From Nitrospirota bacterium (lineage in GTDB: Bacteria > Nitrospirota > Leptospirillia > Leptospirillales > Leptospirillaceae), in the NCBI GenBank assembly GCA_021820445.1, contig JAKADN010000006.1, positions 1 to 60,936 of the forward strand: 60,936 nt of DNA, given 5' to 3'. The notes beneath the pieces are model-generated. The model was given only the letters and a program-made list of their open reading frames with translations. It was not told the origin of the DNA and made no database searches. Shown here one piece after another: positions 1 through 60,936 of the stretch. The position numbers were made by a program, and so were the translations under genes. Numbering within the stretch: the stretch's first letter is position 1; each line of letters starts with the position of its first letter.

Positions 1-583
1 GGTAAAGACAGGAGTGGGTCAGGCAGGCCGGCCGGAGGACCCGCTTGTCGTAGCTCAAAAAGTCCGAATGGTCGATGGTGTGGCCGAAACGGGAGGTGAT
101 CAGCCCGCTGTGCGGCGAGAGGGAGAGGGTCAGGGGGAGAAAAGAGAAGGGATGAACCGCCGCCACCCGGGTGACCGACCGGTAGAAGACCGTCGCTCCT
201 TTCCGGGGATGGACGAGACGGACGAAGGCGGTGAGGGGATGGTAGGTCACCGTCAGGTCGAACTCTTCGTTCGGCCGCTGGGCCACCGGGCGATTTTTCC
301 GGAGGAGGACGAGTCGCCTCTGGCTGTAGAAGGTCCGGGTCCGGCAGGTATAGCCTGAAAGCCGCCGGGCCTGTTCGAGGAGGCGATCGGAAAGCCCCAG
401 CCCCTGAACATAATCATATTTCCAGGTCGTCCCGTCGACGGAGAGCTCCGGGAAGATCTGCGTGATCTCTTCCGCACGGGCGACCCCTGCGCCGGCCACC
501 ATACAGACGGCGAGGCAGGCCGCAACGATCCAGGAACGGCGACCGCGGGTGAGGCCGTCAGGCCGCCCATCCTTTTGCCCCAT
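1..583 (-). CDS. Secreted protein of unknown function, C-terminus outside window
   Basis: A frame opens at an ATG at 583 and stays open to the window edge, giving at least 194 residues with the C-terminus missing. The N-terminus has a basic stretch (RGRR), a hydrophobic segment at about residues 18-33 and an ARA|EE site, which together look like a signal peptide cleaved by signal peptidase I. The mature part is rich in aromatic and basic residues and holds a few cysteines. I recognise no family. It follows the 118-aa membrane protein by 18 nt, so it probably belongs to the same transcript. Seen: the frame and signal peptide. Inferred: export to the periplasm. Confidence 0.7.
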   Translation of the reverse strand, partial: MGQKDGRPDGLTRGRRSWIVAACLAVCMVAGAGVARAEEITQIFPELSVDGTTWKYDYVQGLGLSDRLLEQARRLSGYTCRTRTFYSQRRLVLLRKNRPVAQRPNEEFDLTVTYHPLTAFVRLVHPRKGATVFYRSVTRVAAVHPFSFLPLTLSLSPHSGLITSRFGHTIDHSDFLSYDKRVLRPACLTHSCLY

Positions 584-601
584 CGCAGCCGGCGCCCCTT
601 C

Positions 602-958
602 CTAGCGGTGCGTCAGCTGGTAGATCACGAATCCCAGCCCCGAAAGGCCGAGGAGTCCGTGCAGGACGGTGACCGTCCGGATCATCGTCCGGCGTCGGAA
701 GCCCCGGGCGACCAGGATCAGCCCCCCGAACGCCGCGATCACCAGCAGGACGAGGCCGACATCGAACCAGGGCGCCCCGCCCCGGATGAAGAACCGGGCG
801 ACCAGCATGATGAGGCCGGCCATGGCGAGCGTCGGATGGACGAAGCCCAGGACTTGGGGGAAGTCCTTTTTGGCCACCTCGAGTTCCCAGAGAACCAGCC
901 CGAAAAGCGCCGCGATTCCGACGAGAACCGCCCCCACCACCATCAGTCCCTGATCCAT
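602..958 (-). CDS. Small four-helix membrane protein, unknown function
   Basis: 118 residues that are almost entirely membrane segments: about residues 4-24, 37-57, 64-84 and 98-115, separated by short charged loops (AKK, RRR). An inner-membrane location is the only safe inference. It sits 21 nt downstream of the GAF-ANTAR gene and just upstream of a secreted protein, at the distal end of the aro cluster. No catalytic motif or named family was recognised. Confidence 0.75.
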   Translation of the reverse strand: MDQGLMVVGAVLVGIAALFGLVLWELEVAKKDFPQVLGFVHPTLAMAGLIMLVARFFIRGGAPWFDVGLVLLVIAAFGGLILVARGFRRRTMIRTVTVLHGLLGLSGLGFVIYQLTHR

Positions 959-979
959 ATCCCTTTTCCCCCTGGGCCG

Positions 980-2206
980 CTAGTCCACTTTCAGGTCGTG
1001 CGCCAACAGAACGGCGTCCGCGATCTCGCGCATCGACTTTCGCATGTTCATGCTTTTTTTCTGGAGGAGCCGATAAGCGTCCTCCTCGGTGATCCGGTGC
1101 TTCTTCATGAGGATCCCCTTGGCCCGGTCGATCCGCTTTCGGCTCTCCAGGGCCTCCTCCATTGCCACCGTCCGTTCGAAGAGGGCGGTGTTCTCCCAGG
1201 CAATGGCCGCCTGGTTCGCCACCGACTGGAGGACCTTGAACTCGTCCCGGGTGAAGTGGTGGAGATGGCTGGTATAGACGTTCACCACCCCGATCGCCCG
1301 GTCCTTGATCATCATTGGCACGGAGAGCATGGAGACGAGGTTCTCCTTCTTCGCCAGCTCCTTGGCAGTATACCGGGGATCCTTCTGGACATTCTCCACC
1401 GCGATCGCCCGCCGTTCCCCGAAAACGACCCCGGCGATACTCTCTCCCACCTGGAGCGGGGGCTTCTTCCGGTATTCGTCGGACAGGGTCTGGGTCGCCC
1501 GGACCACCAGGCCCTTTTCGGGATCGTAGATCATGATCGAACAGAGGGTGGAGCTGGTCATCTCGGCGGTGACCGTCACGATGAGGTGCAGGATCTCCTC
1601 GAGATAGCGACTCGAAGTGATGGACTGGCTCACCTGGGAGAGCGCCTCGATCTGCCGGGCCTTCTTCTGGGCCTCCTCGAAGAGCAGGATGTGGCGGATC
1701 ATGAAGCCCATCTCCTGGGAGAGCAGCATCAGGAGCTCGATCTCGGTGTTGTTGGGGGAGAAGGGCGCCCGAAAATGGAGGTTCATGACCCCCACCAGGC
1801 GGTCCCTGGTCCGGAGCGGAACGGAGAGGAAGGATTCGAAGCGGTCTTCGGGAAGCATCTGGAAGATCTTCGCCCGGGGATCTTCGTAGGCCCGCTCCGG
1901 GATGACCACGGGCGACTCTTCCTGGGCGACCCATCCGGTCAGCCCCTCCCCCAGGCGGATCGAGAAATGGCCGACCAGGTCGGGAAGGTAGCGCGAGGCG
2001 GCCCGAAGGGTCAGAACGGGGGCGTCCTCCTCCAGAAGATAGATGAAGACCCCGTCGGCCGGAAGGATTTCGAGGAGAAGCCGGATCGCGCTGTCGAGGA
2101 GAACGGAGAGGGATTCCACCGAGATCGTGATCCGGAGGAGACCTTTCAGGAGCTTGAGCTCCTTCTGGAGATCTGGAGTGTCCGGGCGGGTCCGGGTCGG
2201 CGTCAT
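980..2206 (-). CDS. GAF-GAF-ANTAR regulatory protein
   Basis: 408 residues. Two GAF-type sensor regions can be seen, roughly residues 30-175 and 195-345; the second contains FLSVPL/MLSVPM-like strands typical of GAF folds. Residues about 345-402 form an ANTAR domain, with RAKGILMKKH starting at 361 and a closing helix REIADAVL. ANTAR domains of the AmiR/NasR group bind paired hairpins in nascent RNA and prevent transcription termination, so an RNA-binding antiterminator is the likely role; the ligand is unknown. The start overlaps the aroB stop by 4 nt (ATGA), so it is coupled to aroB. No receiver domain is present, so signalling is through the GAF domains rather than phosphorylation. Confidence 0.85.
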   Translation of the reverse strand: MTPTRTRPDTPDLQKELKLLKGLLRITISVESLSVLLDSAIRLLLEILPADGVFIYLLEEDAPVLTLRAASRYLPDLVGHFSIRLGEGLTGWVAQEESPVVIPERAYEDPRAKIFQMLPEDRFESFLSVPLRTRDRLVGVMNLHFRAPFSPNNTEIELLMLLSQEMGFMIRHILLFEEAQKKARQIEALSQVSQSITSSRYLEEILHLIVTVTAEMTSSTLCSIMIYDPEKGLVVRATQTLSDEYRKKPPLQVGESIAGVVFGERRAIAVENVQKDPRYTAKELAKKENLVSMLSVPMMIKDRAIGVVNVYTSHLHHFTRDEFKVLQSVANQAAIAWENTALFERTVAMEEALESRKRIDRAKGILMKKHRITEEDAYRLLQKKSMNMRKSMREIADAVLLAHDLKVD

Positions 2207-3291
2207 GCAAAAATTCCGTTCGGAAGAAGGTTCGAATCGTACTCCCGGAGGATCCGGACGCGGCCCGGGGCCTCGGGAAGAATCAGGGCGACCTGCCCCC
2301 CGGACGTTTTCTTGTCACGGACGAGGTAGGGCCGAATCTCTGAAAAGGACACCGCCCGGGGCCAGGCGACCGGAAGACCCGCCCGGGAAATCAGGGACTT
2401 CATGAAGGCAAATGTCCCCGGGGCGGAGATGGTGGCCTTCTCCGCGATCGCGGCGACGGAGAGCATCCCGACCGCCACCGCCTCGCCGTGCAGGATCCCC
2501 GAATACCCGAGGGCTCCTTCCAGCGCGTGGCCGAAGGTATGGCCGAAATTCAGGAGCATCCTCTCGCCCGTCTCCCGTTCGTCTTCGGAGACGATCCGGG
2601 CCTTGTCTCGGGCGCAAAGGGAGACGACCTTCTCCCAGAGGGTCTCGTCGAATTTCTCCCCGGCCAGCCCCTCCACCCTCTCCTCAAGCAGGGCCAGAAG
2701 CTCCGGATCCCCGATGAAGGCATACTTCAGGACCTCGCCCAGACCGGCCCGGCGCTCCCGGAGGGGGAGGGTGGCGAGAAGCGCCGGATCGGCCAGGATG
2801 GCCCGAGGCGGATTGAAGGCTCCGATCAGGTTCTTTCCCAGGGGATGGTCGACCCCGGTCTTCCCGCCGATCGAGGAATCCACCTGGGCCACCACGGTGG
2901 TGGGCATGTGGATCAGGGGAACCCCCCGCAGGAGCAGGGCGGCCGCAAGCCCCCCCATGTCTCCCGTCACCCCGCCCCCCACGACCAGGAGGGGCTCCCG
3001 ACGTTCCCATCGCGCCTCGAGAAAGGTGTTCAGGAGGGCCATCACACTTTCCATGGTCTTGAACCGCTCCCCGTCCGGGTGAAGGGCCACGACCGTCCGG
3101 AATCCGGTCTCTTCGAGCGCACTCTGGAGGCGGTCGCCATAGAGCCCCCACACCACCGGATTGGAGACCAGGCCGATTCGGGAGACGGAGGGACAGATCA
3201 TGCGGACCGACGGACCCAGAGCCGACAGAAGCCCCTTTTCGATCTGAATGTCGTAGGGTCCTGCGGCGGACCGGACCGGGATCCTGGTCAT
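2203..3291 (-). CDS. aroB: 3-Dehydroquinate synthase
   Basis: 362 residues, the usual length. It converts DAHP to 3-dehydroquinate, the second step of the shikimate pathway, in the cytoplasm with NAD+ and a divalent metal. The NAD-binding GGGVTGD lies at 105-111, the signature SIGGKT at 140-145 followed by the GKNLIGAF stretch, and the metal-binding FGHTFGHALE motif in the C-terminal half. The start overlaps the aroK stop by 4 nt and its own stop overlaps the GAF-ANTAR start, so aroC-aroK-aroB and the regulator are translated as a coupled set. Confidence 0.97.
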   Translation of the reverse strand: MTRIPVRSAAGPYDIQIEKGLLSALGPSVRMICPSVSRIGLVSNPVVWGLYGDRLQSALEETGFRTVVALHPDGERFKTMESVMALLNTFLEARWERREPLLVVGGGVTGDMGGLAAALLLRGVPLIHMPTTVVAQVDSSIGGKTGVDHPLGKNLIGAFNPPRAILADPALLATLPLRERRAGLGEVLKYAFIGDPELLALLEERVEGLAGEKFDETLWEKVVSLCARDKARIVSEDERETGERMLLNFGHTFGHALEGALGYSGILHGEAVAVGMLSVAAIAEKATISAPGTFAFMKSLISRAGLPVAWPRAVSFSEIRPYLVRDKKTSGGQVALILPEAPGRVRILREYDSNLLPNGIFA

Positions 3292-3842
3292 GCCCGTCCT
3301 CCCTTGGAGGAGACCGTGGTCCGGAGAAGCTTCAGGATCTCCTCGACCGTGCCGGCGATCGAATGCCCCCCCGTCTCGACGACATGGGTGGCCACCGCGC
3401 GGTAGAGGGGATCGCGCTCCAGCGTCACCTGCCGGATCTCCTCGGAGAGGGGGATCCCGGCCCTGAGACGGGGCCTCTTCTCATAGGCGTTCGACAGGCG
3501 GGTCACCAGCTGCTCGACCGGGACATGGAGGTAGAAGACCGGACCCAGTTCGGACAGAAGACGCCGGTTGTCGGGGGAGAGGACGATTCCCCCTCCCGTC
3601 GAAACGACCCCGGGGGGAAGCTCCCGGAGGGTCTGGAGGGCCTGCGACTCCCGCTCCCGGAAGGCGCCCTCCCCCTCCCGCTCCCACAGGCGGGAGACCG
3701 GCTCCCCCGTCCGCTCCTCGACCATCCGGTCGGTGTCGTAGACGGGGGCGTCGATCGAACGCGCCAGGGCGTGTCCCAGGGTCGTCTTTCCCGACCCCCG
3801 GGGACCCACCAGAATGATAAACCTCGACATCGGAACGATCAC
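3288..3842 (-). CDS. aroK: Shikimate kinase
   Basis: 184 residues from a GTG at 3842. It phosphorylates shikimate with ATP. The Walker A motif GPRGSGKT is at 13-20, the shikimate-binding DTD follows at about 38, and the STGGGIVL motif sits at about 80. I chose the GTG because it overlaps the aroC stop in a GTGA and has a GGAGG 5 nt upstream; the alternative ATG at 3830 (180 residues) has its nearest Shine-Dalgarno sequence too far away. It lies between aroC and aroB in a coupled aro operon. Confidence 0.94.
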   Translation of the reverse strand: MIVPMSRFIILVGPRGSGKTTLGHALARSIDAPVYDTDRMVEERTGEPVSRLWEREGEGAFRERESQALQTLRELPPGVVSTGGGIVLSPDNRRLLSELGPVFYLHVPVEQLVTRLSNAYEKRPRLRAGIPLSEEIRQVTLERDPLYRAVATHVVETGGHSIAGTVEEILKLLRTTVSSKGGRA

Positions 3843-5029
3843 GCTCCCCTCCAGGGGGCCAGTCGTTCCATTTGGAGCCGCCTGAGGACGGCATAGTGCT
3901 CCCGAACCTCCTCCACCGAATCGCCCCCGATCTTCTCGGAAAAAGCCTGGGCCAGGATCAGGCAGACCATCGCCTCCCCGACCACCGAAGCGGCGGGGAC
4001 GGCGCAGATGTCCGAGCGCTCGACTGAAGCCGGGCTTTCCTCCCCCGACCGGAGATCCACCGAGGGCAAGGGGGAATAGAGCGTCGCGATCGGCTTCATC
4101 GCGACCCGGACCACGAGGGGCAGGCCGTTGGTGACACCGCCTTCGAGGCCCCCCGAGCCGTTGGAGGGCCGGGTCAGCGACTCGCCTTCCCTCAGAACGG
4201 GATCGTGCACCCGGGAGCCGGGAAGACGGGCGGCCGTAAAACCCAGACCGAACTCGACCCCCTTGATCGCCTGGATGGAGAGAAGCCCCTGGGCGAGGCG
4301 GCCGTCGAGACGCTGGTCCCACTGGGAATAGCTCCCGAGGCCGATGGGAAGGCCGGTCGCCCGGACCTCGAAAATCCCCCCCAGCGTGTCCCCCGCCTTC
4401 TTCGCCGTGCGGATCGCCTCGACCATCCGCCCGCTCGTGTCCGGGTCGGGACAGAAGACTTCGGAGGCCATCGTCCGCTCCCGAAGGGACGCGGGATCGT
4501 TCCACAGATCCTCCGGAGGCCCCGGGAAGGAGACGTCGCCGATGGAGAGCACGCAGGAACGGACAGAGACGCCGAAGAGGCCGAGATATTTCCGGGCGAC
4601 GGCGCCGAGGGCAACCCGGGTGGCCGTCTCCCGGGCGCTCGCCCGCTCGAGGACGTTCCGGAGATCCCGGTGGCCGTACTTCACCCCGCCGACCAGATCG
4701 GCATGGCCCGGACGGGGAACATGGACGGCCCGCTCGGCACTCTCAGGAGCCGGTTCGGCCCCCATGACCTGCTCCCAGTTCCGGAAGTCCCGGTTCTCGA
4801 TCCAGACGGTCACCGGGCTCCCCAGTGTCCGCCCCTTTCGCACCCCCGAGACAAAACGGACGGCGTCGGTCTCGATGGCCATGCGTCCGCCGCGGCCGTA
4901 GCCCATTTTCCGGCGGGCCATGTCCCCCGCCAGATCGTCGGGAGCGATCTCGAGTCCGGCGGGAAGCCCCTCGATCACCCCGGTCAGACCGGGACCGTGG
5001 GATTCTCCCGCCGTCAGGAAACGGATCAC
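3839..5029 (-). CDS. aroC: Chorismate synthase
   Basis: 396 residues from a GTG at 5029. It removes phosphate from EPSP to make chorismate and needs reduced FMN. The N-terminus reads IRFLTAGESHGPGL, the canonical family start; GHAD and the ARETATR signature follow, and the EGGVTNG stretch is in the C-terminal half. The GTG overlaps the TGA of the upstream lipoprotein gene (GTGA), which fixes the start. The frame continues open upstream, but nothing there resembles the family. Confidence 0.96.
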   Translation of the reverse strand: MIRFLTAGESHGPGLTGVIEGLPAGLEIAPDDLAGDMARRKMGYGRGGRMAIETDAVRFVSGVRKGRTLGSPVTVWIENRDFRNWEQVMGAEPAPESAERAVHVPRPGHADLVGGVKYGHRDLRNVLERASARETATRVALGAVARKYLGLFGVSVRSCVLSIGDVSFPGPPEDLWNDPASLRERTMASEVFCPDPDTSGRMVEAIRTAKKAGDTLGGIFEVRATGLPIGLGSYSQWDQRLDGRLAQGLLSIQAIKGVEFGLGFTAARLPGSRVHDPVLREGESLTRPSNGSGGLEGGVTNGLPLVVRVAMKPIATLYSPLPSVDLRSGEESPASVERSDICAVPAASVVGEAMVCLILAQAFSEKIGGDSVEEVREHYAVLRRLQMERLAPWRGA

Positions 5030-5586
5030 GGCATCATCGGCATCATCGGCATGCCGCCTCCCGATCCGCCGGGTCCCGCCTTGGCGGTGTTGGCGCCCCG
5101 GACGGTCTTCTTCTTGTGGGGCACAAGGTGGAGGGTCACGCCAAGAAGGGACTGGAAGTCCGAGCCGAGGTAGGCCACCTCCTCGAGATAGAGGCCCTGC
5201 CCCGGACGATAAGCGACCTCCCGGATCCGGGCATGGTCGAGGAAGGTCTCGACGCGTTTTCTTACGGCCGGCTTCTGGTCGAGGACCTGGCCCACGGTGA
5301 CCGTTCCGGCCAGCGGCAGGGCCCGAATCGCCTGCATGTAGAGCTGCTTGACCCGACTTTTCGCCTCGAGATAGGCCGCAAGGCGCGCCGACCCGTCGTA
5401 GGCCTCCCCGGAGGGAATGGGCACCGTCGCTGCCCGGACCAGATCGCTTCCGGACCACGGGAGCTGGTAGGAGTAAATGGGTTTGGACTTTTTCTTTTCC
5501 GTCGCGCAGGAGGAGAGGACGGCAAGCGTCAGAAGGGCGCCCAGAAGAGCGGCCGCCTTTCTCCCTCCCCGATGTGTCGTGGTCAT
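5026..5586 (-). CDS. Lipoprotein of unknown function with Gly/Met-rich tail
   Basis: 186 residues from the ATG at 5586, which has AGGGGTGA just upstream and begins 4 nt after the rapZ stop. A lipoprotein signal ends in LSSC with the lipidated Cys at 27. The body is basic and helical with no motif I recognise. The C-terminus is low complexity, Gly-rich then MPMMPMMP, encoded by a short direct repeat (catcatcgg). Its stop overlaps the aroC GTG. Membrane anchoring is a safe inference; function is not. Confidence 0.8.
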   Translation of the reverse strand: MTTTHRGGRKAAALLGALLTLAVLSSCATEKKKSKPIYSYQLPWSGSDLVRAATVPIPSGEAYDGSARLAAYLEAKSRVKQLYMQAIRALPLAGTVTVGQVLDQKPAVRKRVETFLDHARIREVAYRPGQGLYLEEVAYLGSDFQSLLGVTLHLVPHKKKTVRGANTAKAGPGGSGGGMPMMPMMP

Positions 5587-5590
5587 TTCA

Positions 5591-6499
5591 TCACCCCTGG
5601 CCGGCCTCTTTGGTCTCCGGCCTGTATCGTTTTGAGTCCTTGTCGATGTCCCGATGGGCAACCCGGATGCGGTAGCCCGCCTTCTCGAGCCTTAGCCCAA
5701 GATGTTCGGCGATTCCGACCGAGCGGTGACGGCCCCCCGTGCACCCGACGGCGATGGTCAGGGTCGAGCGCCTCTCCTCCGCAAAACGGGGCAGGAGGGA
5801 GAGGAGAAAACCCGAAAACTCCCCCAGAAAGGCTTCGGCCCCGCGCTCCTGGAGAAAGGACCAGACCTCCAGATCCTTCCCCGTCCGTGGGCGGAGGCGC
5901 GGATCGTAGTTGGGATTGGGAAGGAAGCGGACGTCGAAGACCATGTCGGCATCCATCGGCAGTCCGAACTTGAACCCGAAGGAGAGGAGGTAGACCACCA
6001 TGCCTCCCTCCGGCTCCGGCACGCCATAGGATTTTCCCAGGAGAATCCGGAGCTCGGCCACCGACAGAAGGCTCGTATCCACCACCCTGTCCGTCCGCTT
6101 CCGGAGCGCGGCCAGCCGCTGGCGCTCCTCCCGGATCGCCTCCAGCAGCGGAAGTCCTGCCGCAAGAGAAAGAGGATGCGGCCGGCGGGTCTCGGAAAAG
6201 CGGCGCATCAGGACATCGTCCCCCGAATCCAGGAAAAGAACCTCGACCGCATGGCCCTCCGCCTTCAGCCGGTCGAAGGACTGCCAGAATTCCTGGAAGA
6301 AGGCCCCCTCCCGGATGTCGACCCCGACCGCCACCCGGTCGAAGTTGGCGGGTCCCCTGTTCGCGAGGGCGGCAAACTGGGAGACCAGAGGAATGGGCAG
6401 ATTGTCGACGCAAAAGTATCCGAGATCCTCCAGAATGCGGAGGGTCTGGCTCTTCCCCGCGCCGGACAGGCCGGTCACAAACAGAAAACTGAGGCTCAT
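5591..6499 (-). CDS. rapZ: RNase adapter protein RapZ
   Basis: 302 residues. The N-terminal P-loop GLSGAGKS is at 10-17, followed by the family stretch LEDLGYFCVDNLP. The C-terminal half carries GCTGGRHRSV, the conserved motif of the RapZ/YvcJ family. RapZ proteins bind nucleotides, and in enterobacteria RapZ guides RNase E to small RNAs controlling glucosamine-6-phosphate synthase. It sits in the classic rpoN-hpf-rapZ context, but no ptsN is present between hpf and rapZ. Known: family biochemistry. Inferred: that the RNA-adapter role holds here. Confidence 0.95.
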   Translation of the reverse strand: MSLSFLFVTGLSGAGKSQTLRILEDLGYFCVDNLPIPLVSQFAALANRGPANFDRVAVGVDIREGAFFQEFWQSFDRLKAEGHAVEVLFLDSGDDVLMRRFSETRRPHPLSLAAGLPLLEAIREERQRLAALRKRTDRVVDTSLLSVAELRILLGKSYGVPEPEGGMVVYLLSFGFKFGLPMDADMVFDVRFLPNPNYDPRLRPRTGKDLEVWSFLQERGAEAFLGEFSGFLLSLLPRFAEERRSTLTIAVGCTGGRHRSVGIAEHLGLRLEKAGYRIRVAHRDIDKDSKRYRPETKEAGQG

Positions 6500-6541
6500 T
6501 CCCCCTCCCCGCCCGAATCCGGAAAACGGTCCGGCGACCGG

Positions 6542-7066
6542 TCAGACCGGCTCGATCTGCCCCAGTGACCCATCCCGCCGACGGTAGAGGAGCCGCATCG
6601 ACGAGCTTGCCGGATCGAGATAGAGGAAGAAGTCCTTGTCCAGAAGCTCCATCTGGACGATGGCGTCGTCGAGGGACATGGGCTTCACGGGAAACTTCTT
6701 GGTCTTGACGAGGGCGGGGAGCTGAAAGGGCTTCGTCTCCGAAAGATGGGGCAGCACCTCTTCATGGCGGGATCCGGTCCGGTTGGTGAGGAACTTCTCC
6801 CGGAACCGGTGGATCTGGCGCTCGAGCTTGTCCACCACGAGGTCGAGCGAGCCGTAGAGATCGGATGTCACCGATTCCGCATGGATCATCTTCCCGTGGG
6901 TATGCAGCGTGATCTCGATCTTCTGACGATATTTTTCCACCGCCAGGACCACCTCGGCCTTGGCCGGCTCGCTCACGAGCCGTGCCACCCGGTGAAGTTT
7001 TTCCGTCACCTGGTTGCGGATCGCATCGGTGAGGTCAATATGTCGTCCCGTCAAAAGAATTTCCAT
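6542..7066 (-). CDS. hpf: Ribosome hibernation-promoting factor, long form
   Basis: 174 residues, the length of long-form HPF. The N-terminal part, to about residue 105, is the ribosome-binding YfiA/HPF domain (MEILLTGRHIDLTDAIRNQV). The C-terminal domain at about 118-170 (KPMSLDDAIVQMELLDKDFF) mediates dimerisation of 70S ribosomes into inactive 100S particles. It is 33 nt downstream of rpoN and 42 nt upstream of rapZ. Confidence 0.96.
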   Translation of the reverse strand: MEILLTGRHIDLTDAIRNQVTEKLHRVARLVSEPAKAEVVLAVEKYRQKIEITLHTHGKMIHAESVTSDLYGSLDLVVDKLERQIHRFREKFLTNRTGSRHEEVLPHLSETKPFQLPALVKTKKFPVKPMSLDDAIVQMELLDKDFFLYLDPASSSMRLLYRRRDGSLGQIEPV

Positions 7067-7099
7067 CGTTCCTCCATGAATGGTGATCGTTTCGGTGCT

Positions 7100-8593
7100 C
7101 TAGGTTTTCTGGGTCCTCGGATCCCAGGGTCCTCGTCGTCGCTGGCTGACGGAGGGGATGTCGAGTTCGGTGCGATACTTGGCGACCGTTCTCCGGGCGA
7201 TGACCACCCCGCTTCCGGCCAGTTTTTCGACAATTTCCTGGTCCGTAAGGGGATCCTCCGGGGGTTCGGCCTTCACGAGTTGCCGAATTTGCTCCCGGAC
7301 GCTGACGGCCGAATGCTCTCCCCCGCCGGAGGAGGAGGGCACGCCGCCCGAAAAGAAATATTTGAGCTCGACCACCCCGAAGGGAGTCTCGGCATATTTC
7401 TGGTTGGTGACCCGCGAAATGGTCGACTCGTGCAGCCCCAGCTCCTGGGCAATCGTCCGGAGCACCAGGGGACGGAGCGCCGTGGGCCCCTTCCGGAAGA
7501 AGGCCTCCTGGTGCTTGAGGATGCTCTCCCCCACACGGAGGATCGTCCGGCGCCGCTGGTCGACGCTTTTGAGGAACCATTGGGCCGCCCGCATCTTCTC
7601 TTCGAGGTAGTCGCGGAGCTCGTCCTTCTTCGGAGCCGATTTGAGCATGGCCCTGTAGGACGGCTGGATCCGGAGCCGGGGAAGGCCCTGCTCGTTCATC
7701 GCGACCCGCAGGATCCCGTCGTCGTCCTCGTAGAAGCGAAGGTCGGGGACGACGATCGACGGACTCTCCCGGTAATAGGGGCGGCCCGGCTTCGGCTCGA
7801 GCGAACGGATGAAGGCGATCGCCTCCGCCACCTCGTCGACGGGGACCTTGAGCCCCCGGGCAATGGCCTTGGTCCCCATCTCCAGGAACTCTTCAAAGTA
7901 GTCGGAGAGGATCTGTCCGGGAAGATTCTTGTCCTGTCCCAGATGGCGCGCCTGGATCATCAGGCACTCCCTGAGGGAGCGGGCGCCCACCCCGGGGGGA
8001 TCGAATCCCTGGATCGTCTCGACGACATGGTCAAGGGAGGCTCCCTCGAGAAGTCCGGAAGGAATCTCCGAGGGATCGAGATGAAGGTATCCGTCCTCGT
8101 CGAGGTTGCCGATCAAGTAGGTGGCCAGGGCCCGCTCGGCGGGGGAGAGGGTGGTGAAGGAGAGCTGCCATTCGAGATGGTCGGCCAGGGTGGTGGGCGC
8201 GGCCAGAACCTTCTCGAAGGAAAACTCCCCCGAGTCCGCCTCCCTCAGGGTCCGTTCCTCCCGATGAAAGGCCTCTTCGTCGAGATTTTCGTCGACCGAA
8301 TACTCCCAGTTGGAGAGGGGGTCGGGAACTCGGTCCTCGTCCTCCGCAACCGGTGTCTCAGGACGGGTATCCTCTCCCATCGAATGGAGGCTTTCTCCAT
8401 CGGAGCCCTCGGAGGACCACTCTTCCGGTTCCTGAGACTCCTCCTCGATCTCCAGCACCGGATTCTCGAGGACGATGTCCTGCATCTCCTGGGCCAGGTC
8501 GAGCCGGTTCAGCATCAACAGGTGAATCGCCTGCTGAAGCTGGGGAGTCATGACCATTTTCTGGGCGAGGCGGACCTCGAGCTGCTGCTTCAT
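7100..8593 (-). CDS. rpoN: RNA polymerase sigma-54 factor
   Basis: 497 residues. The N-terminal activator-interacting region is Gln/Leu-rich (QKMVMTPQLQQAI), an acidic region follows at about 50-110, then the core-binding and helix-turn-helix regions. The RpoN box ARRTVAKYR lies at 466-474 and would contact the -24 promoter element. Its start overlaps the lptB stop by 4 nt. Sigma-54 requires AAA+ enhancer-binding proteins; none is in this window. Confidence 0.97.
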   Translation of the reverse strand: MKQQLEVRLAQKMVMTPQLQQAIHLLMLNRLDLAQEMQDIVLENPVLEIEEESQEPEEWSSEGSDGESLHSMGEDTRPETPVAEDEDRVPDPLSNWEYSVDENLDEEAFHREERTLREADSGEFSFEKVLAAPTTLADHLEWQLSFTTLSPAERALATYLIGNLDEDGYLHLDPSEIPSGLLEGASLDHVVETIQGFDPPGVGARSLRECLMIQARHLGQDKNLPGQILSDYFEEFLEMGTKAIARGLKVPVDEVAEAIAFIRSLEPKPGRPYYRESPSIVVPDLRFYEDDDGILRVAMNEQGLPRLRIQPSYRAMLKSAPKKDELRDYLEEKMRAAQWFLKSVDQRRRTILRVGESILKHQEAFFRKGPTALRPLVLRTIAQELGLHESTISRVTNQKYAETPFGVVELKYFFSGGVPSSSGGGEHSAVSVREQIRQLVKAEPPEDPLTDQEIVEKLAGSGVVIARRTVAKYRTELDIPSVSQRRRGPWDPRTQKT

Positions 8594-9336
8594 CCCGACA
8601 CCGGCGCCATGTCGGCATTCAGAAGGAATCTCTCGCCGAGATAGAACTCCCTGACACGGGGACTCGAGGCGATCTGGCGGGGGGTTCCCTCCTCCAGGAT
8701 CTGCCCCTGGTTGATGACATAGGCCCTGTCTGTGATCTCAAGCGTCTCCCGGACATTGTGGTCGGTGATGAGGACCCCGATGCCGCGGGATTTCAGCTGG
8801 GCGATGATTTTCTGGATTTCGATGACGGCGATGGGATCGATGCCGGCGAAGGGCTCGTCAAGAAGGATGTACTCGGGCTTCGTGGCCAGGGCCCGGGCGA
8901 CCTCCACCCGTCGGCGTTCCCCACCGGAGAGGGTGTAGGCCTTGCTCTCGGTCAGGTGGGCGACGTTCAGCTCGGCGAGCAGGGTCTGGAGGCGCTCCTC
9001 CCGCTCCGCCGGGGTGAGGTCCATGAATTCGAGGACGGCCATGATGTTGTCCCGGACGGAAAGCTTGCGGAAGATCGAGGATTCCTGGGGAAGATAGCTG
9101 ATGCCGAGGCGGGCCCTTTTGTGCATGGGCTCCTTCGAGATGTCCTTCCCTCCCATCATGATCTTTCCTCCGTCCGGACGCACCAGCCCCACGATCATAT
9201 AGAAGGAGGTCGTCTTTCCCGCCCCGTTCGGCCCCAGAAGTCCGACGACCTCCCCGGGATTGACATGGAGATTGACTCCGTTGACAACCTTCCGCTTGTG
9301 ATAGGCCTTTTCGAGACCAATGGCCTCAATGGACAT
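8590..9336 (-). CDS. lptB: LPS export ABC transporter ATP-binding protein
   Basis: 248 residues. Walker A GPNGAGKT at 35-42, the signature LSGGERRR and Walker B ILLDEPFAGIDP are all intact. LptB powers the LptFG complex that extracts lipopolysaccharide from the inner membrane. The order lptC-lptA-lptB-rpoN is classic. Its start lies 11 nt inside the end of lptA. The lptFG permease genes are not in this window. Confidence 0.97.
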   Translation of the reverse strand: MSIEAIGLEKAYHKRKVVNGVNLHVNPGEVVGLLGPNGAGKTTSFYMIVGLVRPDGGKIMMGGKDISKEPMHKRARLGISYLPQESSIFRKLSVRDNIMAVLEFMDLTPAEREERLQTLLAELNVAHLTESKAYTLSGGERRRVEVARALATKPEYILLDEPFAGIDPIAVIEIQKIIAQLKSRGIGVLITDHNVRETLEITDRAYVINQGQILEEGTPRQIASSPRVREFYLGERFLLNADMAPVSG

Positions 9337-9967
9337 CGGCGCCCCTGTCTTGCCCCATCCCGGCTCCCTTCCCCGAAGGGGAGGATTTCTTGTTCTTGTG
9401 GGGAGACAGCAGCATCAGGCTGTGCCCCTGGATCACGCTCTTGTTGAGCCTCGTAAAAAAGGTGATGCGCTCTCCTGACATCCGGTCTCCGTTCTGGATC
9501 ACCACCGGCTCCTCGGTCAGAACGAACACATGGGCCGCCTGGATATAGACGGCCTTGCCGGCATAAGCGATCCGTCTTGGGGTATGGATCACGACATGGC
9601 CGGTCGCGACCATGGTCTCGACGCGCTGGCTGGACGACCCGCCCTTCGACTGTTCCATCAGGGTCTTCCCCTTCCCCGCCTTCTTCAGGAAGACGACCAG
9701 GTCGTCCGCGTGGAGCCGGAGCGTCCCCTTGACCAGATGCACATGGCCGGAAAAGGTGATTTCGTTCTCGATGTTCCGGGCCAGCATGTGATCGGCCCGA
9801 ACCACCATCGAGACCGGACCCCTGTCTTTCGGCTTGCCCTTTGAAATGGGAGGTCCGGCCTCTGCCCATCCTGCTCTCCAGGGTCCCAGTGCCGCCACCA
9901 GGAGAATCCCCGAGAGAAGCCGGACTGATCGCCCTCTCCGGTCCGGATTAACCGGCAAAGACGGCAT
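9326..9967 (-). CDS. lptA: LPS transport periplasmic protein LptA
   Basis: 213 residues from the ATG at 9967, which has GAGGG 6 nt upstream; an ATG at 9973 would leave no room for it. A signal peptide covers about residues 1-35. The body shows the OstA/LptA repeat style (VVRADHMLARNIENEITFSGHVHL and later GDRMSGERITFF), a beta-jellyroll that bridges the periplasm and hands LPS to the outer membrane. It overlaps lptC by 20 nt. Confidence 0.9.
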   Translation of the reverse strand: MPSLPVNPDRRGRSVRLLSGILLVAALGPWRAGWAEAGPPISKGKPKDRGPVSMVVRADHMLARNIENEITFSGHVHLVKGTLRLHADDLVVFLKKAGKGKTLMEQSKGGSSSQRVETMVATGHVVIHTPRRIAYAGKAVYIQAAHVFVLTEEPVVIQNGDRMSGERITFFTRLNKSVIQGHSLMLLSPHKNKKSSPSGKGAGMGQDRGADVH

Positions 9968-10526
9968 GCACATCCCTCGAAAGAGTAAAGGATTGGGTCT
10001 TCGGAACCGATGAAAGCCCGACTCCATGGATCACCACTCCCCGGCTGACGAGGGTCACGGGCCCCCTTGTTGTGATGGTATCGGAGGCGTCGTGGTAATG
10101 CAATTGCCGGGCCACAAGAAGCAGTCCGCTGGAAAAGGCGGCCGAGACCGGAATGGAACGGCCGGAGACAAGAAACTGGTGTCCGGGCTGGTCGATGACC
10201 CCCTCCTGGCTTCTGATGTCGAGCATCAGGGATGCGGTCAGAATGATGTGGGCGGACAGCTCGGAGAGACGGGTCCGGGAGTGATCCTCTCCGACCGTGG
10301 CCGATTTCGCCCGCACGAACCATCGCGTCCGGGAATGATAGGTCCGGGAATAGGTAAAGTTCCGGATGATCACCGCCGGTTTCGGAAGGGGATGGGTATC
10401 TGTCGGCACAGTGCCGCGATCGGAGACATGGCGCTTCGCCAGGACCCCGAAGAGCACGATGGCCGCAATCAGCGGGACAAGGGAGACAAGAACGACGACG
10501 GTTTTTTTCCTCAGAAACGTCAGCAC
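9948..10526 (-). CDS. lptC: LPS export protein LptC
   Basis: 192 residues. A single N-terminal membrane helix at about 9-28 is followed by a periplasmic beta-rich domain with LptC-like elements (RWFVRAKSA, LYHYHDASDT-type strand, TRGPVTLVSRGV). LptC links the inner-membrane LptBFG to LptA. The assignment rests mainly on topology and position immediately before lptA and lptB, as LptC sequences diverge strongly. The gene usually found upstream (kdsC) is absent; mdh is there instead. Confidence 0.85.
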   Translation of the reverse strand: MLTFLRKKTVVVLVSLVPLIAAIVLFGVLAKRHVSDRGTVPTDTHPLPKPAVIIRNFTYSRTYHSRTRWFVRAKSATVGEDHSRTRLSELSAHIILTASLMLDIRSQEGVIDQPGHQFLVSGRSIPVSAAFSSGLLLVARQLHYHDASDTITTRGPVTLVSRGVVIHGVGLSSVPKTQSFTLSRDVHAVFAG

Positions 10527-10589
10527 CAGAGGCTCTCCTGCGGGTCCGGCCCGGGAAGAGAGGACCAGACGCCTACGGAGGACACGTCC

Positions 10590-11552
10590 CTATTCCGAAA
10601 AATCGTGAAAAAGCCGCTTGAGGGCATCGATTCCTTCGGTGATCGCCGCAGCGGAGTTCCGAAGTTGCCGGGACTCGTCCTCCGACAGGGGAAGCTCCAC
10701 GATCTCCTCGAGCCCCTGGTTTCCGAGGCGGACGGGAACCCCCACGAAGGCGTCCTTGATCCCGTATTCGCCCTGAAGGAAGACCGAGCTGGGAATGATC
10801 CGGTGGCGGTCGTGAAGGATCGACTCGATCATCGAATAGGTCGCGGCCGCTGGGGCGAAATAGGCGGAAGAGTCCTTCATCAGGTGAACGATCTCGGCGC
10901 CGCCGTCACGGGTCCGCTGGACGATCGCCGCCAGCCGCTCGGCCGGCACCATCTTCCGGACAGGGACACCGGCGATCGTCGAGAAATCGAGAAGCGGCAC
11001 CATCTGGTCTCCATGGCCTCCCATGACCAGACTCTGGATGTTCGAGACCGATGTTCGGGTCTCCTCGGACAGAAAGTACGCGAACCGGGAGGAATCGAGG
11101 GCACCGCCCATTCCGATCACCCGCTCCCGGGCGAATCCGGTCACGCGCCAGAGGACATACGCCATGAGGTCCATGGGATTGGTCACGGCGATCACGATGC
11201 TGTCCGGGGCAAATTTCCGCACATTGAGGGCGACATCCCGAATGATTTCACCATTCTTCGTCAGAAGGTCGTCCCGGGACATCCCCGGCTTTCGGGAAAA
11301 ACCTGCGGTCACCACGACCACGGAGGAGTCGGCGATGTCCTCATAGCTCCCCGTCCCCCGGATCCGGGTGTCGAACCCAAGGAGAGGTCCCGCTTCGAGG
11401 ATGTCGAGGGCCTTTCCCTGGGCGACTCCGTCCCGGATATCCAGGAGAACGACATCGGCCAGTCCGTTCTCGACAATTTTCTGGGCCGTGGTCGCTCCCA
11501 CGTTTCCCGCCCCGATGATGCTGACCTTGCGTCTTTTTTTCACTATTCGCAC
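10590..11552 (-). CDS. mdh: Malate dehydrogenase (LDH-like type)
   Basis: 320 residues from a GTG at 11552. It interconverts malate and oxaloacetate with NAD. The Rossmann motif GAGNVG is near residue 15, the substrate loop has RKPGMSRDD, and the catalytic region reads VMGGHGDQMVPL. I chose the GTG because AAGGAG lies 6 nt before it; the ATG at 11567 has no usable spacing. It is 63 nt upstream of lptC and may be the first gene of that transcript. Confidence 0.94.
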   Translation of the reverse strand: MRIVKKRRKVSIIGAGNVGATTAQKIVENGLADVVLLDIRDGVAQGKALDILEAGPLLGFDTRIRGTGSYEDIADSSVVVVTAGFSRKPGMSRDDLLTKNGEIIRDVALNVRKFAPDSIVIAVTNPMDLMAYVLWRVTGFARERVIGMGGALDSSRFAYFLSEETRTSVSNIQSLVMGGHGDQMVPLLDFSTIAGVPVRKMVPAERLAAIVQRTRDGGAEIVHLMKDSSAYFAPAAATYSMIESILHDRHRIIPSSVFLQGEYGIKDAFVGVPVRLGNQGLEEIVELPLSEDESRQLRNSAAAITEGIDALKRLFHDFSE

Positions 11553-11819
11553 TAAACTCTCCTTCATTCCTTACCGAAAGGCGCGGAAATCCTTCACCCG
11601 GCTTTCCTTGACGTGAAGGCAAAATGGGCCGTCCCGGACCGGCTGTGCCATCCGGAGGCGTCACTTGGATCTTCAGGGACTCCGACACACGAGTGCCTAG
11701 ATCATACGCAATCGTGAGAAGAAAGGCAAGCCGGACAATCGTTTCTGGAGAGGAAGCGCCTCAGGAAATCCCGTTTTCCGCACCGTGTGGGGCACCTCGA
11801 AAAAACGCACGTTCGGCGA
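11553..11819. other. Intergenic gap between mdh and the TolC-family gene
   Basis: No convincing gene. It should contain the mdh promoter, but I see no good -35/-10 pair. A perfect 7-bp inverted repeat (CCTTCAC/GTGAAGG, 11591-11597 and 11613-11619) lies about 40-65 nt before the mdh start. Just after the TolC-family stop, the minus strand has a GCGTTTTTT run without a strong stem, a poor terminator candidate. Confidence 0.4.
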
Positions 11820-13178
11820 TCAGAAATCCCGTCCGTATCCGATTTCCCGGTCGAGTTCATCCTCGATCATGGAGAGCCGGAACCGGTCGGCGATCAGCCT
11901 CTCCCGGCTGGTCAGGACCTCCGTTTCGGCATCGACGGCCGTCACCCCGTCGACAAGGCCCCGGGAAAAGCGTCGCTCCACAAGTCCAAGATTCTCCCGG
12001 GCATGGTCGTAACGGGCCTGGTCCAGAGACAGAGCCTCCTTCTGGGTCTCGAGATCGTCGTAGATCTTTCGGACGTTCCGGATGACCCTGAGGCGGACGA
12101 GGCGGGTCTTTTCCGACTCTTTTTTCGCCTCCATCCTCGCCCGCTCCGTATCGTGGAGGATCTCCCCTCCCACGAAGATGGGCACCGAGAGGGCGACCCC
12201 GCTCTGGAATGTCGGGAGAAAGAGCCCCGAACCGGCGGGAGCCCCGGAGATCGTGGCCGGGACCCCCCACAGGAGGAATCCCTGGGCAAAGAGGGAGAGG
12301 TGGGGATAGTTGCGGGTCCGGACCTCGTCGACCCGATTTTCCGACTCCCGGTCCCGGGCCCGGGCGGCCAGGATCAGGGGCCGATGGCGCAGGGCAAAGG
12401 CGGTCAGCTCGTCCACGGACCAGGCGGGGCCCGGTTGGCGGGGAGCGTCCTCCGTCCGGTAGGGGACCGGCGTTTCCCGTCCCATGGCGTAGACCAGGTC
12501 GGCCCGGGCCTTCTCGAGGGCATTTTCCTCTCGAATCCGTTCGAGGCGTGTCTTTTCGAGGAGCAGGCGCGCCATGGTGACGTCGGTGACGACCCCGAAT
12601 CCCCGGGCCAGGCGCTCCTGGGCCATTCGCAGATGGAGCGCCGCATCCTCCTCGTTTTTACGGGCTCCCCGGACGAGATGCTCGAACATCGCCAGCTGGT
12701 CGTAGGCCAGGTTGGCCCGGAACGAAACCGAGAGACGGGCTTCCGCGAGTTCCTCCTTCCGGCTCCGGAGCCGGAAGCGCTCCGCCCTGACCCGGTAATG
12801 GCGCCGGCCGAAGGTGGTGATATCCTGGGTCAGGGTGGGGTTCAGCATCTCGGGCGCGATCGGCTGGTAGTCCGGGAAGACCCCGCCGACGAAGGCCGAG
12901 TTCAGAAAAAGCTGGTCGAGGGAGACGGTCAGATGGGGATAGTAGTCGGCCTGGGCCACCCCCACTTTTTCGGTCTGCGCCCGGGAGCGGGCATAGGCGA
13001 TGGAGACGAGCGGATGGGAGGAAAGGGCCGCCTGCACGACCGTCTTCCGGTCGATGGGAACCCCCTCCTCCCCGGCCGTGACGGCCCGGAGCGGGAGAAG
13101 GGCGACCAGGATCCCCGTTCCCAGGACAAAGATCCTCCGGAAAAACGGGGAGAGGAGGCGCTTAGCTCTTGCGGGCAA
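11820..13178 (-). CDS. TolC-family outer-membrane efflux protein
   Basis: 452 residues from a TTG at 13178 with GAGGT 5 nt before it; no ATG lies near. A signal peptide ends near residue 35 (AVTAGEE). Two similar halves with long amphipathic helices match the outer-membrane-factor fold, a trimeric channel through the outer membrane and periplasm. The start lies 17 nt inside the HlyD-family gene, so the two are coupled. An inner-membrane transporter is not adjacent, so the partner must be encoded elsewhere. Confidence 0.88.
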   Translation of the reverse strand: MPARAKRLLSPFFRRIFVLGTGILVALLPLRAVTAGEEGVPIDRKTVVQAALSSHPLVSIAYARSRAQTEKVGVAQADYYPHLTVSLDQLFLNSAFVGGVFPDYQPIAPEMLNPTLTQDITTFGRRHYRVRAERFRLRSRKEELAEARLSVSFRANLAYDQLAMFEHLVRGARKNEEDAALHLRMAQERLARGFGVVTDVTMARLLLEKTRLERIREENALEKARADLVYAMGRETPVPYRTEDAPRQPGPAWSVDELTAFALRHRPLILAARARDRESENRVDEVRTRNYPHLSLFAQGFLLWGVPATISGAPAGSGLFLPTFQSGVALSVPIFVGGEILHDTERARMEAKKESEKTRLVRLRVIRNVRKIYDDLETQKEALSLDQARYDHARENLGLVERRFSRGLVDGVTAVDAETEVLTSRERLIADRFRLSMIEDELDREIGYGRDF

Positions 13179-14109
13179 TGGCCACCTCGGCCGACATGCC
13201 TGGGAAGATCGCCTGCCCCTTCAGGTCGTCGAAGACGATCCGGACCGGGATCCTCTGGACGACCTTCACGAAGGTGCCGGCCGCATTCTGGGTCGGAAGG
13301 AGGGCGAAGGCCTGGCTGGCCGCCGGGACGAACTCCAGGACCCTCCCCGTAAATCGGAGCCGGGGGAAGGCGTCGAGCCGGATCCGGACCTTCTGGCCGG
13401 GATGGACCTTCCAGACCTGGGTCTCCCGGAGATAGGCGTCGAGCCAGACGTTCTCCCGGCTTTTGGCATCGATGATGCTGACCAGAGGCTGGTCGGGACG
13501 GACCGTCTCTCCCAGGTTCACGAGCCTCTGGGCCACCTGGCCTGAAATGGAGGCGAAGACGGTGCGATTCCTCGGGTGGACCTCGGAGATGGAGAGCGCC
13601 TGGCGATCGGCCTCGATCAGACGACGGATCTCGGTCAGCTGGGCCATTTTCTTGCGGTAGGTGGTTTCGAGATCCTCGAGGTCCTGGGCCGAGATGAAGC
13701 GGTTCTTGAGAAGATCCCGGCCCCGGTGGTAATGGTCCCGGGCGTCGGCCATCTCCCGCTCGATCCGGACCTCACGGGCCCGGTCCCGCTCGAGGGTCCG
13801 GTAGGGAGAGAGGTTCCCGGAGGTGTCGTTTTTCCTGTTGGCACGATCCCCGGTGGTGTCGATGGTCGCGATCACCTCACCATAGTGAACGGGATCGCCC
13901 TCGTTGACCTTCAGGTCGAGGAGACGCCCTCCGACCGGAGAGGAGACCAGGGTGATCTTGCCCTGGACATAGCAATCGACCGACCGGACGTATCGCGTAT
14001 GGTCGATCAGGACATAAAGCCCCCACAGAAGGGTCCCGAGGAGTCCGGCCAGGGGAACGAAAACCCTCCAGGACCGAAGGGACAGGGGATTTTCAGGAAT
14101 ATCGGCCAT
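13162..14109 (-). CDS. HlyD/EmrA-family membrane fusion protein
   Basis: 315 residues, start supported by GGAGA 8 nt upstream. One N-terminal helix at about 14-36, a split lipoyl domain (VSSPVGGRLLDLKVNEGDPV near 55-75 and FASISGQVAQRLVNLGETV further on), a coiled-coil hairpin at about 105-180 and a C-terminal beta-barrel (LDAFPRLRFTGRVLEF). Such adaptors join an inner-membrane pump to a TolC-type channel, and the outer-membrane factor is the next gene. EmrA-like proteins often serve MFS pumps; that pairing here is inference. Confidence 0.9.
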   Translation of the reverse strand: MADIPENPLSLRSWRVFVPLAGLLGTLLWGLYVLIDHTRYVRSVDCYVQGKITLVSSPVGGRLLDLKVNEGDPVHYGEVIATIDTTGDRANRKNDTSGNLSPYRTLERDRAREVRIEREMADARDHYHRGRDLLKNRFISAQDLEDLETTYRKKMAQLTEIRRLIEADRQALSISEVHPRNRTVFASISGQVAQRLVNLGETVRPDQPLVSIIDAKSRENVWLDAYLRETQVWKVHPGQKVRIRLDAFPRLRFTGRVLEFVPAASQAFALLPTQNAAGTFVKVVQRIPVRIVFDDLKGQAIFPGMSAEVAIARKS

Positions 14110-14564
14110 CGGAATTTTCTCCGCTGCTCATCTCAGCCTTCATCCGGAACACCGCATGACAGAGGGTCTGGAAGAAAGAGTCCTTTTTTTCTTTATCAAG
14201 GAGGGATCTGGAAGGGAAAGCCTTGCGAAGGCGGGAAATCGATGCAGGGCCCGGACCGGGCGTCTGTCCAACGACAGGATCCGGATCGATTCCCACCATA
14301 CGCGTGCCTTTCCACCCATGGTAGGAGTCATCACCCTGTCCGGAATCAGGACAGGGATAGGCGAACCCCATCGCCGCCAGGAGATCTGGCACGACGATCC
14401 TAGCACGCCAAGAAACAAAGATCCAGCCCCCAGAATAAAAGGCTGAAAGATGTTTCATCCCGAATGGCCCTTGTCTCAGAGAGAATCCTGCCGGATTATG
14501 ATCTCCGTCATAGACTCAAGAATTTCGAAAATTCTCCGAAGAGATCCCTGAAAGGAGGTCGTCC
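14110..14564. other. Intergenic region upstream of the efflux pair
   Basis: 455 nt without a gene I trust. Minus-strand frames here (for example 14140-14418) have no family match, no good ribosome binding site and run across the HlyD start, so I leave them out. The region holds a perfect 8-bp dyad (14334-14356) and, at its right end, the Shine-Dalgarno sequence of a small plus-strand gene. No clear sigma-70 promoter for the efflux pair was seen; a weak TTGATA lies at about 14193 on the minus strand without a matching -10. Confidence 0.5.
14334..14356. promoter_or_regulatory. Perfect inverted repeat, possible operator
   Basis: CCCTGTCC and GGACAGGG flank a 7-nt spacer (GGAATCA). The dyad is perfect and neither strand has a T-tract after it, so it is not a standard terminator. 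It lies about 225 nt upstream of the HlyD-family start. A repressor site for the efflux pair is possible; a chance hairpin is the alternative. Confidence 0.4.
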
Positions 14565-14720
14565 ATGGACACCATCATTCCTCTTCTCTTCGGTCTTCTC
14601 AGCATCCTTGGTTTTCTCATGACAACGGCTCTCGTCTATCTCATCGTCAAACCGGCGCCCGGCAATCAGGTCTCCGGAAAAAAGTCCCGATTTCCCGAAA
14701 GGAAGCTCCACGCACCATAG
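14565..14720 (+). CDS. Small single-helix membrane protein, unannotated type
   Basis: 51 residues from an ATG preceded by a near-perfect AGGAGGTC with 5 nt spacing. Residues about 4-28 form one continuous hydrophobic helix (LLFGLLSILGFLMTTALVYL), followed by a short basic tail. The last 55 nt overlap the 3' end of coaX on the other strand. The strong ribosome binding site plus a clean membrane helix argue for a real gene. Nothing is known of its function. Confidence 0.5.
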   Translation: MDTIIPLLFGLLSILGFLMTTALVYLIVKPAPGNQVSGKKSRFPERKLHAP

Positions 14721-15478
14721 TGCACCACCTGACGACTCACGAGAACCTCCGACTTGAAGAGCGGAGCCACGACGGGGGCCATCCCACCGGTCAGAACGAT
14801 CCGGAGGGGGACTCCCAGCTCTTCCTCCGCTCTCCTTCCAAGGGCCTCCACGGCCAGAACGCTGCCAAGAACCACTCCCGAGAAGACACCGTCCACCGTT
14901 GATCGTCCCAGAGCCCGGCATCGGGAGAGGCGCTCCCTGTCCAGAAGACGGCCTTTCCCTGAAAGATTGACCCTCCCCGCCCCCAGGCTTTTCTCCATGA
15001 GAGAGAGCCCCGGAAGGATGGCTCCGCCCAGAAGGCGCCCTTCGAAGCAGACGGTGGTGACGGTATGGGTCCCGAAATCGGCGACCATGAAGGCGGGGTC
15101 CAGGATCTCCCCAAAGCGGACGAGAGCCCCCCAGACGGCCGCGCCCCGGTCAGCCCCCAGACTTTCCGGAGGACGGTAGTCCACTGAAAATGGCGCATGA
15201 GAGAGAAAGAACGGATCCGGACGTTGGCCCGAGCGGGCCTCCCACAGGAGAGCCACGGGTTCCGCAAGGTCGGGGACGACGCAGACCAGCACCGAGGGAA
15301 TGTCTTTCGACGAAATGTCGGGCCAGAGCGCGGAAAAGAAGGGGCGCAACGATTCCGCTTCGCCCGGGGGTGGCGTCTTCCAGGTTCGCATCCGGAGGAT
15401 ACGGTCCCCCTCGTGCAGGGCGACCGATATTCGGGAGAGGCCAACCTTGATCGTGATCCCCCGCCCGAGTCTACCCAC
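14666..15478 (-). CDS. coaX: Type III pantothenate kinase-like protein, divergent
   Basis: 270 residues from a GTG at 15478, inside the 3' end of birA. The family core is clear: PPESLGADRGAAVWGA, then VADFGTHTVTTV with LGGAILPGL, then VLTGGMAP near the C-terminus. CoaX phosphorylates pantothenate, the first step of CoA synthesis. However, the N-terminal phosphate-binding motif, normally DxGNT, reads KVGLS at about residues 11-15, so the key Asp and Asn are missing. Either activity is altered or this is a regulatory paralogue. The start is uncertain, but no other start restores the motif. BirA-CoaX pairing is common. Confidence 0.85.
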   Translation of the reverse strand: MGRLGRGITIKVGLSRISVALHEGDRILRMRTWKTPPPGEAESLRPFFSALWPDISSKDIPSVLVCVVPDLAEPVALLWEARSGQRPDPFFLSHAPFSVDYRPPESLGADRGAAVWGALVRFGEILDPAFMVADFGTHTVTTVCFEGRLLGGAILPGLSLMEKSLGAGRVNLSGKGRLLDRERLSRCRALGRSTVDGVFSGVVLGSVLAVEALGRRAEEELGVPLRIVLTGGMAPVVAPLFKSEVLVSRQVVHYGAWSFLSGNRDFFPET

Positions 15479-16340
15479 CACCCTGCCCCCTCTCAAGCGA
15501 AACAGGCCGCAGATTCCGCGTGGAGGGTCCGAGTCGGCCGATCCTTCCGTCCCCCTCCCGCACCCGGAGCGTCCCGTCCGCCTCAAGTCCCTCGATTCTC
15601 GCGATTCCGGATTGTCCATGGAGGGAGTAGACAACCCACCGGTCTTTCCAGAGGAGCCTCTCATCCAAAAGGCTCCGGACTTCTCCGGGAGTGGCACGTG
15701 CCAGCAGATCCCCAAGGGTCCGGGACACTTTTTGGGCCAAAGCGACAGGGCCCCACGCCCGGTTCTCTGGTCCGGCGAGCGCGGCGAGGCTGGCCTGTTT
15801 CATCTCAGACCCAACGTCCCCGGCATCCCGGGCCTCTCCGGCCCCCGGCCCTTCCGGGATCGGGAGGAGATTGAGTCCAATGCCCGCAATCCAGCCGGCA
15901 GGGTCCCCGGCCCCATCACGAACCGGCTCGACCAGAAGACCTCCGAGCTTTCCGACCTCCCCCGACGGATCCGATAACGACAGAAGGGCATACAGGTCGT
16001 TGGGATATTTCCAGAACGTGCCCCGGACCCCCAGGGCATCGAGGGTCAGAAGGACGGCGGCCGCCACCACCAGTGGGAGAGCAGGGGCTCCGATCCGAAC
16101 CTCCTCGCCGGGAGGGATCCATCGGCTCATCGTGAGATCTCCCCTCCGGGAATGCCAGCGATGGCCCGGTCGGCCACGGCCACCGGTCTGGAGGGCACAC
16201 AGAAGAGCCGTCCCCTGAGGGGCGAGGCCATCCGAAACCCACCCGGCAAGAGTGTCGTTCGTCGAGGAGAGCTCACGGGCGAAAAACACAGGAAGCCCGG
16301 AGCCAATCCTCCGGAAACGCTCCCCTTCCCCGGCTCTCAC
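15471..16340 (-). CDS. birA: Biotin--protein ligase
   Basis: 289 residues from a GTG at 16340 overlapping the nadC stop (GTGA). It activates biotin with ATP and attaches it to the carboxyl-carrier protein. Motifs: STND near 27, GGRGRPGHRWHS at about 54-65, KYPNDL at about 110 and KLGGLLVE at about 130. There is no N-terminal helix-turn-helix, so it is the monofunctional ligase type, not the E. coli-type repressor. The C-terminal SH3-like domain is present. Confidence 0.94.
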   Translation of the reverse strand: MRAGEGERFRRIGSGLPVFFARELSSTNDTLAGWVSDGLAPQGTALLCALQTGGRGRPGHRWHSRRGDLTMSRWIPPGEEVRIGAPALPLVVAAAVLLTLDALGVRGTFWKYPNDLYALLSLSDPSGEVGKLGGLLVEPVRDGAGDPAGWIAGIGLNLLPIPEGPGAGEARDAGDVGSEMKQASLAALAGPENRAWGPVALAQKVSRTLGDLLARATPGEVRSLLDERLLWKDRWVVYSLHGQSGIARIEGLEADGTLRVREGDGRIGRLGPSTRNLRPVSLERGQGGG

Positions 16341-17218
16341 CCCAGGAAGTCCAGCCGCAGAGAGAGGTCTCCGGGAGAATGGGTCAGAGCCCCCACCGAA
16401 CAGAAATCGATGTCGAGGGCGGAGAGCTCCCGGACCTTTTCGACCGTCAGCCCGCCTGAAACCTCCAGGAGGACCTCCGGCCTCTTCGCGCGCAATCGGG
16501 GCACCAGATCGGCCATCAGGGGGACGCTCATGTTGTCGAGCAGAAGGATCTCCGCGCCCTCGGAAACAGCCTCAAGGGCCTGCTCCGGGGTGTCGACCTC
16601 GATTTCGATCCGGTAGGGGTGGGGGGCCCTTTCGCGGGCCAGACGCAGGGCCTGCGTGACCGAACCCACCCCCACGATATGGTTGTCCTTGATCAGGATC
16701 CCGGAAGAGAGGGAGGAGCGGTGGGAGGCCCCTCCCCCGACACGGACGGCGTATTTCTGGAAGATCCGGAGGCCGGGAAGGGTCTTGCGGGTCTCGGTGA
16801 TCCGGAGGGGGCGCATCCTCGGGGGACGGTTCTCCTGGGCGGCCTCCACATAGCGCCGGGTGGTCGTCGCAATCGCGGAGAGGTGCTTGAGAAGATTGAG
16901 GCATAGCCTTTCCCCCGACAGAAGCTCCAGAAGGGGGCCGGAAAGGTGGCCCAGGATCTGTCCTTTCCCGACTGCGCCCCCTTCGGCGGTCCGCCAGTCG
17001 ACCGACACGGTCCCCCCAAGCAACGCGAAGACACGGCCGGCGAAAGGGGTTCCCGCCAGGATCCCCTCCTCTTCGGCCACGAGGACCGCCTCGGCCCTCC
17101 GGTTCGCGGAGGGATCCGAAAAAAAGAGGCGGCTGGTCAGGTCCCCTTCGGGAAGATCCTCCTCCAGAAAGGCGACCAGGGCCCGGTCGACCGCGGAGGG
17201 AAGAAGCCCGCCGATCAT
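16337..17218 (-). CDS. nadC: Nicotinate-nucleotide pyrophosphorylase (carboxylating)
   Basis: 293 residues. It converts quinolinate and PRPP to nicotinate mononucleotide in NAD synthesis. Signatures: EEDLPEGDLTSRL near the N-terminus, RITETRKTLPGLR, the KDNHI motif and a C-terminal EVSGGLT stretch followed by the VGALTHS phosphate-binding loop. Both ends overlap neighbours by 4 nt (valS before, birA after), so it is in a coupled operon. nadA and nadB are not in the window. Confidence 0.96.
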   Translation of the reverse strand: MIGGLLPSAVDRALVAFLEEDLPEGDLTSRLFFSDPSANRRAEAVLVAEEEGILAGTPFAGRVFALLGGTVSVDWRTAEGGAVGKGQILGHLSGPLLELLSGERLCLNLLKHLSAIATTTRRYVEAAQENRPPRMRPLRITETRKTLPGLRIFQKYAVRVGGGASHRSSLSSGILIKDNHIVGVGSVTQALRLARERAPHPYRIEIEVDTPEQALEAVSEGAEILLLDNMSVPLMADLVPRLRAKRPEVLLEVSGGLTVEKVRELSALDIDFCSVGALTHSPGDLSLRLDFLG

Positions 17219-19896
17219 GGCTGGCCTCCAAGAAAGGTCCGGACCTGCTGGAGGGCGACCTCAAGCCCCTTTCGGTCCTCCTCAAGAGTGACGACCTGGG
17301 CACGGTCCTTTTCCACCACCTCGGGGGGAGCCTTCCGGACGAAGTCTTCCCGTCCCAGCCGCCCCGAGATTTCGGCAATCTTTCCCGCGGTCTTCTCGAT
17401 CTCCTTCTCCAGACGGTCGACCTCTCGGGAAAAGTCCACCAGCCCCTCGAGTCCCAGGACCAGATATCCGTCCCGGAAGGGGGCACGAATGCCTCCGAGA
17501 GAGGGTTCGCCGGATCGGGAGAGGCGTCCAAGCCGGGCGAGAAAGGGCCAGAGAGCCTCGGGATCTCCCGCATCCCGGGAGGAGAGGACCAGGACGGCCG
17601 GTATTTCCTGGGTCGGTGGGATCTTCATGACGCTTCGCGTCTGCCGCACCGAGCCGATGATGGCCCGGATGCGCTCGAAGGACTCCCCCCACTCCGAAGG
17701 GATCCGGCCGGCCAGCGGCGCTTTCTGCGGAGCATGGCCCGTACAGCGGTTGGCGAACCCGAAAAGGCGGGAGAGTTCCTCCGTCACGAAGGGCATCAGC
17801 GGATGGGCCAGGTCCAGAAGGACCGATCCCACGGTCAGGAGCGTCCGGGCGGTCTCCTCCCGAAGAGGATCGGCGGGATCCCTCTCGAAGTCGACCTTCG
17901 TCGCCTCGAGATACCAATCGCAGAAGAGGCTCCAGGTAAAGCGGTAGACCAGGAGGGCTCCTTCGTCGTAACGGTAGGACTCCATGGCCTTGGCATAGTC
18001 TGCCTCGAGCCGGCCAAGCTCGAAAAGGATCCACCGGTTCGCGATTCCCTGGCAAGCGGCCGGATCGGCCAGAGGCACCGTTCCAGGGGGCACGACCAGG
18101 GAGATGTAGCGAAAGGCGCTCCAGAGCTTCGAGACGAAGTTCCGGGCCGCCTCCACGCGCTCGACCGAGAGGCGGATGTCTCGGCCGGGAGTGGCCAGAA
18201 GGGCCAGGGACAGGCGAAAAGCATCGGTTCCGAAGCGCTCCATGAGTTCCAGGGGGTCGACCACATTGCCTCGGCTCTTGGTCATCTTCTGACCGAACTC
18301 GTCCCGAACCAGGGCATGGATATAGACGTCCCGGAAGGGAACCTGCTCGGTGAGATAAAGCCCCATCATGATCATCCGGGCGACCCAGAAAAACAGGATG
18401 TCGAACCCGGTCACCAGAAGACTGGTCGGATAGAAGCGTCGGAGATCGGGCGTGTCGTCGGGCCACCCCATCGTCGCGAAGGGCCACAGGGCCGAGGAGA
18501 ACCAGGTGTCGAGGACGTCGGGATCCCGAACGAGGTTCGTTCCCCCGCAGGACGGACAGACGGAAGGATCCTCCCGGAGCACCGCGAGGTGGTGGCAATC
18601 CTGGCAGGTCCACGCCGGAATTCGGTGTCCCCACCAGATCTGGCGCGAGACGCACCAGTCCCGGATGTTGTCGATCCACTCGTAATAGGTCTTTTGCCAG
18701 CCTTCCGGAAAGAAACGTATTTTCCCGGAGGAGACGGCCTCCCGGGCCCGGACCGCCAAGGGGCCCATCCGGACGAACCACTGGAGGGAGAGCCGGGGCT
18801 CGACCTCCGTCTGGCACCGGTAGCAGACCCCGATGGCGTTCTTGTGGGGCTCACGACCCACGAGAGCCTCCGCAGACTCGAGCACCTCGGCCGCCCGGAT
18901 CCGGGCCTTGTCCCGAGGAAGGCCCGACAGTGGGCCGGCCATGGCGTTCATGACGCCCTGTTCGTCTATGACGGATAGATTCCCGAGAGCATGGCGTTGG
19001 CCGATCTCGAAATCGACCATCGAATGGCTTGGCGTGATCTTGAGGACCCCCGTCCCGAATTCGGGATCGACGGCGGCATCGGCCACGACCGGGATGGTCC
19101 GGTCGGTCATGGGAACCCTTACCCGACGGCCCACCCAGCCCTTGAAACGCGCATCATCCGGATGGACCGCCAGGGCCAGATCGGCCACCACGGTCTCCGG
19201 ACGCGTGGTCGCCACCGACAGGGATTCTTCGGGACGCTCCGCATCGACATAACGGACGGTAAAGAGCTCACCGTCCCGGTCGAGATGGGTCACCTCCACG
19301 TCGGACAGGGCCGTCAGGCAGCGGGGACACCAGTGGATCATCCGTTCCGCCCGGTAGAGCGCCCCGTCCTCATAGAGGCGAACGAAGACCTCCCGGACCG
19401 CCCGGGAAAACCCCGGGTCCATCGTGAAGCGCTCATGGTCCCAGGACAGAGAGGCCCCCAGGCGCCGGATCTGCTCCAGGATCCCGGAGCCGATCGACTC
19501 CTTCCAGCGCCAGACCCGCTCCACGAATGCCTCCCGCCCCAGGCTCTTGAAATCCACCCCTTCGGTGCGGAGCTGCTTTTCGACGACGTTCTGGGCGGCG
19601 ATCCCCGCGTGGTCGACCCCTGGAATCCAAAGGACATCGCACCCCTTCTGCCTCTGGTAGCGGGCGGCCACATCCTGGATCGTCAAGTTGAGGGCGTGGC
19701 CCATATGAAGGCGGCCAGTGATGTTGGGCGGAGGAACCACCATCGAAAAAGGCTCCCCGCCCGAAGGGGCGGCCGGGGGAGACTGCGACCACCGGAGAAG
19801 GGCTTCGGCTTCGACCCTTTCCCAGTCGAAGCGCTTCGGAAGGCCGGAGGCCTCTTCAGGGTCCGTCACGCCGTCCATGACATCACGATCACTCAT
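17215..19896 (-). CDS. valS: Valyl-tRNA synthetase
   Basis: 893 residues, normal for the family. The class I HIGH motif appears as PPNITGRLHMGHAL near residue 53, KMSKS as KMTKSRGN in the middle of the protein, and a C-terminal coiled-coil arm (VDRLEKEIEKTAGKIAEISGRL) typical of ValS is present. The editing domain lies between the two catalytic halves. The stop overlaps the nadC start by 4 nt; mltG ends 30 nt upstream. Confidence 0.97.
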   Translation of the reverse strand: MSDRDVMDGVTDPEEASGLPKRFDWERVEAEALLRWSQSPPAAPSGGEPFSMVVPPPNITGRLHMGHALNLTIQDVAARYQRQKGCDVLWIPGVDHAGIAAQNVVEKQLRTEGVDFKSLGREAFVERVWRWKESIGSGILEQIRRLGASLSWDHERFTMDPGFSRAVREVFVRLYEDGALYRAERMIHWCPRCLTALSDVEVTHLDRDGELFTVRYVDAERPEESLSVATTRPETVVADLALAVHPDDARFKGWVGRRVRVPMTDRTIPVVADAAVDPEFGTGVLKITPSHSMVDFEIGQRHALGNLSVIDEQGVMNAMAGPLSGLPRDKARIRAAEVLESAEALVGREPHKNAIGVCYRCQTEVEPRLSLQWFVRMGPLAVRAREAVSSGKIRFFPEGWQKTYYEWIDNIRDWCVSRQIWWGHRIPAWTCQDCHHLAVLREDPSVCPSCGGTNLVRDPDVLDTWFSSALWPFATMGWPDDTPDLRRFYPTSLLVTGFDILFFWVARMIMMGLYLTEQVPFRDVYIHALVRDEFGQKMTKSRGNVVDPLELMERFGTDAFRLSLALLATPGRDIRLSVERVEAARNFVSKLWSAFRYISLVVPPGTVPLADPAACQGIANRWILFELGRLEADYAKAMESYRYDEGALLVYRFTWSLFCDWYLEATKVDFERDPADPLREETARTLLTVGSVLLDLAHPLMPFVTEELSRLFGFANRCTGHAPQKAPLAGRIPSEWGESFERIRAIIGSVRQTRSVMKIPPTQEIPAVLVLSSRDAGDPEALWPFLARLGRLSRSGEPSLGGIRAPFRDGYLVLGLEGLVDFSREVDRLEKEIEKTAGKIAEISGRLGREDFVRKAPPEVVEKDRAQVVTLEEDRKGLEVALQQVRTFLGGQP

Positions 19897-19926
19897 TGTC
19901 GGTCCATCTTTCGCTCATAGGGTTAT

Positions 19927-20961
19927 TTACTGTTGTTGACTGTCCGGCTCGGTCCGACGCTCCCGCATGATTCGGCGGATGGCCCGGTCGTGCTCCGGAA
20001 GGGTCCGAGAAAAAATGGCGGCCGATCCGTGGCCGTCCGACACAAAGTACAGATAGGGGACCTCCTTCGGGAAGACCACGGCCTGAAGGGCCTCCGCACC
20101 AGGATTCGCAATGGGGGTCGGGGGAAGCCCTTCATGAAGGTAGGTGTTGTAGGGCGAATCGATCTTCAGATCCCCCGCCCTCAGGTGGTGGCGATGGGGA
20201 AGAAGGTAGAGGACCGTCGGATCGCTCTGGAGCTTCATCCCGCTGTGAAGACGGTTCAGGAAGACCCCGGCGATCAGGGGCATCTCCTGGCGCGTTCCCG
20301 ACTCCTTCTGGACGATGGAGGCGAGCGTCACCCCCTGGTTGAGGGTCAGACCCTGCGCAGAGAGGCGGGACTGCCACTCCGGAGACATCACCCTCCAGAA
20401 GCGCGAGACCATCATTTCGAGCACCTCCCGGGAGGTCGACCCCCGCGAGAAATAATAGGTGTTCGGAAACAGGTATCCCTCCAGCGAGGTGGAGGGGATC
20501 CTGAGCTTCTGCAGGAAGGCCGGATCGCTCATGAGGGCAAGATTCGCGTCCATCGACCCGATTCCCAGCCGGGTCATCCGGGCCGCGACCTGGGCGATCG
20601 TGAAGCCCTCCGGAACCGTCATCTTGCGGTAATACTTCTGTCCGGAGATCAGATCCCAGAGAATCCGGTAGGGACGATCCTCCGGTGAGATCTCGTACTC
20701 CCCCTCCCGAATGGCCCGGGCAAGCCCCAGCAGATCGCTCCAGAAAATGACCGTTTCCGGGTCGGAGACCGCCCCTTTCCTGGCCAGAGTCTGGATGACC
20801 TGCCGGAAGGGGGCCCCATGGGAAACGGTCAGCAGAAAGGGGGAGGCCTCCTCCTCCGGACGCCCCAGAAAGGCCGAGAGGGACCAGAAGACTCCCAGGA
20901 CCAGAAGAAGCAGAAAAAGGAGGGTCAGCCTTCGGAGGGTTGAAAAAAGAGGAACGTTCAC
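19927..20961 (-). CDS. mltG: Endolytic murein transglycosylase MltG
   Basis: 344 residues. One N-terminal helix at about 11-32, a LysM-like region, then the YceG catalytic core with ASIVQKESGTRQEMPLIAGVFLNRL; the Glu of VQKES is the family catalytic residue. The QSDPTVLY and DSPYNTYLHEGLPPTPIANPG motifs complete it. MltG cuts nascent glycan strands at the inner membrane and sets their length. Its start overlaps ruvX by 4 nt, the usual ruvX-mltG arrangement. Confidence 0.95.
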   Translation of the reverse strand: MNVPLFSTLRRLTLLFLLLLVLGVFWSLSAFLGRPEEEASPFLLTVSHGAPFRQVIQTLARKGAVSDPETVIFWSDLLGLARAIREGEYEISPEDRPYRILWDLISGQKYYRKMTVPEGFTIAQVAARMTRLGIGSMDANLALMSDPAFLQKLRIPSTSLEGYLFPNTYYFSRGSTSREVLEMMVSRFWRVMSPEWQSRLSAQGLTLNQGVTLASIVQKESGTRQEMPLIAGVFLNRLHSGMKLQSDPTVLYLLPHRHHLRAGDLKIDSPYNTYLHEGLPPTPIANPGAEALQAVVFPKEVPYLYFVSDGHGSAAIFSRTLPEHDRAIRRIMRERRTEPDSQQQ

Positions 20962-21500
20962 GGGTGCGGCCTCCTTGATTCGGGGGAGACGGTCTCCCTG
21001 TCGTCACCCCCCCCGGAGGTCGCCACCTTTTCCGCTTGCGCCGGCGCAGGGTCGTCGAGAAAGCCCTGAAGAAGCAGAACCGCCGCGAGGTCGTCGCATG
21101 GATCCTTCCGGCCTCGCTGCTTTTTTTTCGCGGGACGGAGCTCCCGGGCCCGGGAAGATGTCTGGCCTTCGTCATAAAAGAAAACGGGCAAGGAAAGTCG
21201 TTCCCCCACCTGTCGGCCTGCCTCGAGGAAAAGGGGGACCCGGGGGTTCGGGTCCCCGCTCAGATGGTAGTAGGGAACGCCAAAGACAAGGGCGACGACA
21301 CCGTTCTGGCGGACCAGGAACTCCAGTCGAGTCAGGACCTTTTCGTCATGGGAATCCGGAAGAAGGTCCTCCCCCGAGCGGACCAGAATCTCCAGGGGGC
21401 GGGCCAGGAGACGACCGGGGTCCGAGAGGGCGAGACCGATCCGGCGCCCACCCCAGTCAACCCCCATCAGCACGCCGACAGGCGTTGTCGAAAGGGGCAC
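20958..21500 (-). CDS. ruvX: Putative pre-16S rRNA nuclease / Holliday junction resolvase-like RuvX
   Basis: 180 residues from the GTG at 21500, 2 nt after the alaS stop. RNase H-like fold with GVDWGGRRIGLALSD near the start, FGVPYYHLSG in the middle and DEGQTSSRA, then DDLAAVLLLQGFLD. Catalytic acidic residues are all present. Starts at 21473 (GTG) or 21467 (ATG) also fit the family and none has a strong Shine-Dalgarno sequence, so the first few residues are uncertain. The C-terminal tail is long and disordered (about 25 residues). Confidence 0.88.
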   Translation of the reverse strand: MPLSTTPVGVLMGVDWGGRRIGLALSDPGRLLARPLEILVRSGEDLLPDSHDEKVLTRLEFLVRQNGVVALVFGVPYYHLSGDPNPRVPLFLEAGRQVGERLSLPVFFYDEGQTSSRARELRPAKKKQRGRKDPCDDLAAVLLLQGFLDDPAPAQAEKVATSGGGDDRETVSPESRRPHP

Positions 21501-21502
21501 CG

Positions 21503-24154
21503 TCAGGAACCGACCAGGGTTCTCCGGGCTTCCTCCCGGATCTCGGATCGGATCGATTCGAGGAAGTCCGGCCAGGAGGAGGGAGGCGATCCGCCTCCCT
21601 CGGCCCAGGTGGGTCGTCCGCCCCCCTTCCCGCCGAGGGAAGCGGCCATCTTTCGAATCCAGACATTCACGGGAAAACGCTTTTCCAGATCCTGGGAGGC
21701 CCATCCAAGAAGCAGGACTCCCCCTTCGGTCCGGCCCGCCAGGATGACGATCCCCGAAGAGAGGCGTCCCTTGAGGATGTCCATCCGGAGGCGGAGATCC
21801 CGTCCGTCCCGGCAATCCACGGCGGAAACCAGAATGCGGATCTCTCCGGCATCGAAGCCTTCGGCCAGGAGGCCGGCCGTCTCGACCTCGAAGAGACGGG
21901 ATTTCGTGGAGCGCAGCTCCTGCTCGAGTGTCTCCCGGGCCTTTTCGTCCGATTCAAGACGATCGAGAATCCGCCCTCCGGGAATCCGGAGATAGCTCCG
22001 GATGGAAGAGAGCTCTTCCCGCCACTTTTTCCCCTGTCCGTAAGCGGCGCTTCCGGCAAGGGCCTCGATGCGGCGAGTCCCCGCCGCCACCCCGGATTCG
22101 GAAGCCACATAGAGAAGGCCGATCTCGGAAAGCTCCCGGACATGGGTCCCCCCGCACAGCTCGACCGACATCCCGGGAACCTCGACCACCCGGACGCGGT
22201 CTCCGTACTTCTCGCCGAAAAAGGCCAGCGCTCCGCCCGCAAGGGCTTCCTGACGGGATTTTTCGGAGATCCTGACCGTCTCTCCCGTCGCAATCCAGCC
22301 ATTGACCATGGCTTCGATCCGGTCCACCTGCTCGGAGGTGAGAGGCTCACCGTGGGTGAAGTCGAAGCGGAGGCGGTCGGGCAGGACGAGGGATCCGGCC
22401 TGACGGACATGGTCTCCCAGGACCGACCGAAGGGCGGCATGCAGAAGATGGGTGGCGGTGTGGTGAATCCGGGCCCCCCGGCGCCAGGCCGGGTCCACGG
22501 TAAGCCTCACAGGGTTGCCCGTGGCCAGCGTTCCTGTCCGGACCCGGCCTCGGTGGGAGATCCATCCGGGATAGGGGCGATAGACCGATTCCACGGCGAC
22601 AGCCCCGGCGGGACCCGCGATTTCTCCCCGGTCGCCGACCTGGCCTCCCCCTTCGGGATAGAAGGGGCTCTCGTTGGTCACCACCTCGACCATCTCCCCC
22701 TCCGACACCTCTCGGACGGCCTCTCCGTCACGGACAAGAAACAGGAGCTCCCCGGTACTTTCGAGACGGTCGTATCCAACGAAGGGGACCGGCTTCGAAA
22801 GGGCCCCGGCGGGGACCGGGAAGGTGGCCTTCTGGCCGACCCAGGAACGGCGCCCCTGCTCCTTCTGCTCTCCCATGCGGGCCTCAAAGCCCTCGATGTC
22901 GACCTGAAAGCCTTCGGGGCTCACCCAGTCCGACACAACGTCGACGGGAATTCCGTGGGTGTCGTACAGCCAGAAGAGCGTCTCACCCGACAGGGATGAG
23001 GCCCCGCCCTTTTTGGCCTCTGCCATCGCTTCACGGACAAGGGGCAGACCGTATTCGAGTGTCCGCATGAAGCGCTCCTCTTCTTCGGCAAGGACCGCCG
23101 CCACCCGTTCGGTTCCTCCCGAGAGCTCGGGATAGGGGCCCCGCATCATCTCCACGAACCTTTCTCCCAGCTTCGGGAGAAAAGGATTGGGAAGGGACAG
23201 GTCAAGGCCGAACTGAACCGCCCGGCGGATGAAGCGGCGCAGGACGTATCCCCGTCCTTCATTGGAGGGGACGAGGCCTTCCCAAATCAGGAAATAGCTG
23301 GCCCGGATATGGTCGGCGATGACCCGGTAGGCAAAGTCCTTCGGGCCTTTCCCCTTGCCGTAGGGGATCCTGGAGAGAGACCCGATCGTCTCCATGAGAG
23401 GCATGAAAAGATCGGTCTCGAAGTTGCTCTCCACTCCCTGGAGAACCGAGGAGAGGCGTTCAAGCCCCATCCCGGTGTCGATCGAGGGTCGGGGCAGCGG
23501 GGAGAGGATCCCGGCCTCGTTTCTGTCGTACTGCATGAAGACGAGGTTCCAGATCTCGAGATAGCGGTCGCAGTCGCATCCGACGGCACAGGTGGGCCGG
23601 CCGCAGGAAAAGGCGGGCCCCTGGTCGACGAGGATTTCCGAACAGGGGCCACAGGGACCCGTGTTTCCCATTTGCCAGAAGTTGTCCTTTTCTCCCAGCC
23701 GGACGATCCTGGAGGGAGAAACCCCGGCCACGGTTTTCCAGAGGGCCTCCGCCTCGTCGTCCTCTTTGTAGACCGTCACCCAGAGCACATCGGGTGAAAG
23801 GCCGACCCGCTTTGTCAGGAACTCCCAGGCATAGGCGATCGCCTCCTTCTTGAAATAGTCCCCGAAGGAGAAATTCCCCATCATCTCGAAAAAGGTGTGA
23901 TGGCGACGGGTGAATCCGACCCGATCGAGATCGTTGTGCTTGCCTCCGGCGCGGACACATCTCTGGATGGAGACGCAGCGCTCCGAGGGAGGCGCCTCGG
24001 AACCGAGAAAGGCGTCCTTGAAGGGCACCATCCCGGCATTCGTGAAAAGGAGCGTGGCATCCCCCGAAGGTATCAGGGAAGAGGAAGGAACCCGCCGATG
24101 GCCGGCCCCCTCGAAAAAGGAATAGAAGTGATCCCGTATGCGCGGGGAGTCCAT
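21503..24154 (-). CDS. alaS: Alanyl-tRNA synthetase
   Basis: 883 residues. The class II core begins IRDHFYSFFEGAGHRRVPSS, and the editing domain has both zinc motifs, HHTATHLLHAAL and CGGTH. A C-terminal oligomerisation/C-Ala region follows, ending in the GGGRPTWAEGGG glycine-rich motif. It starts 4 nt after the recA stop; recA-alaS adjacency is common. Confidence 0.97.
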   Translation of the reverse strand: MDSPRIRDHFYSFFEGAGHRRVPSSSLIPSGDATLLFTNAGMVPFKDAFLGSEAPPSERCVSIQRCVRAGGKHNDLDRVGFTRRHHTFFEMMGNFSFGDYFKKEAIAYAWEFLTKRVGLSPDVLWVTVYKEDDEAEALWKTVAGVSPSRIVRLGEKDNFWQMGNTGPCGPCSEILVDQGPAFSCGRPTCAVGCDCDRYLEIWNLVFMQYDRNEAGILSPLPRPSIDTGMGLERLSSVLQGVESNFETDLFMPLMETIGSLSRIPYGKGKGPKDFAYRVIADHIRASYFLIWEGLVPSNEGRGYVLRRFIRRAVQFGLDLSLPNPFLPKLGERFVEMMRGPYPELSGGTERVAAVLAEEEERFMRTLEYGLPLVREAMAEAKKGGASSLSGETLFWLYDTHGIPVDVVSDWVSPEGFQVDIEGFEARMGEQKEQGRRSWVGQKATFPVPAGALSKPVPFVGYDRLESTGELLFLVRDGEAVREVSEGEMVEVVTNESPFYPEGGGQVGDRGEIAGPAGAVAVESVYRPYPGWISHRGRVRTGTLATGNPVRLTVDPAWRRGARIHHTATHLLHAALRSVLGDHVRQAGSLVLPDRLRFDFTHGEPLTSEQVDRIEAMVNGWIATGETVRISEKSRQEALAGGALAFFGEKYGDRVRVVEVPGMSVELCGGTHVRELSEIGLLYVASESGVAAGTRRIEALAGSAAYGQGKKWREELSSIRSYLRIPGGRILDRLESDEKARETLEQELRSTKSRLFEVETAGLLAEGFDAGEIRILVSAVDCRDGRDLRLRMDILKGRLSSGIVILAGRTEGGVLLLGWASQDLEKRFPVNVWIRKMAASLGGKGGGRPTWAEGGGSPPSSWPDFLESIRSEIREEARRTLVGS

Positions 24155-24158
24155 GATC

Positions 24159-25232
24159 CTACTCGCCTCCCCGACGGCTCGTCCGGGGGCTCGGCGAGGC
24201 CGCTTCCTCCGGAGCCGCCGGCTCGCTCCGGGAGGGAATTCCGGCTTTCTCGCGGATGGCTCGGTCGAGGGTCTTCAAAAGCTCGGGGTGGGATTTGAGG
24301 TGGGTTTTCACGCTCTCCTTCCCCTGGCCGATCTTTTCGGAACCCCAGGAATACCAGGACCCGCTTTTTTCGAGAATACCGTACTCGACCCCCAGGTCGA
24401 TCAGCTCTCCCGTGACCGAGACCCCCTCGTTGAAGGAGATGTCGAACTCCGCCTGACGGAAGGGGGGAGCCATCTTGTTCTTCACGATCTTGACCCGGAC
24501 CCGGTTCCCGAGAACCTGGTCCCCCTCCTTGATCGACTCGATCCGCCGGATATCCAGCCTCTGGGAGGCATAAAACTTGAGGGCGTTTCCGCCGGTCGTC
24601 GTTTCCGGATTGCCGAACATGACCCCGATCTTCATCCGGATCTGGTTGATGAAGATGACGACGGTGGAGGATTTGGAGATGGAGGAGGTCAGCTTTCGCA
24701 GGGCCTGGCTCATGAGACGGGCCTGGAGACCCATGTGGGAATCCCCCATGTCCCCCTCAAGCTCCGCCTTTGGAACCAGCGCGGCCACGGAGTCGATCAC
24801 GATCAGGTCGAGACTCCCGGAACGAACCAGCGTCTCGGCAATTTCAAGGGCCTGCTCCCCCGAGTCGGGCTGGGCGATCAAAAGGTCTTCCGTCCTGACG
24901 CCGAGCTTGCGGGCGTACGAGAGATCCAGGGCGTGCTCGGCGTCTATGAAGGCCGCCATTCCGTTTTTTTTGTGAACTTCGCTGATGGCGTGGAGGGCCA
25001 GTGTTGTTTTTCCCGAGGATTCCGGGCCATAGATCTCGACAATGCGGCCCTTGGGATATCCGCCGATTCCCAGGGCGATGTCGAGGGCCAGGGATCCGGA
25101 GGAGACGACCGGAGTTTCGATGATGGGGGCATCCTTTCCCATTCGCATGATCGACCCCTTGCCGAACTGCTTTTCAATCTGGGACAGGGCCAGGTCGAGG
25201 GAACGCTGTTTGCTTGCATCCTTGTCAGTCAA
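24159..25232 (-). CDS. recA: Recombinase RecA
   Basis: 357 residues from a TTG at 25232 with GGGAGA 5 nt before it. An upstream ATG at 25337 would overlap pgpA by 68 nt and add residues unlike the family. The protein begins [15 protein letters not shown], has Walker A GPESSGKT at 69-76, the [22 protein letters not shown] stretch and DNA-binding loops. It forms nucleoprotein filaments for recombination and SOS induction. No LexA-type box was found immediately upstream; expression probably comes from the pgpA transcript or an unseen promoter. Confidence 0.96.
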
Positions 25233-25269
25233 TGGAATCTCCCTTGAAGGTAAAGGTGTGGCCGTCCGG

Positions 25270-25734
25270 CTACCGGCCGGGGAAAAGGGCAAACGCGAGG
25301 GTAAGGAGCGCCGCCGCCAAAAGGCCGGCTCCCGCATCGTCCAGCATCACCCCGAAACCTCCCGGAGCCCTTTCGAGCCAGCGAATGGGCGGAGGTTTCA
25401 GAATATCAAAGAAGCGAAAAAAGACAAAAGCCAATCCCCCTCCCAGAAGCGTATGGGGGGCCGCCAGCAGGGCGATCCCTTGGCCGAACCATTCATCGAT
25501 CACCACGCAGGACGGATCGGAGAGGCCGGTCTCTTCGATCGCCTTTTGCGAGGCCACCGTCCCCAGAATTCCCAGGGCCGCGAGAATCCCGGACAGCCCC
25601 GTCGTGGAAAGCGGGGGCAGAAGCTCCCAGAATGCGACGCACCCGAGACTCGCATAGGTTCCCGGAGCGCCAGGGATCATCCCCACGCCGCCGGTCGTGT
25701 AGATCCACCTCCAGCCGGAGGATCGGAGAGCCAA
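25270..25734 (-). CDS. pgpA: Phosphatidylglycerophosphatase A
   Basis: 154 residues from a TTG at 25734; the Shine-Dalgarno sequence is weak. Family motifs are [16 protein letters not shown] near residue 16, [12 protein letters not shown] near 78, and [13 protein letters not shown] followed by [12 protein letters not shown]. Several membrane helices. It dephosphorylates phosphatidylglycerophosphate to phosphatidylglycerol at the inner membrane. It follows the cysteine-rich gene by 6 nt. Confidence 0.92.
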
Positions 25735-25740
25735 GGAGGG

Positions 25741-26454
25741 TCAGGACCGAAGGGAAGATCCCGCCGACCGGACATGGCGATCGAGGGCTTCATAGAAGGC
25801 ATCCCCCAGGAAAAAGCGGATCGTTCCCTCCATGGACTCGTACAGGAGCGGCCCGAGATTGCTTTCGTGACAGGGCAGATGAGAGAGGAAGGGGGTGGTC
25901 TGGACTCCCAGGATGGTCCGGGAACCCTCCTGATAAATGGCCAGCGGGTACTGGACGCAGTCTGCGGGCTTCAAGGCCATCCAGGACATCCCTTTATCAA
26001 GAGCATAGGCATGGATGGAGCAATGCTCCTCCCCGTCCGGACCATGGGCCAGGAAGAGGCAGGAATCATGGTCCTCGCCCCTAACGATGAGGTTGCAGCG
26101 GTAGTCGGCCTCCAGGGGGAACATGCGGGCCATGGCATTCACCTCGTCGACATCGAGTTCGCAGCCGTCGGGGCACTGTTCGGAACAGTCGGCCTCAAAT
26201 GTTCCGCGGGTCCTGTAAATCTCCTGACGGTCGAGGTCCATGTAGGGCAAGATTCCGTCCATATGGGACTCGATCCTGCGTTTTTCTCCGGGTGCTAGGA
26301 TGTTCGACCGGTAACAGCAGGTCGAATGGCACTTTTGAAGGACAACGTCACAGGTGTAGGTGGTCGTCCAGAACTTCGGATCGACCCACACACCGGAAAT
26401 CTCGACCAATTCTGGCCGTATTCCTGGAAAGGGGACAAACTGGGTCACTGCCAT
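25741..26454 (-). CDS. Cysteine-cluster protein, DUF3109/YkgJ-like
   Basis: 237 residues with 12 cysteines (35, 42, 46, 47, 90, 94, 98, 120, 132, 145, 166, 195). The first group, CDVVLQKCHSTCC, and later CSIH and ADCVQYPLAI resemble the CxxxxCxxxCC/CxxH pattern of DUF3109 and YkgJ-type proteins, thought to hold zinc or an iron-sulfur cluster. Function is unknown. It heads the long pgpA-recA-alaS row and is divergent from a secreted-protein gene. Confidence 0.75.
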   Translation of the reverse strand: MAVTQFVPFPGIRPELVEISGVWVDPKFWTTTYTCDVVLQKCHSTCCYRSNILAPGEKRRIESHMDGILPYMDLDRQEIYRTRGTFEADCSEQCPDGCELDVDEVNAMARMFPLEADYRCNLIVRGEDHDSCLFLAHGPDGEEHCSIHAYALDKGMSWMALKPADCVQYPLAIYQEGSRTILGVQTTPFLSHLPCHESNLGPLLYESMEGTIRFFLGDAFYEALDRHVRSAGSSLRS

Positions 26455-26467
26455 CGGGGTCTAAATC

Positions 26468-26477
26468 CTAGCGCTAG
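26468..26477. promoter_or_regulatory. 10-bp palindrome before the cysteine-cluster gene
   Basis: CTAGCGCTAG is a perfect palindrome 14 nt before the start of the minus-strand gene. Its position suits an operator overlapping the promoter or ribosome binding region, but ten bases is little evidence. Confidence 0.25.
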
Positions 26478-26570
26478 ATCTTCGATTGATCGGGAAATCC
26501 CTGACGCAGATACCTCTTCCCTGTCCCGGGAAGGGCTCTGTCCTCGACTCAGGAGCATTCTCGCGTTTTC

Positions 26571-26598
26571 TTGAAAAAATCCCGTCTTTCAGTATAAT
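26571..26598 (+). promoter_or_regulatory. Sigma-70-type promoter for the secreted-protein gene
   Basis: TTGAAA (26571-26576), a 16-nt spacer and TATAAT (26593-26598). This is among the closest matches to consensus in the window and points at the gene starting at 26703. The expected start site is near 26605, leaving a leader of about 98 nt with a G/C stem (GGGGGAGG and CCCTCCCC arms). Confidence 0.7.
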
Positions 26599-26702
26599 TC
26601 CTTCGACAGAATCCGTAAAGCCGGGGGATCGTCTCCGCACCTTCCCGACCTTCGGGGGAGGAACCGGGTCCCTCCCCTGACCCCAGACAAGGAGCCAGCC
26701 GC

Positions 26703-27356
26703 ATGAAAATTTCCCTTTCATCCGTCTTCCCAACTCGCAGAGGCCCCCTCCTGGCGGGCATGGTCGCCATGAGTCTTCTGGCCGCCACGATCCTGTCCGG
26801 GACCGATGTCCGCGGCGCCTCGGCGAAGACCACACGCACGAAGGTCCTTTTCGTGACACAAAACGGATCTCGGGAAAAGACACTGGAACTCGTGCAGGGC
26901 CAGTCCACCCGCCTCCATTACAACCACTTCTGGATGGATGTCACCCGGAGCAAGCCTTTCGTGGACCCTGACGGACGCAAGATCGTCGTCCCGGAGACCC
27001 CCACATTCCGGGGGATTCACGAGATCACCGTCCGGTTCTGGCATCCGCGCGGGGAGCCGAACCTGCTCGACGCGATCGTCGTCAAGGCCTACGATGACAA
27101 GGGACATTTGGTCAAGCACGGGGCCTTCGACAGGGGCGTCTTCGTTCTCCTCCTCTCGAACAGCCTGTTCAATGGAAACTTTGTCCGCTTCGACGGGATC
27201 GGCCGCTATCTCCCCGGGGACAAGTCCTTCTATGTGAAGGTCATGGTTCGCAAAACACATCAAGTGGCGATCATTCCCTTCGCCGACTTCATCAACGACT
27301 TCACTCGGCAGATCAACACGCAGCCGGTCGTCTCCTGGGCCGTGAAACGCCCCTAA
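26703..27356 (+). CDS. Secreted protein of unknown function
   Basis: 217 residues, with AAGGAG 8 nt before the ATG. A signal peptide covers about residues 1-40 (hydrophobic MVAMSLLAATILSG, then GASA|KT). The mature domain is about 175 residues, beta-rich by appearance, with no cysteine and a motif-like HEITVRFWHPRGEPNLLDAI. No family recognised. It is a single gene between two divergently or separately promoted units, and its strong promoter suggests abundance. A hairpin without a T-tract (27374-27402) follows the stop. Confidence 0.8.
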   Translation: MKISLSSVFPTRRGPLLAGMVAMSLLAATILSGTDVRGASAKTTRTKVLFVTQNGSREKTLELVQGQSTRLHYNHFWMDVTRSKPFVDPDGRKIVVPETPTFRGIHEITVRFWHPRGEPNLLDAIVVKAYDDKGHLVKHGAFDRGVFVLLLSNSLFNGNFVRFDGIGRYLPGDKSFYVKVMVRKTHQVAIIPFADFINDFTRQINTQPVVSWAVKRP

Positions 27357-27461
27357 CCTCCCATTTTCCCTTCGGGCCGGGGCTTTCCCGAACCGCCGGC
27401 CCCCTCACAAGACCTTCCCCGAATCAGCCAACTCCTTGAAATAAAAAACAAAAAAAAATTC

Positions 27462-27489
27462 TTGCAATTGAAAAAAATCAGTGTATATT
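27462..27489 (+). promoter_or_regulatory. Promoter of the polyamine operon
   Basis: TTGCAA (27462-27467), 16-nt spacer, TATATT (27484-27489), set in an A/T-rich stretch unusual for this GC-rich window. Transcription would start near 27496, about 300 nt before speH. Confidence 0.65.
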
Positions 27490-27495
27490 CTGACC

Positions 27496-27792
27496 GATTG
27501 TTGACCGGACGCCGTTTTGCCCAGACAATGATTCTGGGGGACGGAATCGTCCCGCATTTCGCCCGTCGATCCCTCCAGGAGGAGACCGTGTCTCCCCGGA
27601 CCATCGTCGGGCCGTCCCTGTATCAAAGGAGCCACGTCGTGAACAGCGTCGTCGACAGACCGGGTTCCGGATTTCCGACAGGCCGTCCGGAGCTTCTGAA
27701 ACTCGTCTTCAAGATATTGACTGAATCGAGCCTTTGGCAGGTTTGGCCCAAAGGCTTCGGCTTGACCTAACGACACAACCAGGGGGTAACGA
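27496..27792 (+). promoter_or_regulatory. Long structured 5' leader of the polyamine operon
   Basis: About 297 nt lie between the expected transcription start and the speH GTG. Three short perfect stems are visible: 27538-27553 (GGGACG/CGTCCC, 4-nt loop), 27581-27595 (GGAGAC/GTCTCC, 3-nt loop) and 27730-27755 (GCCTTTGG/CCAAAGGC, 10-nt loop). A small ORF (27639-27770) with its own ribosome binding site ends 22 nt before speH. There is no T-tract terminator, so control, if any, would act on translation. I match it to no known riboswitch. Confidence 0.5.
27639..27770 (+). CDS. Candidate upstream ORF (leader peptide) of the polyamine operon
   Basis: 43 codons starting at a GTG with AAAGGAG 8 nt upstream. 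The 27730-27755 hairpin lies inside its last codons, so a ribosome translating it would melt the stem near the speH ribosome binding site (AGGGGGT at 27781-27787). The peptide has no known motif. Upstream peptides controlling polyamine genes are known (SpeFL in enterobacteria, the uORF of animal AdoMet decarboxylase), but similarity to those is by position only. Confidence 0.35.
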   Translation: MNSVVDRPGSGFPTGRPELLKLVFKILTESSLWQVWPKGFGLT

Positions 27793-28263
27793 GTGCACGC
27801 ACTGGGAACACATCTTCTAGTCGAACTGAAGGACTGTCAGTCCGATTCCCTTTCGGATCCGGATTTCGTTCGCACTTCTATGATTGACGCCGCAAAAAAA
27901 GCCCATGCCACCATCGTCGACGACAAGTTTCACCACTTCAGCCCTTTTGGGGTCAGCGGGGTCGTCGTCATCGCCGAGTCCCATCTGGCCATTCACACCT
28001 GGCCCGAGTACCGGTACGCGGCCGTCGACGTCTTCACTTGCGGAGACACCCTCAAGCCTGAGGTGGCCGCGATCCATCTGGCCCAGGTCTTCCAGTCCCA
28101 GAACCCCAGCATCCACGAGATCAAGCGGGGGATAATCGGAATATCCAACGAGAAGATCGCCCACAAGATCGAGGGGGACGCATCGCCCTCCGAAACCGAC
28201 GACATGCAGGGGAAAGGAATCGAATCCGATGAACGGAGCGAGAACCTCCAAGTGGTATATTGA
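27793..28263 (+). CDS. speH: S-adenosylmethionine decarboxylase proenzyme
   Basis: 156 residues from a GTG with AGGGGGT just upstream. Self-cleavage at Ser63 in ESHLAIHTWPE makes the pyruvoyl group; His68 and Cys83 (FTCGD) are the expected processing and catalytic residues. It supplies decarboxylated AdoMet, the aminopropyl donor. The C-terminal tail of about 30 residues is acidic and longer than in typical 120-130-residue SpeH proteins. Its last 35 nt overlap the speE-like gene. Confidence 0.95.
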   Translation: MHALGTHLLVELKDCQSDSLSDPDFVRTSMIDAAKKAHATIVDDKFHHFSPFGVSGVVVIAESHLAIHTWPEYRYAAVDVFTCGDTLKPEVAAIHLAQVFQSQNPSIHEIKRGIIGISNEKIAHKIEGDASPSETDDMQGKGIESDERSENLQVVY

Positions 28264-29149
28264 GTACGCGGCTCCGTCTCTGGGGCATATGCACGGAATC
28301 GACGGAATCATCGTCTCCCGCCAGACGAACTTCCAGAAGGTCGACATCCTTCGGACCAATGTTTACGGTAAAGCCCTGGCACTCGACGAGAAGATGCAGT
28401 CGACCCAGGTCGATGAATTCATCTATCACGAGGCCCTCGTCCACCCGGCCATGATCGCCCACCCCGCTCCCCGGTCCGTCCTGATCGTCGGTGGCGGGGA
28501 GGGCGCGACCCTCCGGGAGGCCCTGCGCCACCCGACGGTCGAACGCGCGGTGATGGTCGACATCGACGACCAGGTCATCTCCCTCTCGAAGGAGCATCTC
28601 CCCGAATGGCACCAGGGCGCCTTCGACGATCCCCGCTCGACCGTTCTCGCGACCGATGCGCGAAAATATCTCGAAGAATCGAAGGATATTTTCGACGTCA
28701 TCATCACGGATCTTTCCGAACCGGTGGAAGAGGGTCCCGCCTATCTTCTCTATACCCGTGAGTTCTACAAGATCGCGAGCGACCACCTGTCCCCCGGAGG
28801 AACGATCTCGGTCCAGGCCGGTGCGGCCGCGCTACCCTTCATCCTGGCCTTCTCCGCGGTCTACCAGACCATGAAGACCGCCTTTCCCACCGTTCGCGGA
28901 TTCTCGACCAACATTCCCTCCTTCGGGCTCCCCTGGGGATTCACGCTCGCGTCGAAAGGCGTCGACCCCCTCGCGATGGACCGCACGGCCGTCGACCGGA
29001 TCCTCGGAGAACGGGGGCTGACCAATCTCCGCTTCTATGATGGCCTCGCCCACCAGGGACTTTTCGGCATTCCGCGCCATCTCCGGACAGAGCTGGACAA
29101 ATCGACGCTCATCATCGAGGACAACCACCCCATCTTCACCTATCACTAG
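28229..29149 (+). CDS. speE: Polyamine aminopropyltransferase, ACL5/Thermus-like
   Basis: 306 residues. The AdoMet-type fold shows GGGEG at 88-92 and VMVDIDD at about 108-114. The substrate loop reads DLSEPVEEGPAYLLYT (161-176), followed by QAG at 196-198 and IPSFGLPWGF at 229-238. From memory these resemble plant ACL5 thermospermine synthase and the Thermus triamine synthase more than the usual D-S-T-D-P spermidine synthase pattern. The product could be spermidine, thermospermine or aminopropylagmatine. The gene symbol marks the superfamily, not the substrate. Confidence 0.9.
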   Translation: MNGARTSKWYIEYAAPSLGHMHGIDGIIVSRQTNFQKVDILRTNVYGKALALDEKMQSTQVDEFIYHEALVHPAMIAHPAPRSVLIVGGGEGATLREALRHPTVERAVMVDIDDQVISLSKEHLPEWHQGAFDDPRSTVLATDARKYLEESKDIFDVIITDLSEPVEEGPAYLLYTREFYKIASDHLSPGGTISVQAGAAALPFILAFSAVYQTMKTAFPTVRGFSTNIPSFGLPWGFTLASKGVDPLAMDRTAVDRILGERGLTNLRFYDGLAHQGLFGIPRHLRTELDKSTLIIEDNHPIFTYH

Positions 29150-29167
29150 ACGGACCCGCCTCCCCCG

Positions 29168-30640
29168 ATGGACCAGACCAAAACGCCTCTTTTCGACGCG
29201 ATGGTCTCCCTTGCCGAAAGCCGGAAGGTCTCCTTCCATACCCCCGGCCATAAAAGCGGAAAAGGGATCTCGACGCGTTTTCGCAAGTTTGTGGGACCCC
29301 GTGTCTTCTCGATCGACCTGACCTGTCTCGACGAAGTGGACTCTCTCCAGAAGCCCCGGGGCGTCATCAAGGAAGCCCAGGAACTGGCGGCGGAAATCTA
29401 CGGTGCCGACCGCTCCTACTTTCTCGTGAACGGAACCTCCGGTGGAAATCAGGCCATGGTTGTGGCGACCCTGAATCCGGGGGAGCCGGTTCTCGTGACC
29501 CGGAACGTCCACAAATCGGTCGTCTCCGGGATGATCATGACCGGATGCCAGCCCGTCTTCATCCCTTTCCGGACCGAGCACGGCGCCTCCTTTCCCCTGA
29601 ACTACGGGACCCGGGACATTCTCGACAGTATCGAAAACCATCCCGAGATCCGGACCCTCTACCTGACCTCCCCCAACTACTACGGGGTCACCATCGATTT
29701 GCCCCGGGTTGCGGAAGCGGCCCACGCCCGGGGGATGCGCGTCCTTCTCGACGAGGCCCACGGCCCCCATCTCCATTTTCACCCGGAGCTCCCGGCCTCC
29801 GGCATGGCTGCGGGAATCGACCTGACGGTTCAATCCACGCACAAGATCATCGGGGGAATGACCCAGGCCTCCATGCTCCATGCCCGGAAGGAGCGTATCG
29901 ACGTGGAGCGCCTCTCCACTGTTCTCCGTTATCTCCAGACGACGAGTCCTTCCTACATTCTGATGGCCTCGCTCGACCTGGCCCGCATGCAGATGGCGAC
30001 CGAGGGAGTGAAGCTTCTGGGCCGGGCCCTGGAGCTGGCCCGGTGGGCCCGGCTGAAGATCCGGGAGATCCCGGGGCTGAAGTGCGCCAACCGGACGGAA
30101 ATCCAGGCCATGTCGGGAGGGGAGAACGACCTCGACGAAACGAAGCTGACCATCGATGTCCGGGGGTGGGGCGTCTCGGGGTATCAGGTCTCCCAGCGGC
30201 TGAATCTCGACTTCGGGATCCAGGTCGAGATGGCCGACATCGATCATGTCCTCGTCATCGTCAGCATCGGGGATCATCGCGGAGACCTCGAGCGGCTGGT
30301 CAACGCCCTGATCGCCCTTTCCCGGGAGAACCATCGCCAGGAGAGCCGATCCCCGATCCCTTCGATGGTCTTTTTCGACAATCTTCTCCGGATGACGCCG
30401 AGGGAGGCCTTTTTCGCTCCCCACGAAACCCTGCCCCTGGAGGATTCTGTCGGAAGGATTGCAAAGGACATCGTGACCGTCTATCCTCCCGGCGTCCCCC
30501 TTCTTGTCCCGGGAGAGGAGATCACCGCTCCTGTCATCGACACCCTCTGTCGTTTTCGGGACTCCGGGGCGACGATGGACGGCCTCGACATGACCAACCG
30601 CTTCATCGGTGTGGTTGGGGAGAGCCCTTCTCCGGAATAG
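29168..30640 (+). CDS. speA: Arginine/lysine/ornithine decarboxylase, fold I (SpeA-like)
   Basis: 490 residues. PLP-dependent aspartate-aminotransferase-fold enzyme: N-terminal SFHTPGHKSGKG, LVNGTSGGNQAM, DEAHGPH, and the Schiff-base Lys226 in STHKIIGG. Bacillus enzymes of this length act on arginine, making agmatine; lysine or ornithine specificity cannot be excluded from sequence. It is 18 nt after the aminopropyltransferase, in the same operon. No agmatinase or agmatine deiminase is adjacent. Confidence 0.9.
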   Translation: MDQTKTPLFDAMVSLAESRKVSFHTPGHKSGKGISTRFRKFVGPRVFSIDLTCLDEVDSLQKPRGVIKEAQELAAEIYGADRSYFLVNGTSGGNQAMVVATLNPGEPVLVTRNVHKSVVSGMIMTGCQPVFIPFRTEHGASFPLNYGTRDILDSIENHPEIRTLYLTSPNYYGVTIDLPRVAEAAHARGMRVLLDEAHGPHLHFHPELPASGMAAGIDLTVQSTHKIIGGMTQASMLHARKERIDVERLSTVLRYLQTTSPSYILMASLDLARMQMATEGVKLLGRALELARWARLKIREIPGLKCANRTEIQAMSGGENDLDETKLTIDVRGWGVSGYQVSQRLNLDFGIQVEMADIDHVLVIVSIGDHRGDLERLVNALIALSRENHRQESRSPIPSMVFFDNLLRMTPREAFFAPHETLPLEDSVGRIAKDIVTVYPPGVPLLVPGEEITAPVIDTLCRFRDSGATMDGLDMTNRFIGVVGESPSPE

Positions 30641-30781
30641 CCCTCCCTTTCCGCGCCCTTCCCTATTTCTGGAACTTCAGGCCCCCGCCCGCTGCCGGCT
30701 TCTCTCTTCATTCTTCATTGCCAGCAGATCCTTCCGCGGCGCAGAATGAAGGGAGACGCGAACACCCATTCAGGAGACCCC

Positions 30782-33529
30782 ATGCGAAAACAATGGCCCC
30801 TCGCCGCCCTGGTCCTTCTGGTTGTCCTGTACTTTGGAGGCCAGTCCCTTCTCGACCTCTGGGCCGATTACCTCTGGTACCGCTCGAATGGCCAACTGCC
30901 GGTCTTCCTGACCTTGCTTGAGGCGAGAAGCGCCCTTTTCCTGGGGGTCTTCCTCCTCTTCTTCCTTGTCCTGGCAGCGACCCTGCGCCCCCTGATCCGG
31001 GCCCTTCCCACCCTCACATTCCGAAGACGGGGACCCGCAGGAGGTCTGGAGCCCGTCTCGCTCCCTCTCTCGGGCCTGTCTCCCTTCATCGGTGCAGGGC
31101 TCGTGGTCGTGGCCCTTCTGGTCGCCCTCCCCCTTTCGGACACCCCGGATGCCCTCCGTTTTCTGGCGGCCATCCATGCTCCCGCCACTGGGTCTTCCGA
31201 TCCGATCCTGGGACTTCCTCTGGGATTTTATCTCTTCCACCTCCCGGTCTACGACCTTCTCTCGGGCCTCCTTCAGGACGCTTTTCTCTTTTCGCTCGTT
31301 TTAGGCGTCCTTCTGGGACTTCCGGGAGGACAGATCTCATTCGCACAGAACAGGCTCTCCCTCCACCCCGTCTGGAGGAAGGTCCTCATGCGTCTTTCGG
31401 CGGGACTTCTTCTTGTCCTCTCCCTTGAGGCCCTGCTTCTCCGGACGAAGACCCTCCTGTCCAGCCACCAGGCTCTGTCCGGAGCCTCCTACGTCGATGT
31501 CCATGCCCGAATCCCTGCCGCCACCCTTCTCTCCCTGATCCTTCTCCTGGCGGCCCTCGCCTTCCTCCTGGAAAGCTTCCGGACGCTCTCCCGCCTCTCG
31601 GTCCCGATTCTGGGCATCGCCTTTTTCGTCTGGGCGGGAGGGCTGGTCGTCACTCCCTGGATCCTCTCCCGGTTCGTGGTCCTCCCCGACCAGTTCAACC
31701 GGGAGCGCCCCTACATCCTTCACAACATCGCCGGGACACGGAAGGCCTTCCATCTCGACGGCACCCATTCCGAGCGCATTACGAACCTGGCCGACCTCAC
31801 GCCGGCGGACCTTGCGGACAACAGGCCCACCATCCGGAACATCCGGCTCTGGGACCACCGCCCCATGCTGACCACGGTCCGCCAGCTCCAGCAGATCCGG
31901 ACCTACTACACCTTCCCGATCCTGGCGCCGGACCGCTACCGGATCAACGGAGTCCTCCGGCAGGTCCTGGTGGCACCCCGGGAGATTTCCTACGCGAACC
32001 TTCCGAGCCCCAACTGGATCAACCTTCACCTGACCTACACCCATGGCCACGGGCTGATCATGTCGCCTGTCAACCGTGTCTCGCCGGAAGGCCTTCCCAC
32101 CTTCTGGGTCCGGGACATTCCTCCCCAGGCCTCGATCCCCCTGGCGGTTTCCCATTCCCGGATCTATTACGGAGACCAGCCCTCCCCCTACGCGATCGTC
32201 AACACCCGCATTCCCGAGTTCGACTACCCCAAGGGCCGGCAGAACATCTACAACCACTACGACGGAACGGGAGGGATCCGCCTCTCCTCCTCTCTCCGGA
32301 AGCTCCTGTATTCCTACGAATACGGGACCTTCAAGATCTTTCTGTCGACCGCCATCACAGACCGGAGCCGCATCCTGGTCCACCGGGACATCTTCGACAT
32401 CGTCGAGCGTCTGGCCCCCTTCCTGCGCCTCGACCCCGACGTTGTCCCGGTCATTGGCCCCGGTGGTCATCTGGTCTGGATGATGGACGCCTACACCACC
32501 TCGGATTCCTATCCCTATGCCTCGGAGATCTCCGGGTCGGCCGGCTTCTTCCACACCGGACGGCTGATCCGAAGTGGACACAGACAGGCTCTTTCATCCT
32601 GGCCGGAACGCCTCAACTACATCCGCAACTCCGTCAAGATCCTGGTCGACCCAAAAAACGGAACCGCTTCCTTCTATGTGGTTGATCCGGGCGATCCGGT
32701 CCTCGCCGCCTATAAAAATGCCTTTCCGACCCTGTTCCGCCCGGCTTCCGACATCCCCCAGGAGATCCTCCCCCATCTGCGCTTCCCCCCGGCGATGTTC
32801 TCCCTGTCGGCCCTCGTCCTTTCGGCTTATCACATGACCGACCCCCAGGTCTTCTTCAACCGGGAGGACCTGTGGTCCCTGGCCGAGCGGGATGGACGCC
32901 CACTCTCGCCCTACTACATGGTTTTGCGGCTGCCCGGAGAGTCCCAGGAGGAATACGTCATGATGCTCCCCTATACTCCGGCCCACCGGGACAATCTGTC
33001 GGCCTGGCTCGTGGGCCGTTCCAAGCTGGAACGCCAGGGAAAGCTCAGGGTCTACCGCGCCCCCAAGGAGCGCCTGATTTACGGCCCGAACCAGATCGAG
33101 GCCCGCATCGACCAGCGGGGGCCCATATCCAAGCAATTGACCCTCTGGAATCAGCAGGGATCACGGGTGGTCCGTGGAACGCTCCTGATCATCCCGATCG
33201 CCCATTCCCTCCTGTATGTCGAGCCTCTCTATCTCTCGGCCACCAGCCCGGGGGCTCTCCCCGAGCTGCGCCGCGTGATCGTGTCCATGGGGGATCGGGT
33301 CGTCATGAGAAAAACCCTCGATAGGGCTCTCACCGATCTGTTTTCCGGAACTCCAGGGCCGAATCCCACCGGAATCTCCCTGGGGAAAAGCGGAACAGGA
33401 ACCAGGCGCCCGGGATTTTCCGCGCGACTGAAAGAATTGGGGAGGGAGGCCGACGAGGCCCTCCGACGTGGGGATCTCGCGACCTTCGGGGATCGGGTAC
33501 AGAAGATCCTCAGGGATCTTCGCCAGTAG
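30782..33529 (+). CDS. UPF0182 family membrane protein
   Basis: 915 residues from the ATG at 30782, with CAGGAG 6 nt upstream; an in-frame codon at 30746 lacks this. The N-terminal third (to about residue 310) holds seven hydrophobic helices; the rest is a large, probably extracytoplasmic domain with the family signatures RPYILHNIAGTRKAF, YGDQPSPYAIVNT and FDYPKG. UPF0182 proteins occur in cyanobacteria, actinobacteria and a few other phyla, and their function is unknown. It follows the arginine decarboxylase by 141 nt, so co-transcription is possible but not shown. Confidence 0.93.
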   Translation: MRKQWPLAALVLLVVLYFGGQSLLDLWADYLWYRSNGQLPVFLTLLEARSALFLGVFLLFFLVLAATLRPLIRALPTLTFRRRGPAGGLEPVSLPLSGLSPFIGAGLVVVALLVALPLSDTPDALRFLAAIHAPATGSSDPILGLPLGFYLFHLPVYDLLSGLLQDAFLFSLVLGVLLGLPGGQISFAQNRLSLHPVWRKVLMRLSAGLLLVLSLEALLLRTKTLLSSHQALSGASYVDVHARIPAATLLSLILLLAALAFLLESFRTLSRLSVPILGIAFFVWAGGLVVTPWILSRFVVLPDQFNRERPYILHNIAGTRKAFHLDGTHSERITNLADLTPADLADNRPTIRNIRLWDHRPMLTTVRQLQQIRTYYTFPILAPDRYRINGVLRQVLVAPREISYANLPSPNWINLHLTYTHGHGLIMSPVNRVSPEGLPTFWVRDIPPQASIPLAVSHSRIYYGDQPSPYAIVNTRIPEFDYPKGRQNIYNHYDGTGGIRLSSSLRKLLYSYEYGTFKIFLSTAITDRSRILVHRDIFDIVERLAPFLRLDPDVVPVIGPGGHLVWMMDAYTTSDSYPYASEISGSAGFFHTGRLIRSGHRQALSSWPERLNYIRNSVKILVDPKNGTASFYVVDPGDPVLAAYKNAFPTLFRPASDIPQEILPHLRFPPAMFSLSALVLSAYHMTDPQVFFNREDLWSLAERDGRPLSPYYMVLRLPGESQEEYVMMLPYTPAHRDNLSAWLVGRSKLERQGKLRVYRAPKERLIYGPNQIEARIDQRGPISKQLTLWNQQGSRVVRGTLLIIPIAHSLLYVEPLYLSATSPGALPELRRVIVSMGDRVVMRKTLDRALTDLFSGTPGPNPTGISLGKSGTGTRRPGFSARLKELGREADEALRRGDLATFGDRVQKILRDLRQ

Positions 33530-33571
33530 AAAGTGGGCTTAAATGGGTTGACGGGATGAAAAAAAGAAGCC

Positions 33572-35218
33572 CTAGTCGAGGAGTTCCCGGGCAATACGCA
33601 TCGTCTGGGGGGACATTTTTTCGCCCCCGAGCATGCGGGCGATTTCCCGGACCCGGTCTTCTCCGGTGATCGGCGAAATCCGTGAGTGAGTATGGCCCGC
33701 CTCGGTCACCTTCTGAACCAGCAGATGGTGGTCTCCCTTTCGGGCGACCTGATGCAGGTGCGTGATGGCCAGGACCTGGCGACGCCGTCCGATTTCCTTG
33801 AGGAGATCTCCCAGAACCTCCCCGACCTCCCCTCCGATCCCCGAATCGATTTCGTCGAAGACGAGGGTCGGCACTTCGTCGAGATCGGCCAGAACGGCCT
33901 TGATCGCCAAAAGAACCCGGGAGATCTCGCCCCCTGAGGCGACCTGGCCCAACGGACATTCCGGCATTCCTGGATTGGCCGAAAACAGGAACTCCACCTT
34001 TTCCATCCCGAAAGGTCCCCCCAAAGGATCGGAATAGGGATCGGTCGATACCGAAAAAGAGGGGTGGTCGATCCTCAAACGGCGAAGAACGGCGCAGACG
34101 GCTTCGGAAAAGCGTCCGGAGGCTTCCCGCCTCAGGGCTCCCAGAGACCTCCCCACCTCCCGGAGAGATTTTTCAGCCGCCAGGATCCGGCAATCCATCT
34201 CCTCCAGGACCCGATCCGCCTCTCCGGCGACTTCCGCCGTCACCTGCTCCAGGTGACGGACAAGCTCTTCCGGGCGGACCCGGTATTTCTGGGCGAGCCG
34301 CCGAAAGAGGCTGAAGCGTTCTTCCAGGGCCGCAAGCTTTTCCGGGTCCATTTCCATGGATTCGCGATACCGGTGAAGCTCATGCGCGCTGTCCTTCAGG
34401 ATCTCCGTCGCCTCTTCGAGCGCCGTCCGGAGGGGCTGCAGGGTCGGGTCCAGCGAGAGAATATGGTCGAGGTCGGAGGCGACGCGGCCCATAAGGGCGA
34501 GGACACTTTGATCGTCCTCATAGAGGGCTCCGTAGGAGCGCCCGGCCACCATGAGGATTTCCTGGAGATTGAGCTGGGCCGACAGCATTTGGGAAAGCTC
34601 TTCGAACTCTCCAGGTCGACCGGAGAGCAGCTCCGCATCCTCACGCATCCGGATCCGCTCCTCCCGTTCCCTAAGATCGCGATCCCTCTGCGCAGCAATC
34701 TCCTCACGCTCGCGTCTGAGGGCAAGGATCTCCCGCCGCAGTCCTTCAAAGCGTTCGGAAAGCTCTGTGGCTCCCGCAAAGGCATCGAGGTAGTGGCGGT
34801 GGGCCTCGCTTTTTACGAGACGATGGTTCTCTCCCTGACCGACGAGGTCGAAAAGGATCTCCACAAGACTTTGGAGCTGGGATGTGGAGACGGACTGCCC
34901 GTTGACGGTCTGACGAAATCGCCCATTTGCGGTGACCACCCGGCGAATGACAAGGTCTTCGTCTGAGGAAAGAATCTCTGTCAAAGATTCGGGAATCGGC
35001 AGGGAAGGAGCAGAAAAGGACGCTTCGACAATGCCTTCAGGGCAGCCTGGGCGAACTGAAAGGCCCCGGGGCTTTTGCCCCGAGACCAGAAAAAGCGCAT
35101 CGACCAGAAGAGACTTTCCAGCACCCGTCTCTCCTGTGATGACCGTCAGCCCCTCATCAAAAGAGACCGACATCTCCTCGATCGTGGCAAAGGCGGCGAT
35201 TCGAAGATGGGAAATCAC
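33572..35218 (-). CDS. recN: DNA repair protein RecN
   Basis: 548 residues from a GTG. An SMC-like ATPase: Walker A GETGAGKS at 29-36, a central coiled coil (about 150-380), and the C-terminal signature LASGGEISRVLLAIK with Walker B TLVFDEIDSGIGG. It acts in double-strand break repair. It begins 5 nt after trxA and converges on the UPF0182 gene; the 42-nt gap between them has no clear terminator. Confidence 0.97.
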   Translation of the reverse strand: MISHLRIAAFATIEEMSVSFDEGLTVITGETGAGKSLLVDALFLVSGQKPRGLSVRPGCPEGIVEASFSAPSLPIPESLTEILSSDEDLVIRRVVTANGRFRQTVNGQSVSTSQLQSLVEILFDLVGQGENHRLVKSEAHRHYLDAFAGATELSERFEGLRREILALRREREEIAAQRDRDLREREERIRMREDAELLSGRPGEFEELSQMLSAQLNLQEILMVAGRSYGALYEDDQSVLALMGRVASDLDHILSLDPTLQPLRTALEEATEILKDSAHELHRYRESMEMDPEKLAALEERFSLFRRLAQKYRVRPEELVRHLEQVTAEVAGEADRVLEEMDCRILAAEKSLREVGRSLGALRREASGRFSEAVCAVLRRLRIDHPSFSVSTDPYSDPLGGPFGMEKVEFLFSANPGMPECPLGQVASGGEISRVLLAIKAVLADLDEVPTLVFDEIDSGIGGEVGEVLGDLLKEIGRRRQVLAITHLHQVARKGDHHLLVQKVTEAGHTHSRISPITGEDRVREIARMLGGEKMSPQTMRIARELLD

Positions 35219-35223
35219 TCGGG

Positions 35224-35556
35224 TCAGGCCGCCAGAAGCTCTTCAATCTTTTCCTTGAAGGTTTTCTTGCTCTGGGCCCCGACAAGCTTGCTCACGACCT
35301 TCCCGTCCTTGAAAAAGATCAGTGTGGGGATCCCCATCACCTGGTAGCGGACCGCGATATCCTGGTTGTCGTCGGTATTGAGCTTCATGAAGGTCACGCG
35401 GCCCTTGTATTCTTCCGCCAGCTCATCCACGACAGGAGCGACCATGCGGCAGGGTCCGCACCAGGGAGCCCAGAAGTCGACCATGACAACGCCCTTCGAT
35501 TCGAGAACACGCTTGTCCCACTCGGCCGTAGACACATCCCCAACATTTTCACTCAT
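35224..35556 (-). CDS. trxA: Thioredoxin
   Basis: 110 residues with the active site WCGPC (Cys33, Cys36), the buried Asp in VDFWA and cis-Pro in GIPTLIFF. A general cytoplasmic disulfide reductase. GGAGGAG precedes the ATG. It is upstream of recN in a two-gene unit. Confidence 0.97.
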
Positions 35557-35694
35557 CGAGACTCTCCTCCTCGGATCTGTTTGAACCGTTTATATTGAGA
35601 TGCTACCGGGAATCGTTGTCTAAAACGATCTCGCAAATCTCCCTTGAAGATTTATTTTACAACATTCCTGAAGCCCCGCGAAATCGGTCAGGGC

Positions 35695-35723
35695 AAAAAA
35701 AAAGGGGGGAAAATTCCCCCCCC
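35695..35723 (-). terminator. Intrinsic terminator of groSL
   Basis: On the minus strand, about 18 nt after the groL stop, a G6/C6 stem with an AATTTT loop (35704-35721) is followed by nine T residues. A textbook rho-independent terminator. Confidence 0.9.
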
Positions 35724-35740
35724 ATTCGGAAACGAAAGGC

Positions 35741-37396
<1,656 letters not shown>

Positions 37397-37441
37397 TTAA
37401 TTTTATTTGATGGATCGTTTTAGACTTTCCCGCTCTCTTGC

Positions 37442-37705
37442 TCAGGAAACAAAAACGCCCAGGATATCTTCTTCCCGCAGAATCAGGTAATCCGTCCCAT
37501 CGATCGAGATCTTCGACCCCGAATACTTGTCGAAGAGAATCGTGTCACCCTTCTTCAGGGACTTCACCTCTTCACCGATCTCCTCCACCTTGCCTTTCTG
37601 AGGCTTCTCTTTTGCGGCGTCAGGAATGTACAACCCACCCTGGGTCTTTTCGACCTCTTCCGCATAGCTCACAAAAACACGATCCTTCAATGGCTTAAAT
37701 TTCAT
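37442..37705 (-). CDS. groS: Co-chaperonin GroES
   Basis: 87 residues from the ATG at 37705 with GGAGGTG 4 nt upstream. KFKPLKDRVFV at the start, the mobile loop with KTQGGLYIPD, and the C-terminal YLILREEDILGV are typical. It precedes groL by 72 nt in one operon under CIRCE control. Confidence 0.98.
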   Translation of the reverse strand: MKFKPLKDRVFVSYAEEVEKTQGGLYIPDAAKEKPQKGKVEEIGEEVKSLKKGDTILFDKYSGSKISIDGTDYLILREEDILGVFVS

Positions 37706-37738
37706 ACACACCTCCATTTTCAATGTTGAAACCGGGTT

Positions 37739-37765
37739 TTAGCACTCACACCCACTGAGTGATAA
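37739..37765. promoter_or_regulatory. CIRCE operator (HrcA site)
   Basis: TTAGCACTC, 9-nt spacer, GAGTGATAA: the CIRCE consensus with a single mismatch in the second arm. It lies 34 nt before groS and just downstream of the promoter. HrcA bound here would repress groSL until heat shock. No hrcA gene is in the window. Confidence 0.93.
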
Positions 37766-37766
37766 A

Positions 37767-37795
37767 AGGATAACAAAGGGAAAGGAAATTGGCAA
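37767..37795 (-). promoter_or_regulatory. Promoter of groSL
   Basis: On the minus strand TTGCCA (37795-37790), 17-nt spacer and TATCCT (37772-37767), immediately before the CIRCE element. The overlap of start site and operator is the usual HrcA layout. Confidence 0.75.
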
Positions 37796-37842
37796 GTCTT
37801 TTTTAACGAGGAAATAACCGGAAAGAATACAAGAAGGGAGGC

Positions 37843-37864
37843 GGGGGCCAAAAAGATAGCCCCC
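37843..37864. terminator. Hairpin after the S41 protease gene
   Basis: GGGGGC and GCCCCC arms with a 10-nt loop, 6 nt after the ctpA stop. On the minus strand it is followed by a pyrimidine-rich run rather than a clean T-tract, so it is a weak terminator candidate separating ctpA from groSL. Confidence 0.45.
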
Positions 37865-37869
37865 GGAGA

Positions 37870-39192
37870 TCAGCCTTCCATCTTTCGCTTGAGGATCCGG
37901 ATGGCGGTATTCAGCTGATTGTCACCCTTCCCGGAGGGAATGGGATAGACGAGGTGTTTCTGGATATTGGCGGGAGGAATGATCACATGGTGTTCTTTCC
38001 CGTCGGGATTGAGAAAATGATGCTTCAAATCCACCTCGCGGGGAACGGAAATGGGCCTGGCCCCTTTCGGAATTTTCTCCTTGACGATGATGTCAGGAGT
38101 AATCCCGTAATCCTGGATCGATCGGCCCGATGGGGTGAAATAGCGAGCTGTCGTCAGGCGGAGAGCCGATCCGTCAAAGAGAGGAAGAATCGTCTGAACC
38201 GAGCCCTTTCCGAATGTCTGAGTGCCGACGATCGTCGCGCGGTGGTAATCCTGAAGCGCTCCGGAGACGATCTCCGCCGCAGAAGCGGTTTCCGTGTTGA
38301 CAAGAATCACGACCGGAACGCGTGGAAAATCTTCTCCCCCATGAGATCGGAAGGCCCGCTCCTGACGGCGCCCCTTCATCGAAACAACCACCTTGTTGTC
38401 GGGAATGAAGAGCGAGGAGACGTCCACCGCGCTTGTCAGCAGACCGCCAGGGTTGTTACGGAGGTCGATTACGAGAGCGCGCATTCCCTTGCGGTCGAGC
38501 TTCTTCAGGGTTGCGTCGAGATCCCGTGCCGTGTTTTCCGAAAACTCCCGGACGAGGACGTATCCGATATGGTCCTTCAGCATGCGGTATTTGACCGTGT
38601 GGATCTTGATGACCTCCCGGACCAGATCGAAGTCCCTGGCCTTGAAGACCCCCTTCCTGAAAACCGTAAGCACCACATGGGTTCCCGGCCTTCCCCTCAT
38701 TGTCCTGACAGCCTTGGCGAGGCCAAGGGACGCCGTGCTCACCCCATTGACCCGGATGATCTCGTCCCCCGACTTGATCCCCGCCCGAAAAGCAGGGGAG
38801 TCGTCGATGGGGGCCTGAACAATGATACGGTTCCCTTCGGTGGTGATCTTGATTCCGACACCGCCAAAGCGCCCCTGGGTGTTGATTTCGAGATCGTGAT
38901 ATTCCTGGGGGGTCATATATTCGGAGTGGGGATCGAGCGAGGCCACCATGCCCCGAATCGCACTATCGAGGACCGGCTGTGCCGGGATCTTGTCGACGTA
39001 ATCGTTCTGGATCAGGGCGTAGACCATGGAAAAGATCTTGAGACTCTTGTCCGTTCCCCCATCCGCCAGAACCGCATGGCCGACTCCGCCGACCAGAATC
39101 CCGACTGCAAGGACAAGCAGGATGTTTCCCGTTTTCATGACCCACTTCCAGCCTGATCGGTTCGACCCATTCTTGAAACCCGGAAGATGCAT
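37870..39192 (-). CDS. ctpA: Carboxyl-terminal processing protease (S41)
   Basis: 440 residues, with AAGGA 5 nt before the ATG. One N-terminal membrane anchor at about 20-42, a PDZ domain (GGVGIKITTEGNRIIVQAPIDDSPAFRAGIKSGD, roughly 92-180), then the S41 core. The catalytic Ser is in NTETASAAEIVSG and the Lys in TFGKGSVQ. It cleaves C-termini of periplasmic or envelope proteins. Its neighbour upstream is an M23 peptidase, a frequent pairing. Confidence 0.94.
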   Translation of the reverse strand: MHLPGFKNGSNRSGWKWVMKTGNILLVLAVGILVGGVGHAVLADGGTDKSLKIFSMVYALIQNDYVDKIPAQPVLDSAIRGMVASLDPHSEYMTPQEYHDLEINTQGRFGGVGIKITTEGNRIIVQAPIDDSPAFRAGIKSGDEIIRVNGVSTASLGLAKAVRTMRGRPGTHVVLTVFRKGVFKARDFDLVREVIKIHTVKYRMLKDHIGYVLVREFSENTARDLDATLKKLDRKGMRALVIDLRNNPGGLLTSAVDVSSLFIPDNKVVVSMKGRRQERAFRSHGGEDFPRVPVVILVNTETASAAEIVSGALQDYHRATIVGTQTFGKGSVQTILPLFDGSALRLTTARYFTPSGRSIQDYGITPDIIVKEKIPKGARPISVPREVDLKHHFLNPDGKEHHVIIPPANIQKHLVYPIPSGKGDNQLNTAIRILKRKMEG

Positions 39193-39341
39193 AAAGATCC
39201 TTATAATGGTACTCCCGAGGGTCCTGCCGGAGCCCGGGAGGCTTTCGAGAAGAGATACGGCTCAACAAATCGTGATTTGAGAATATCATGCATCGCCCGG
39301 TATTACAACACGGGCGCCGGCCTTCGCGCGGGCTTCCCCCT

Positions 39342-40562
39342 TCAGTGCGAAAGGAATCCCATCGGACTCATTGGCTTCCCCCGACGGGTCACTCCGAAAA
39401 AGAGGGTCGACCGTCCACGCGTTCCCCCCCGCCCCACCGTTCCGAGGATTCCCCCCTCCGGGATCCTCTGGCCCTCCTTGGCGAAGATATGGTCGAGGTG
39501 GCCGTAAAGGGTATAAAGATGATCCCCGTGGGCCAGAATGACCAGGCGTCCGTATCCTGTATAGGCTCTCGCAAAGAGAACCTTTCCCGGCCAAGCCGCT
39601 CGGACGCGGGAACCGACTCCTGCCGCAATATCGATGCCATCGTGGAACGGTCCGAAACGCTCGATGATCCGGCCATGGACCGGCCACTGGAAGACCGTGT
39701 GGCCCGGTACGGGAGGATGGGCGAAGCGTTCGCTGGCTGAGGTCCTGCGCCGCATCCGTTCTAGCCTGGCAATCAGGTTCATCAGCTTTCGACGGCGCCT
39801 GAGAATCGAACGGTTGTCCTGGGCGATGGCCTCTTCTTTTTTCTTAAGCCGGGCGATCTCGCTCTGGGTTCCGGTCATCTTTCTCTTGAGACGCGCCTCC
39901 TCCTTTTCGCGATTTTCCAGAAGTCTCTTTTCGTGATTCTGGATCGTCTTCAACTGGGCCCGACTGAGGCGAAGCCGATTTTCCTTGTTCCTGTATCCGT
40001 GAAGCAGGGAGTCGAGATGAGTTGTCTGATCGGCAAGGATATTGGACCGCAGGATAAGGTCGGGTTGAATGTCGGTTCCATCGAGACGGGACAGCGAGAC
40101 CTCCGCCAAGCGCGTGAGGAGCCTTGATTCAAGCGATCCTTTTTCGCGAAGGTCGGCGTCGACGATCACCCCAAGATGGGCCATGGCGCGATCGAGGCGC
40201 CTGATGGCCTGGCGATCCTGGATCTCGCGGATCTGAAGCCGCTCGACCTGAAGGTGGAACGACTCAAGCTTGACCCTCAGCTTGAGGATCCTGACCTTGA
40301 GCTTGAGGCGACGGCCCTTGTATCGTCTCAGCCGATCCTTGTTTTTTGCGAGCCGGAGTTTCAGTGTTCTCATTTCCCGCTCCCGGGCATCGAGCTTTTT
40401 CTCGATCGAACGAATCGAAGGATTCGAGGCGGCAAAAACCTTGTTCGGGGTTATCCCGCCTCCTGAAGGGAAAAAGATCAGGAGGAAAAGCAGGAAAAGA
40501 AGATCTGTGCGAGCTGCCCCAGTCTTCCGGGAGGAGGGATTTTCCGGAAATTGCGGAATCAC
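39342..40562 (-). CDS. Murein hydrolase activator, M23/EnvC-like
   Basis: 406 residues from a GTG at 40562 that overlaps the FtsX-like stop (GTGA). The export signal is at about 17-44 (LLFLLFLLIFFPSGGG, then VFAAS). A long, very basic coiled coil runs from about 50 to 275, followed by an M23 (LytM) domain: VHGRIIERFG, HDGIDIAAGVG and YTLYGHLDHI. The first zinc His is in F-HDGIDI rather than the usual H-x-G-x-D-I-A-A context, which is kept in outline. With FtsX alongside, an EnvC role (amidase activator at the septum) is likely. Confidence 0.85.
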   Translation of the reverse strand: MIPQFPENPSSRKTGAARTDLLFLLFLLIFFPSGGGITPNKVFAASNPSIRSIEKKLDAREREMRTLKLRLAKNKDRLRRYKGRRLKLKVRILKLRVKLESFHLQVERLQIREIQDRQAIRRLDRAMAHLGVIVDADLREKGSLESRLLTRLAEVSLSRLDGTDIQPDLILRSNILADQTTHLDSLLHGYRNKENRLRLSRAQLKTIQNHEKRLLENREKEEARLKRKMTGTQSEIARLKKKEEAIAQDNRSILRRRRKLMNLIARLERMRRRTSASERFAHPPVPGHTVFQWPVHGRIIERFGPFHDGIDIAAGVGSRVRAAWPGKVLFARAYTGYGRLVILAHGDHLYTLYGHLDHIFAKEGQRIPEGGILGTVGRGGTRGRSTLFFGVTRRGKPMSPMGFLSH

Positions 40563-41548
40563 GGCCGAAGAACGTCCGGGCTCTTGGACGACAAGGGAAG
40601 GATGAGACAGACAAGGCCCCCGAGAAGGCCGATGGCCCCGCAAAATACGGGAAAGAGAATCCAGAGATGGCTTGCGATGGGATTGGCTCCCATGGCTCCG
40701 ACCATAAACGGATTCTGGAGACCAGGATAAAGGATCGTTCGGAAAAGCCAGACGAGAAAGATTGCGATGGAAGAAGCCAGCATCCCCCACAAGGCTCCGG
40801 AGGGGAGACGCAAAATGACGGGGGGAGAGTCTCCCTTCTTTTCGAAGGGAGCGGAGGGGGGGGGCGGCAAATCCTCCTGCCGCTGGAAGATCGCGCTCCT
40901 CGTGGCGGCCTGAGCCCGAGCCTCCCGGGACCGTGATCCCGGGAAAAGATGCGCCCAGAAAGGCAGTGAAATCCTCCCCCAGTAGAGGGCCAGTCCCACA
41001 AGAAGAAGTCCCCCGAGAACCACGATCCCCTTCCGCACACCCAGGGAGATTCCGGCAAGGGCGTCCACCCGGGAGACCCAGTCGGGATTGAAAACGATTT
41101 CCTTGATTTCAGAGTCATTCTTGAGAATTTGGCGAATGGAGGAGATCTGCTCCGAAAGCGTCACGAAATGTCCATCCGGAGTCTGCCCCAGGGAGACGGC
41201 CACCGAAAGGATCCGACGGCTGGTCGCCCTTCCGGTCCTGCTTTTTTGATCGGGTGCCTGAAGGGCAGAGACGCTTCCTGTCCCTGCAATCTTTTCCATC
41301 GTGGCGGTGAGGCCCTGGATTTCTTTGGGAGAGGGAGGCGTGTCGAAGATCAGAAGAATATGGGCTGCCGAGGCGGTTTCAAGACGCATGTTGTCGAGAA
41401 TCAGAAAGACTGTCGATGTCCAGAAAAGAAAAAGGAGGATGAGGGAAGAAAAGGCCAGGTTGGCCATCAGCCAGAACCAGGAACGGGCAGAAGACGCCGG
41501 AGGCGCCTCAGTATCAGGATGTGACATTCCTACAGCTCTTTCGCGCAT
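40559..41548 (-). CDS. ftsX: FtsX-like cell division permease
   Basis: 329 residues. Topology: one helix at about 27-50, a periplasmic domain to about 170 (AHILLIFDTPPSPKEIQGL, then SEIKEIVFNPDWVSR), and three helices near 172-191, 250-270 and 292-318. This is the FtsX plan, in which FtsE ATPase drives an EnvC-type activator through the periplasmic loop. A cytoplasmic insertion of about 50 charged residues separates helices two and three. No ftsE lies nearby. Start may instead be the ATG at 41527. Confidence 0.8.
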   Translation of the reverse strand: MRERAVGMSHPDTEAPPASSARSWFWLMANLAFSSLILLFLFWTSTVFLILDNMRLETASAAHILLIFDTPPSPKEIQGLTATMEKIAGTGSVSALQAPDQKSRTGRATSRRILSVAVSLGQTPDGHFVTLSEQISSIRQILKNDSEIKEIVFNPDWVSRVDALAGISLGVRKGIVVLGGLLLVGLALYWGRISLPFWAHLFPGSRSREARAQAATRSAIFQRQEDLPPPPSAPFEKKGDSPPVILRLPSGALWGMLASSIAIFLVWLFRTILYPGLQNPFMVGAMGANPIASHLWILFPVFCGAIGLLGGLVCLILPLSSKSPDVLRP

Positions 41549-41569
41549 CAGGGCGCACTCGGAAGGAAT

Positions 41570-42223
41570 TCAGGACGACCCGGGCTCAAGGGCCTTTCGA
41601 CAGAAGAGTGGGCGATGATGACGGGAAAGCCCATATCTCCTGATCGCCTCCCTATGATCCTTTGTTCCATACCCCTTGTGGATCCGAAAGCGAAACTCCG
41701 GGAATTCGGAATCGATCTCGCCCATATATCGGTCACGCGCCACCTTTGCCAGGATGGAGGCTGCCGCGATCGAAAGGACCATTCCGTCCCCACCCACGAC
41801 GGCCGTCTGTGGGAAAGGAAGGTCCGCAATGAGGTCTTTTCCATCGACGGCGACCAGAATTGAGTTCTCTCTCAGGAACGTTTGGGGGAGCGTCTGGAGG
41901 GCCCTTCCCATTGAGAGCATGGTCGCCCTCCGAATGTTGAGACGTTCTATCTCGTCGACCGAGGCCCATCCCAAGGCAGTAAAAAGGGCGTTTTCCTCGA
42001 TCCAGCGGGAGAGGGTCTCCCGTTTTTCCGGAGTCAATAGTTTTGAGTCAGCGATTCCATAACCTGCAAAACGTTCGACTGGAAGGGGAAAGACCACACA
42101 GGCCGAGGTCACTGGACCCGCCAAGGCTCCCCGACCAACCTCGTCCACTCCTGCGACGAGCCAGGGAAACCGGCCATCGGACAAGCCTGAGACGGCGAGC
42201 GCCTCCCACGTCCCATCCATCAC
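41570..42223 (-). CDS. rnhB: Ribonuclease HII
   Basis: 217 residues from a GTG (or the ATG one codon later). The acidic active site is seen in AGVDEVGRGALAGP, ADSKLL, and VDGKDLI, with HKGYGT near the C-terminus. It removes ribonucleotides from DNA:RNA hybrids. The rplS-rnhB order is classic. Confidence 0.96.
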   Translation of the reverse strand: MMDGTWEALAVSGLSDGRFPWLVAGVDEVGRGALAGPVTSACVVFPLPVERFAGYGIADSKLLTPEKRETLSRWIEENALFTALGWASVDEIERLNIRRATMLSMGRALQTLPQTFLRENSILVAVDGKDLIADLPFPQTAVVGGDGMVLSIAAASILAKVARDRYMGEIDSEFPEFRFRIHKGYGTKDHREAIRRYGLSRHHRPLFCRKALEPGSS

Positions 42224-42247
42224 GGGACGAACGCCTGCGGTGGTGGG

Positions 42248-42595
42248 TTACTCTTCCTTGGCCTCTTTCAGGCGAGCAGCCTTTCCCTTTTTGTCGCGCA
42301 GGAAGTACAGCTTTGCCCGACGGACACGGCCAGAACGGACATGGTCCACCTTGATGACCTGGGGAGAATGGACCGGGAAGGTCCTCTCGACTCCGACCCC
42401 AAAGGAGATCTTCCGGATCGTCACCATTTCCCGCGTTCCCCCACCACGAATCCCGATCACAACCCCTTCGAAAACCTGAATCCGTTCTTTTTCTCCCTCG
42501 ACAACCTTGGTGTGAACCCGAACGGTTTCTCCCACCGACAGCTTCGGGGCTTCCTCTTTCATGAACAATTGCTCCACCTGATCAAGTACCTGCAT
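42248..42595 (-). CDS. rplS: 50S ribosomal protein L19
   Basis: 115 residues. The conserved [33 protein letters not shown] core and [25 protein letters not shown] tail are unmistakable. It sits at the subunit interface. It follows trmD by 40 nt. Confidence 0.98.
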
Positions 42596-42635
42596 GACTC
42601 ACCTCGTGATTGTGTCCGATTTGTCGGACACTTGG

Positions 42636-43364
42636 TTAACGGGAAACACTGGCCTGGTCTCCGCCAAGATCCGGCCTCACGGCTTGTTGTTTCCTGCGGG
42701 AGACATCCTCTCTGTAGCGCCGAATGGCCTGATGATCCCCCGAAAGAAGGACCTCAGGAACTTCGCTCCCCCGAAAGACACGCGGCCTCGTGTATTGGGG
42801 GTAATCGAAGGATCCGTTTGAAAAAGTTTCGTTCACCGGCGAACTTTCGTTGGAAAGGACGCCAGGAATGAGCCGTACGACCGCATCCACCATCAGGGAG
42901 CAGGGAAGCTCCCCTCCCGACAGGATATAGTCTCCGGCAGACCATTCCTCTAGGGGATATTGATCAAGGATCCGCTGGTCGATTCCCTCATAATGACCGC
43001 AAAGGAAAAGAAGGGGGCGCGCACTTCTCGCCCATTCCTCCGCGACCGACTGGGAAAATCTCTGTCCCTGAGGCGATGGATAAAGTAGCCGAGGCGGTTC
43101 TTCTCCACTCAGTTCCTCGAGGATACCCATCGAAAGGTCAAGGGCATCGGCCAAGGGCTCCGGTTTCAGGACCATCCCCCCGCCCCCTCCAAAGGGATAA
43201 TCGTCGACGGAATGATAGGAGCCCGTTCCGAAATCCCTGAGATTCCAGGTGTAATACTGGACGAGACCTTTGGTTTCCGCCCGGCCGAGGATACTGGTGC
43301 TGAAAATGGAGCGGAGCATCTCAGGGAAAAGAGTGATGGCCCCTATATGCCGACAATGCCCCAT
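42636..43364 (-). CDS. trmD: tRNA (guanine-N1)-methyltransferase TrmD
   Basis: 242 residues from the ATG at 43364 with GGAGGTG about 9 nt upstream, overlapping rimM by 22 nt. SPOUT-type enzyme making m1G37: IGAITLFPEM start, DDYPFGGGGGMVLKPEP, LCGHYEGIDQRI and DYILSGGELP knot motifs. The 22-nt overlap is longer than the 4-nt overlaps elsewhere. Confidence 0.96.
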   Translation of the reverse strand: MGHCRHIGAITLFPEMLRSIFSTSILGRAETKGLVQYYTWNLRDFGTGSYHSVDDYPFGGGGGMVLKPEPLADALDLSMGILEELSGEEPPRLLYPSPQGQRFSQSVAEEWARSARPLLFLCGHYEGIDQRILDQYPLEEWSAGDYILSGGELPCSLMVDAVVRLIPGVLSNESSPVNETFSNGSFDYPQYTRPRVFRGSEVPEVLLSGDHQAIRRYREDVSRRKQQAVRPDLGGDQASVSR

Positions 43365-43894
43365 TGAACATACACCTCCCGCCTGTCCCTGTCTATCCGC
43401 GGAACGAGCGGTTCGACATAAGGGCATAGGATCTCTCGTCCCTTTGCGTCGATGGCCAGCAGATCCTGCCCCGGTCTTTCATAAAACCCGCTGATATATC
43501 CAACATCTGTTCCGGTCAGCGAGTCCAGCACACGCATCCCGATCAAATCGGATATTTTCTGGGCCTCTGAGTCATCAGGAATCCAGTCATCCGGACCCTC
43601 CCAGAAAATATCCCACCCGGAGATTTCCTTAAGAAGCTCGGGGGAGTCAATCCCCTCCCATTTGACAAGGAGGACATCTCCTTTCCACTCGGTGTCCTCG
43701 AGGACAAGCCTTCGACTCTTTCCATTCACCCGGGAAGGAGTCGCAAGGTGGAAGGTTTCCCCACGATCATCCAGAAAGCGGTCGGGATTATCGGAAAGAA
43801 CAGAAACTCTCCCGAAACCCCGGACACCAAAGGGGCGCCCCATCTTCCCGACCAAAATTCCCTGGTCCGAAGGATCCGGATTCACCACCGGCAC
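43343..43894 (-). CDS. rimM: Ribosome maturation factor RimM
   Basis: 183 residues from a GTG with GAGGT 8 nt before it. N-terminal GKMGRPFGVRGFGRV and C-terminal PRC-barrel with LCPYVEPLVPRID are family features. It assists 30S head maturation with S19. The KH-domain gene often found between rpsP and rimM is missing; the gap is only 97 nt. Confidence 0.93.
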   Translation of the reverse strand: MPVVNPDPSDQGILVGKMGRPFGVRGFGRVSVLSDNPDRFLDDRGETFHLATPSRVNGKSRRLVLEDTEWKGDVLLVKWEGIDSPELLKEISGWDIFWEGPDDWIPDDSEAQKISDLIGMRVLDSLTGTDVGYISGFYERPGQDLLAIDAKGREILCPYVEPLVPRIDRDRREVYVQWGIVGI

Positions 43895-43991
43895 ACCGTT
43901 ACCTCAATGGCCCTTTTGAGAGCGGGAATGACGAAGCCCTCCCTTTGCCTGCTGAAGGCAGGAATCCTTGGAATGAGGCGGTGATTTCCTC

Positions 43992-44240
43992 TCAAGAAGC
44001 CGTTGAAGTCGCCTTCTTGATAAGACGGGCAACCGTGTCAGTTGGAGTGGCCCCATTAGAGATCCAGGAATCGATTCTTTCCCGGTTGATCTTGATCTCA
44101 CCTTCGTTCTGTTTGGGGGCATAGGTCCCCACCACTTCGATGAAACGTCCGTCCCGGCGGGATCTGGAATCCGCCACAACGATCCGGTACACAGGCAGTT
44201 TCTTTCTTCCATGTCTTGCAAGCCGAATATGAACAGCCAC
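43992..44240 (-). CDS. rpsP: 30S ribosomal protein S16
   Basis: 82 residues: [25 protein letters not shown] and the [23 protein letters not shown] stretch identify it. It binds 16S rRNA early in assembly. It follows ffh by 51 nt. Confidence 0.98.
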
Positions 44241-44291
44241 ACATCCTCCTTCAGTCCGGATAGTCCGGATTGTGTCGATCGGTTGTCCCGA

Positions 44292-45626
44292 TCAGAATGG
44301 GAACATCGATCTCAACGACCGGTTCCCCTTGGATTTTAGCGCCGTGCGCATCATGCGCCGGGCCTGGTCAAATTGTTTTAAAAGCTGGTTGACCTGTTGC
44401 ACGCTCGTCCCAGATCCGCTGGCGATACGCTTTCTCCGGTTCCCGTCGATCACGTCCGGATGATCACGCTCTTCGTTGGTCATAGAAAATATGATCGCTT
44501 CCGTCCGCTTCAATTCTTTTTCGACCAACTGCATGTCGACCTTGGATTTGAGGGAAGCCCCGCCAGGAATCATCCCCATGAGGTCATCAAGCCCTCCAAG
44601 CTTTTTCATGCCCTGAATCTGCTGGAGGAAATCGTTCAACGTCATTTGATTGTTTCCCATTTTCCGGACAAGTGTCTCGGCCTGTTCCTGGGAAACAAGA
44701 TTCCTGGTTTTCTCGACAAGGGTTTCGATATCGCCCATTCCGATGATGCGTGAGGCCATGCGCTCGGGAATGAAGGGTTCCAGGCGATCCAGCTTTTCTC
44801 CGGCCCCCGTAAACTTGATCGGCTTTTTCAAGACGCTCCGGATCGACAAGATCGCGCCTCCGCGCGTGTCTCCATCAAGCTTCGTGAAGACCACCCCATC
44901 GATTCCCACGGCCTGATCGAAGGCCGTGGCCACCGAAACAGCCTCCTGGCCCTGCATGGCATCGGCCACAAGCAGGCACTCCTTGGGAGCGTATAACGAC
45001 TTGAGAGTTTTAAGCTCATCCATGAGTTCGTCATCGACGGTCAAACGGCCGGCGGTATCCACGATCACAATCTCATACATTCCCTGGACAATGCGTTTTC
45101 GAACCGACGGAACCATCTCCTGGGGACGCGTGACACCCGCCTCCGGCCCGATGACGGGGACGCCGATCTGCTCTCCAAGGATCCGGAGCTGATCCACGGC
45201 CGCCAGGCGGGCCAAGTCGCTCGCCACAAGAAGGACCCGACGACCCTGGGTCTTGAAATGAAGGGCGATTTTGGCGGCAGTCGTTGTTTTTCCTGAGCCT
45301 TGAAGCCCCATCATGAAGATGATGGTCGGGGGCTTCGAGGAGAGGGCAATATTCGCGCGATGGTCCCCGAGAATGTGAACCATCTCCTGGTAAACTTCCG
45401 TGATGACCTGTTGGGCAGGAGTCAGCCCTGTTTTTCGGGCCTGGCCCACGAGGCGACTTCCCAACGTCTCCGTAAATTCCTTGACAACGGGAAGGCTCAC
45501 ATCAGCTTCCAGAAGCGCGACCCTCAACTCCCGAAGGGCTTCCTCGACGGCCGCATCGGTCAGACCTCCGCGACCTGTCAGCTTTTGAAAAATCCCTTCA
45601 AAACGGCCTGTCAGGCTTTCGAACAT
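44292..45626 (-). CDS. ffh: Signal recognition particle protein Ffh
   Basis: 444 residues. N domain to about 95, then the GTPase with GLQGSGKT at 107-114, the DTAGR and TKLDGDTRGGA motifs, and a methionine-rich M domain from about 300 (DDLMGMIPGG, RIASGSG). It binds 4.5S RNA and signal peptides and targets proteins to FtsY. It starts 5 nt after the HU gene. The SRP RNA gene was not found here. Confidence 0.98.
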   Translation of the reverse strand: MFESLTGRFEGIFQKLTGRGGLTDAAVEEALRELRVALLEADVSLPVVKEFTETLGSRLVGQARKTGLTPAQQVITEVYQEMVHILGDHRANIALSSKPPTIIFMMGLQGSGKTTTAAKIALHFKTQGRRVLLVASDLARLAAVDQLRILGEQIGVPVIGPEAGVTRPQEMVPSVRKRIVQGMYEIVIVDTAGRLTVDDELMDELKTLKSLYAPKECLLVADAMQGQEAVSVATAFDQAVGIDGVVFTKLDGDTRGGAILSIRSVLKKPIKFTGAGEKLDRLEPFIPERMASRIIGMGDIETLVEKTRNLVSQEQAETLVRKMGNNQMTLNDFLQQIQGMKKLGGLDDLMGMIPGGASLKSKVDMQLVEKELKRTEAIIFSMTNEERDHPDVIDGNRRKRIASGSGTSVQQVNQLLKQFDQARRMMRTALKSKGNRSLRSMFPF

Positions 45627-45631
45627 TGAGG

Positions 45632-45925
45632 TTATCCCTTGACCTGGCTGGACTTGAGGCTGGATTTGAGGATTCGGCTCTGCTTGAAATAGGGAACCTT
45701 CTTCGGGGCAACGACCACCGAGGATCCGGTCCGCGGGTTTCGGGCCTTTCTCGTCGCTCTTGTTCTGACGCGCAACACGCCAAAATCCCGGAGTTCGACG
45801 GTATCACCGGAACGCAGGCCGTCCTTCATGGAATCGAGAAACAGATCGATCATCATACGGGCATCTTCTCGCCTGATTCCGGGAAATTGCCTTGCCAGCC
45901 TTTGTACAAGCTCACCTTTGGTCAT
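45632..45925 (-). CDS. HU/IHF-family DNA-binding protein
   Basis: 97 residues. GDTVELRDFGVLRVRTRATRKARNPRTG is the arm and body of the HU/IHF fold; the first helix GELVQRLARQFPGI is also typical. It bends DNA as a dimer. The basic C-terminal tail (KSSLKSSQVKG) is slightly longer than usual. Whether it is HU or an IHF subunit cannot be decided from sequence alone. Confidence 0.93.
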   Translation of the reverse strand: MTKGELVQRLARQFPGIRREDARMMIDLFLDSMKDGLRSGDTVELRDFGVLRVRTRATRKARNPRTGSSVVVAPKKVPYFKQSRILKSSLKSSQVKG

Positions 45926-45955
45926 TGTTTGTCCCGCTCCTTCTCTGGTAAGAGG

Positions 45956-46843
45956 TTATCGGAGAATGGCATGTCCCGGCAGTATGGACCAGAACCCAGC
46001 CGGTTGTTGCGCTACGGACTCCAACATGTTGTTGATCTGCGACGAAAGCATTTTATCCAGAAAACTTTTTTCGGGAAAGGTCCTAATCACGGGTGATCCA
46101 GTGATATGAGCCAATTTTGTCGCTTCGGCCACCGCATCCTGATAATCCCCCAACTGGTCCACGAGATGATTGGAAATGGCCGAACGCCCCGTAAAGACAC
46201 GGCCGTCCGCCAAGGGCCTCAGGACCTGAACCGGAATGTGGCGCCCTTTCGCCACATCCGAAATGAATTGCTGGTGCATCTCATCCAGGACGGATTGTAA
46301 ATAAGCCTTTTCTTCTGGAGTCATGGGCCTGAAAGGCGACCCGGCGTCCTTCAAAGCTCCACTTTTCATGACCTCACTCTGAATTCCAATTTTTTTCATG
46401 AGATCCTGAAATTCGGCGAGCTCCATGATAACACCGATACTTCCGGTGAGCGATCCCGAACTTGCCACGATCCTGTCACAAGCTGAAGCAATATAGTAAG
46501 CGCCGGAGGCTCCAACCGTCCCGATCGACGCGATGATCGGCTTCCCCTTTTTTCGGACCTTCAGAACTTCCTCGTATATGTCCTGAGACGGCACAACTGC
46601 TCCGCCGGGACTGTTGATGCGCAGAATGATCGCCTTGATTCTCGGATCCTTGGCAAGAGACCGGATTTGGCGGATGGGCTTTCGCGACGAGAGGATGACC
46701 CCAGAAATGCGGACCACTCCGATCTCCGCCCCTCCGACCAGTGGCATCGAGCGACTAAAGAAAGCGGCTCCCCGCCCGAGAACAAAAATGACGACAAGAA
46801 CGGTCAGAATCACCAGGAAAGCCCGAAAAATCTTTCGAACCAT
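45956..46843 (-). CDS. sppA: Signal peptide peptidase SppA, short type
   Basis: 295 residues from the ATG at 46843 (46846 is also possible; GGGG lies just before). One N-terminal helix at about 5-26. The catalytic Ser is in GASGAYYIAS and the Lys in KSGALKDAGSP, forming the Ser-Lys dyad of the S49 family; INSPGG begins the core. It degrades cleaved signal peptides in the membrane. It lies between a terminator after rpsA and the HU gene. Confidence 0.94.
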   Translation of the reverse strand: MVRKIFRAFLVILTVLVVIFVLGRGAAFFSRSMPLVGGAEIGVVRISGVILSSRKPIRQIRSLAKDPRIKAIILRINSPGGAVVPSQDIYEEVLKVRKKGKPIIASIGTVGASGAYYIASACDRIVASSGSLTGSIGVIMELAEFQDLMKKIGIQSEVMKSGALKDAGSPFRPMTPEEKAYLQSVLDEMHQQFISDVAKGRHIPVQVLRPLADGRVFTGRSAISNHLVDQLGDYQDAVAEATKLAHITGSPVIRTFPEKSFLDKMLSSQINNMLESVAQQPAGFWSILPGHAILR

Positions 46844-46907
46844 CATTTCCCCACTTGAAACACCTTGCCTGGACAACTCGCGAATTCACTGAGAAAAAAC
46901 GCCTTCA

Positions 46908-46953
46908 CAATAAAAGAGGGGAATCCTGCCTCGACATGACGACAGGACTCCCC
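46908..46953 (-). terminator. Terminator after rpsA
   Basis: On the minus strand an 11-bp stem (GGGGAGTCCTG with CAGGATTCCCC, one wobble pair, 46953-46918) is followed by TCTTTTATT. It should end the rpsA transcript before sppA. Confidence 0.75.
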
Positions 46954-46970
46954 GCACCGCAATGGCTGTA

Positions 46971-48608
46971 TCAGGCGGTTTCCTCTTCGAGTCCCTTGAC
47001 GGAAAGACCGATTTTGCGCTCCGCCTTGTCGATCTTCACGACCCTGACATTGACCTCTGAATCGACCGGGAACATCTGGTCAAGACGCTCGCCGGAAGGA
47101 AGATCGACTTCGCTGACATGAACCAATCCTTCCACACCATCTTCGATCTCGACGAAGAATCCGAAATCCATGACCTTCGTCACCTTGCCCTTCATGGTGC
47201 GCCCGACCGGAAAACGCTCCGGGATCTCGGACTCCCAGGGGTCGGTCGTCATTTGCTTGTATCCGAGCGAAAGGCGCTGGCGCTCCTTTTCGATCTTCAG
47301 GACGATGGCGTCCACCTTTTGACCTTTCTTGAAGACCTCGGACGGATGCCTGACGTGGCGCGTCCAGGAAAGATCGGAAATATGGATCAGCCCGTCGATC
47401 CCCTCCTCGAGGCCGACAAAGACCCCGAAATCGGTGAGGCTCTTGACCTTGCCGGAAACAATCGTTCCGATCGGATACTTGTCCTCCACGACGTCCCAGG
47501 GATTGGGGCCGAGCTGCTTCAACCCAAGCGAAATCTTCCGGTTCTTCTCGTCGATCTTCAGAACCTTCGCCTCGACCATGTCTCCCACATTCATGATCTT
47601 GCTGGGATGCTTGACCTCATGGTTCCAGCTCATCTCGGTAATGTGCATCAATCCTTCAACCCCGGGCTCGATCTCAAGGAAGGCTCCGTAGTCGGTGATC
47701 GAAACCACCTTGGCCGTCACCTTCGACCCCTCCGGATAGCGCTCCGCGACTGTCGTCCACGGGTCGCTCTTCAGCTGCTTCAGACCGAGGGAGACGCGCC
47801 CGGTCTCCTTGTCATGCTTCAACACCATCACATTGATCTTGTCGCCCACGGCCATCAGATTCTGAGGGCTCGAGACACGCCCCCAGGACATGTCCGTGAT
47901 ATGCAGAAGTCCGTCGACACCGCCGAGATCGATAAAGGCTCCGTAATCGGTGATGTTCTTCACGATTCCCTCGAGAACCTCACCCTCCTTGAGCGACTCC
48001 ATCGTCAGCTTCTTGCGCCGGTCACGCCACTCCTCGAGAAGGACACGGCGGGAAACAATGATGTTGCCGCGCTTCTTGTTCATCTTGATGATGCGGACCT
48101 GAATGGTCTGGCCGACAAGGCGATCCATGTCCCTGACGGGCCGGAGATCGATCTGCGAACCTGGGAGGAAGGCCTTGAGACCGATGTCGACGGTCATGCC
48201 TCCCTTGATGCGGCTCACGACCTTCCCTTCGAGAACCTCGCCCTTTTCGGACAGGGCCTCGAGGGAATCCCACACCTTCATGCGATCGGCCTTTTCCTTG
48301 GAAAGGACCAGGTTCCCCTGGGGATCCTCCCTTTCCTCGAGATAGACGCTGATCTTGTCGCCTACCTTGAGGGCCGATGCCTCCTCATCGGAAAACTCCG
48401 ACTTGGCGATGTGCCCTTCGGACTTGTAGCCTATATCGACAACCACCTCGGTCGGATATATGGCGATAACCGTCCCGTCGACAACGGCGCCCTCCTCGAA
48501 ATTCCGGAGCGTTTCGGAATAAAGCAGATCCATTTGGTCCCGCCCAAGATTCTCATCCTGGTCCGTGACGACGTCTTCTGAAAGATTGTTTTGGTTTGAA
48601 AGTGACAT
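46971..48608 (-). CDS. rpsA: 30S ribosomal protein S1
   Basis: 545 residues with six S1 repeats, the full set. Repeats begin near EEGAVVDGTVIAI (38), KGEVLEGKVVS (122), EGEVLEGIVKN (208), EGSKVTAKVVS, IGTIVSGKVKS and VGRTMKGKVTK. S1 helps recruit mRNA to the 30S subunit. AGAGGAGG precedes the ATG by about 11 nt. It is followed by a good terminator, so it is likely transcribed alone. Confidence 0.97.
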   Translation of the reverse strand: MSLSNQNNLSEDVVTDQDENLGRDQMDLLYSETLRNFEEGAVVDGTVIAIYPTEVVVDIGYKSEGHIAKSEFSDEEASALKVGDKISVYLEEREDPQGNLVLSKEKADRMKVWDSLEALSEKGEVLEGKVVSRIKGGMTVDIGLKAFLPGSQIDLRPVRDMDRLVGQTIQVRIIKMNKKRGNIIVSRRVLLEEWRDRRKKLTMESLKEGEVLEGIVKNITDYGAFIDLGGVDGLLHITDMSWGRVSSPQNLMAVGDKINVMVLKHDKETGRVSLGLKQLKSDPWTTVAERYPEGSKVTAKVVSITDYGAFLEIEPGVEGLMHITEMSWNHEVKHPSKIMNVGDMVEAKVLKIDEKNRKISLGLKQLGPNPWDVVEDKYPIGTIVSGKVKSLTDFGVFVGLEEGIDGLIHISDLSWTRHVRHPSEVFKKGQKVDAIVLKIEKERQRLSLGYKQMTTDPWESEIPERFPVGRTMKGKVTKVMDFGFFVEIEDGVEGLVHVSEVDLPSGERLDQMFPVDSEVNVRVVKIDKAERKIGLSVKGLEEETA

Positions 48609-48699
48609 GCGCGTAAATCCTCCTCTGACCTTTACCGCTTTTCTACGGTTCGGAATCTTTTTATTCTATCCGTATTCCTGAAGAAAGGAAAGTATTTTT

Positions 48700-49431
48700 T
48701 CAGGGACTCCCTTTCGCTTTTTTCTGGGGGGATCCTTCCTCCACAAGTGAGCGGGAGGGGGCAGGACCGAGAACCCTGTCCGGGGCCTTCATCAATTTTT
48801 CGAGGGTTCCCCGAAGCCTGGGAGGGGGATGTCTCGTAAGAGCCTCCCTGAAATTGTTTTTCGCGTCGGAGAGCTCTCCCAGACGATAATGGACGATTCC
48901 CAGATAGGTGAGGATCAGGGGGTTGCCCGGATGGCGTTCAAGAGCCTCATGGAGATAGATATGCGCCTCCCCGTAGCGCGAAAGATCGATGTCGATCTTT
49001 CCCATCAGGGTCCGGAATCCTTCCGGCCACTGGTCCATCGCCACGATTTTCCCTGCCGTGCGAAAGGCCTCGCCTTCCCGCCCGATCTTGAGCTCTATCC
49101 TTGCAAGGTTCAAAAGGATTTTGGGATCGCGAGGAGATTTCCTGTTGGCCTCCTCGAGGATCTGCAGGGCCTTTTCTTCCTCTCCGAGCCGATCCTCGAC
49201 TACCGCCAGATTGTTCAGGAGGATCGCATCTCCGGGTGAGAGGGCCAAAGCCTGACGATCAAGTCTCAGCGCCTTTGTCAGCTCCCCCCTCACCAAGGCG
49301 CCATGGGCCTCTTTTTCGAGAACGGGCAAAGATCGCCCCTCTCCCATCCCCCCCGCGCAGGCCGTCTCCAAATACAGAAGCAAGGCCAGCAGGATTCCCT
49401 CTTTCAGGCCGGCACCACGCACCCCTTTCAT
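48700..49431 (-). CDS. TPR-repeat envelope protein
   Basis: 243 residues from the ATG at 49431 with GGAGG 6 nt before it. A hydrophobic N-terminus ends in ETAC (Cys near 25), a marginal lipobox because Glu sits at -3. About five TPR motifs follow (for example AILLNNLAVVEDRLGEEEKA and PLILTYLGIVHYRLGELSDA). TPRs mediate protein contacts; partner unknown. It lies upstream of rpsA and divergent from the ICMT-like gene. Confidence 0.8.
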   Translation of the reverse strand: MKGVRGAGLKEGILLALLLYLETACAGGMGEGRSLPVLEKEAHGALVRGELTKALRLDRQALALSPGDAILLNNLAVVEDRLGEEEKALQILEEANRKSPRDPKILLNLARIELKIGREGEAFRTAGKIVAMDQWPEGFRTLMGKIDIDLSRYGEAHIYLHEALERHPGNPLILTYLGIVHYRLGELSDAKNNFREALTRHPPPRLRGTLEKLMKAPDRVLGPAPSRSLVEEGSPQKKAKGSP

Positions 49432-49474
49432 CGATATCCTCCATCCTGTTACGATGCACGCGATGACTTTGGAC

Positions 49475-49480
49475 ATTATA
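49475..49480 (-). promoter_or_regulatory. Possible -10 element for the TPR gene
   Basis: A perfect TATAAT on the minus strand, 44 nt before the TPR start, in the short divergent region. The -35 is poor (GCGGTT at 17 nt), so this is tentative. Confidence 0.35.
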
Positions 49481-49515
49481 CGGTCGTGACATTTCTGAAC
49501 CGCAGGATCGCCCCC

Positions 49516-50301
49516 ATGACGACAATCCCTGGACCGAATCCCAGAAAGGACCTCCCGGGCCCCCGATCCCCTTTTTTATTCGAAACCTGGGCCTATCGGG
49601 CAAGGGTCCCGATCCTTCTCGGGTTCTTTGCAGTGGCCATGGTCGAAAACAGCCGCCATCCTTTTCCGCTCTGGGCAGAGATCCTTCGGACCGTCGACGG
49701 GGGGACCAGGGAAATATCTGAAGGGATGCGCCATATGGCCCTTTTAGCTCCCCTCGCTCTTTACGGGATCGCTCTTTTGGTCAGACTGTCCGCCACCGCG
49801 ACCCTGGGCAGCGGGACGGTGTGGGGCTTCACCCCCAGAACCGCGAATCTTGTCGAAGAAGGGTTGTTTTCTTGCGTCCGTCATCCCCTGTATGCCGGGT
49901 CCGGCGGGATGATCCTCTCCCTTTCCCTGATGTCGTCCGCCCAGGGGGCGGCGATCCTGGTCGGCGGCGGAATCCCCTTCCTTGCGTTCCTGGCCCGGCA
50001 CGAAGAGAAGGAACTTCTTCGCGCTCTTCCCGGATACGCAGACTACAGAAGACGCGTTCCCCCATTTTTCCCCTCCTTCGGAAGAGGGTGCCGCTTCAGC
50101 GCCTCCTTTTTCATTCCCCTCCGGAGGAACCTCGGCAGGGCGATCCGCTCGGAAGCCGTGAATGTGGGGCTCCTGGGCGGGTTCCTGGCCTTCTGGGCCC
50201 TCCCTGGCATCCTCCTCTTCTGGATCGCATTTCTTCTGGCCACATCACTCGCCCTGACCGCTCCCATCTGGATTCCCGAACAACCGAAAGGGTCCCTGTG
50301 A
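49516..50301 (+). CDS. Isoprenylcysteine methyltransferase-like membrane protein
   Basis: 261 residues from the ATG at 49516. Several helices, with the ICMT/PEMT signature GLFSCVRHPLYAG near the middle and a C-terminal EEKELLRALPGYADYRRRVPPFFP, matching the AdoMet-binding part of membrane methyltransferases. In bacteria such proteins methylate small lipophilic or thiol substrates; the substrate is unknown. Its stop overlaps the SAM hydrolase start. Confidence 0.82.
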   Translation: MTTIPGPNPRKDLPGPRSPFLFETWAYRARVPILLGFFAVAMVENSRHPFPLWAEILRTVDGGTREISEGMRHMALLAPLALYGIALLVRLSATATLGSGTVWGFTPRTANLVEEGLFSCVRHPLYAGSGGMILSLSLMSSAQGAAILVGGGIPFLAFLARHEEKELLRALPGYADYRRRVPPFFPSFGRGCRFSASFFIPLRRNLGRAIRSEAVNVGLLGGFLAFWALPGILLFWIAFLLATSLALTAPIWIPEQPKGSL

Positions 50302-51116
50302 GACCGTTCGTCACTTTCATCTCCGATTTTGGCCAAAGGGACACTTACGTCGCCAGCGTCAGGATGGCGATTCTCTCCCGGGTTCAGGACGCCATCCTGA
50401 TCGACGTCACCCATGACATTCCCCCCTTCATGCCCCTCCTCGCACTTCCCCCCCTGATCGACATTCTTGAGGTCTCACCACCCGACACCATCCATCTCGT
50501 CGTTGTCGATCCGGGGGTCGGAAGCCCGCGCCGGGCTCTGATCGGATCCGCTCCCGGCCACTTTTTTGTTTTTCCCGACAACGGGCTTCCCCATCATCTG
50601 AACCGGTGGGTCGAAGGCCTTCGCTTCTACCATCTTTCGAACCCTTCGGCCTTCGGAGGGGCGGAGACGGCGACCTTTCAGGGGCGGGATCTTTTTGCCC
50701 CGGCCGTTGCCGCCCTATGCCGGGGAATTCGCCCTGAAGAAATGGGAGAAGAGATTTCCGCCGCGGATCTTGTCCATGACACGGGATTTTCCGGGGCCGG
50801 AGCCGACAGGCTCCTCGTATGGAATGTCGACCGGTTCGGGAACGTCCTTCTTGGTTACCGGGCCAATGTGCCACCGACCAGCGTCAGGATCGCGTTCGAC
50901 GGCATCGACCTCCCCTATGTCTCCCGTTACCAGGATGTCCCGAGGGGCCGACCCGGGATCCTGGTCAACAGCTCCGGATGGATTGAGATCTTTTGTCGGG
51001 AAGGAAGTGCCTTCGAACTGACCGGATTCCGTCCTGGGATGCTCCTGGAAGCGTCCATAGAAGGGGGTGTGGGAAGGCCGCTCTTCGCGCCATCGGTGCC
51101 GGATACCCGAGGCTAG
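50298..51116 (+). CDS. S-adenosylmethionine hydrolase, adenosine-forming (DUF62)
   Basis: 272 residues from a GTG overlapping the preceding stop (GTGA). Family features: FISDFGQRDTYV at the start, DVTHDIPPF, VVDPGVGSPRRAL, FVFPDNG and FQGRDLFAP. These enzymes split SAM with water into adenosine and methionine, and relatives with chloride or fluoride are halogenases; the Asp of SDFG and the residues around DPGVGS fit the hydrolase. Coupling to a SAM-dependent methyltransferase suggests related substrate use. Confidence 0.92.
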   Translation: MRPFVTFISDFGQRDTYVASVRMAILSRVQDAILIDVTHDIPPFMPLLALPPLIDILEVSPPDTIHLVVVDPGVGSPRRALIGSAPGHFFVFPDNGLPHHLNRWVEGLRFYHLSNPSAFGGAETATFQGRDLFAPAVAALCRGIRPEEMGEEISAADLVHDTGFSGAGADRLLVWNVDRFGNVLLGYRANVPPTSVRIAFDGIDLPYVSRYQDVPRGRPGILVNSSGWIEIFCREGSAFELTGFRPGMLLEASIEGGVGRPLFAPSVPDTRG

Positions 51117-51487
51117 TGGTCTTTTTTCAGCTTGTAAGGGAAATTGTCGTAGTAATAGTCGGGCGGAATGTTCTGAAGAAGGTCGGGGATCTGGGTCCCG
51201 TCGATCTGCTCCCAGGGCCCCTTGAGATCCTCCGACCGGTACCAGTTGTCCCTGTAATACTGAAAGTATTTGCCATCCCTGAAGTAGAGCGGACGGCTCG
51301 ACGTGAGAAATACATACAGGTTGGTGTGGGGAAGGAGGACCGGGGTCGCCTGGCCTTCGAAGCGGATCGGGCTCGGCTGGTCCCCTTCCACCGAGAGGGA
51401 GACCTCATTTCCGGATCCCCCCCCTCCCCCGGCGCAGGCCGAGAACAAAAAGAGTCCGGCCGTCAGAAGGAGGAGGGCCCCCGCCAT
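51113..51487 (-). CDS. Small lipoprotein of unknown function
   Basis: 124 residues from the ATG at 51487. A short signal ends in FSAC with the lipidated Cys at 18, followed by a Gly-rich linker. The domain is Tyr/Trp-rich (LYFRDGKYFQYYRDNWYRSEDLKGPWE), in the style of small WG/YXXW-type domains. The ribosome binding site is unclear: GGAGGGG lies about 20 nt upstream, and a GTG at 51535 is another possible start. Its 3' end overlaps the SAM hydrolase by 4 nt tail to tail. Confidence 0.7.
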   Translation of the reverse strand: MAGALLLLTAGLFLFSACAGGGGGSGNEVSLSVEGDQPSPIRFEGQATPVLLPHTNLYVFLTSSRPLYFRDGKYFQYYRDNWYRSEDLKGPWEQIDGTQIPDLLQNIPPDYYYDNFPYKLKKDH

Positions 51488-51567
51488 TCGCTTGACAGTC
51501 TTTTGCTCCCCTCCTAGAATGACTTTCGTGAGCACACCGTCCCCCTCTCGCAGAAAACCTTTTCTTC

Positions 51568-52131
51568 TCATTGCCGGGCTAATCGCCCTTTTGATAGTGG
51601 GGCTTTACCTTGCCTCGCAGGAACTCCCCGTTTTCCAGCCCCTGGGCCCCTGACGCCTTTTCCGTTTTCGGACTTCTCCCGGCACCTGGCACAGATTCCC
51701 TCGATTTCGAAACGATGCACGGCATCGGTAAAACCTTCCTGAAGGACGATTTCATCGATTTCCTTCTGGATGGGACAGAAATCGATATGGCGGACATCGC
51801 CGCACACACGGCAGATCAGATGGTGGTGGTGGCCGGTCACTCCGACGATATACCCGTCCTCCCCCATCTCCCTGTGGACCTTTTCCAGGACTCCAAGCCT
51901 GACGAAGAGATCGAGGGCACGAAAGAGGGTCGCCCGTCCGAGGTCCGGATTCGAGAGGGCCAGATGCCGCTGAAGCTCGCCTACGGAAAAAATGCCCGTA
52001 TATTGGGCGAGAGCCTCAACAATGGCCGTTCTCTGGGGGGTCAGGCGAATTCCATGCCTCTCGATTGTCTTGCACATGTCCGTGACGCTAAACACCTTAT
52101 GCGGTCCTTTCGATCGCTCTTCTTCTGCCAT
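51568..52131 (-). CDS. Fur-family metal-responsive regulator
   Basis: 187 residues. N-terminal winged helix (IRLTPQRTAIVEALAQ) and C-terminal metal domain with GHHHHLICRVCGDVRHIDFCP and ICARCRE; both CxxC pairs of a structural zinc site are present. Iron, zinc or peroxide sensing cannot be separated by eye. The C-terminus has about 35 extra basic residues after CARCRE, unlike typical Fur. It is 6 nt after a lipoprotein gene and downstream of an RND pump. Confidence 0.92.
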   Translation of the reverse strand: MAEEERSKGPHKVFSVTDMCKTIERHGIRLTPQRTAIVEALAQYTGIFSVGELQRHLALSNPDLGRATLFRALDLFVRLGVLEKVHREMGEDGYIVGVTGHHHHLICRVCGDVRHIDFCPIQKEIDEIVLQEGFTDAVHRFEIEGICARCREKSENGKGVRGPGAGKRGVPARQGKAPLSKGRLARQ

Positions 52132-52137
52132 CGATGC

Positions 52138-52761
52138 CTACTGATCGACGAGCAGGAAGGAAAACACCTTGAGGGGACTCTGGGGATCGAGGATCTTCTG
52201 AATGAAGTCTCCCAAAAAGGTGAATTCGTTGACCACCTTGGGGTTTCCGGGAGCGACCGAGAGGATCAGGAGCGGATCGGTGCATCCGTTGATGTAGTTT
52301 CCGATTCCTATGCCCTTCTGGGAATTGACTGCGACCGGGGAGAGGGTCCGAAGGAACCGGTCCAGGTCCGGATGAAAATAGAACCTCCGGTCGATGCGGT
52401 TATTCCAGTCCGTTCCCTTGACCTCGACGGACTGGACGTAGCCGTTTTCCCTTCCGATGAAGCGGACGATGACTTTCCGGTAACGCGAAGGAACCTTCAC
52501 CACCCTGTTGTGTTCGCAGTGAATGACATAGGGATGCTCTGAGTCCAGAGAGATCGTGTAGGGCAATTCGTAGGGAAGAGCCTTCTTGTTGTAAAAAGGG
52601 TTGATGGCCCGGACGATGATTCCGTTCGGACTCGCATCGGGCGTCAGTCCCGCCGAATGGAGCGTCGGATGGGGATGGTTGAATGAACATCCGGACAGCA
52701 CCATCGTCCCAGCGACAGCTCCGGAAAGAACGGAATTTCGGGCAAATCTCGTAAATCCCAT
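52138..52761 (-). CDS. Lipoprotein of unknown function
   Basis: 207 residues with a lipoprotein signal ending VLSGC (Cys25). The body contains pairs of Tyr/Arg-rich strands (SRYRKVIVRFIGRENGYVQSVEVKG). No family recognised. It lies 30 nt after the RND transporter and 6 nt before the Fur-family gene, so one transcript is likely. Confidence 0.78.
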   Translation of the reverse strand: MGFTRFARNSVLSGAVAGTMVLSGCSFNHPHPTLHSAGLTPDASPNGIIVRAINPFYNKKALPYELPYTISLDSEHPYVIHCEHNRVVKVPSRYRKVIVRFIGRENGYVQSVEVKGTDWNNRIDRRFYFHPDLDRFLRTLSPVAVNSQKGIGIGNYINGCTDPLLILSVAPGNPKVVNEFTFLGDFIQKILDPQSPLKVFSFLLVDQ

Positions 52762-52791
52762 GCAGTGCCTCCTCCTTGGCAGGATTATGTC

Positions 52792-55700
52792 TCAGTTGTC
52801 CCCCGAAACCGCAGGCCGTCTTTCCGATGCAACTCGCGCATAAACGACAGGAACGAGAACAAGGGTGAAGAACATGGAGGACAATAGTCCTCCGATGACG
52901 ACCATCGCCATCGACTCCCGAATTTCCCCGCCGGCTCCCCATCCGACCGCCATAGGGGCCATGCCGAACACCATCGCCAGAGTCGTCATGGCGACGGGGC
53001 GAAGACGAATTCTCGCCGATTCGAGTGCCGCCTCCCGGACAGTCCGGCCCCTCGCTCCCAGCGTGTTCGCATAGTCTACCAGCAAAATGGCATTTTTTGT
53101 CACCAATCCGAAGAGGATGATAAGTCCTATGGCCCCCATCATATTGACAGAGATCCCGGAAATCCAGAGTAAAAGAATGGCCCCGATCAGACTGAAGGGA
53201 ATCGAAAGCATGATCACGAAAGGAAGCACCAGGCTCCGAAATTGGAACGAAAGCAGACCGTAAACCACGAGAAGCGCCACAATGATCGCCATGACGATCT
53301 GGGACCGAGCGTCGTTCAGGACATCGGAGTTGCCGGCATAACGGATGCTATAGGAGGGAGGGAGGCCTGTTTTGGCCCACGTGTCGACCTTGCGCATGAC
53401 CTCTCCCAGAGAAATCTTTCCATAAATGTTCGCCGAAAGAGTGACCGAAGGCTGACCATCATCCCGACTCTCCCTTTGGGTGGCCTTCTCTTCCGCGACA
53501 TTCGCCACGTCGGAAAGCGGGACCACCCGGCCCTTCCCCACCGGAAAGGGAAGCTTCGAGATGGCCGCAAGCGAGGCGGCATCGGATGGCTCCATCAACA
53601 CCACAATCTTTCGGGAACCGTCAGGGGTTTCCGTCGATCCCGCTCCATGCTCCGCCGCCGCCTGGGAAATCCATTGAGCCAGACGACCGGGGGTGATCCC
53701 CCATTGGGGGGGATCGGTGGGCCTGGGGGTCACAGAAATGACATTCAGGAAGCCCGCGCTGGACGTGTTGACGTCCCGCAGTCCGGGGAGGGTCTTCAGA
53801 TAATTGCGGAGCTTTTCCGAGAGGTCTGTCAGAGTCGCAGGGTCCTTCCCCATCAGAAAACACTGGAAGGGAGCGCTGGCTCCTGTCCCACCCAGAGGGC
53901 TGATGGCATCCACCGAGGCGCGAAGACCGGGGATGGTCGCCAGAATGCGGCGCGTCTTTTCCATGTATTCCGTATCGGCCCCGGTTCGCTTCGATCGGGG
54001 AAGAAGATTGACGTAGAGATAGCCCTCCGAGGGAGCGGCTCCCTTCCTGCCCCCCGATTGCTGAAAGACGGAGAGGACCCCCCGCATCGCGCCGACCTTG
54101 CTTGCAATCTCTTGGACAACCTCATCGGTCCGATGAAGGCTCGGGGAGCCTTCAAGCCGGAGATGGACCGTGAAGGCCGACTGATCCACGTCGGGTATCA
54201 GGTTCGATCCCAGCCGGGTCGCCAGAGCCAGGGATCCCGCCAGGAGAAGGAGACTTGCCGCCCCGACGAGGAGCGGGTGCGACATGGACCTCACCAGGAG
54301 GGATCCATAGAGGTCGGCCATCCATCGCCCTCCCCGGGCGACGGCCGGAAAGAGGTGGGGAGGAGGCTGGGACCCGGGCTTTGCCGGACCGTATAGAGTC
54401 AAGGCTGGCGTGACGGTCAGGGAAATGACCAGGGAAGACAATACGGCAAAGGTCACCGTCCATCCGAACTGCGTGAAGAATTCCCCCAGGACCCCGTGCA
54501 TCATGGCCATCGGGGCAAAGACGGCCACGATGGAAAAGGTTGTCGCCAGCACGGCGCGTCCGATCTCTCCCACACCGAACCTTGCCGCCTCGAAAGGAGA
54601 CTCCCCCATCGTCCGGTGACGGTGAATGTTCTCCAGGATGACGATCGCATCGTCGATCAGGATGCCGACAACGAGAGAAAGTCCAAGCATTGTCAAAGTG
54701 TTGAGCGTGAAATGAAACACCCGGAGAAGCGGGAAGGAGACAAGGACTGACGCCGGAATCGCCAGGGCTGCCACTCCGGTCTCTTTTAGATTTCCAAGAA
54801 AGAGCAGGATGACGAGAACGGCGAGAATGGCCCCCAGAGTCAGGGTTTCGAGAAGCTCCCTGTTGTTCTGTGCCACAGGAATCGAACGATCCATCCGGAT
54901 CACCGCCTGAAAATCGGAGGGAGTCCCCCCGGCCTTTCCCTGGAAGCCGGCGAGAAAATGGCGGACTTTTCGGGACACCTTCACAAGGTTCGCATCATTG
55001 GAAGGGTAAACCTTGATGGCGATCGCGGGCTTCCCCTCGAATCGGAAGAGGAGGTCTGTCCGGGCGTCGCCTTCGGAAATCCTGGCCAGGCTTCCGAGAG
55101 GCGCGGACGTCCCCGAGGGCAGCATCACCGGAAAAGAGGACAGCCCGGAAAGGGTCAGGGGAAGCCCTCTGACATCAATGGCGAGGGACCGGCCCCCTGA
55201 CGAGAGGGTTCCGGCCGGATACTCCCGGGAGCGTTCCCTGAGCTGAAGGGCAACGCCCTCCGAGGTCAGACCCGTCGCGGCCATCCTTGCGGCCGGAAGA
55301 GTGACGAGAACCACCCGTTTGGCGGGGGAAAGAAGGACGATCTTGCGAACACCCGGGACCTTTTCGATCCCGGGAACGATCCTCGCAGCGACAAACGGCC
55401 AGACCTTTCCAAAGGCGGAGCCCCCTTCCCCTTTGCCGTCCAGCGGAACGATGATCCAGAGAAGAGGAAGACGGGTGGGGTTTTCGCGAACGATCCGCAC
55501 GGGGGGAAGCCCTGAAGGAAGAGTGCCCGAAAGACCATCGACGGCTTTCCGGACTTTTCTCTCCGGAGAGGCGTCCAGGGTCTCGTCGGTAAAAACCGCG
55601 GTCACCACCGCGGCTCCGGGGAGTACGGTCGAATGGACATGTTTAATACCTGGGAGGCCCAAAAGGGCCTTTTCCACCGGAAGGACGATCTTTCGGGTGA

Positions 55701-55893
55701 TTCCGGCGGGAGATTCTCCCGGATCCTGAATCGTGACGCTCACGAGGGGAAATCGGACACGCGGGAAAAGATCGACCCCCAGCTTAAGATAGGAGAACGC
55801 TCCGAAAAGGCAGAGGCCCGCAAGCAGCGCCAGGACGAGGCCCGGATGCTTGAGGGCGCGGTTTGTCAGGGCCAGGGTCTCACGCCTGTCGGA
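52792..55893 (-). CDS. RND-family efflux transporter
   Basis: About 1033 residues from a TTG at 55893 with GAGGA 8 nt before it; an upstream TTG at 55956 adds 21 residues. AcrB-like plan: a first helix, a large periplasmic loop, six helices, a second loop and five helices. Proton-relay residues are intact: DD in GILIDDAIVILENI and Lys in GLVTKNAILLVDYA. It is a proton-driven exporter of drugs or metals. No membrane fusion protein or outer-membrane factor is adjacent. Both periplasmic loops are conserved in length. Confidence 0.95.
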   Translation of the reverse strand, partial: SDRRETLALTNRALKHPGLVLALLAGLCLFGAFSYLKLGVDLFPRVRFPLVSVTIQDPGESPAGITRKIVLPVEKALLGLPGIKHVHSTVLPGAAVVTAVFTDETLDASPERKVRKAVDGLSGTLPSGLPPVRIVRENPTRLPLLWIIVPLDGKGEGGSAFGKVWPFVAARIVPGIEKVPGVRKIVLLSPAKRVVLVTLPAARMAATGLTSEGVALQLRERSREYPAGTLSSGGRSLAIDVRGLPLTLSGLSSFPVMLPSGTSAPLGSLARISEGDARTDLLFRFEGKPAIAIKVYPSNDANLVKVSRKVRHFLAGFQGKAGGTPSDFQAVIRMDRSIPVAQNNRELLETLTLGAILAVLVILLFLGNLKETGVAALAIPASVLVSFPLLRVFHFTLNTLTMLGLSLVVGILIDDAIVILENIHRHRTMGESPFEAARFGVGEIGRAVLATTFSIVAVFAPMAMMHGVLGEFFTQFGWTVTFAVLSSLVISLTVTPALTLYGPAKPGSQPPPHLFPAVARGGRWMADLYGSLLVRSMSHPLLVGAASLLLLAGSLALATRLGSNLIPDVDQSAFTVHLRLEGSPSLHRTDEVVQEIASKVGAMRGVLSVFQQSGGRKGAAPSEGYLYVNLLPRSKRTGADTEYMEKTRRILATIPGLRASVDAISPLGGTGASAPFQCFLMGKDPATLTDLSEKLRNYLKTLPGLRDVNTSSAGFLNVISVTPRPTDPPQWGITPGRLAQWISQAAAEHGAGSTETPDGSRKIVVLMEPSDAASLAAISKLPFPVGKGRVVPLSDVANVAEEKATQRESRDDGQPSVTLSANIYGKISLGEVMRKVDTWAKTGLPPSYSIRYAGNSDVLNDARSQIVMAIIVALLVVYGLLSFQFRSLVLPFVIMLSIPFSLIGAILLLWISGISVNMMGAIGLIILFGLVTKNAILLVDYANTLGARGRTVREAALESARIRLRPVAMTTLAMVFGMAPMAVGWGAGGEIRESMAMVVIGGLLSSMFFTLVLVPVVYARVASERRPAVSGDN

Positions 55894-56063
55894 CAATCGT
55901 CGGATCCTCGAAAAGTCGAAAAGGTGGTTGTGGGGTCTCAGGGAAATAGGAGCCAAACTTCATGAGGTTACCGGAACCGGCGGGACATGACAAGAGTCCG
56001 CCGATGTCTTATCATTAAAAAGATAGGAGATTTCCCCCGCACAACAGCGTCTTGGGAGGTTCG

Positions 56064-56582
56064 ATGAGTCCCGCAAAAAAAATCCCCGGATTCCTGGCTC
56101 TGCTCGCCGGCCCACTGGTCCTCGCGGGATTGCTTTCCCTTTCCTCATGCGACTGGTTCCTGTCCTTTCCAAAAGAAGGGAGCCGGGCTCCGATCAGCCA
56201 CAACCCGGTCCTAGAAGTAGGCGAACGATTTGGAGACATCTGCACGATGAACGTGCCGGATCACCTCCACCGGGAAAGCTTTTCCCATGCGATCTACCAC
56301 CACCGTCCCATTCTGGTGTTCTTCGGTGCCCCGATCCATTGCACGCCATGCGTGCACGAAGATCGCGTCGTCCAGGGCCTCCAGGGAACCTACCATCAGG
56401 ATATGGCCTTCATCCACATCGACGATTATGAGGATTCGGAGCAGAAGGTGGTCCGGGAATGGCGCGTCCATGGCGAACCCTGGGTCGCCGTCATCGACCA
56501 GGAAGGTGTCATCCGGCATGTCATACCGGGAGACGCCAACTATTATTCCCTCAACCGGATGATCAAGGAAATTCTTCGCTGA
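56064..56582 (+). CDS. Thioredoxin-like lipoprotein
   Basis: 172 residues from an ATG with GGGAGG 4 nt before it. Lipobox LSSC with Cys29. A thioredoxin-fold domain follows with PILVFFGAPIHCTPC; the active-site pair is Cys93-Thr-Pro-Cys96, and EPWVAVIDQEGVIRHVIPG is the later strand. A membrane-bound envelope redox enzyme is likely. Its 3' end overlaps the converging tRNA nucleotidyltransferase by 20 nt. Confidence 0.82.
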   Translation: MSPAKKIPGFLALLAGPLVLAGLLSLSSCDWFLSFPKEGSRAPISHNPVLEVGERFGDICTMNVPDHLHRESFSHAIYHHRPILVFFGAPIHCTPCVHEDRVVQGLQGTYHQDMAFIHIDDYEDSEQKVVREWRVHGEPWVAVIDQEGVIRHVIPGDANYYSLNRMIKEILR

Positions 56583-57894
56583 CCTTTCGCTCCAGCCAAC
56601 GAAGCGCCTCGGACGCATCGTGCAGGATCCCTGTCCGCTGCAGCACTCTCACCTCGGCCAGGATCGTCCCCCTCATCGCGGGGGGAATCCTGGGGTGCAG
56701 AAGAAGGGCCTCCCCTCCGATGAGGGGGGGAGCCCAGCGCTCCCTGGAAATATACTCTTCCCAGAACGCAAGATCGGATTCCCGTCCGATGAGGGCCAGG
56801 AAAAGAACCCGATCCATGTCGAGCCGGTCGGCTACGGCACGCATTCTTCCCGGGTCCCGCCCCGTCTCCCTCTCAAATCCCGCATAGAATCCGGCAAAAG
56901 GCCAGCCTTCCGGTCCGTAGAACACCCGCTCTAGGCGTTCCCTGAGCCTTGCCCCCAGGCCCAGCCTTTCCGCCGCCGCCTGGAAGCGCCTTCTGGGAAG
57001 GCCTGCCAAGAGGGCCAGAAAAAACATGGCGCGATCCAGGGACTCCCCTGGCGGCGCAGATATCCCCTTAGGAATTCCATTGGTCCGAAGAAGTCCCCTG
57101 AAGCGAAGCCATCTCCGGAGTCTCTGGCGCCGGGGACGCGAAAGGCGGGAAATCCCGGCAAGGGACTCCATAATCCGGGAGGAGAACAGGAGATCGATGA
57201 CCCCAAGGGGATCCGGCTCGAGGAGGATCCGCTCGATTTCATTGAAGACGCGGGCTCCGCCGACGCGATCCCAGAGACCTGACGCACCGAGGGCCCGTTC
57301 AAGAGCCCCTTCTAAGAGTGCGTCCCCGGACAGCCCCAAACGGACGGAAAAGCGTGCCCAGCGAAAAAGTCGGGTCGGGTCCTCGAGGAAGGTGTCCGCC
57401 TTGAGAGGCCGGATTCGACCCTGCCGGACGTCCTCCCGCCCTCCGGTGGGGTCGAGGACCCGGGTGAACTCTCTCTTCTCCGACGACCACTCCAGAAAAA
57501 TCGCGTTCATCGAAAAGTCCCTCCGCCTGGCATCCTCCTCCATCGAACCCGGGAAGACCCGGGGGAGCATCCCTGGAAAGTCGTAGATTTCCCGGCGGAA
57601 GCGGGCCATATCGATCCGGACGGAAGTTCCCCCCTCTCCCGGAATCTCGATCCGGGCCGTCAGAAAACCCGGCTCGAGGCGCAGCTCGACGCCGAAGGCC
57701 CGGGCCACGGTCGGAGCCCAGGAGGAAAGGTCCCCGTCGATGACAAGGTCAATGTCCGATCCCAGGGAGAAGGGGCCAAGAAGAAGGAGGTCCCGGACCC
57801 ATCCCCCCACAACGTGGAATCGTCCATGGGGGGGTGCGGGAATCCGTTCGAGAATGGTTCGCCATAACGGACCGGGATCCGGCAGAAGGACCAA
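56563..57894 (-). CDS. tRNA nucleotidyltransferase / poly(A) polymerase family protein
   Basis: 443 residues from a TTG with GGGAG 6 nt before it. The nucleotidyltransferase head has GGWVRD (30-35), the catalytic SDIDLVID (46-53), ARRRDFSMNAIF and EDPTRLFRWARF. Class II CCA-adding enzymes and PcnB share this. The C-terminal half is all-helical and Arg-rich with no HD domain visible. It most likely adds or repairs the tRNA CCA end; a PcnB-like role is the alternative. Confidence 0.88.
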   Translation of the reverse strand: MVLLPDPGPLWRTILERIPAPPHGRFHVVGGWVRDLLLLGPFSLGSDIDLVIDGDLSSWAPTVARAFGVELRLEPGFLTARIEIPGEGGTSVRIDMARFRREIYDFPGMLPRVFPGSMEEDARRRDFSMNAIFLEWSSEKREFTRVLDPTGGREDVRQGRIRPLKADTFLEDPTRLFRWARFSVRLGLSGDALLEGALERALGASGLWDRVGGARVFNEIERILLEPDPLGVIDLLFSSRIMESLAGISRLSRPRRQRLRRWLRFRGLLRTNGIPKGISAPPGESLDRAMFFLALLAGLPRRRFQAAAERLGLGARLRERLERVFYGPEGWPFAGFYAGFERETGRDPGRMRAVADRLDMDRVLFLALIGRESDLAFWEEYISRERWAPPLIGGEALLLHPRIPPAMRGTILAEVRVLQRTGILHDASEALRWLERKVSEEFP

Positions 57895-58055
57895 GAATCG
57901 CTCCCGAGTTCAAAGGAAAAATCTTTGGTGGGCAATGGTTCAGAATGACCGGGTCCAAACAGGACACAACATGTGATACCATCTTTAACAAAAAGAGACA
58001 AACGCCCGGTCGGAGACAAGCCCGAGCGGGACCAACCCCGAGATCCGGACCGACA

Positions 58056-59735
58056 ATGACGCCTCTTTCCACCGTTTCACTTTCGGATGTTCGCAAGAAG
58101 ATTCAGGCCGGCGATTATCAGGAGGGCCTGGACATCCTCTCCCGGCTCCCGGATCCCTCCGTCGTCGACAGTGCCGTCGAATCCCTCAGGGGACAGGCAC
58201 TCGAAGGAATGGGCCGTCTTTCCGAGGCGGAAGCCGCCTATTGGAAGGCCCTCTCGTCGGAGGTGAACCGCTCCCCGCATCCCTATCTGTGCCTTGGCCT
58301 TCTCAAGGACAGGATGGGAGACCGGGAACGGAGCCTCTGGGTTCTCGAGGAGGGGTTGCGTCACTTTCCCCAGGACATCGACCTTCGAAGAGAGGCGGGG
58401 ATCCTCTATGGTCTGACAGGCCAATGGCACCGGGCCCTCCCCTTGATCCTCGAGGCCTACCGGGACGCACCTGACCGGTCCGAAAACATCATGGCATTCG
58501 GGCCGGCAGTCGACCGCATGGAGCTGGTCGAACTCTATGGCGAGATGCACCGGGCCTTTTCGAGACTCCTCGACCGGAGTCCGAATAGTCCCGACGTCCA
58601 GGACTGGTATGGAAGGTCTCTTGAGAGGATTGAAAAATCCGGGCAGGCCCAAAAGTTTTTCCGGGGAATTCTCAGAAAGTCTCCACGGGACAAACGCCTC
58701 CTTGCCCATGTGGCCAGGATCTCCCGGAACACGAACGAAACAGCCAGGGCTCTGGACACCTACCGTCTCCTCATGGAGGAAACCGGGGAGACCCCCGATC
58801 TCCTTCTGGCGATGGCCGAAACCCACAAAATGGCCGGGAAGCCGCTTGCGGCTCTCCCGCTCATCCGACAGGCGCTGGCGCTGGACCCTGAAAATCCCGA
58901 GGCCCGACTTCTTCTGGGGCTGGTCGCCGTGGATCAGGGTGATGCCGAGAAAGCCCAGAACGCCCTTGCCGGAATCGACAGCGCCACCGCCCACTATCAG
59001 CTGGGCGAACTGTTCCTCCGGAAAAAGGAACCCCGGAGAGCCGTCGGAGCCCTGGCCAGGGGATTCGCCCTGAGACCGGACCCTTATCATGCCCCAGAGC
59101 TTCTCGACATTCTTCTCGAAGAAGGGGAGGACCTCCTCTTTCTGGAGACGCTCGCCTTTCTCCGGATCCTCTTCCCCAGGACGAAGGTCTCGTCCGGCCT
59201 GCTCCGGAGGGCGGAGGCGCACTTTTCCGGCGCTCTCTCCGGCAAGGAAGGGGATGACCCCGAATCCCTCGCGATCGCCGGACTTGCCGAGGCCTTCCTC
59301 CCGGGACACGACCGAGACAGGGCCTTCCGACTCCTGGAACAGGCCGTCACCGTCGATCCCCTGAGCGAAGCCCTCTACTGGACCCTGGCCATGATCGACG
59401 AGGATGCCGGGAGATGGATGTCCGCGATCGCCTGGTACGAAAAGGTGAAGAAAAACTCGCGGGAGCCGGTCACACTCCTCTTCAGGATCGCTGAAAATCG
59501 GCACAATGCGCATCTTTCCCTTGATCCGTGGCCTCTGCTCGAGGACTTCTCGAACCTTTATGGACCGATGCCCGGGTTCTTCAGGGCCCTTTCCTCCATC
59601 GCCGTCCGCTCCGATATCGAACTGGCCCGGGAAATCCTCATAAGGGGGATGGCCGCCTTCCCCGACGACCCGTCCCTTTTCTCCGCCTACCGGTCCCTGG
59701 ACCCCGATCGCTGGAACCGGCTCCTCGCCCTATAA
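58056..59735 (+). CDS. Large TPR-repeat protein
   Basis: 559 residues from the ATG at 58056; upstream codons are antisense to the tRNA nucleotidyltransferase gene and unlikely. No signal peptide. At least ten TPR-like helical pairs can be followed (for example EGMGRLSEAEAAYWKAL, KSPRDKRLLAHVARISRNTNE, ETPDLLLAMAETHKMAGKP). A cytoplasmic scaffold is the safe inference. The ribosome binding site is weak. It converges on ppx with a 6-nt overlap. Confidence 0.8.
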   Translation: MTPLSTVSLSDVRKKIQAGDYQEGLDILSRLPDPSVVDSAVESLRGQALEGMGRLSEAEAAYWKALSSEVNRSPHPYLCLGLLKDRMGDRERSLWVLEEGLRHFPQDIDLRREAGILYGLTGQWHRALPLILEAYRDAPDRSENIMAFGPAVDRMELVELYGEMHRAFSRLLDRSPNSPDVQDWYGRSLERIEKSGQAQKFFRGILRKSPRDKRLLAHVARISRNTNETARALDTYRLLMEETGETPDLLLAMAETHKMAGKPLAALPLIRQALALDPENPEARLLLGLVAVDQGDAEKAQNALAGIDSATAHYQLGELFLRKKEPRRAVGALARGFALRPDPYHAPELLDILLEEGEDLLFLETLAFLRILFPRTKVSSGLLRRAEAHFSGALSGKEGDDPESLAIAGLAEAFLPGHDRDRAFRLLEQAVTVDPLSEALYWTLAMIDEDAGRWMSAIAWYEKVKKNSREPVTLLFRIAENRHNAHLSLDPWPLLEDFSNLYGPMPGFFRALSSIAVRSDIELAREILIRGMAAFPDDPSLFSAYRSLDPDRWNRLLAL

Positions 59736-60689
59736 CAGACCGTCGGATCCCTCCTCCGCAAGATCGAGGACGATCCCCTCCCGAAGACCATAGGCCGATA
59801 CGACCAGCCCCGCCTGATTGACAAACTCGAGGAGAGACAACAGGATCAGGGCTCCGGACAAGATGATGTCCTCACGGCCCCGTTCGACTCCCGGAAGGAG
59901 GAGTCTGTCCCTGGACTTCATGGGCCGGATTTCGGTGAAGAGCCGGTCCACCTCCTGTCGCGAGAGCCCCTGGCCGTGGACAAGGGCCGGATCGTACCGG
60001 GCCATCTTGTGGACCATGGCCAGGATCGTGGTGACGGACCCGGCGGTTCCGACGGGGGTCACCCCCGCGGTCAGATAGGGAGACAGCACCGTCACGACAT
60101 CCCGAAAGCGCTCCTCAAGATAGCGGCGGACCTGCTGTATTTCCTGGTCCGAAGGGGGATCGTTACGGAACCATCCTTCCGTAAGGGTCACGACACCGAC
60201 CTCGACGGAAAAAGCCTTCCAGAACTTCCGCGTCGTCTCCCCGACGATAAGCTCGCTCGACCCCCCCCCGATATCGATCACAAGAAAGGGACCCCGGGTT
60301 TCGTGAAGGTCGAGAAGAGCTCCCCGATAGGTGAAGGCCGCCTCGGCTTCCCCGGAGATGACCCGAACCGCGACTCCCGCTTCCCGCTCGAACCGCGCGA
60401 GGACCTCATCCCGGTTCGCAGCCTGCCGAAGCGCCGAGGTTCCCACATAAAGGATCCGGTCGGGAGCATAGGACCGGATCCGGTCGGCATACTCGGAGAG
60501 AACCGACACTGTCCGGTCCACGGCCGGCCGGGAGATCTGCCCGTGTTCGGCCAATCCTTCGCCGAGACGGGTGATCCGTCCATCCTGAAACAGGATGCTT
60601 TCAATCCTGCGACCGTTGGCCAGAGCGACCACGAGACGGACCGAATTGGTCCCGATATCAACTACCGCGACCTTTCTGACCTTATTCAT
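59730..60689 (-). CDS. Exopolyphosphatase / guanosine pentaphosphate phosphatase (Ppx/GppA)
   Basis: 319 residues from the ATG at 60689. Actin-like ATPase fold: VVDIGTNSVRLVV at 9-21, LYVGTSALRQAAN, the FTYRGAL stretch and VIDIGGGSSELIVG. It hydrolyses polyphosphate or pppGpp. It is shorter than E. coli Ppx (513), lacking the HD C-terminal domains, like other short-form Ppx/GppA enzymes. Frames upstream to 60764 run through a palindrome of a mobile element and should not be counted. Confidence 0.93.
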   Translation of the reverse strand: MNKVRKVAVVDIGTNSVRLVVALANGRRIESILFQDGRITRLGEGLAEHGQISRPAVDRTVSVLSEYADRIRSYAPDRILYVGTSALRQAANRDEVLARFEREAGVAVRVISGEAEAAFTYRGALLDLHETRGPFLVIDIGGGSSELIVGETTRKFWKAFSVEVGVVTLTEGWFRNDPPSDQEIQQVRRYLEERFRDVVTVLSPYLTAGVTPVGTAGSVTTILAMVHKMARYDPALVHGQGLSRQEVDRLFTEIRPMKSRDRLLLPGVERGREDIILSGALILLSLLEFVNQAGLVVSAYGLREGIVLDLAEEGSDGLL

Positions 60690-60708
60690 CCTTAGCGCGC
60701 ACTGGAGA

Positions 60709-60728
60709 CCCCGGCCTTCAGGCCGGGG
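60709..60728. repeat. Perfect subterminal palindrome of the IS element
   Basis: CCCCGGCC and GGCCGGGG arms with a TTCA loop. Elements of the IS200/IS605 group recognise such imperfect or perfect end hairpins as single-stranded DNA, and this kind of GC palindrome often flanks tnpB in bacterial genomes. Confidence 0.75.
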
Positions 60729-60786
60729 AGGAATGCGCTTCTCCTTTCTGTTTGTATTATTCAAACAATTGAGGCATCATTTACAC

Positions 60787-60936
60787 ATGAAGCTGACACT
60801 CAAGATCAGGCTCCTCCCGACAGAAGAGCAGGCCGCAACGCTCCTTGAGACGTTCAGGGAAGCGAATGTTGCCTGCAATAGAATTTCTGATGTGGCATGG
60901 GAGCGGAAAACCTTCAGCCAATTCAAGATCCATAAG
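60787..60936 (+). CDS. tnpB: IS200/IS605-family TnpB-type protein, N-terminal fragment
   Basis: The first 50 residues, MKLTLKIRLLPTEEQAATLL through SQFKIHK, match the typical TnpB N-terminus, including the ACNRISDVAWE helix. TnpB proteins are RuvC-type RNA-guided nucleases, ancestors of Cas12, using an omega-RNA from the 3' end of the element. The RuvC catalytic domain and the omega-RNA lie beyond the window, so intactness is unknown. Confidence 0.85.
   Translation, partial: MKLTLKIRLLPTEEQAATLLETFREANVACNRISDVAWERKTFSQFKIHK

Follow-up and report, generated by a model that had tools for sequence, protein, structure and literature searches.

A conserved leader peptide ahead of the Leptospirillum-type spermidine operon suggests a previously undescribed ribosome-stalling sensor

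The spermidine operon analyzed here is located in a window of 60,936 nucleotides (the whole stretch of DNA that was studied) from a Nitrospirota genome about 2.2 Mb in size. It consists of speH, speE, a gene for an Orn/Lys/Arg decarboxylase and, as the fourth gene of the cluster, a gene for a UPF0182 membrane protein (Table 1). A spermidine cluster of the same four genes has been described for Leptospirillum (PMC7231039). The region upstream of the operon encodes a 217-aa protein (26703-27356, +), which has no Pfam match, adjoins the spermidine operon in five genera and is present as a weaker second copy (about 28-30% identity) elsewhere in several genomes. The orphan 'hyp1' reported upstream of the Leptospirillum spermidine cluster (PMC7231039) more likely corresponds to this 217-aa ORF than to the leader ORF that is the subject of this study. 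In another part of the window a fluoride riboswitch (14315-14384, -; Rfam RF01734, 35.1 bits, cut-off 34) precedes a gene for an HlyD-family membrane-fusion protein (13162-14109, -), and no recognised fluoride exporter adjoins it.

Table 1. Features of the speH leader and operon in the window, and small ORFs upstream of speH at loci of certain or likely Cloacimonadota
Feature	Position	Strand	Evidence or remark
Sigma-70-type promoter TTGCAA-16-TATATT	27462..27489	+	promoter search; kept across the family
UCCCUG, possible anti-Shine-Dalgarno	27615..27620	+	pairing with CAGGGG of the speH Shine-Dalgarno; genus level only
Leader ORF Shine-Dalgarno AAAGGAG	27625..27631	+	AGGAG or AAGGAG in 18/18 members
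Leader ORF, 43 codons + TAA, (M)NSVVDRPGSGFPTGRPELLKLVFKILTESSLWQVWPKGFGLT	27639..27770	+	orthologue of 43-50 aa in 18/18 speH-bearing family genomes
9-bp inverted repeat in the last leader codons	27729..27756	+	no covariation; 81.5% of cells paired
Invariant C-terminal nonapeptide VWPKGFGLT, presumed arrest/sensor segment	27741..27767	+	236 synonymous : 0 non-synonymous
speH Shine-Dalgarno AGGGGG	27781..27786	+	core starts at 13-19 nt, counted from the first stop-codon base of the leader, throughout the family
speH, S-adenosylmethionine decarboxylase proenzyme	27793..28263	+	TIGR03330 145 bits, PF02675
speE, spermidine synthase	28229..29149	+	PRK00811 equivalog above cut-off, PF01564
Orn/Lys/Arg decarboxylase	29168..30640	+	PF01276
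UPF0182 membrane protein, fourth cluster gene	30746..33529	+	PF03699
Small ORF loci, Cloacimonadota or likely Cloacimonadota	L071:2683-2829, L072:2736-2894, L084:2652-2804, L089:2723-2875, L109:2687-2833		

For comparison, 21 genomes of the family were sampled, and speH was found in 18 of them, spanning five genera. An earlier reading, made from the sequence only, had placed a promoter about 300 nt before speH, and this promoter is indeed present and conserved. The -35 box TTGCAA (27462-27467) and the -10 box TATATT (27484-27489) are separated by a 16-nt spacer and match the consensus in 9 of 12 positions. In the alignment, a matching promoter pair was seen in 18/18 family members, with the pattern TTGCAAT..GTGTATATT in the genus of the window and TTGAAAT/TTGAATT..GAGTA... 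in the other genera. The transcript is predicted to start at about position 27496, resulting in a leader of about 297 nt; in the family members with a matched promoter pattern, the leader length varies from 258 to 349 nt. From the position of the promoter, we infer that the leader ORF and speH share one transcript. The 5' half of the leader showed no conservation between genera in the alignment. In the L011 leader, an insertion of about 45 nt with repeated TCTATCCGG-type units is located about 45 nt before the leader Shine-Dalgarno sequence (SD).

The GTG-started ORF of 43 codons with a strong ribosome binding site, which the sequence-only reading had proposed within this leader, is real and conserved far beyond chance. 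It occupies the same place directly upstream of speH, with its own SD, in all 18 speH-bearing family genomes and starts with GTG, as in the window, or ATG. A longer version starting at GTG 27588 (60 aa) is found in six close relatives and not family-wide, and the start at 27639 was preferred. The peptide ends in SLWQVWPKGFGLT in the window and in GLWHVWPKGFGLT, GLWVVWPKGFGLT, GLWLVWPKGFGLT or GLHFVWPKGFGLT in its relatives; all 18 genomes share an unchanged VWPKGFGLT with TAA or TAG directly behind it. Counting pairwise differences between distinct sequences, we found 236 synonymous and not a single non-synonymous change in the codons of this nonapeptide, while the other two frames of the same nine-codon stretch gave ratios of 16:195 and 18:193 (synonymous:non-synonymous). 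Within six close relatives, the corresponding values were 28:0 for the last 13 leader codons, 66:135 for the N-terminal part of the leader ORF and 438:50 for the first 110 codons of speH. This pattern indicates selection on the C-terminal amino acids and hardly any on the rest of the leader peptide. A conservation that is concentrated at the C-terminus, together with a nearly free N-terminus, is the pattern expected of a nascent peptide whose C-terminus would act in the exit tunnel. Furthermore, TGA is used as stop codon in none of the 18 family leaders, although it terminates 21 of the 37 genes predicted in the window; this gives a weak hint that release depends on RF1, as it does with SpeFL. 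In the genus that comprises L016-L018, the leader stop codon is enclosed by a perfect 8-bp hairpin, TTTGGGCT-GACCT-AGCCCAAA, and the leader peptide contains an internal DWMWQ segment with a loose resemblance to the C-terminus of the same peptide.

When searched with a degenerate DNA pattern encoding WPKGFGLT plus a stop codon, 18 of 296 Nitrospirota genomes gave a match, once in each case. These are exactly the family members with speH, and the site always lies before this gene. In the three family genomes without a speH match, two of which are clearly incomplete assemblies, a speE match and the motif are missing as well. The VWPKGFGLT motif was absent from the 275 other Nitrospirota (degenerate DNA pattern) and from all 399 Pseudomonadota, and it was not found beside the more distant speH loci examined. 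Allowing two mismatches revealed no second site in six genomes tested. As the motif is confined to one bacterial family, the comparison is of limited depth. Neither Rfam nor Pfam nor NCBIfam contained a match to the leader, and a literature search returned no hit for 'WPKGFG' and no description of a speH leader peptide.

The position of the leader ORF relative to speH is also conserved. In all 18 members, the leader stop lies 21-28 nt from the start of the AdoMet decarboxylase gene (offsets 21, 22, 24 and 28), a geometry of the MAGDIS type. The relative frame of leader and speH varies between members, and speH has its own SD everywhere. With a stop codon in its A site, a ribosome extends about 12-13 nt beyond the first base of the codon. 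Given the distance of the SD core from the leader stop (Table 1), a ribosome paused on this stop codon would have the speH SD at its front edge, so that it would contact the ribosome-binding site of speH and keep a second ribosome out.

The folding of the leader, which the sequence-only reading had emphasized, proved less informative. The short perfect stems that it described do exist, as five perfect inverted repeats of at least 6 bp (four of 6 bp, one of 9 bp) are present in 27496-27792, but their number is close to the chance level: shuffled leaders contained 2.0 ± 1.4 repeats, 5% of them reached five and 5% reached a 9-bp stem. The folding energy of the whole leader is unremarkable (z = -1.34), and 12 of 100 shuffles were equally good. 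The last stem, originally reported at 27730-27755, was recovered as the 9-bp repeat at 27729-27756, but not as a conserved RNA element, because compensatory changes were found nowhere in the family and the stem is lost in L016-L018; it is probably a by-product of the codons. Across the relatives it is the ORF (18/18) and not the stems that is conserved upstream of speH; in distant genera the stems have been lost.

When 14 members were folded locally, no shared structure emerged around the speH SD and hence no SD-sequestering hairpin common to the family, although this SD was often paired in the individual folds. In addition, base pairing between UCCCUG, located just upstream of the leader SD, and CAGGGG in the speH SD is possible in 11 of 11 aligned genus members; UCCCUG is invariant in the genus and therefore shows no covariation. 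L013-L015 have other sites near the leader start that are able to pair, whereas such a pairing is lacking in L016-L018. It is possible that the long-range pairing forms a second layer of control at the genus level. Classical codon-count attenuation was rejected, since no terminator-like site was detected on the + strand of the leader and the residues that are conserved do not consist of one amino acid repeated.

The C-terminal conservation, the constant placement with respect to the speH SD and the conserved promoter are all in agreement with the earlier suggestion of a SpeFL-like switch, unrelated in sequence, that acts on translation ahead of speH, and a peptide-based translational switch appears well supported by the comparison of the genomes. 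On balance, the leader ORF probably encodes a metabolite-sensing arrest peptide, and a ribosome stalled at its stop codon would block initiation at speH. The leader ORF would be translated from its own SD until a metabolite of the polyamine pathway, most likely spermidine or a near relative, causes the ribosome to stall at the leader stop codon. The parked ribosome would end at or just before the speH SD, a second ribosome could not load, and the output of SpeH, and probably that of the coupled speE and the decarboxylase, would fall. At low ligand concentrations, normal termination on the leader would allow translation of speH. We infer the stalling itself as well as its site, the ligand that triggers it and the sign of control. 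Product feedback is proposed on the basis of the precedents discussed below, of the detection of spermidine in L. ferrooxidans (PMC7231039) and of the products of the single aminopropyltransferase of L. ferrodiazotrophum, which were spermidine and some spermine in E. coli (PMC11107197). More tentatively, and with some doubt on our side, the motif VWPKGFGLT-stop could be a novel spermidine sensor that provides feedback on AdoMet decarboxylase, a mechanism that bacteria and mammals would then have reached independently. Three points speak against repression by an arrest peptide: the fixed spacing would suit translational coupling or reinitiation too, the motif is confined to one family, and the sequence of the peptide resembles that of no known arrest peptide.

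A stalled ribosome might also act with the opposite sign. In the style of SpeFL and TnaC, a stall caused by a substrate or precursor (ornithine, arginine, putrescine or AdoMet) would induce the operon, either by preventing Rho termination or by freeing the speH SD from an upstream anti-SD. This route gains some weight from the induction exerted by SpeFL and MdtU and from the possible UCCCUG/CAGGGG pairing with its counterparts in L013-L015. We nevertheless regard it as unlikely: with a gap of only 21-28 nt the stalled ribosome would sit on the SD itself or crowd it, and the pairing shows no covariation and is absent in L016-L018. The same constant short gap, together with the frequent pairing of the speH SD in local folds, would fit a coupling that needs no ligand, in which translation of the leader would supply speH with reinitiating ribosomes or unmask the speH SD, and the conserved C-terminus would have no role beyond the tuning of termination. 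Nine invariant amino acids would not be needed for such a coupling, yet not one non-synonymous change was observed there, and we give this explanation a slightly lower rank among the unlikely ones.

If the peptide were a small functional protein with a trans-acting role, for instance towards SpeH or a membrane partner, its clear conservation and its linkage to speH would be explained. However, only the last 9-13 residues are conserved, directly at the stop codon, and no domain was matched, which makes this improbable. Still less can be said for an RNA-based switch in the 300-nt leader. The five perfect stems are reached by just 5% of the shuffles, but the Rfam search gave no match, and the earlier reading had likewise matched no known riboswitch class; with the z-score of -1.34, the missing covariation in the named stem and a 5' half that is unconserved between genera, we rejected a riboswitch and consider any RNA-based switch very improbable. 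A fusion of the leader to SpeH by antizyme-like frameshifting or stop-codon readthrough comes last and was rejected as hardly credible. In L004, L005 and L007 the speH frame has no stop codon in the stretch behind the leader, but in the window TAA at 27787-27789 closes this frame just before the speH start, the varying offsets do not preserve a frame relation, and speH has an SD of its own in every member.

To our knowledge, only a small number of bacterial leader peptides that sense metabolites have been described. If the favored explanation, repression of speH by an arrest peptide, is true, it shows how extreme acidophiles control polyamine synthesis and provides a bacterial parallel to the uORF of the mammalian AdoMet decarboxylase. 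The short invariant motif and the clear position of the stop codon make stalling, ligand and sign of control directly testable.

Small ORFs were also observed upstream of speH outside the family. Five Cloacimonadota or likely Cloacimonadota loci (Table 1) share a different conserved ORF, roughly 50 aa long and equipped with an SD, with the pattern F.RIHS...ALY...DDEE(V/I)L..LSAFSATLTP, the stop of which lies 106-196 nt before speH. It has no confident Pfam match and is possibly a second, unrelated speH leader peptide. In two relatives of Vampirovibrio (L103:2781-2867 and L104:2187-2273), the speH match is preceded by a shared small ORF that carries DLIWASFQN close to its C-terminal end. Behind this ORF, the two have a nearly identical stretch of about 130 nt, which may represent an N-terminal extension of SpeH.

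Among the known systems, SpeFL and TnaC of E. coli both arrest at termination, SpeFL by inhibiting RF1 (PMC8429421). Like the speH leader, SpeFL is a leader peptide of similar length in front of a polyamine gene, and it arrests termination against RF1 (PMC8429421; PMC7815308). It differs in sequence and is a gamma-proteobacterial ornithine sensor that is located upstream of speF and induces this ornithine decarboxylase operon via Rho and RNA structure, whereas the first gene here is speH, the enzyme is AdoMet decarboxylase and the leader stop is close to the SD. The tryptophan sensor TnaC shares the arrest at termination with a stop codon in the A site (PMC8429421), but has another motif, uses UGA and RF2, and induces a catabolic operon by a Rho-based mechanism. 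MdtU, the uORF of the E. coli spermidine exporter mdtJI, is likewise conserved at its C-terminus, and its translation is required for the induction of its operon by spermidine (PMC7815308). In contrast to the speH leader, its stop lies 106 nt before mdtJ, the induction of export is linked to Rho, and no sequence similarity is apparent by eye. Judged by its sequence, the speH leader is a new family of putative regulatory leader peptides and not a member of the SpeFL, TnaC or MdtU families. In the mammalian AMD1 uORF, spermidine causes the ribosome to pause at the stop codon of the MAGDIS peptide, which sterically blocks initiation (PMC13025110). This uORF differs from the speH leader by eukaryotic scanning instead of SD-dependent initiation, by a peptide of six residues and by the lack of sequence similarity; stalling is proven there and presumed here. 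Both systems encode a short peptide just upstream of AdoMet decarboxylase, with a stall at the stop codon proposed for the bacterial one, and by analogy the AMD1 MAGDIS uORF is the nearest functional parallel of the speH leader.
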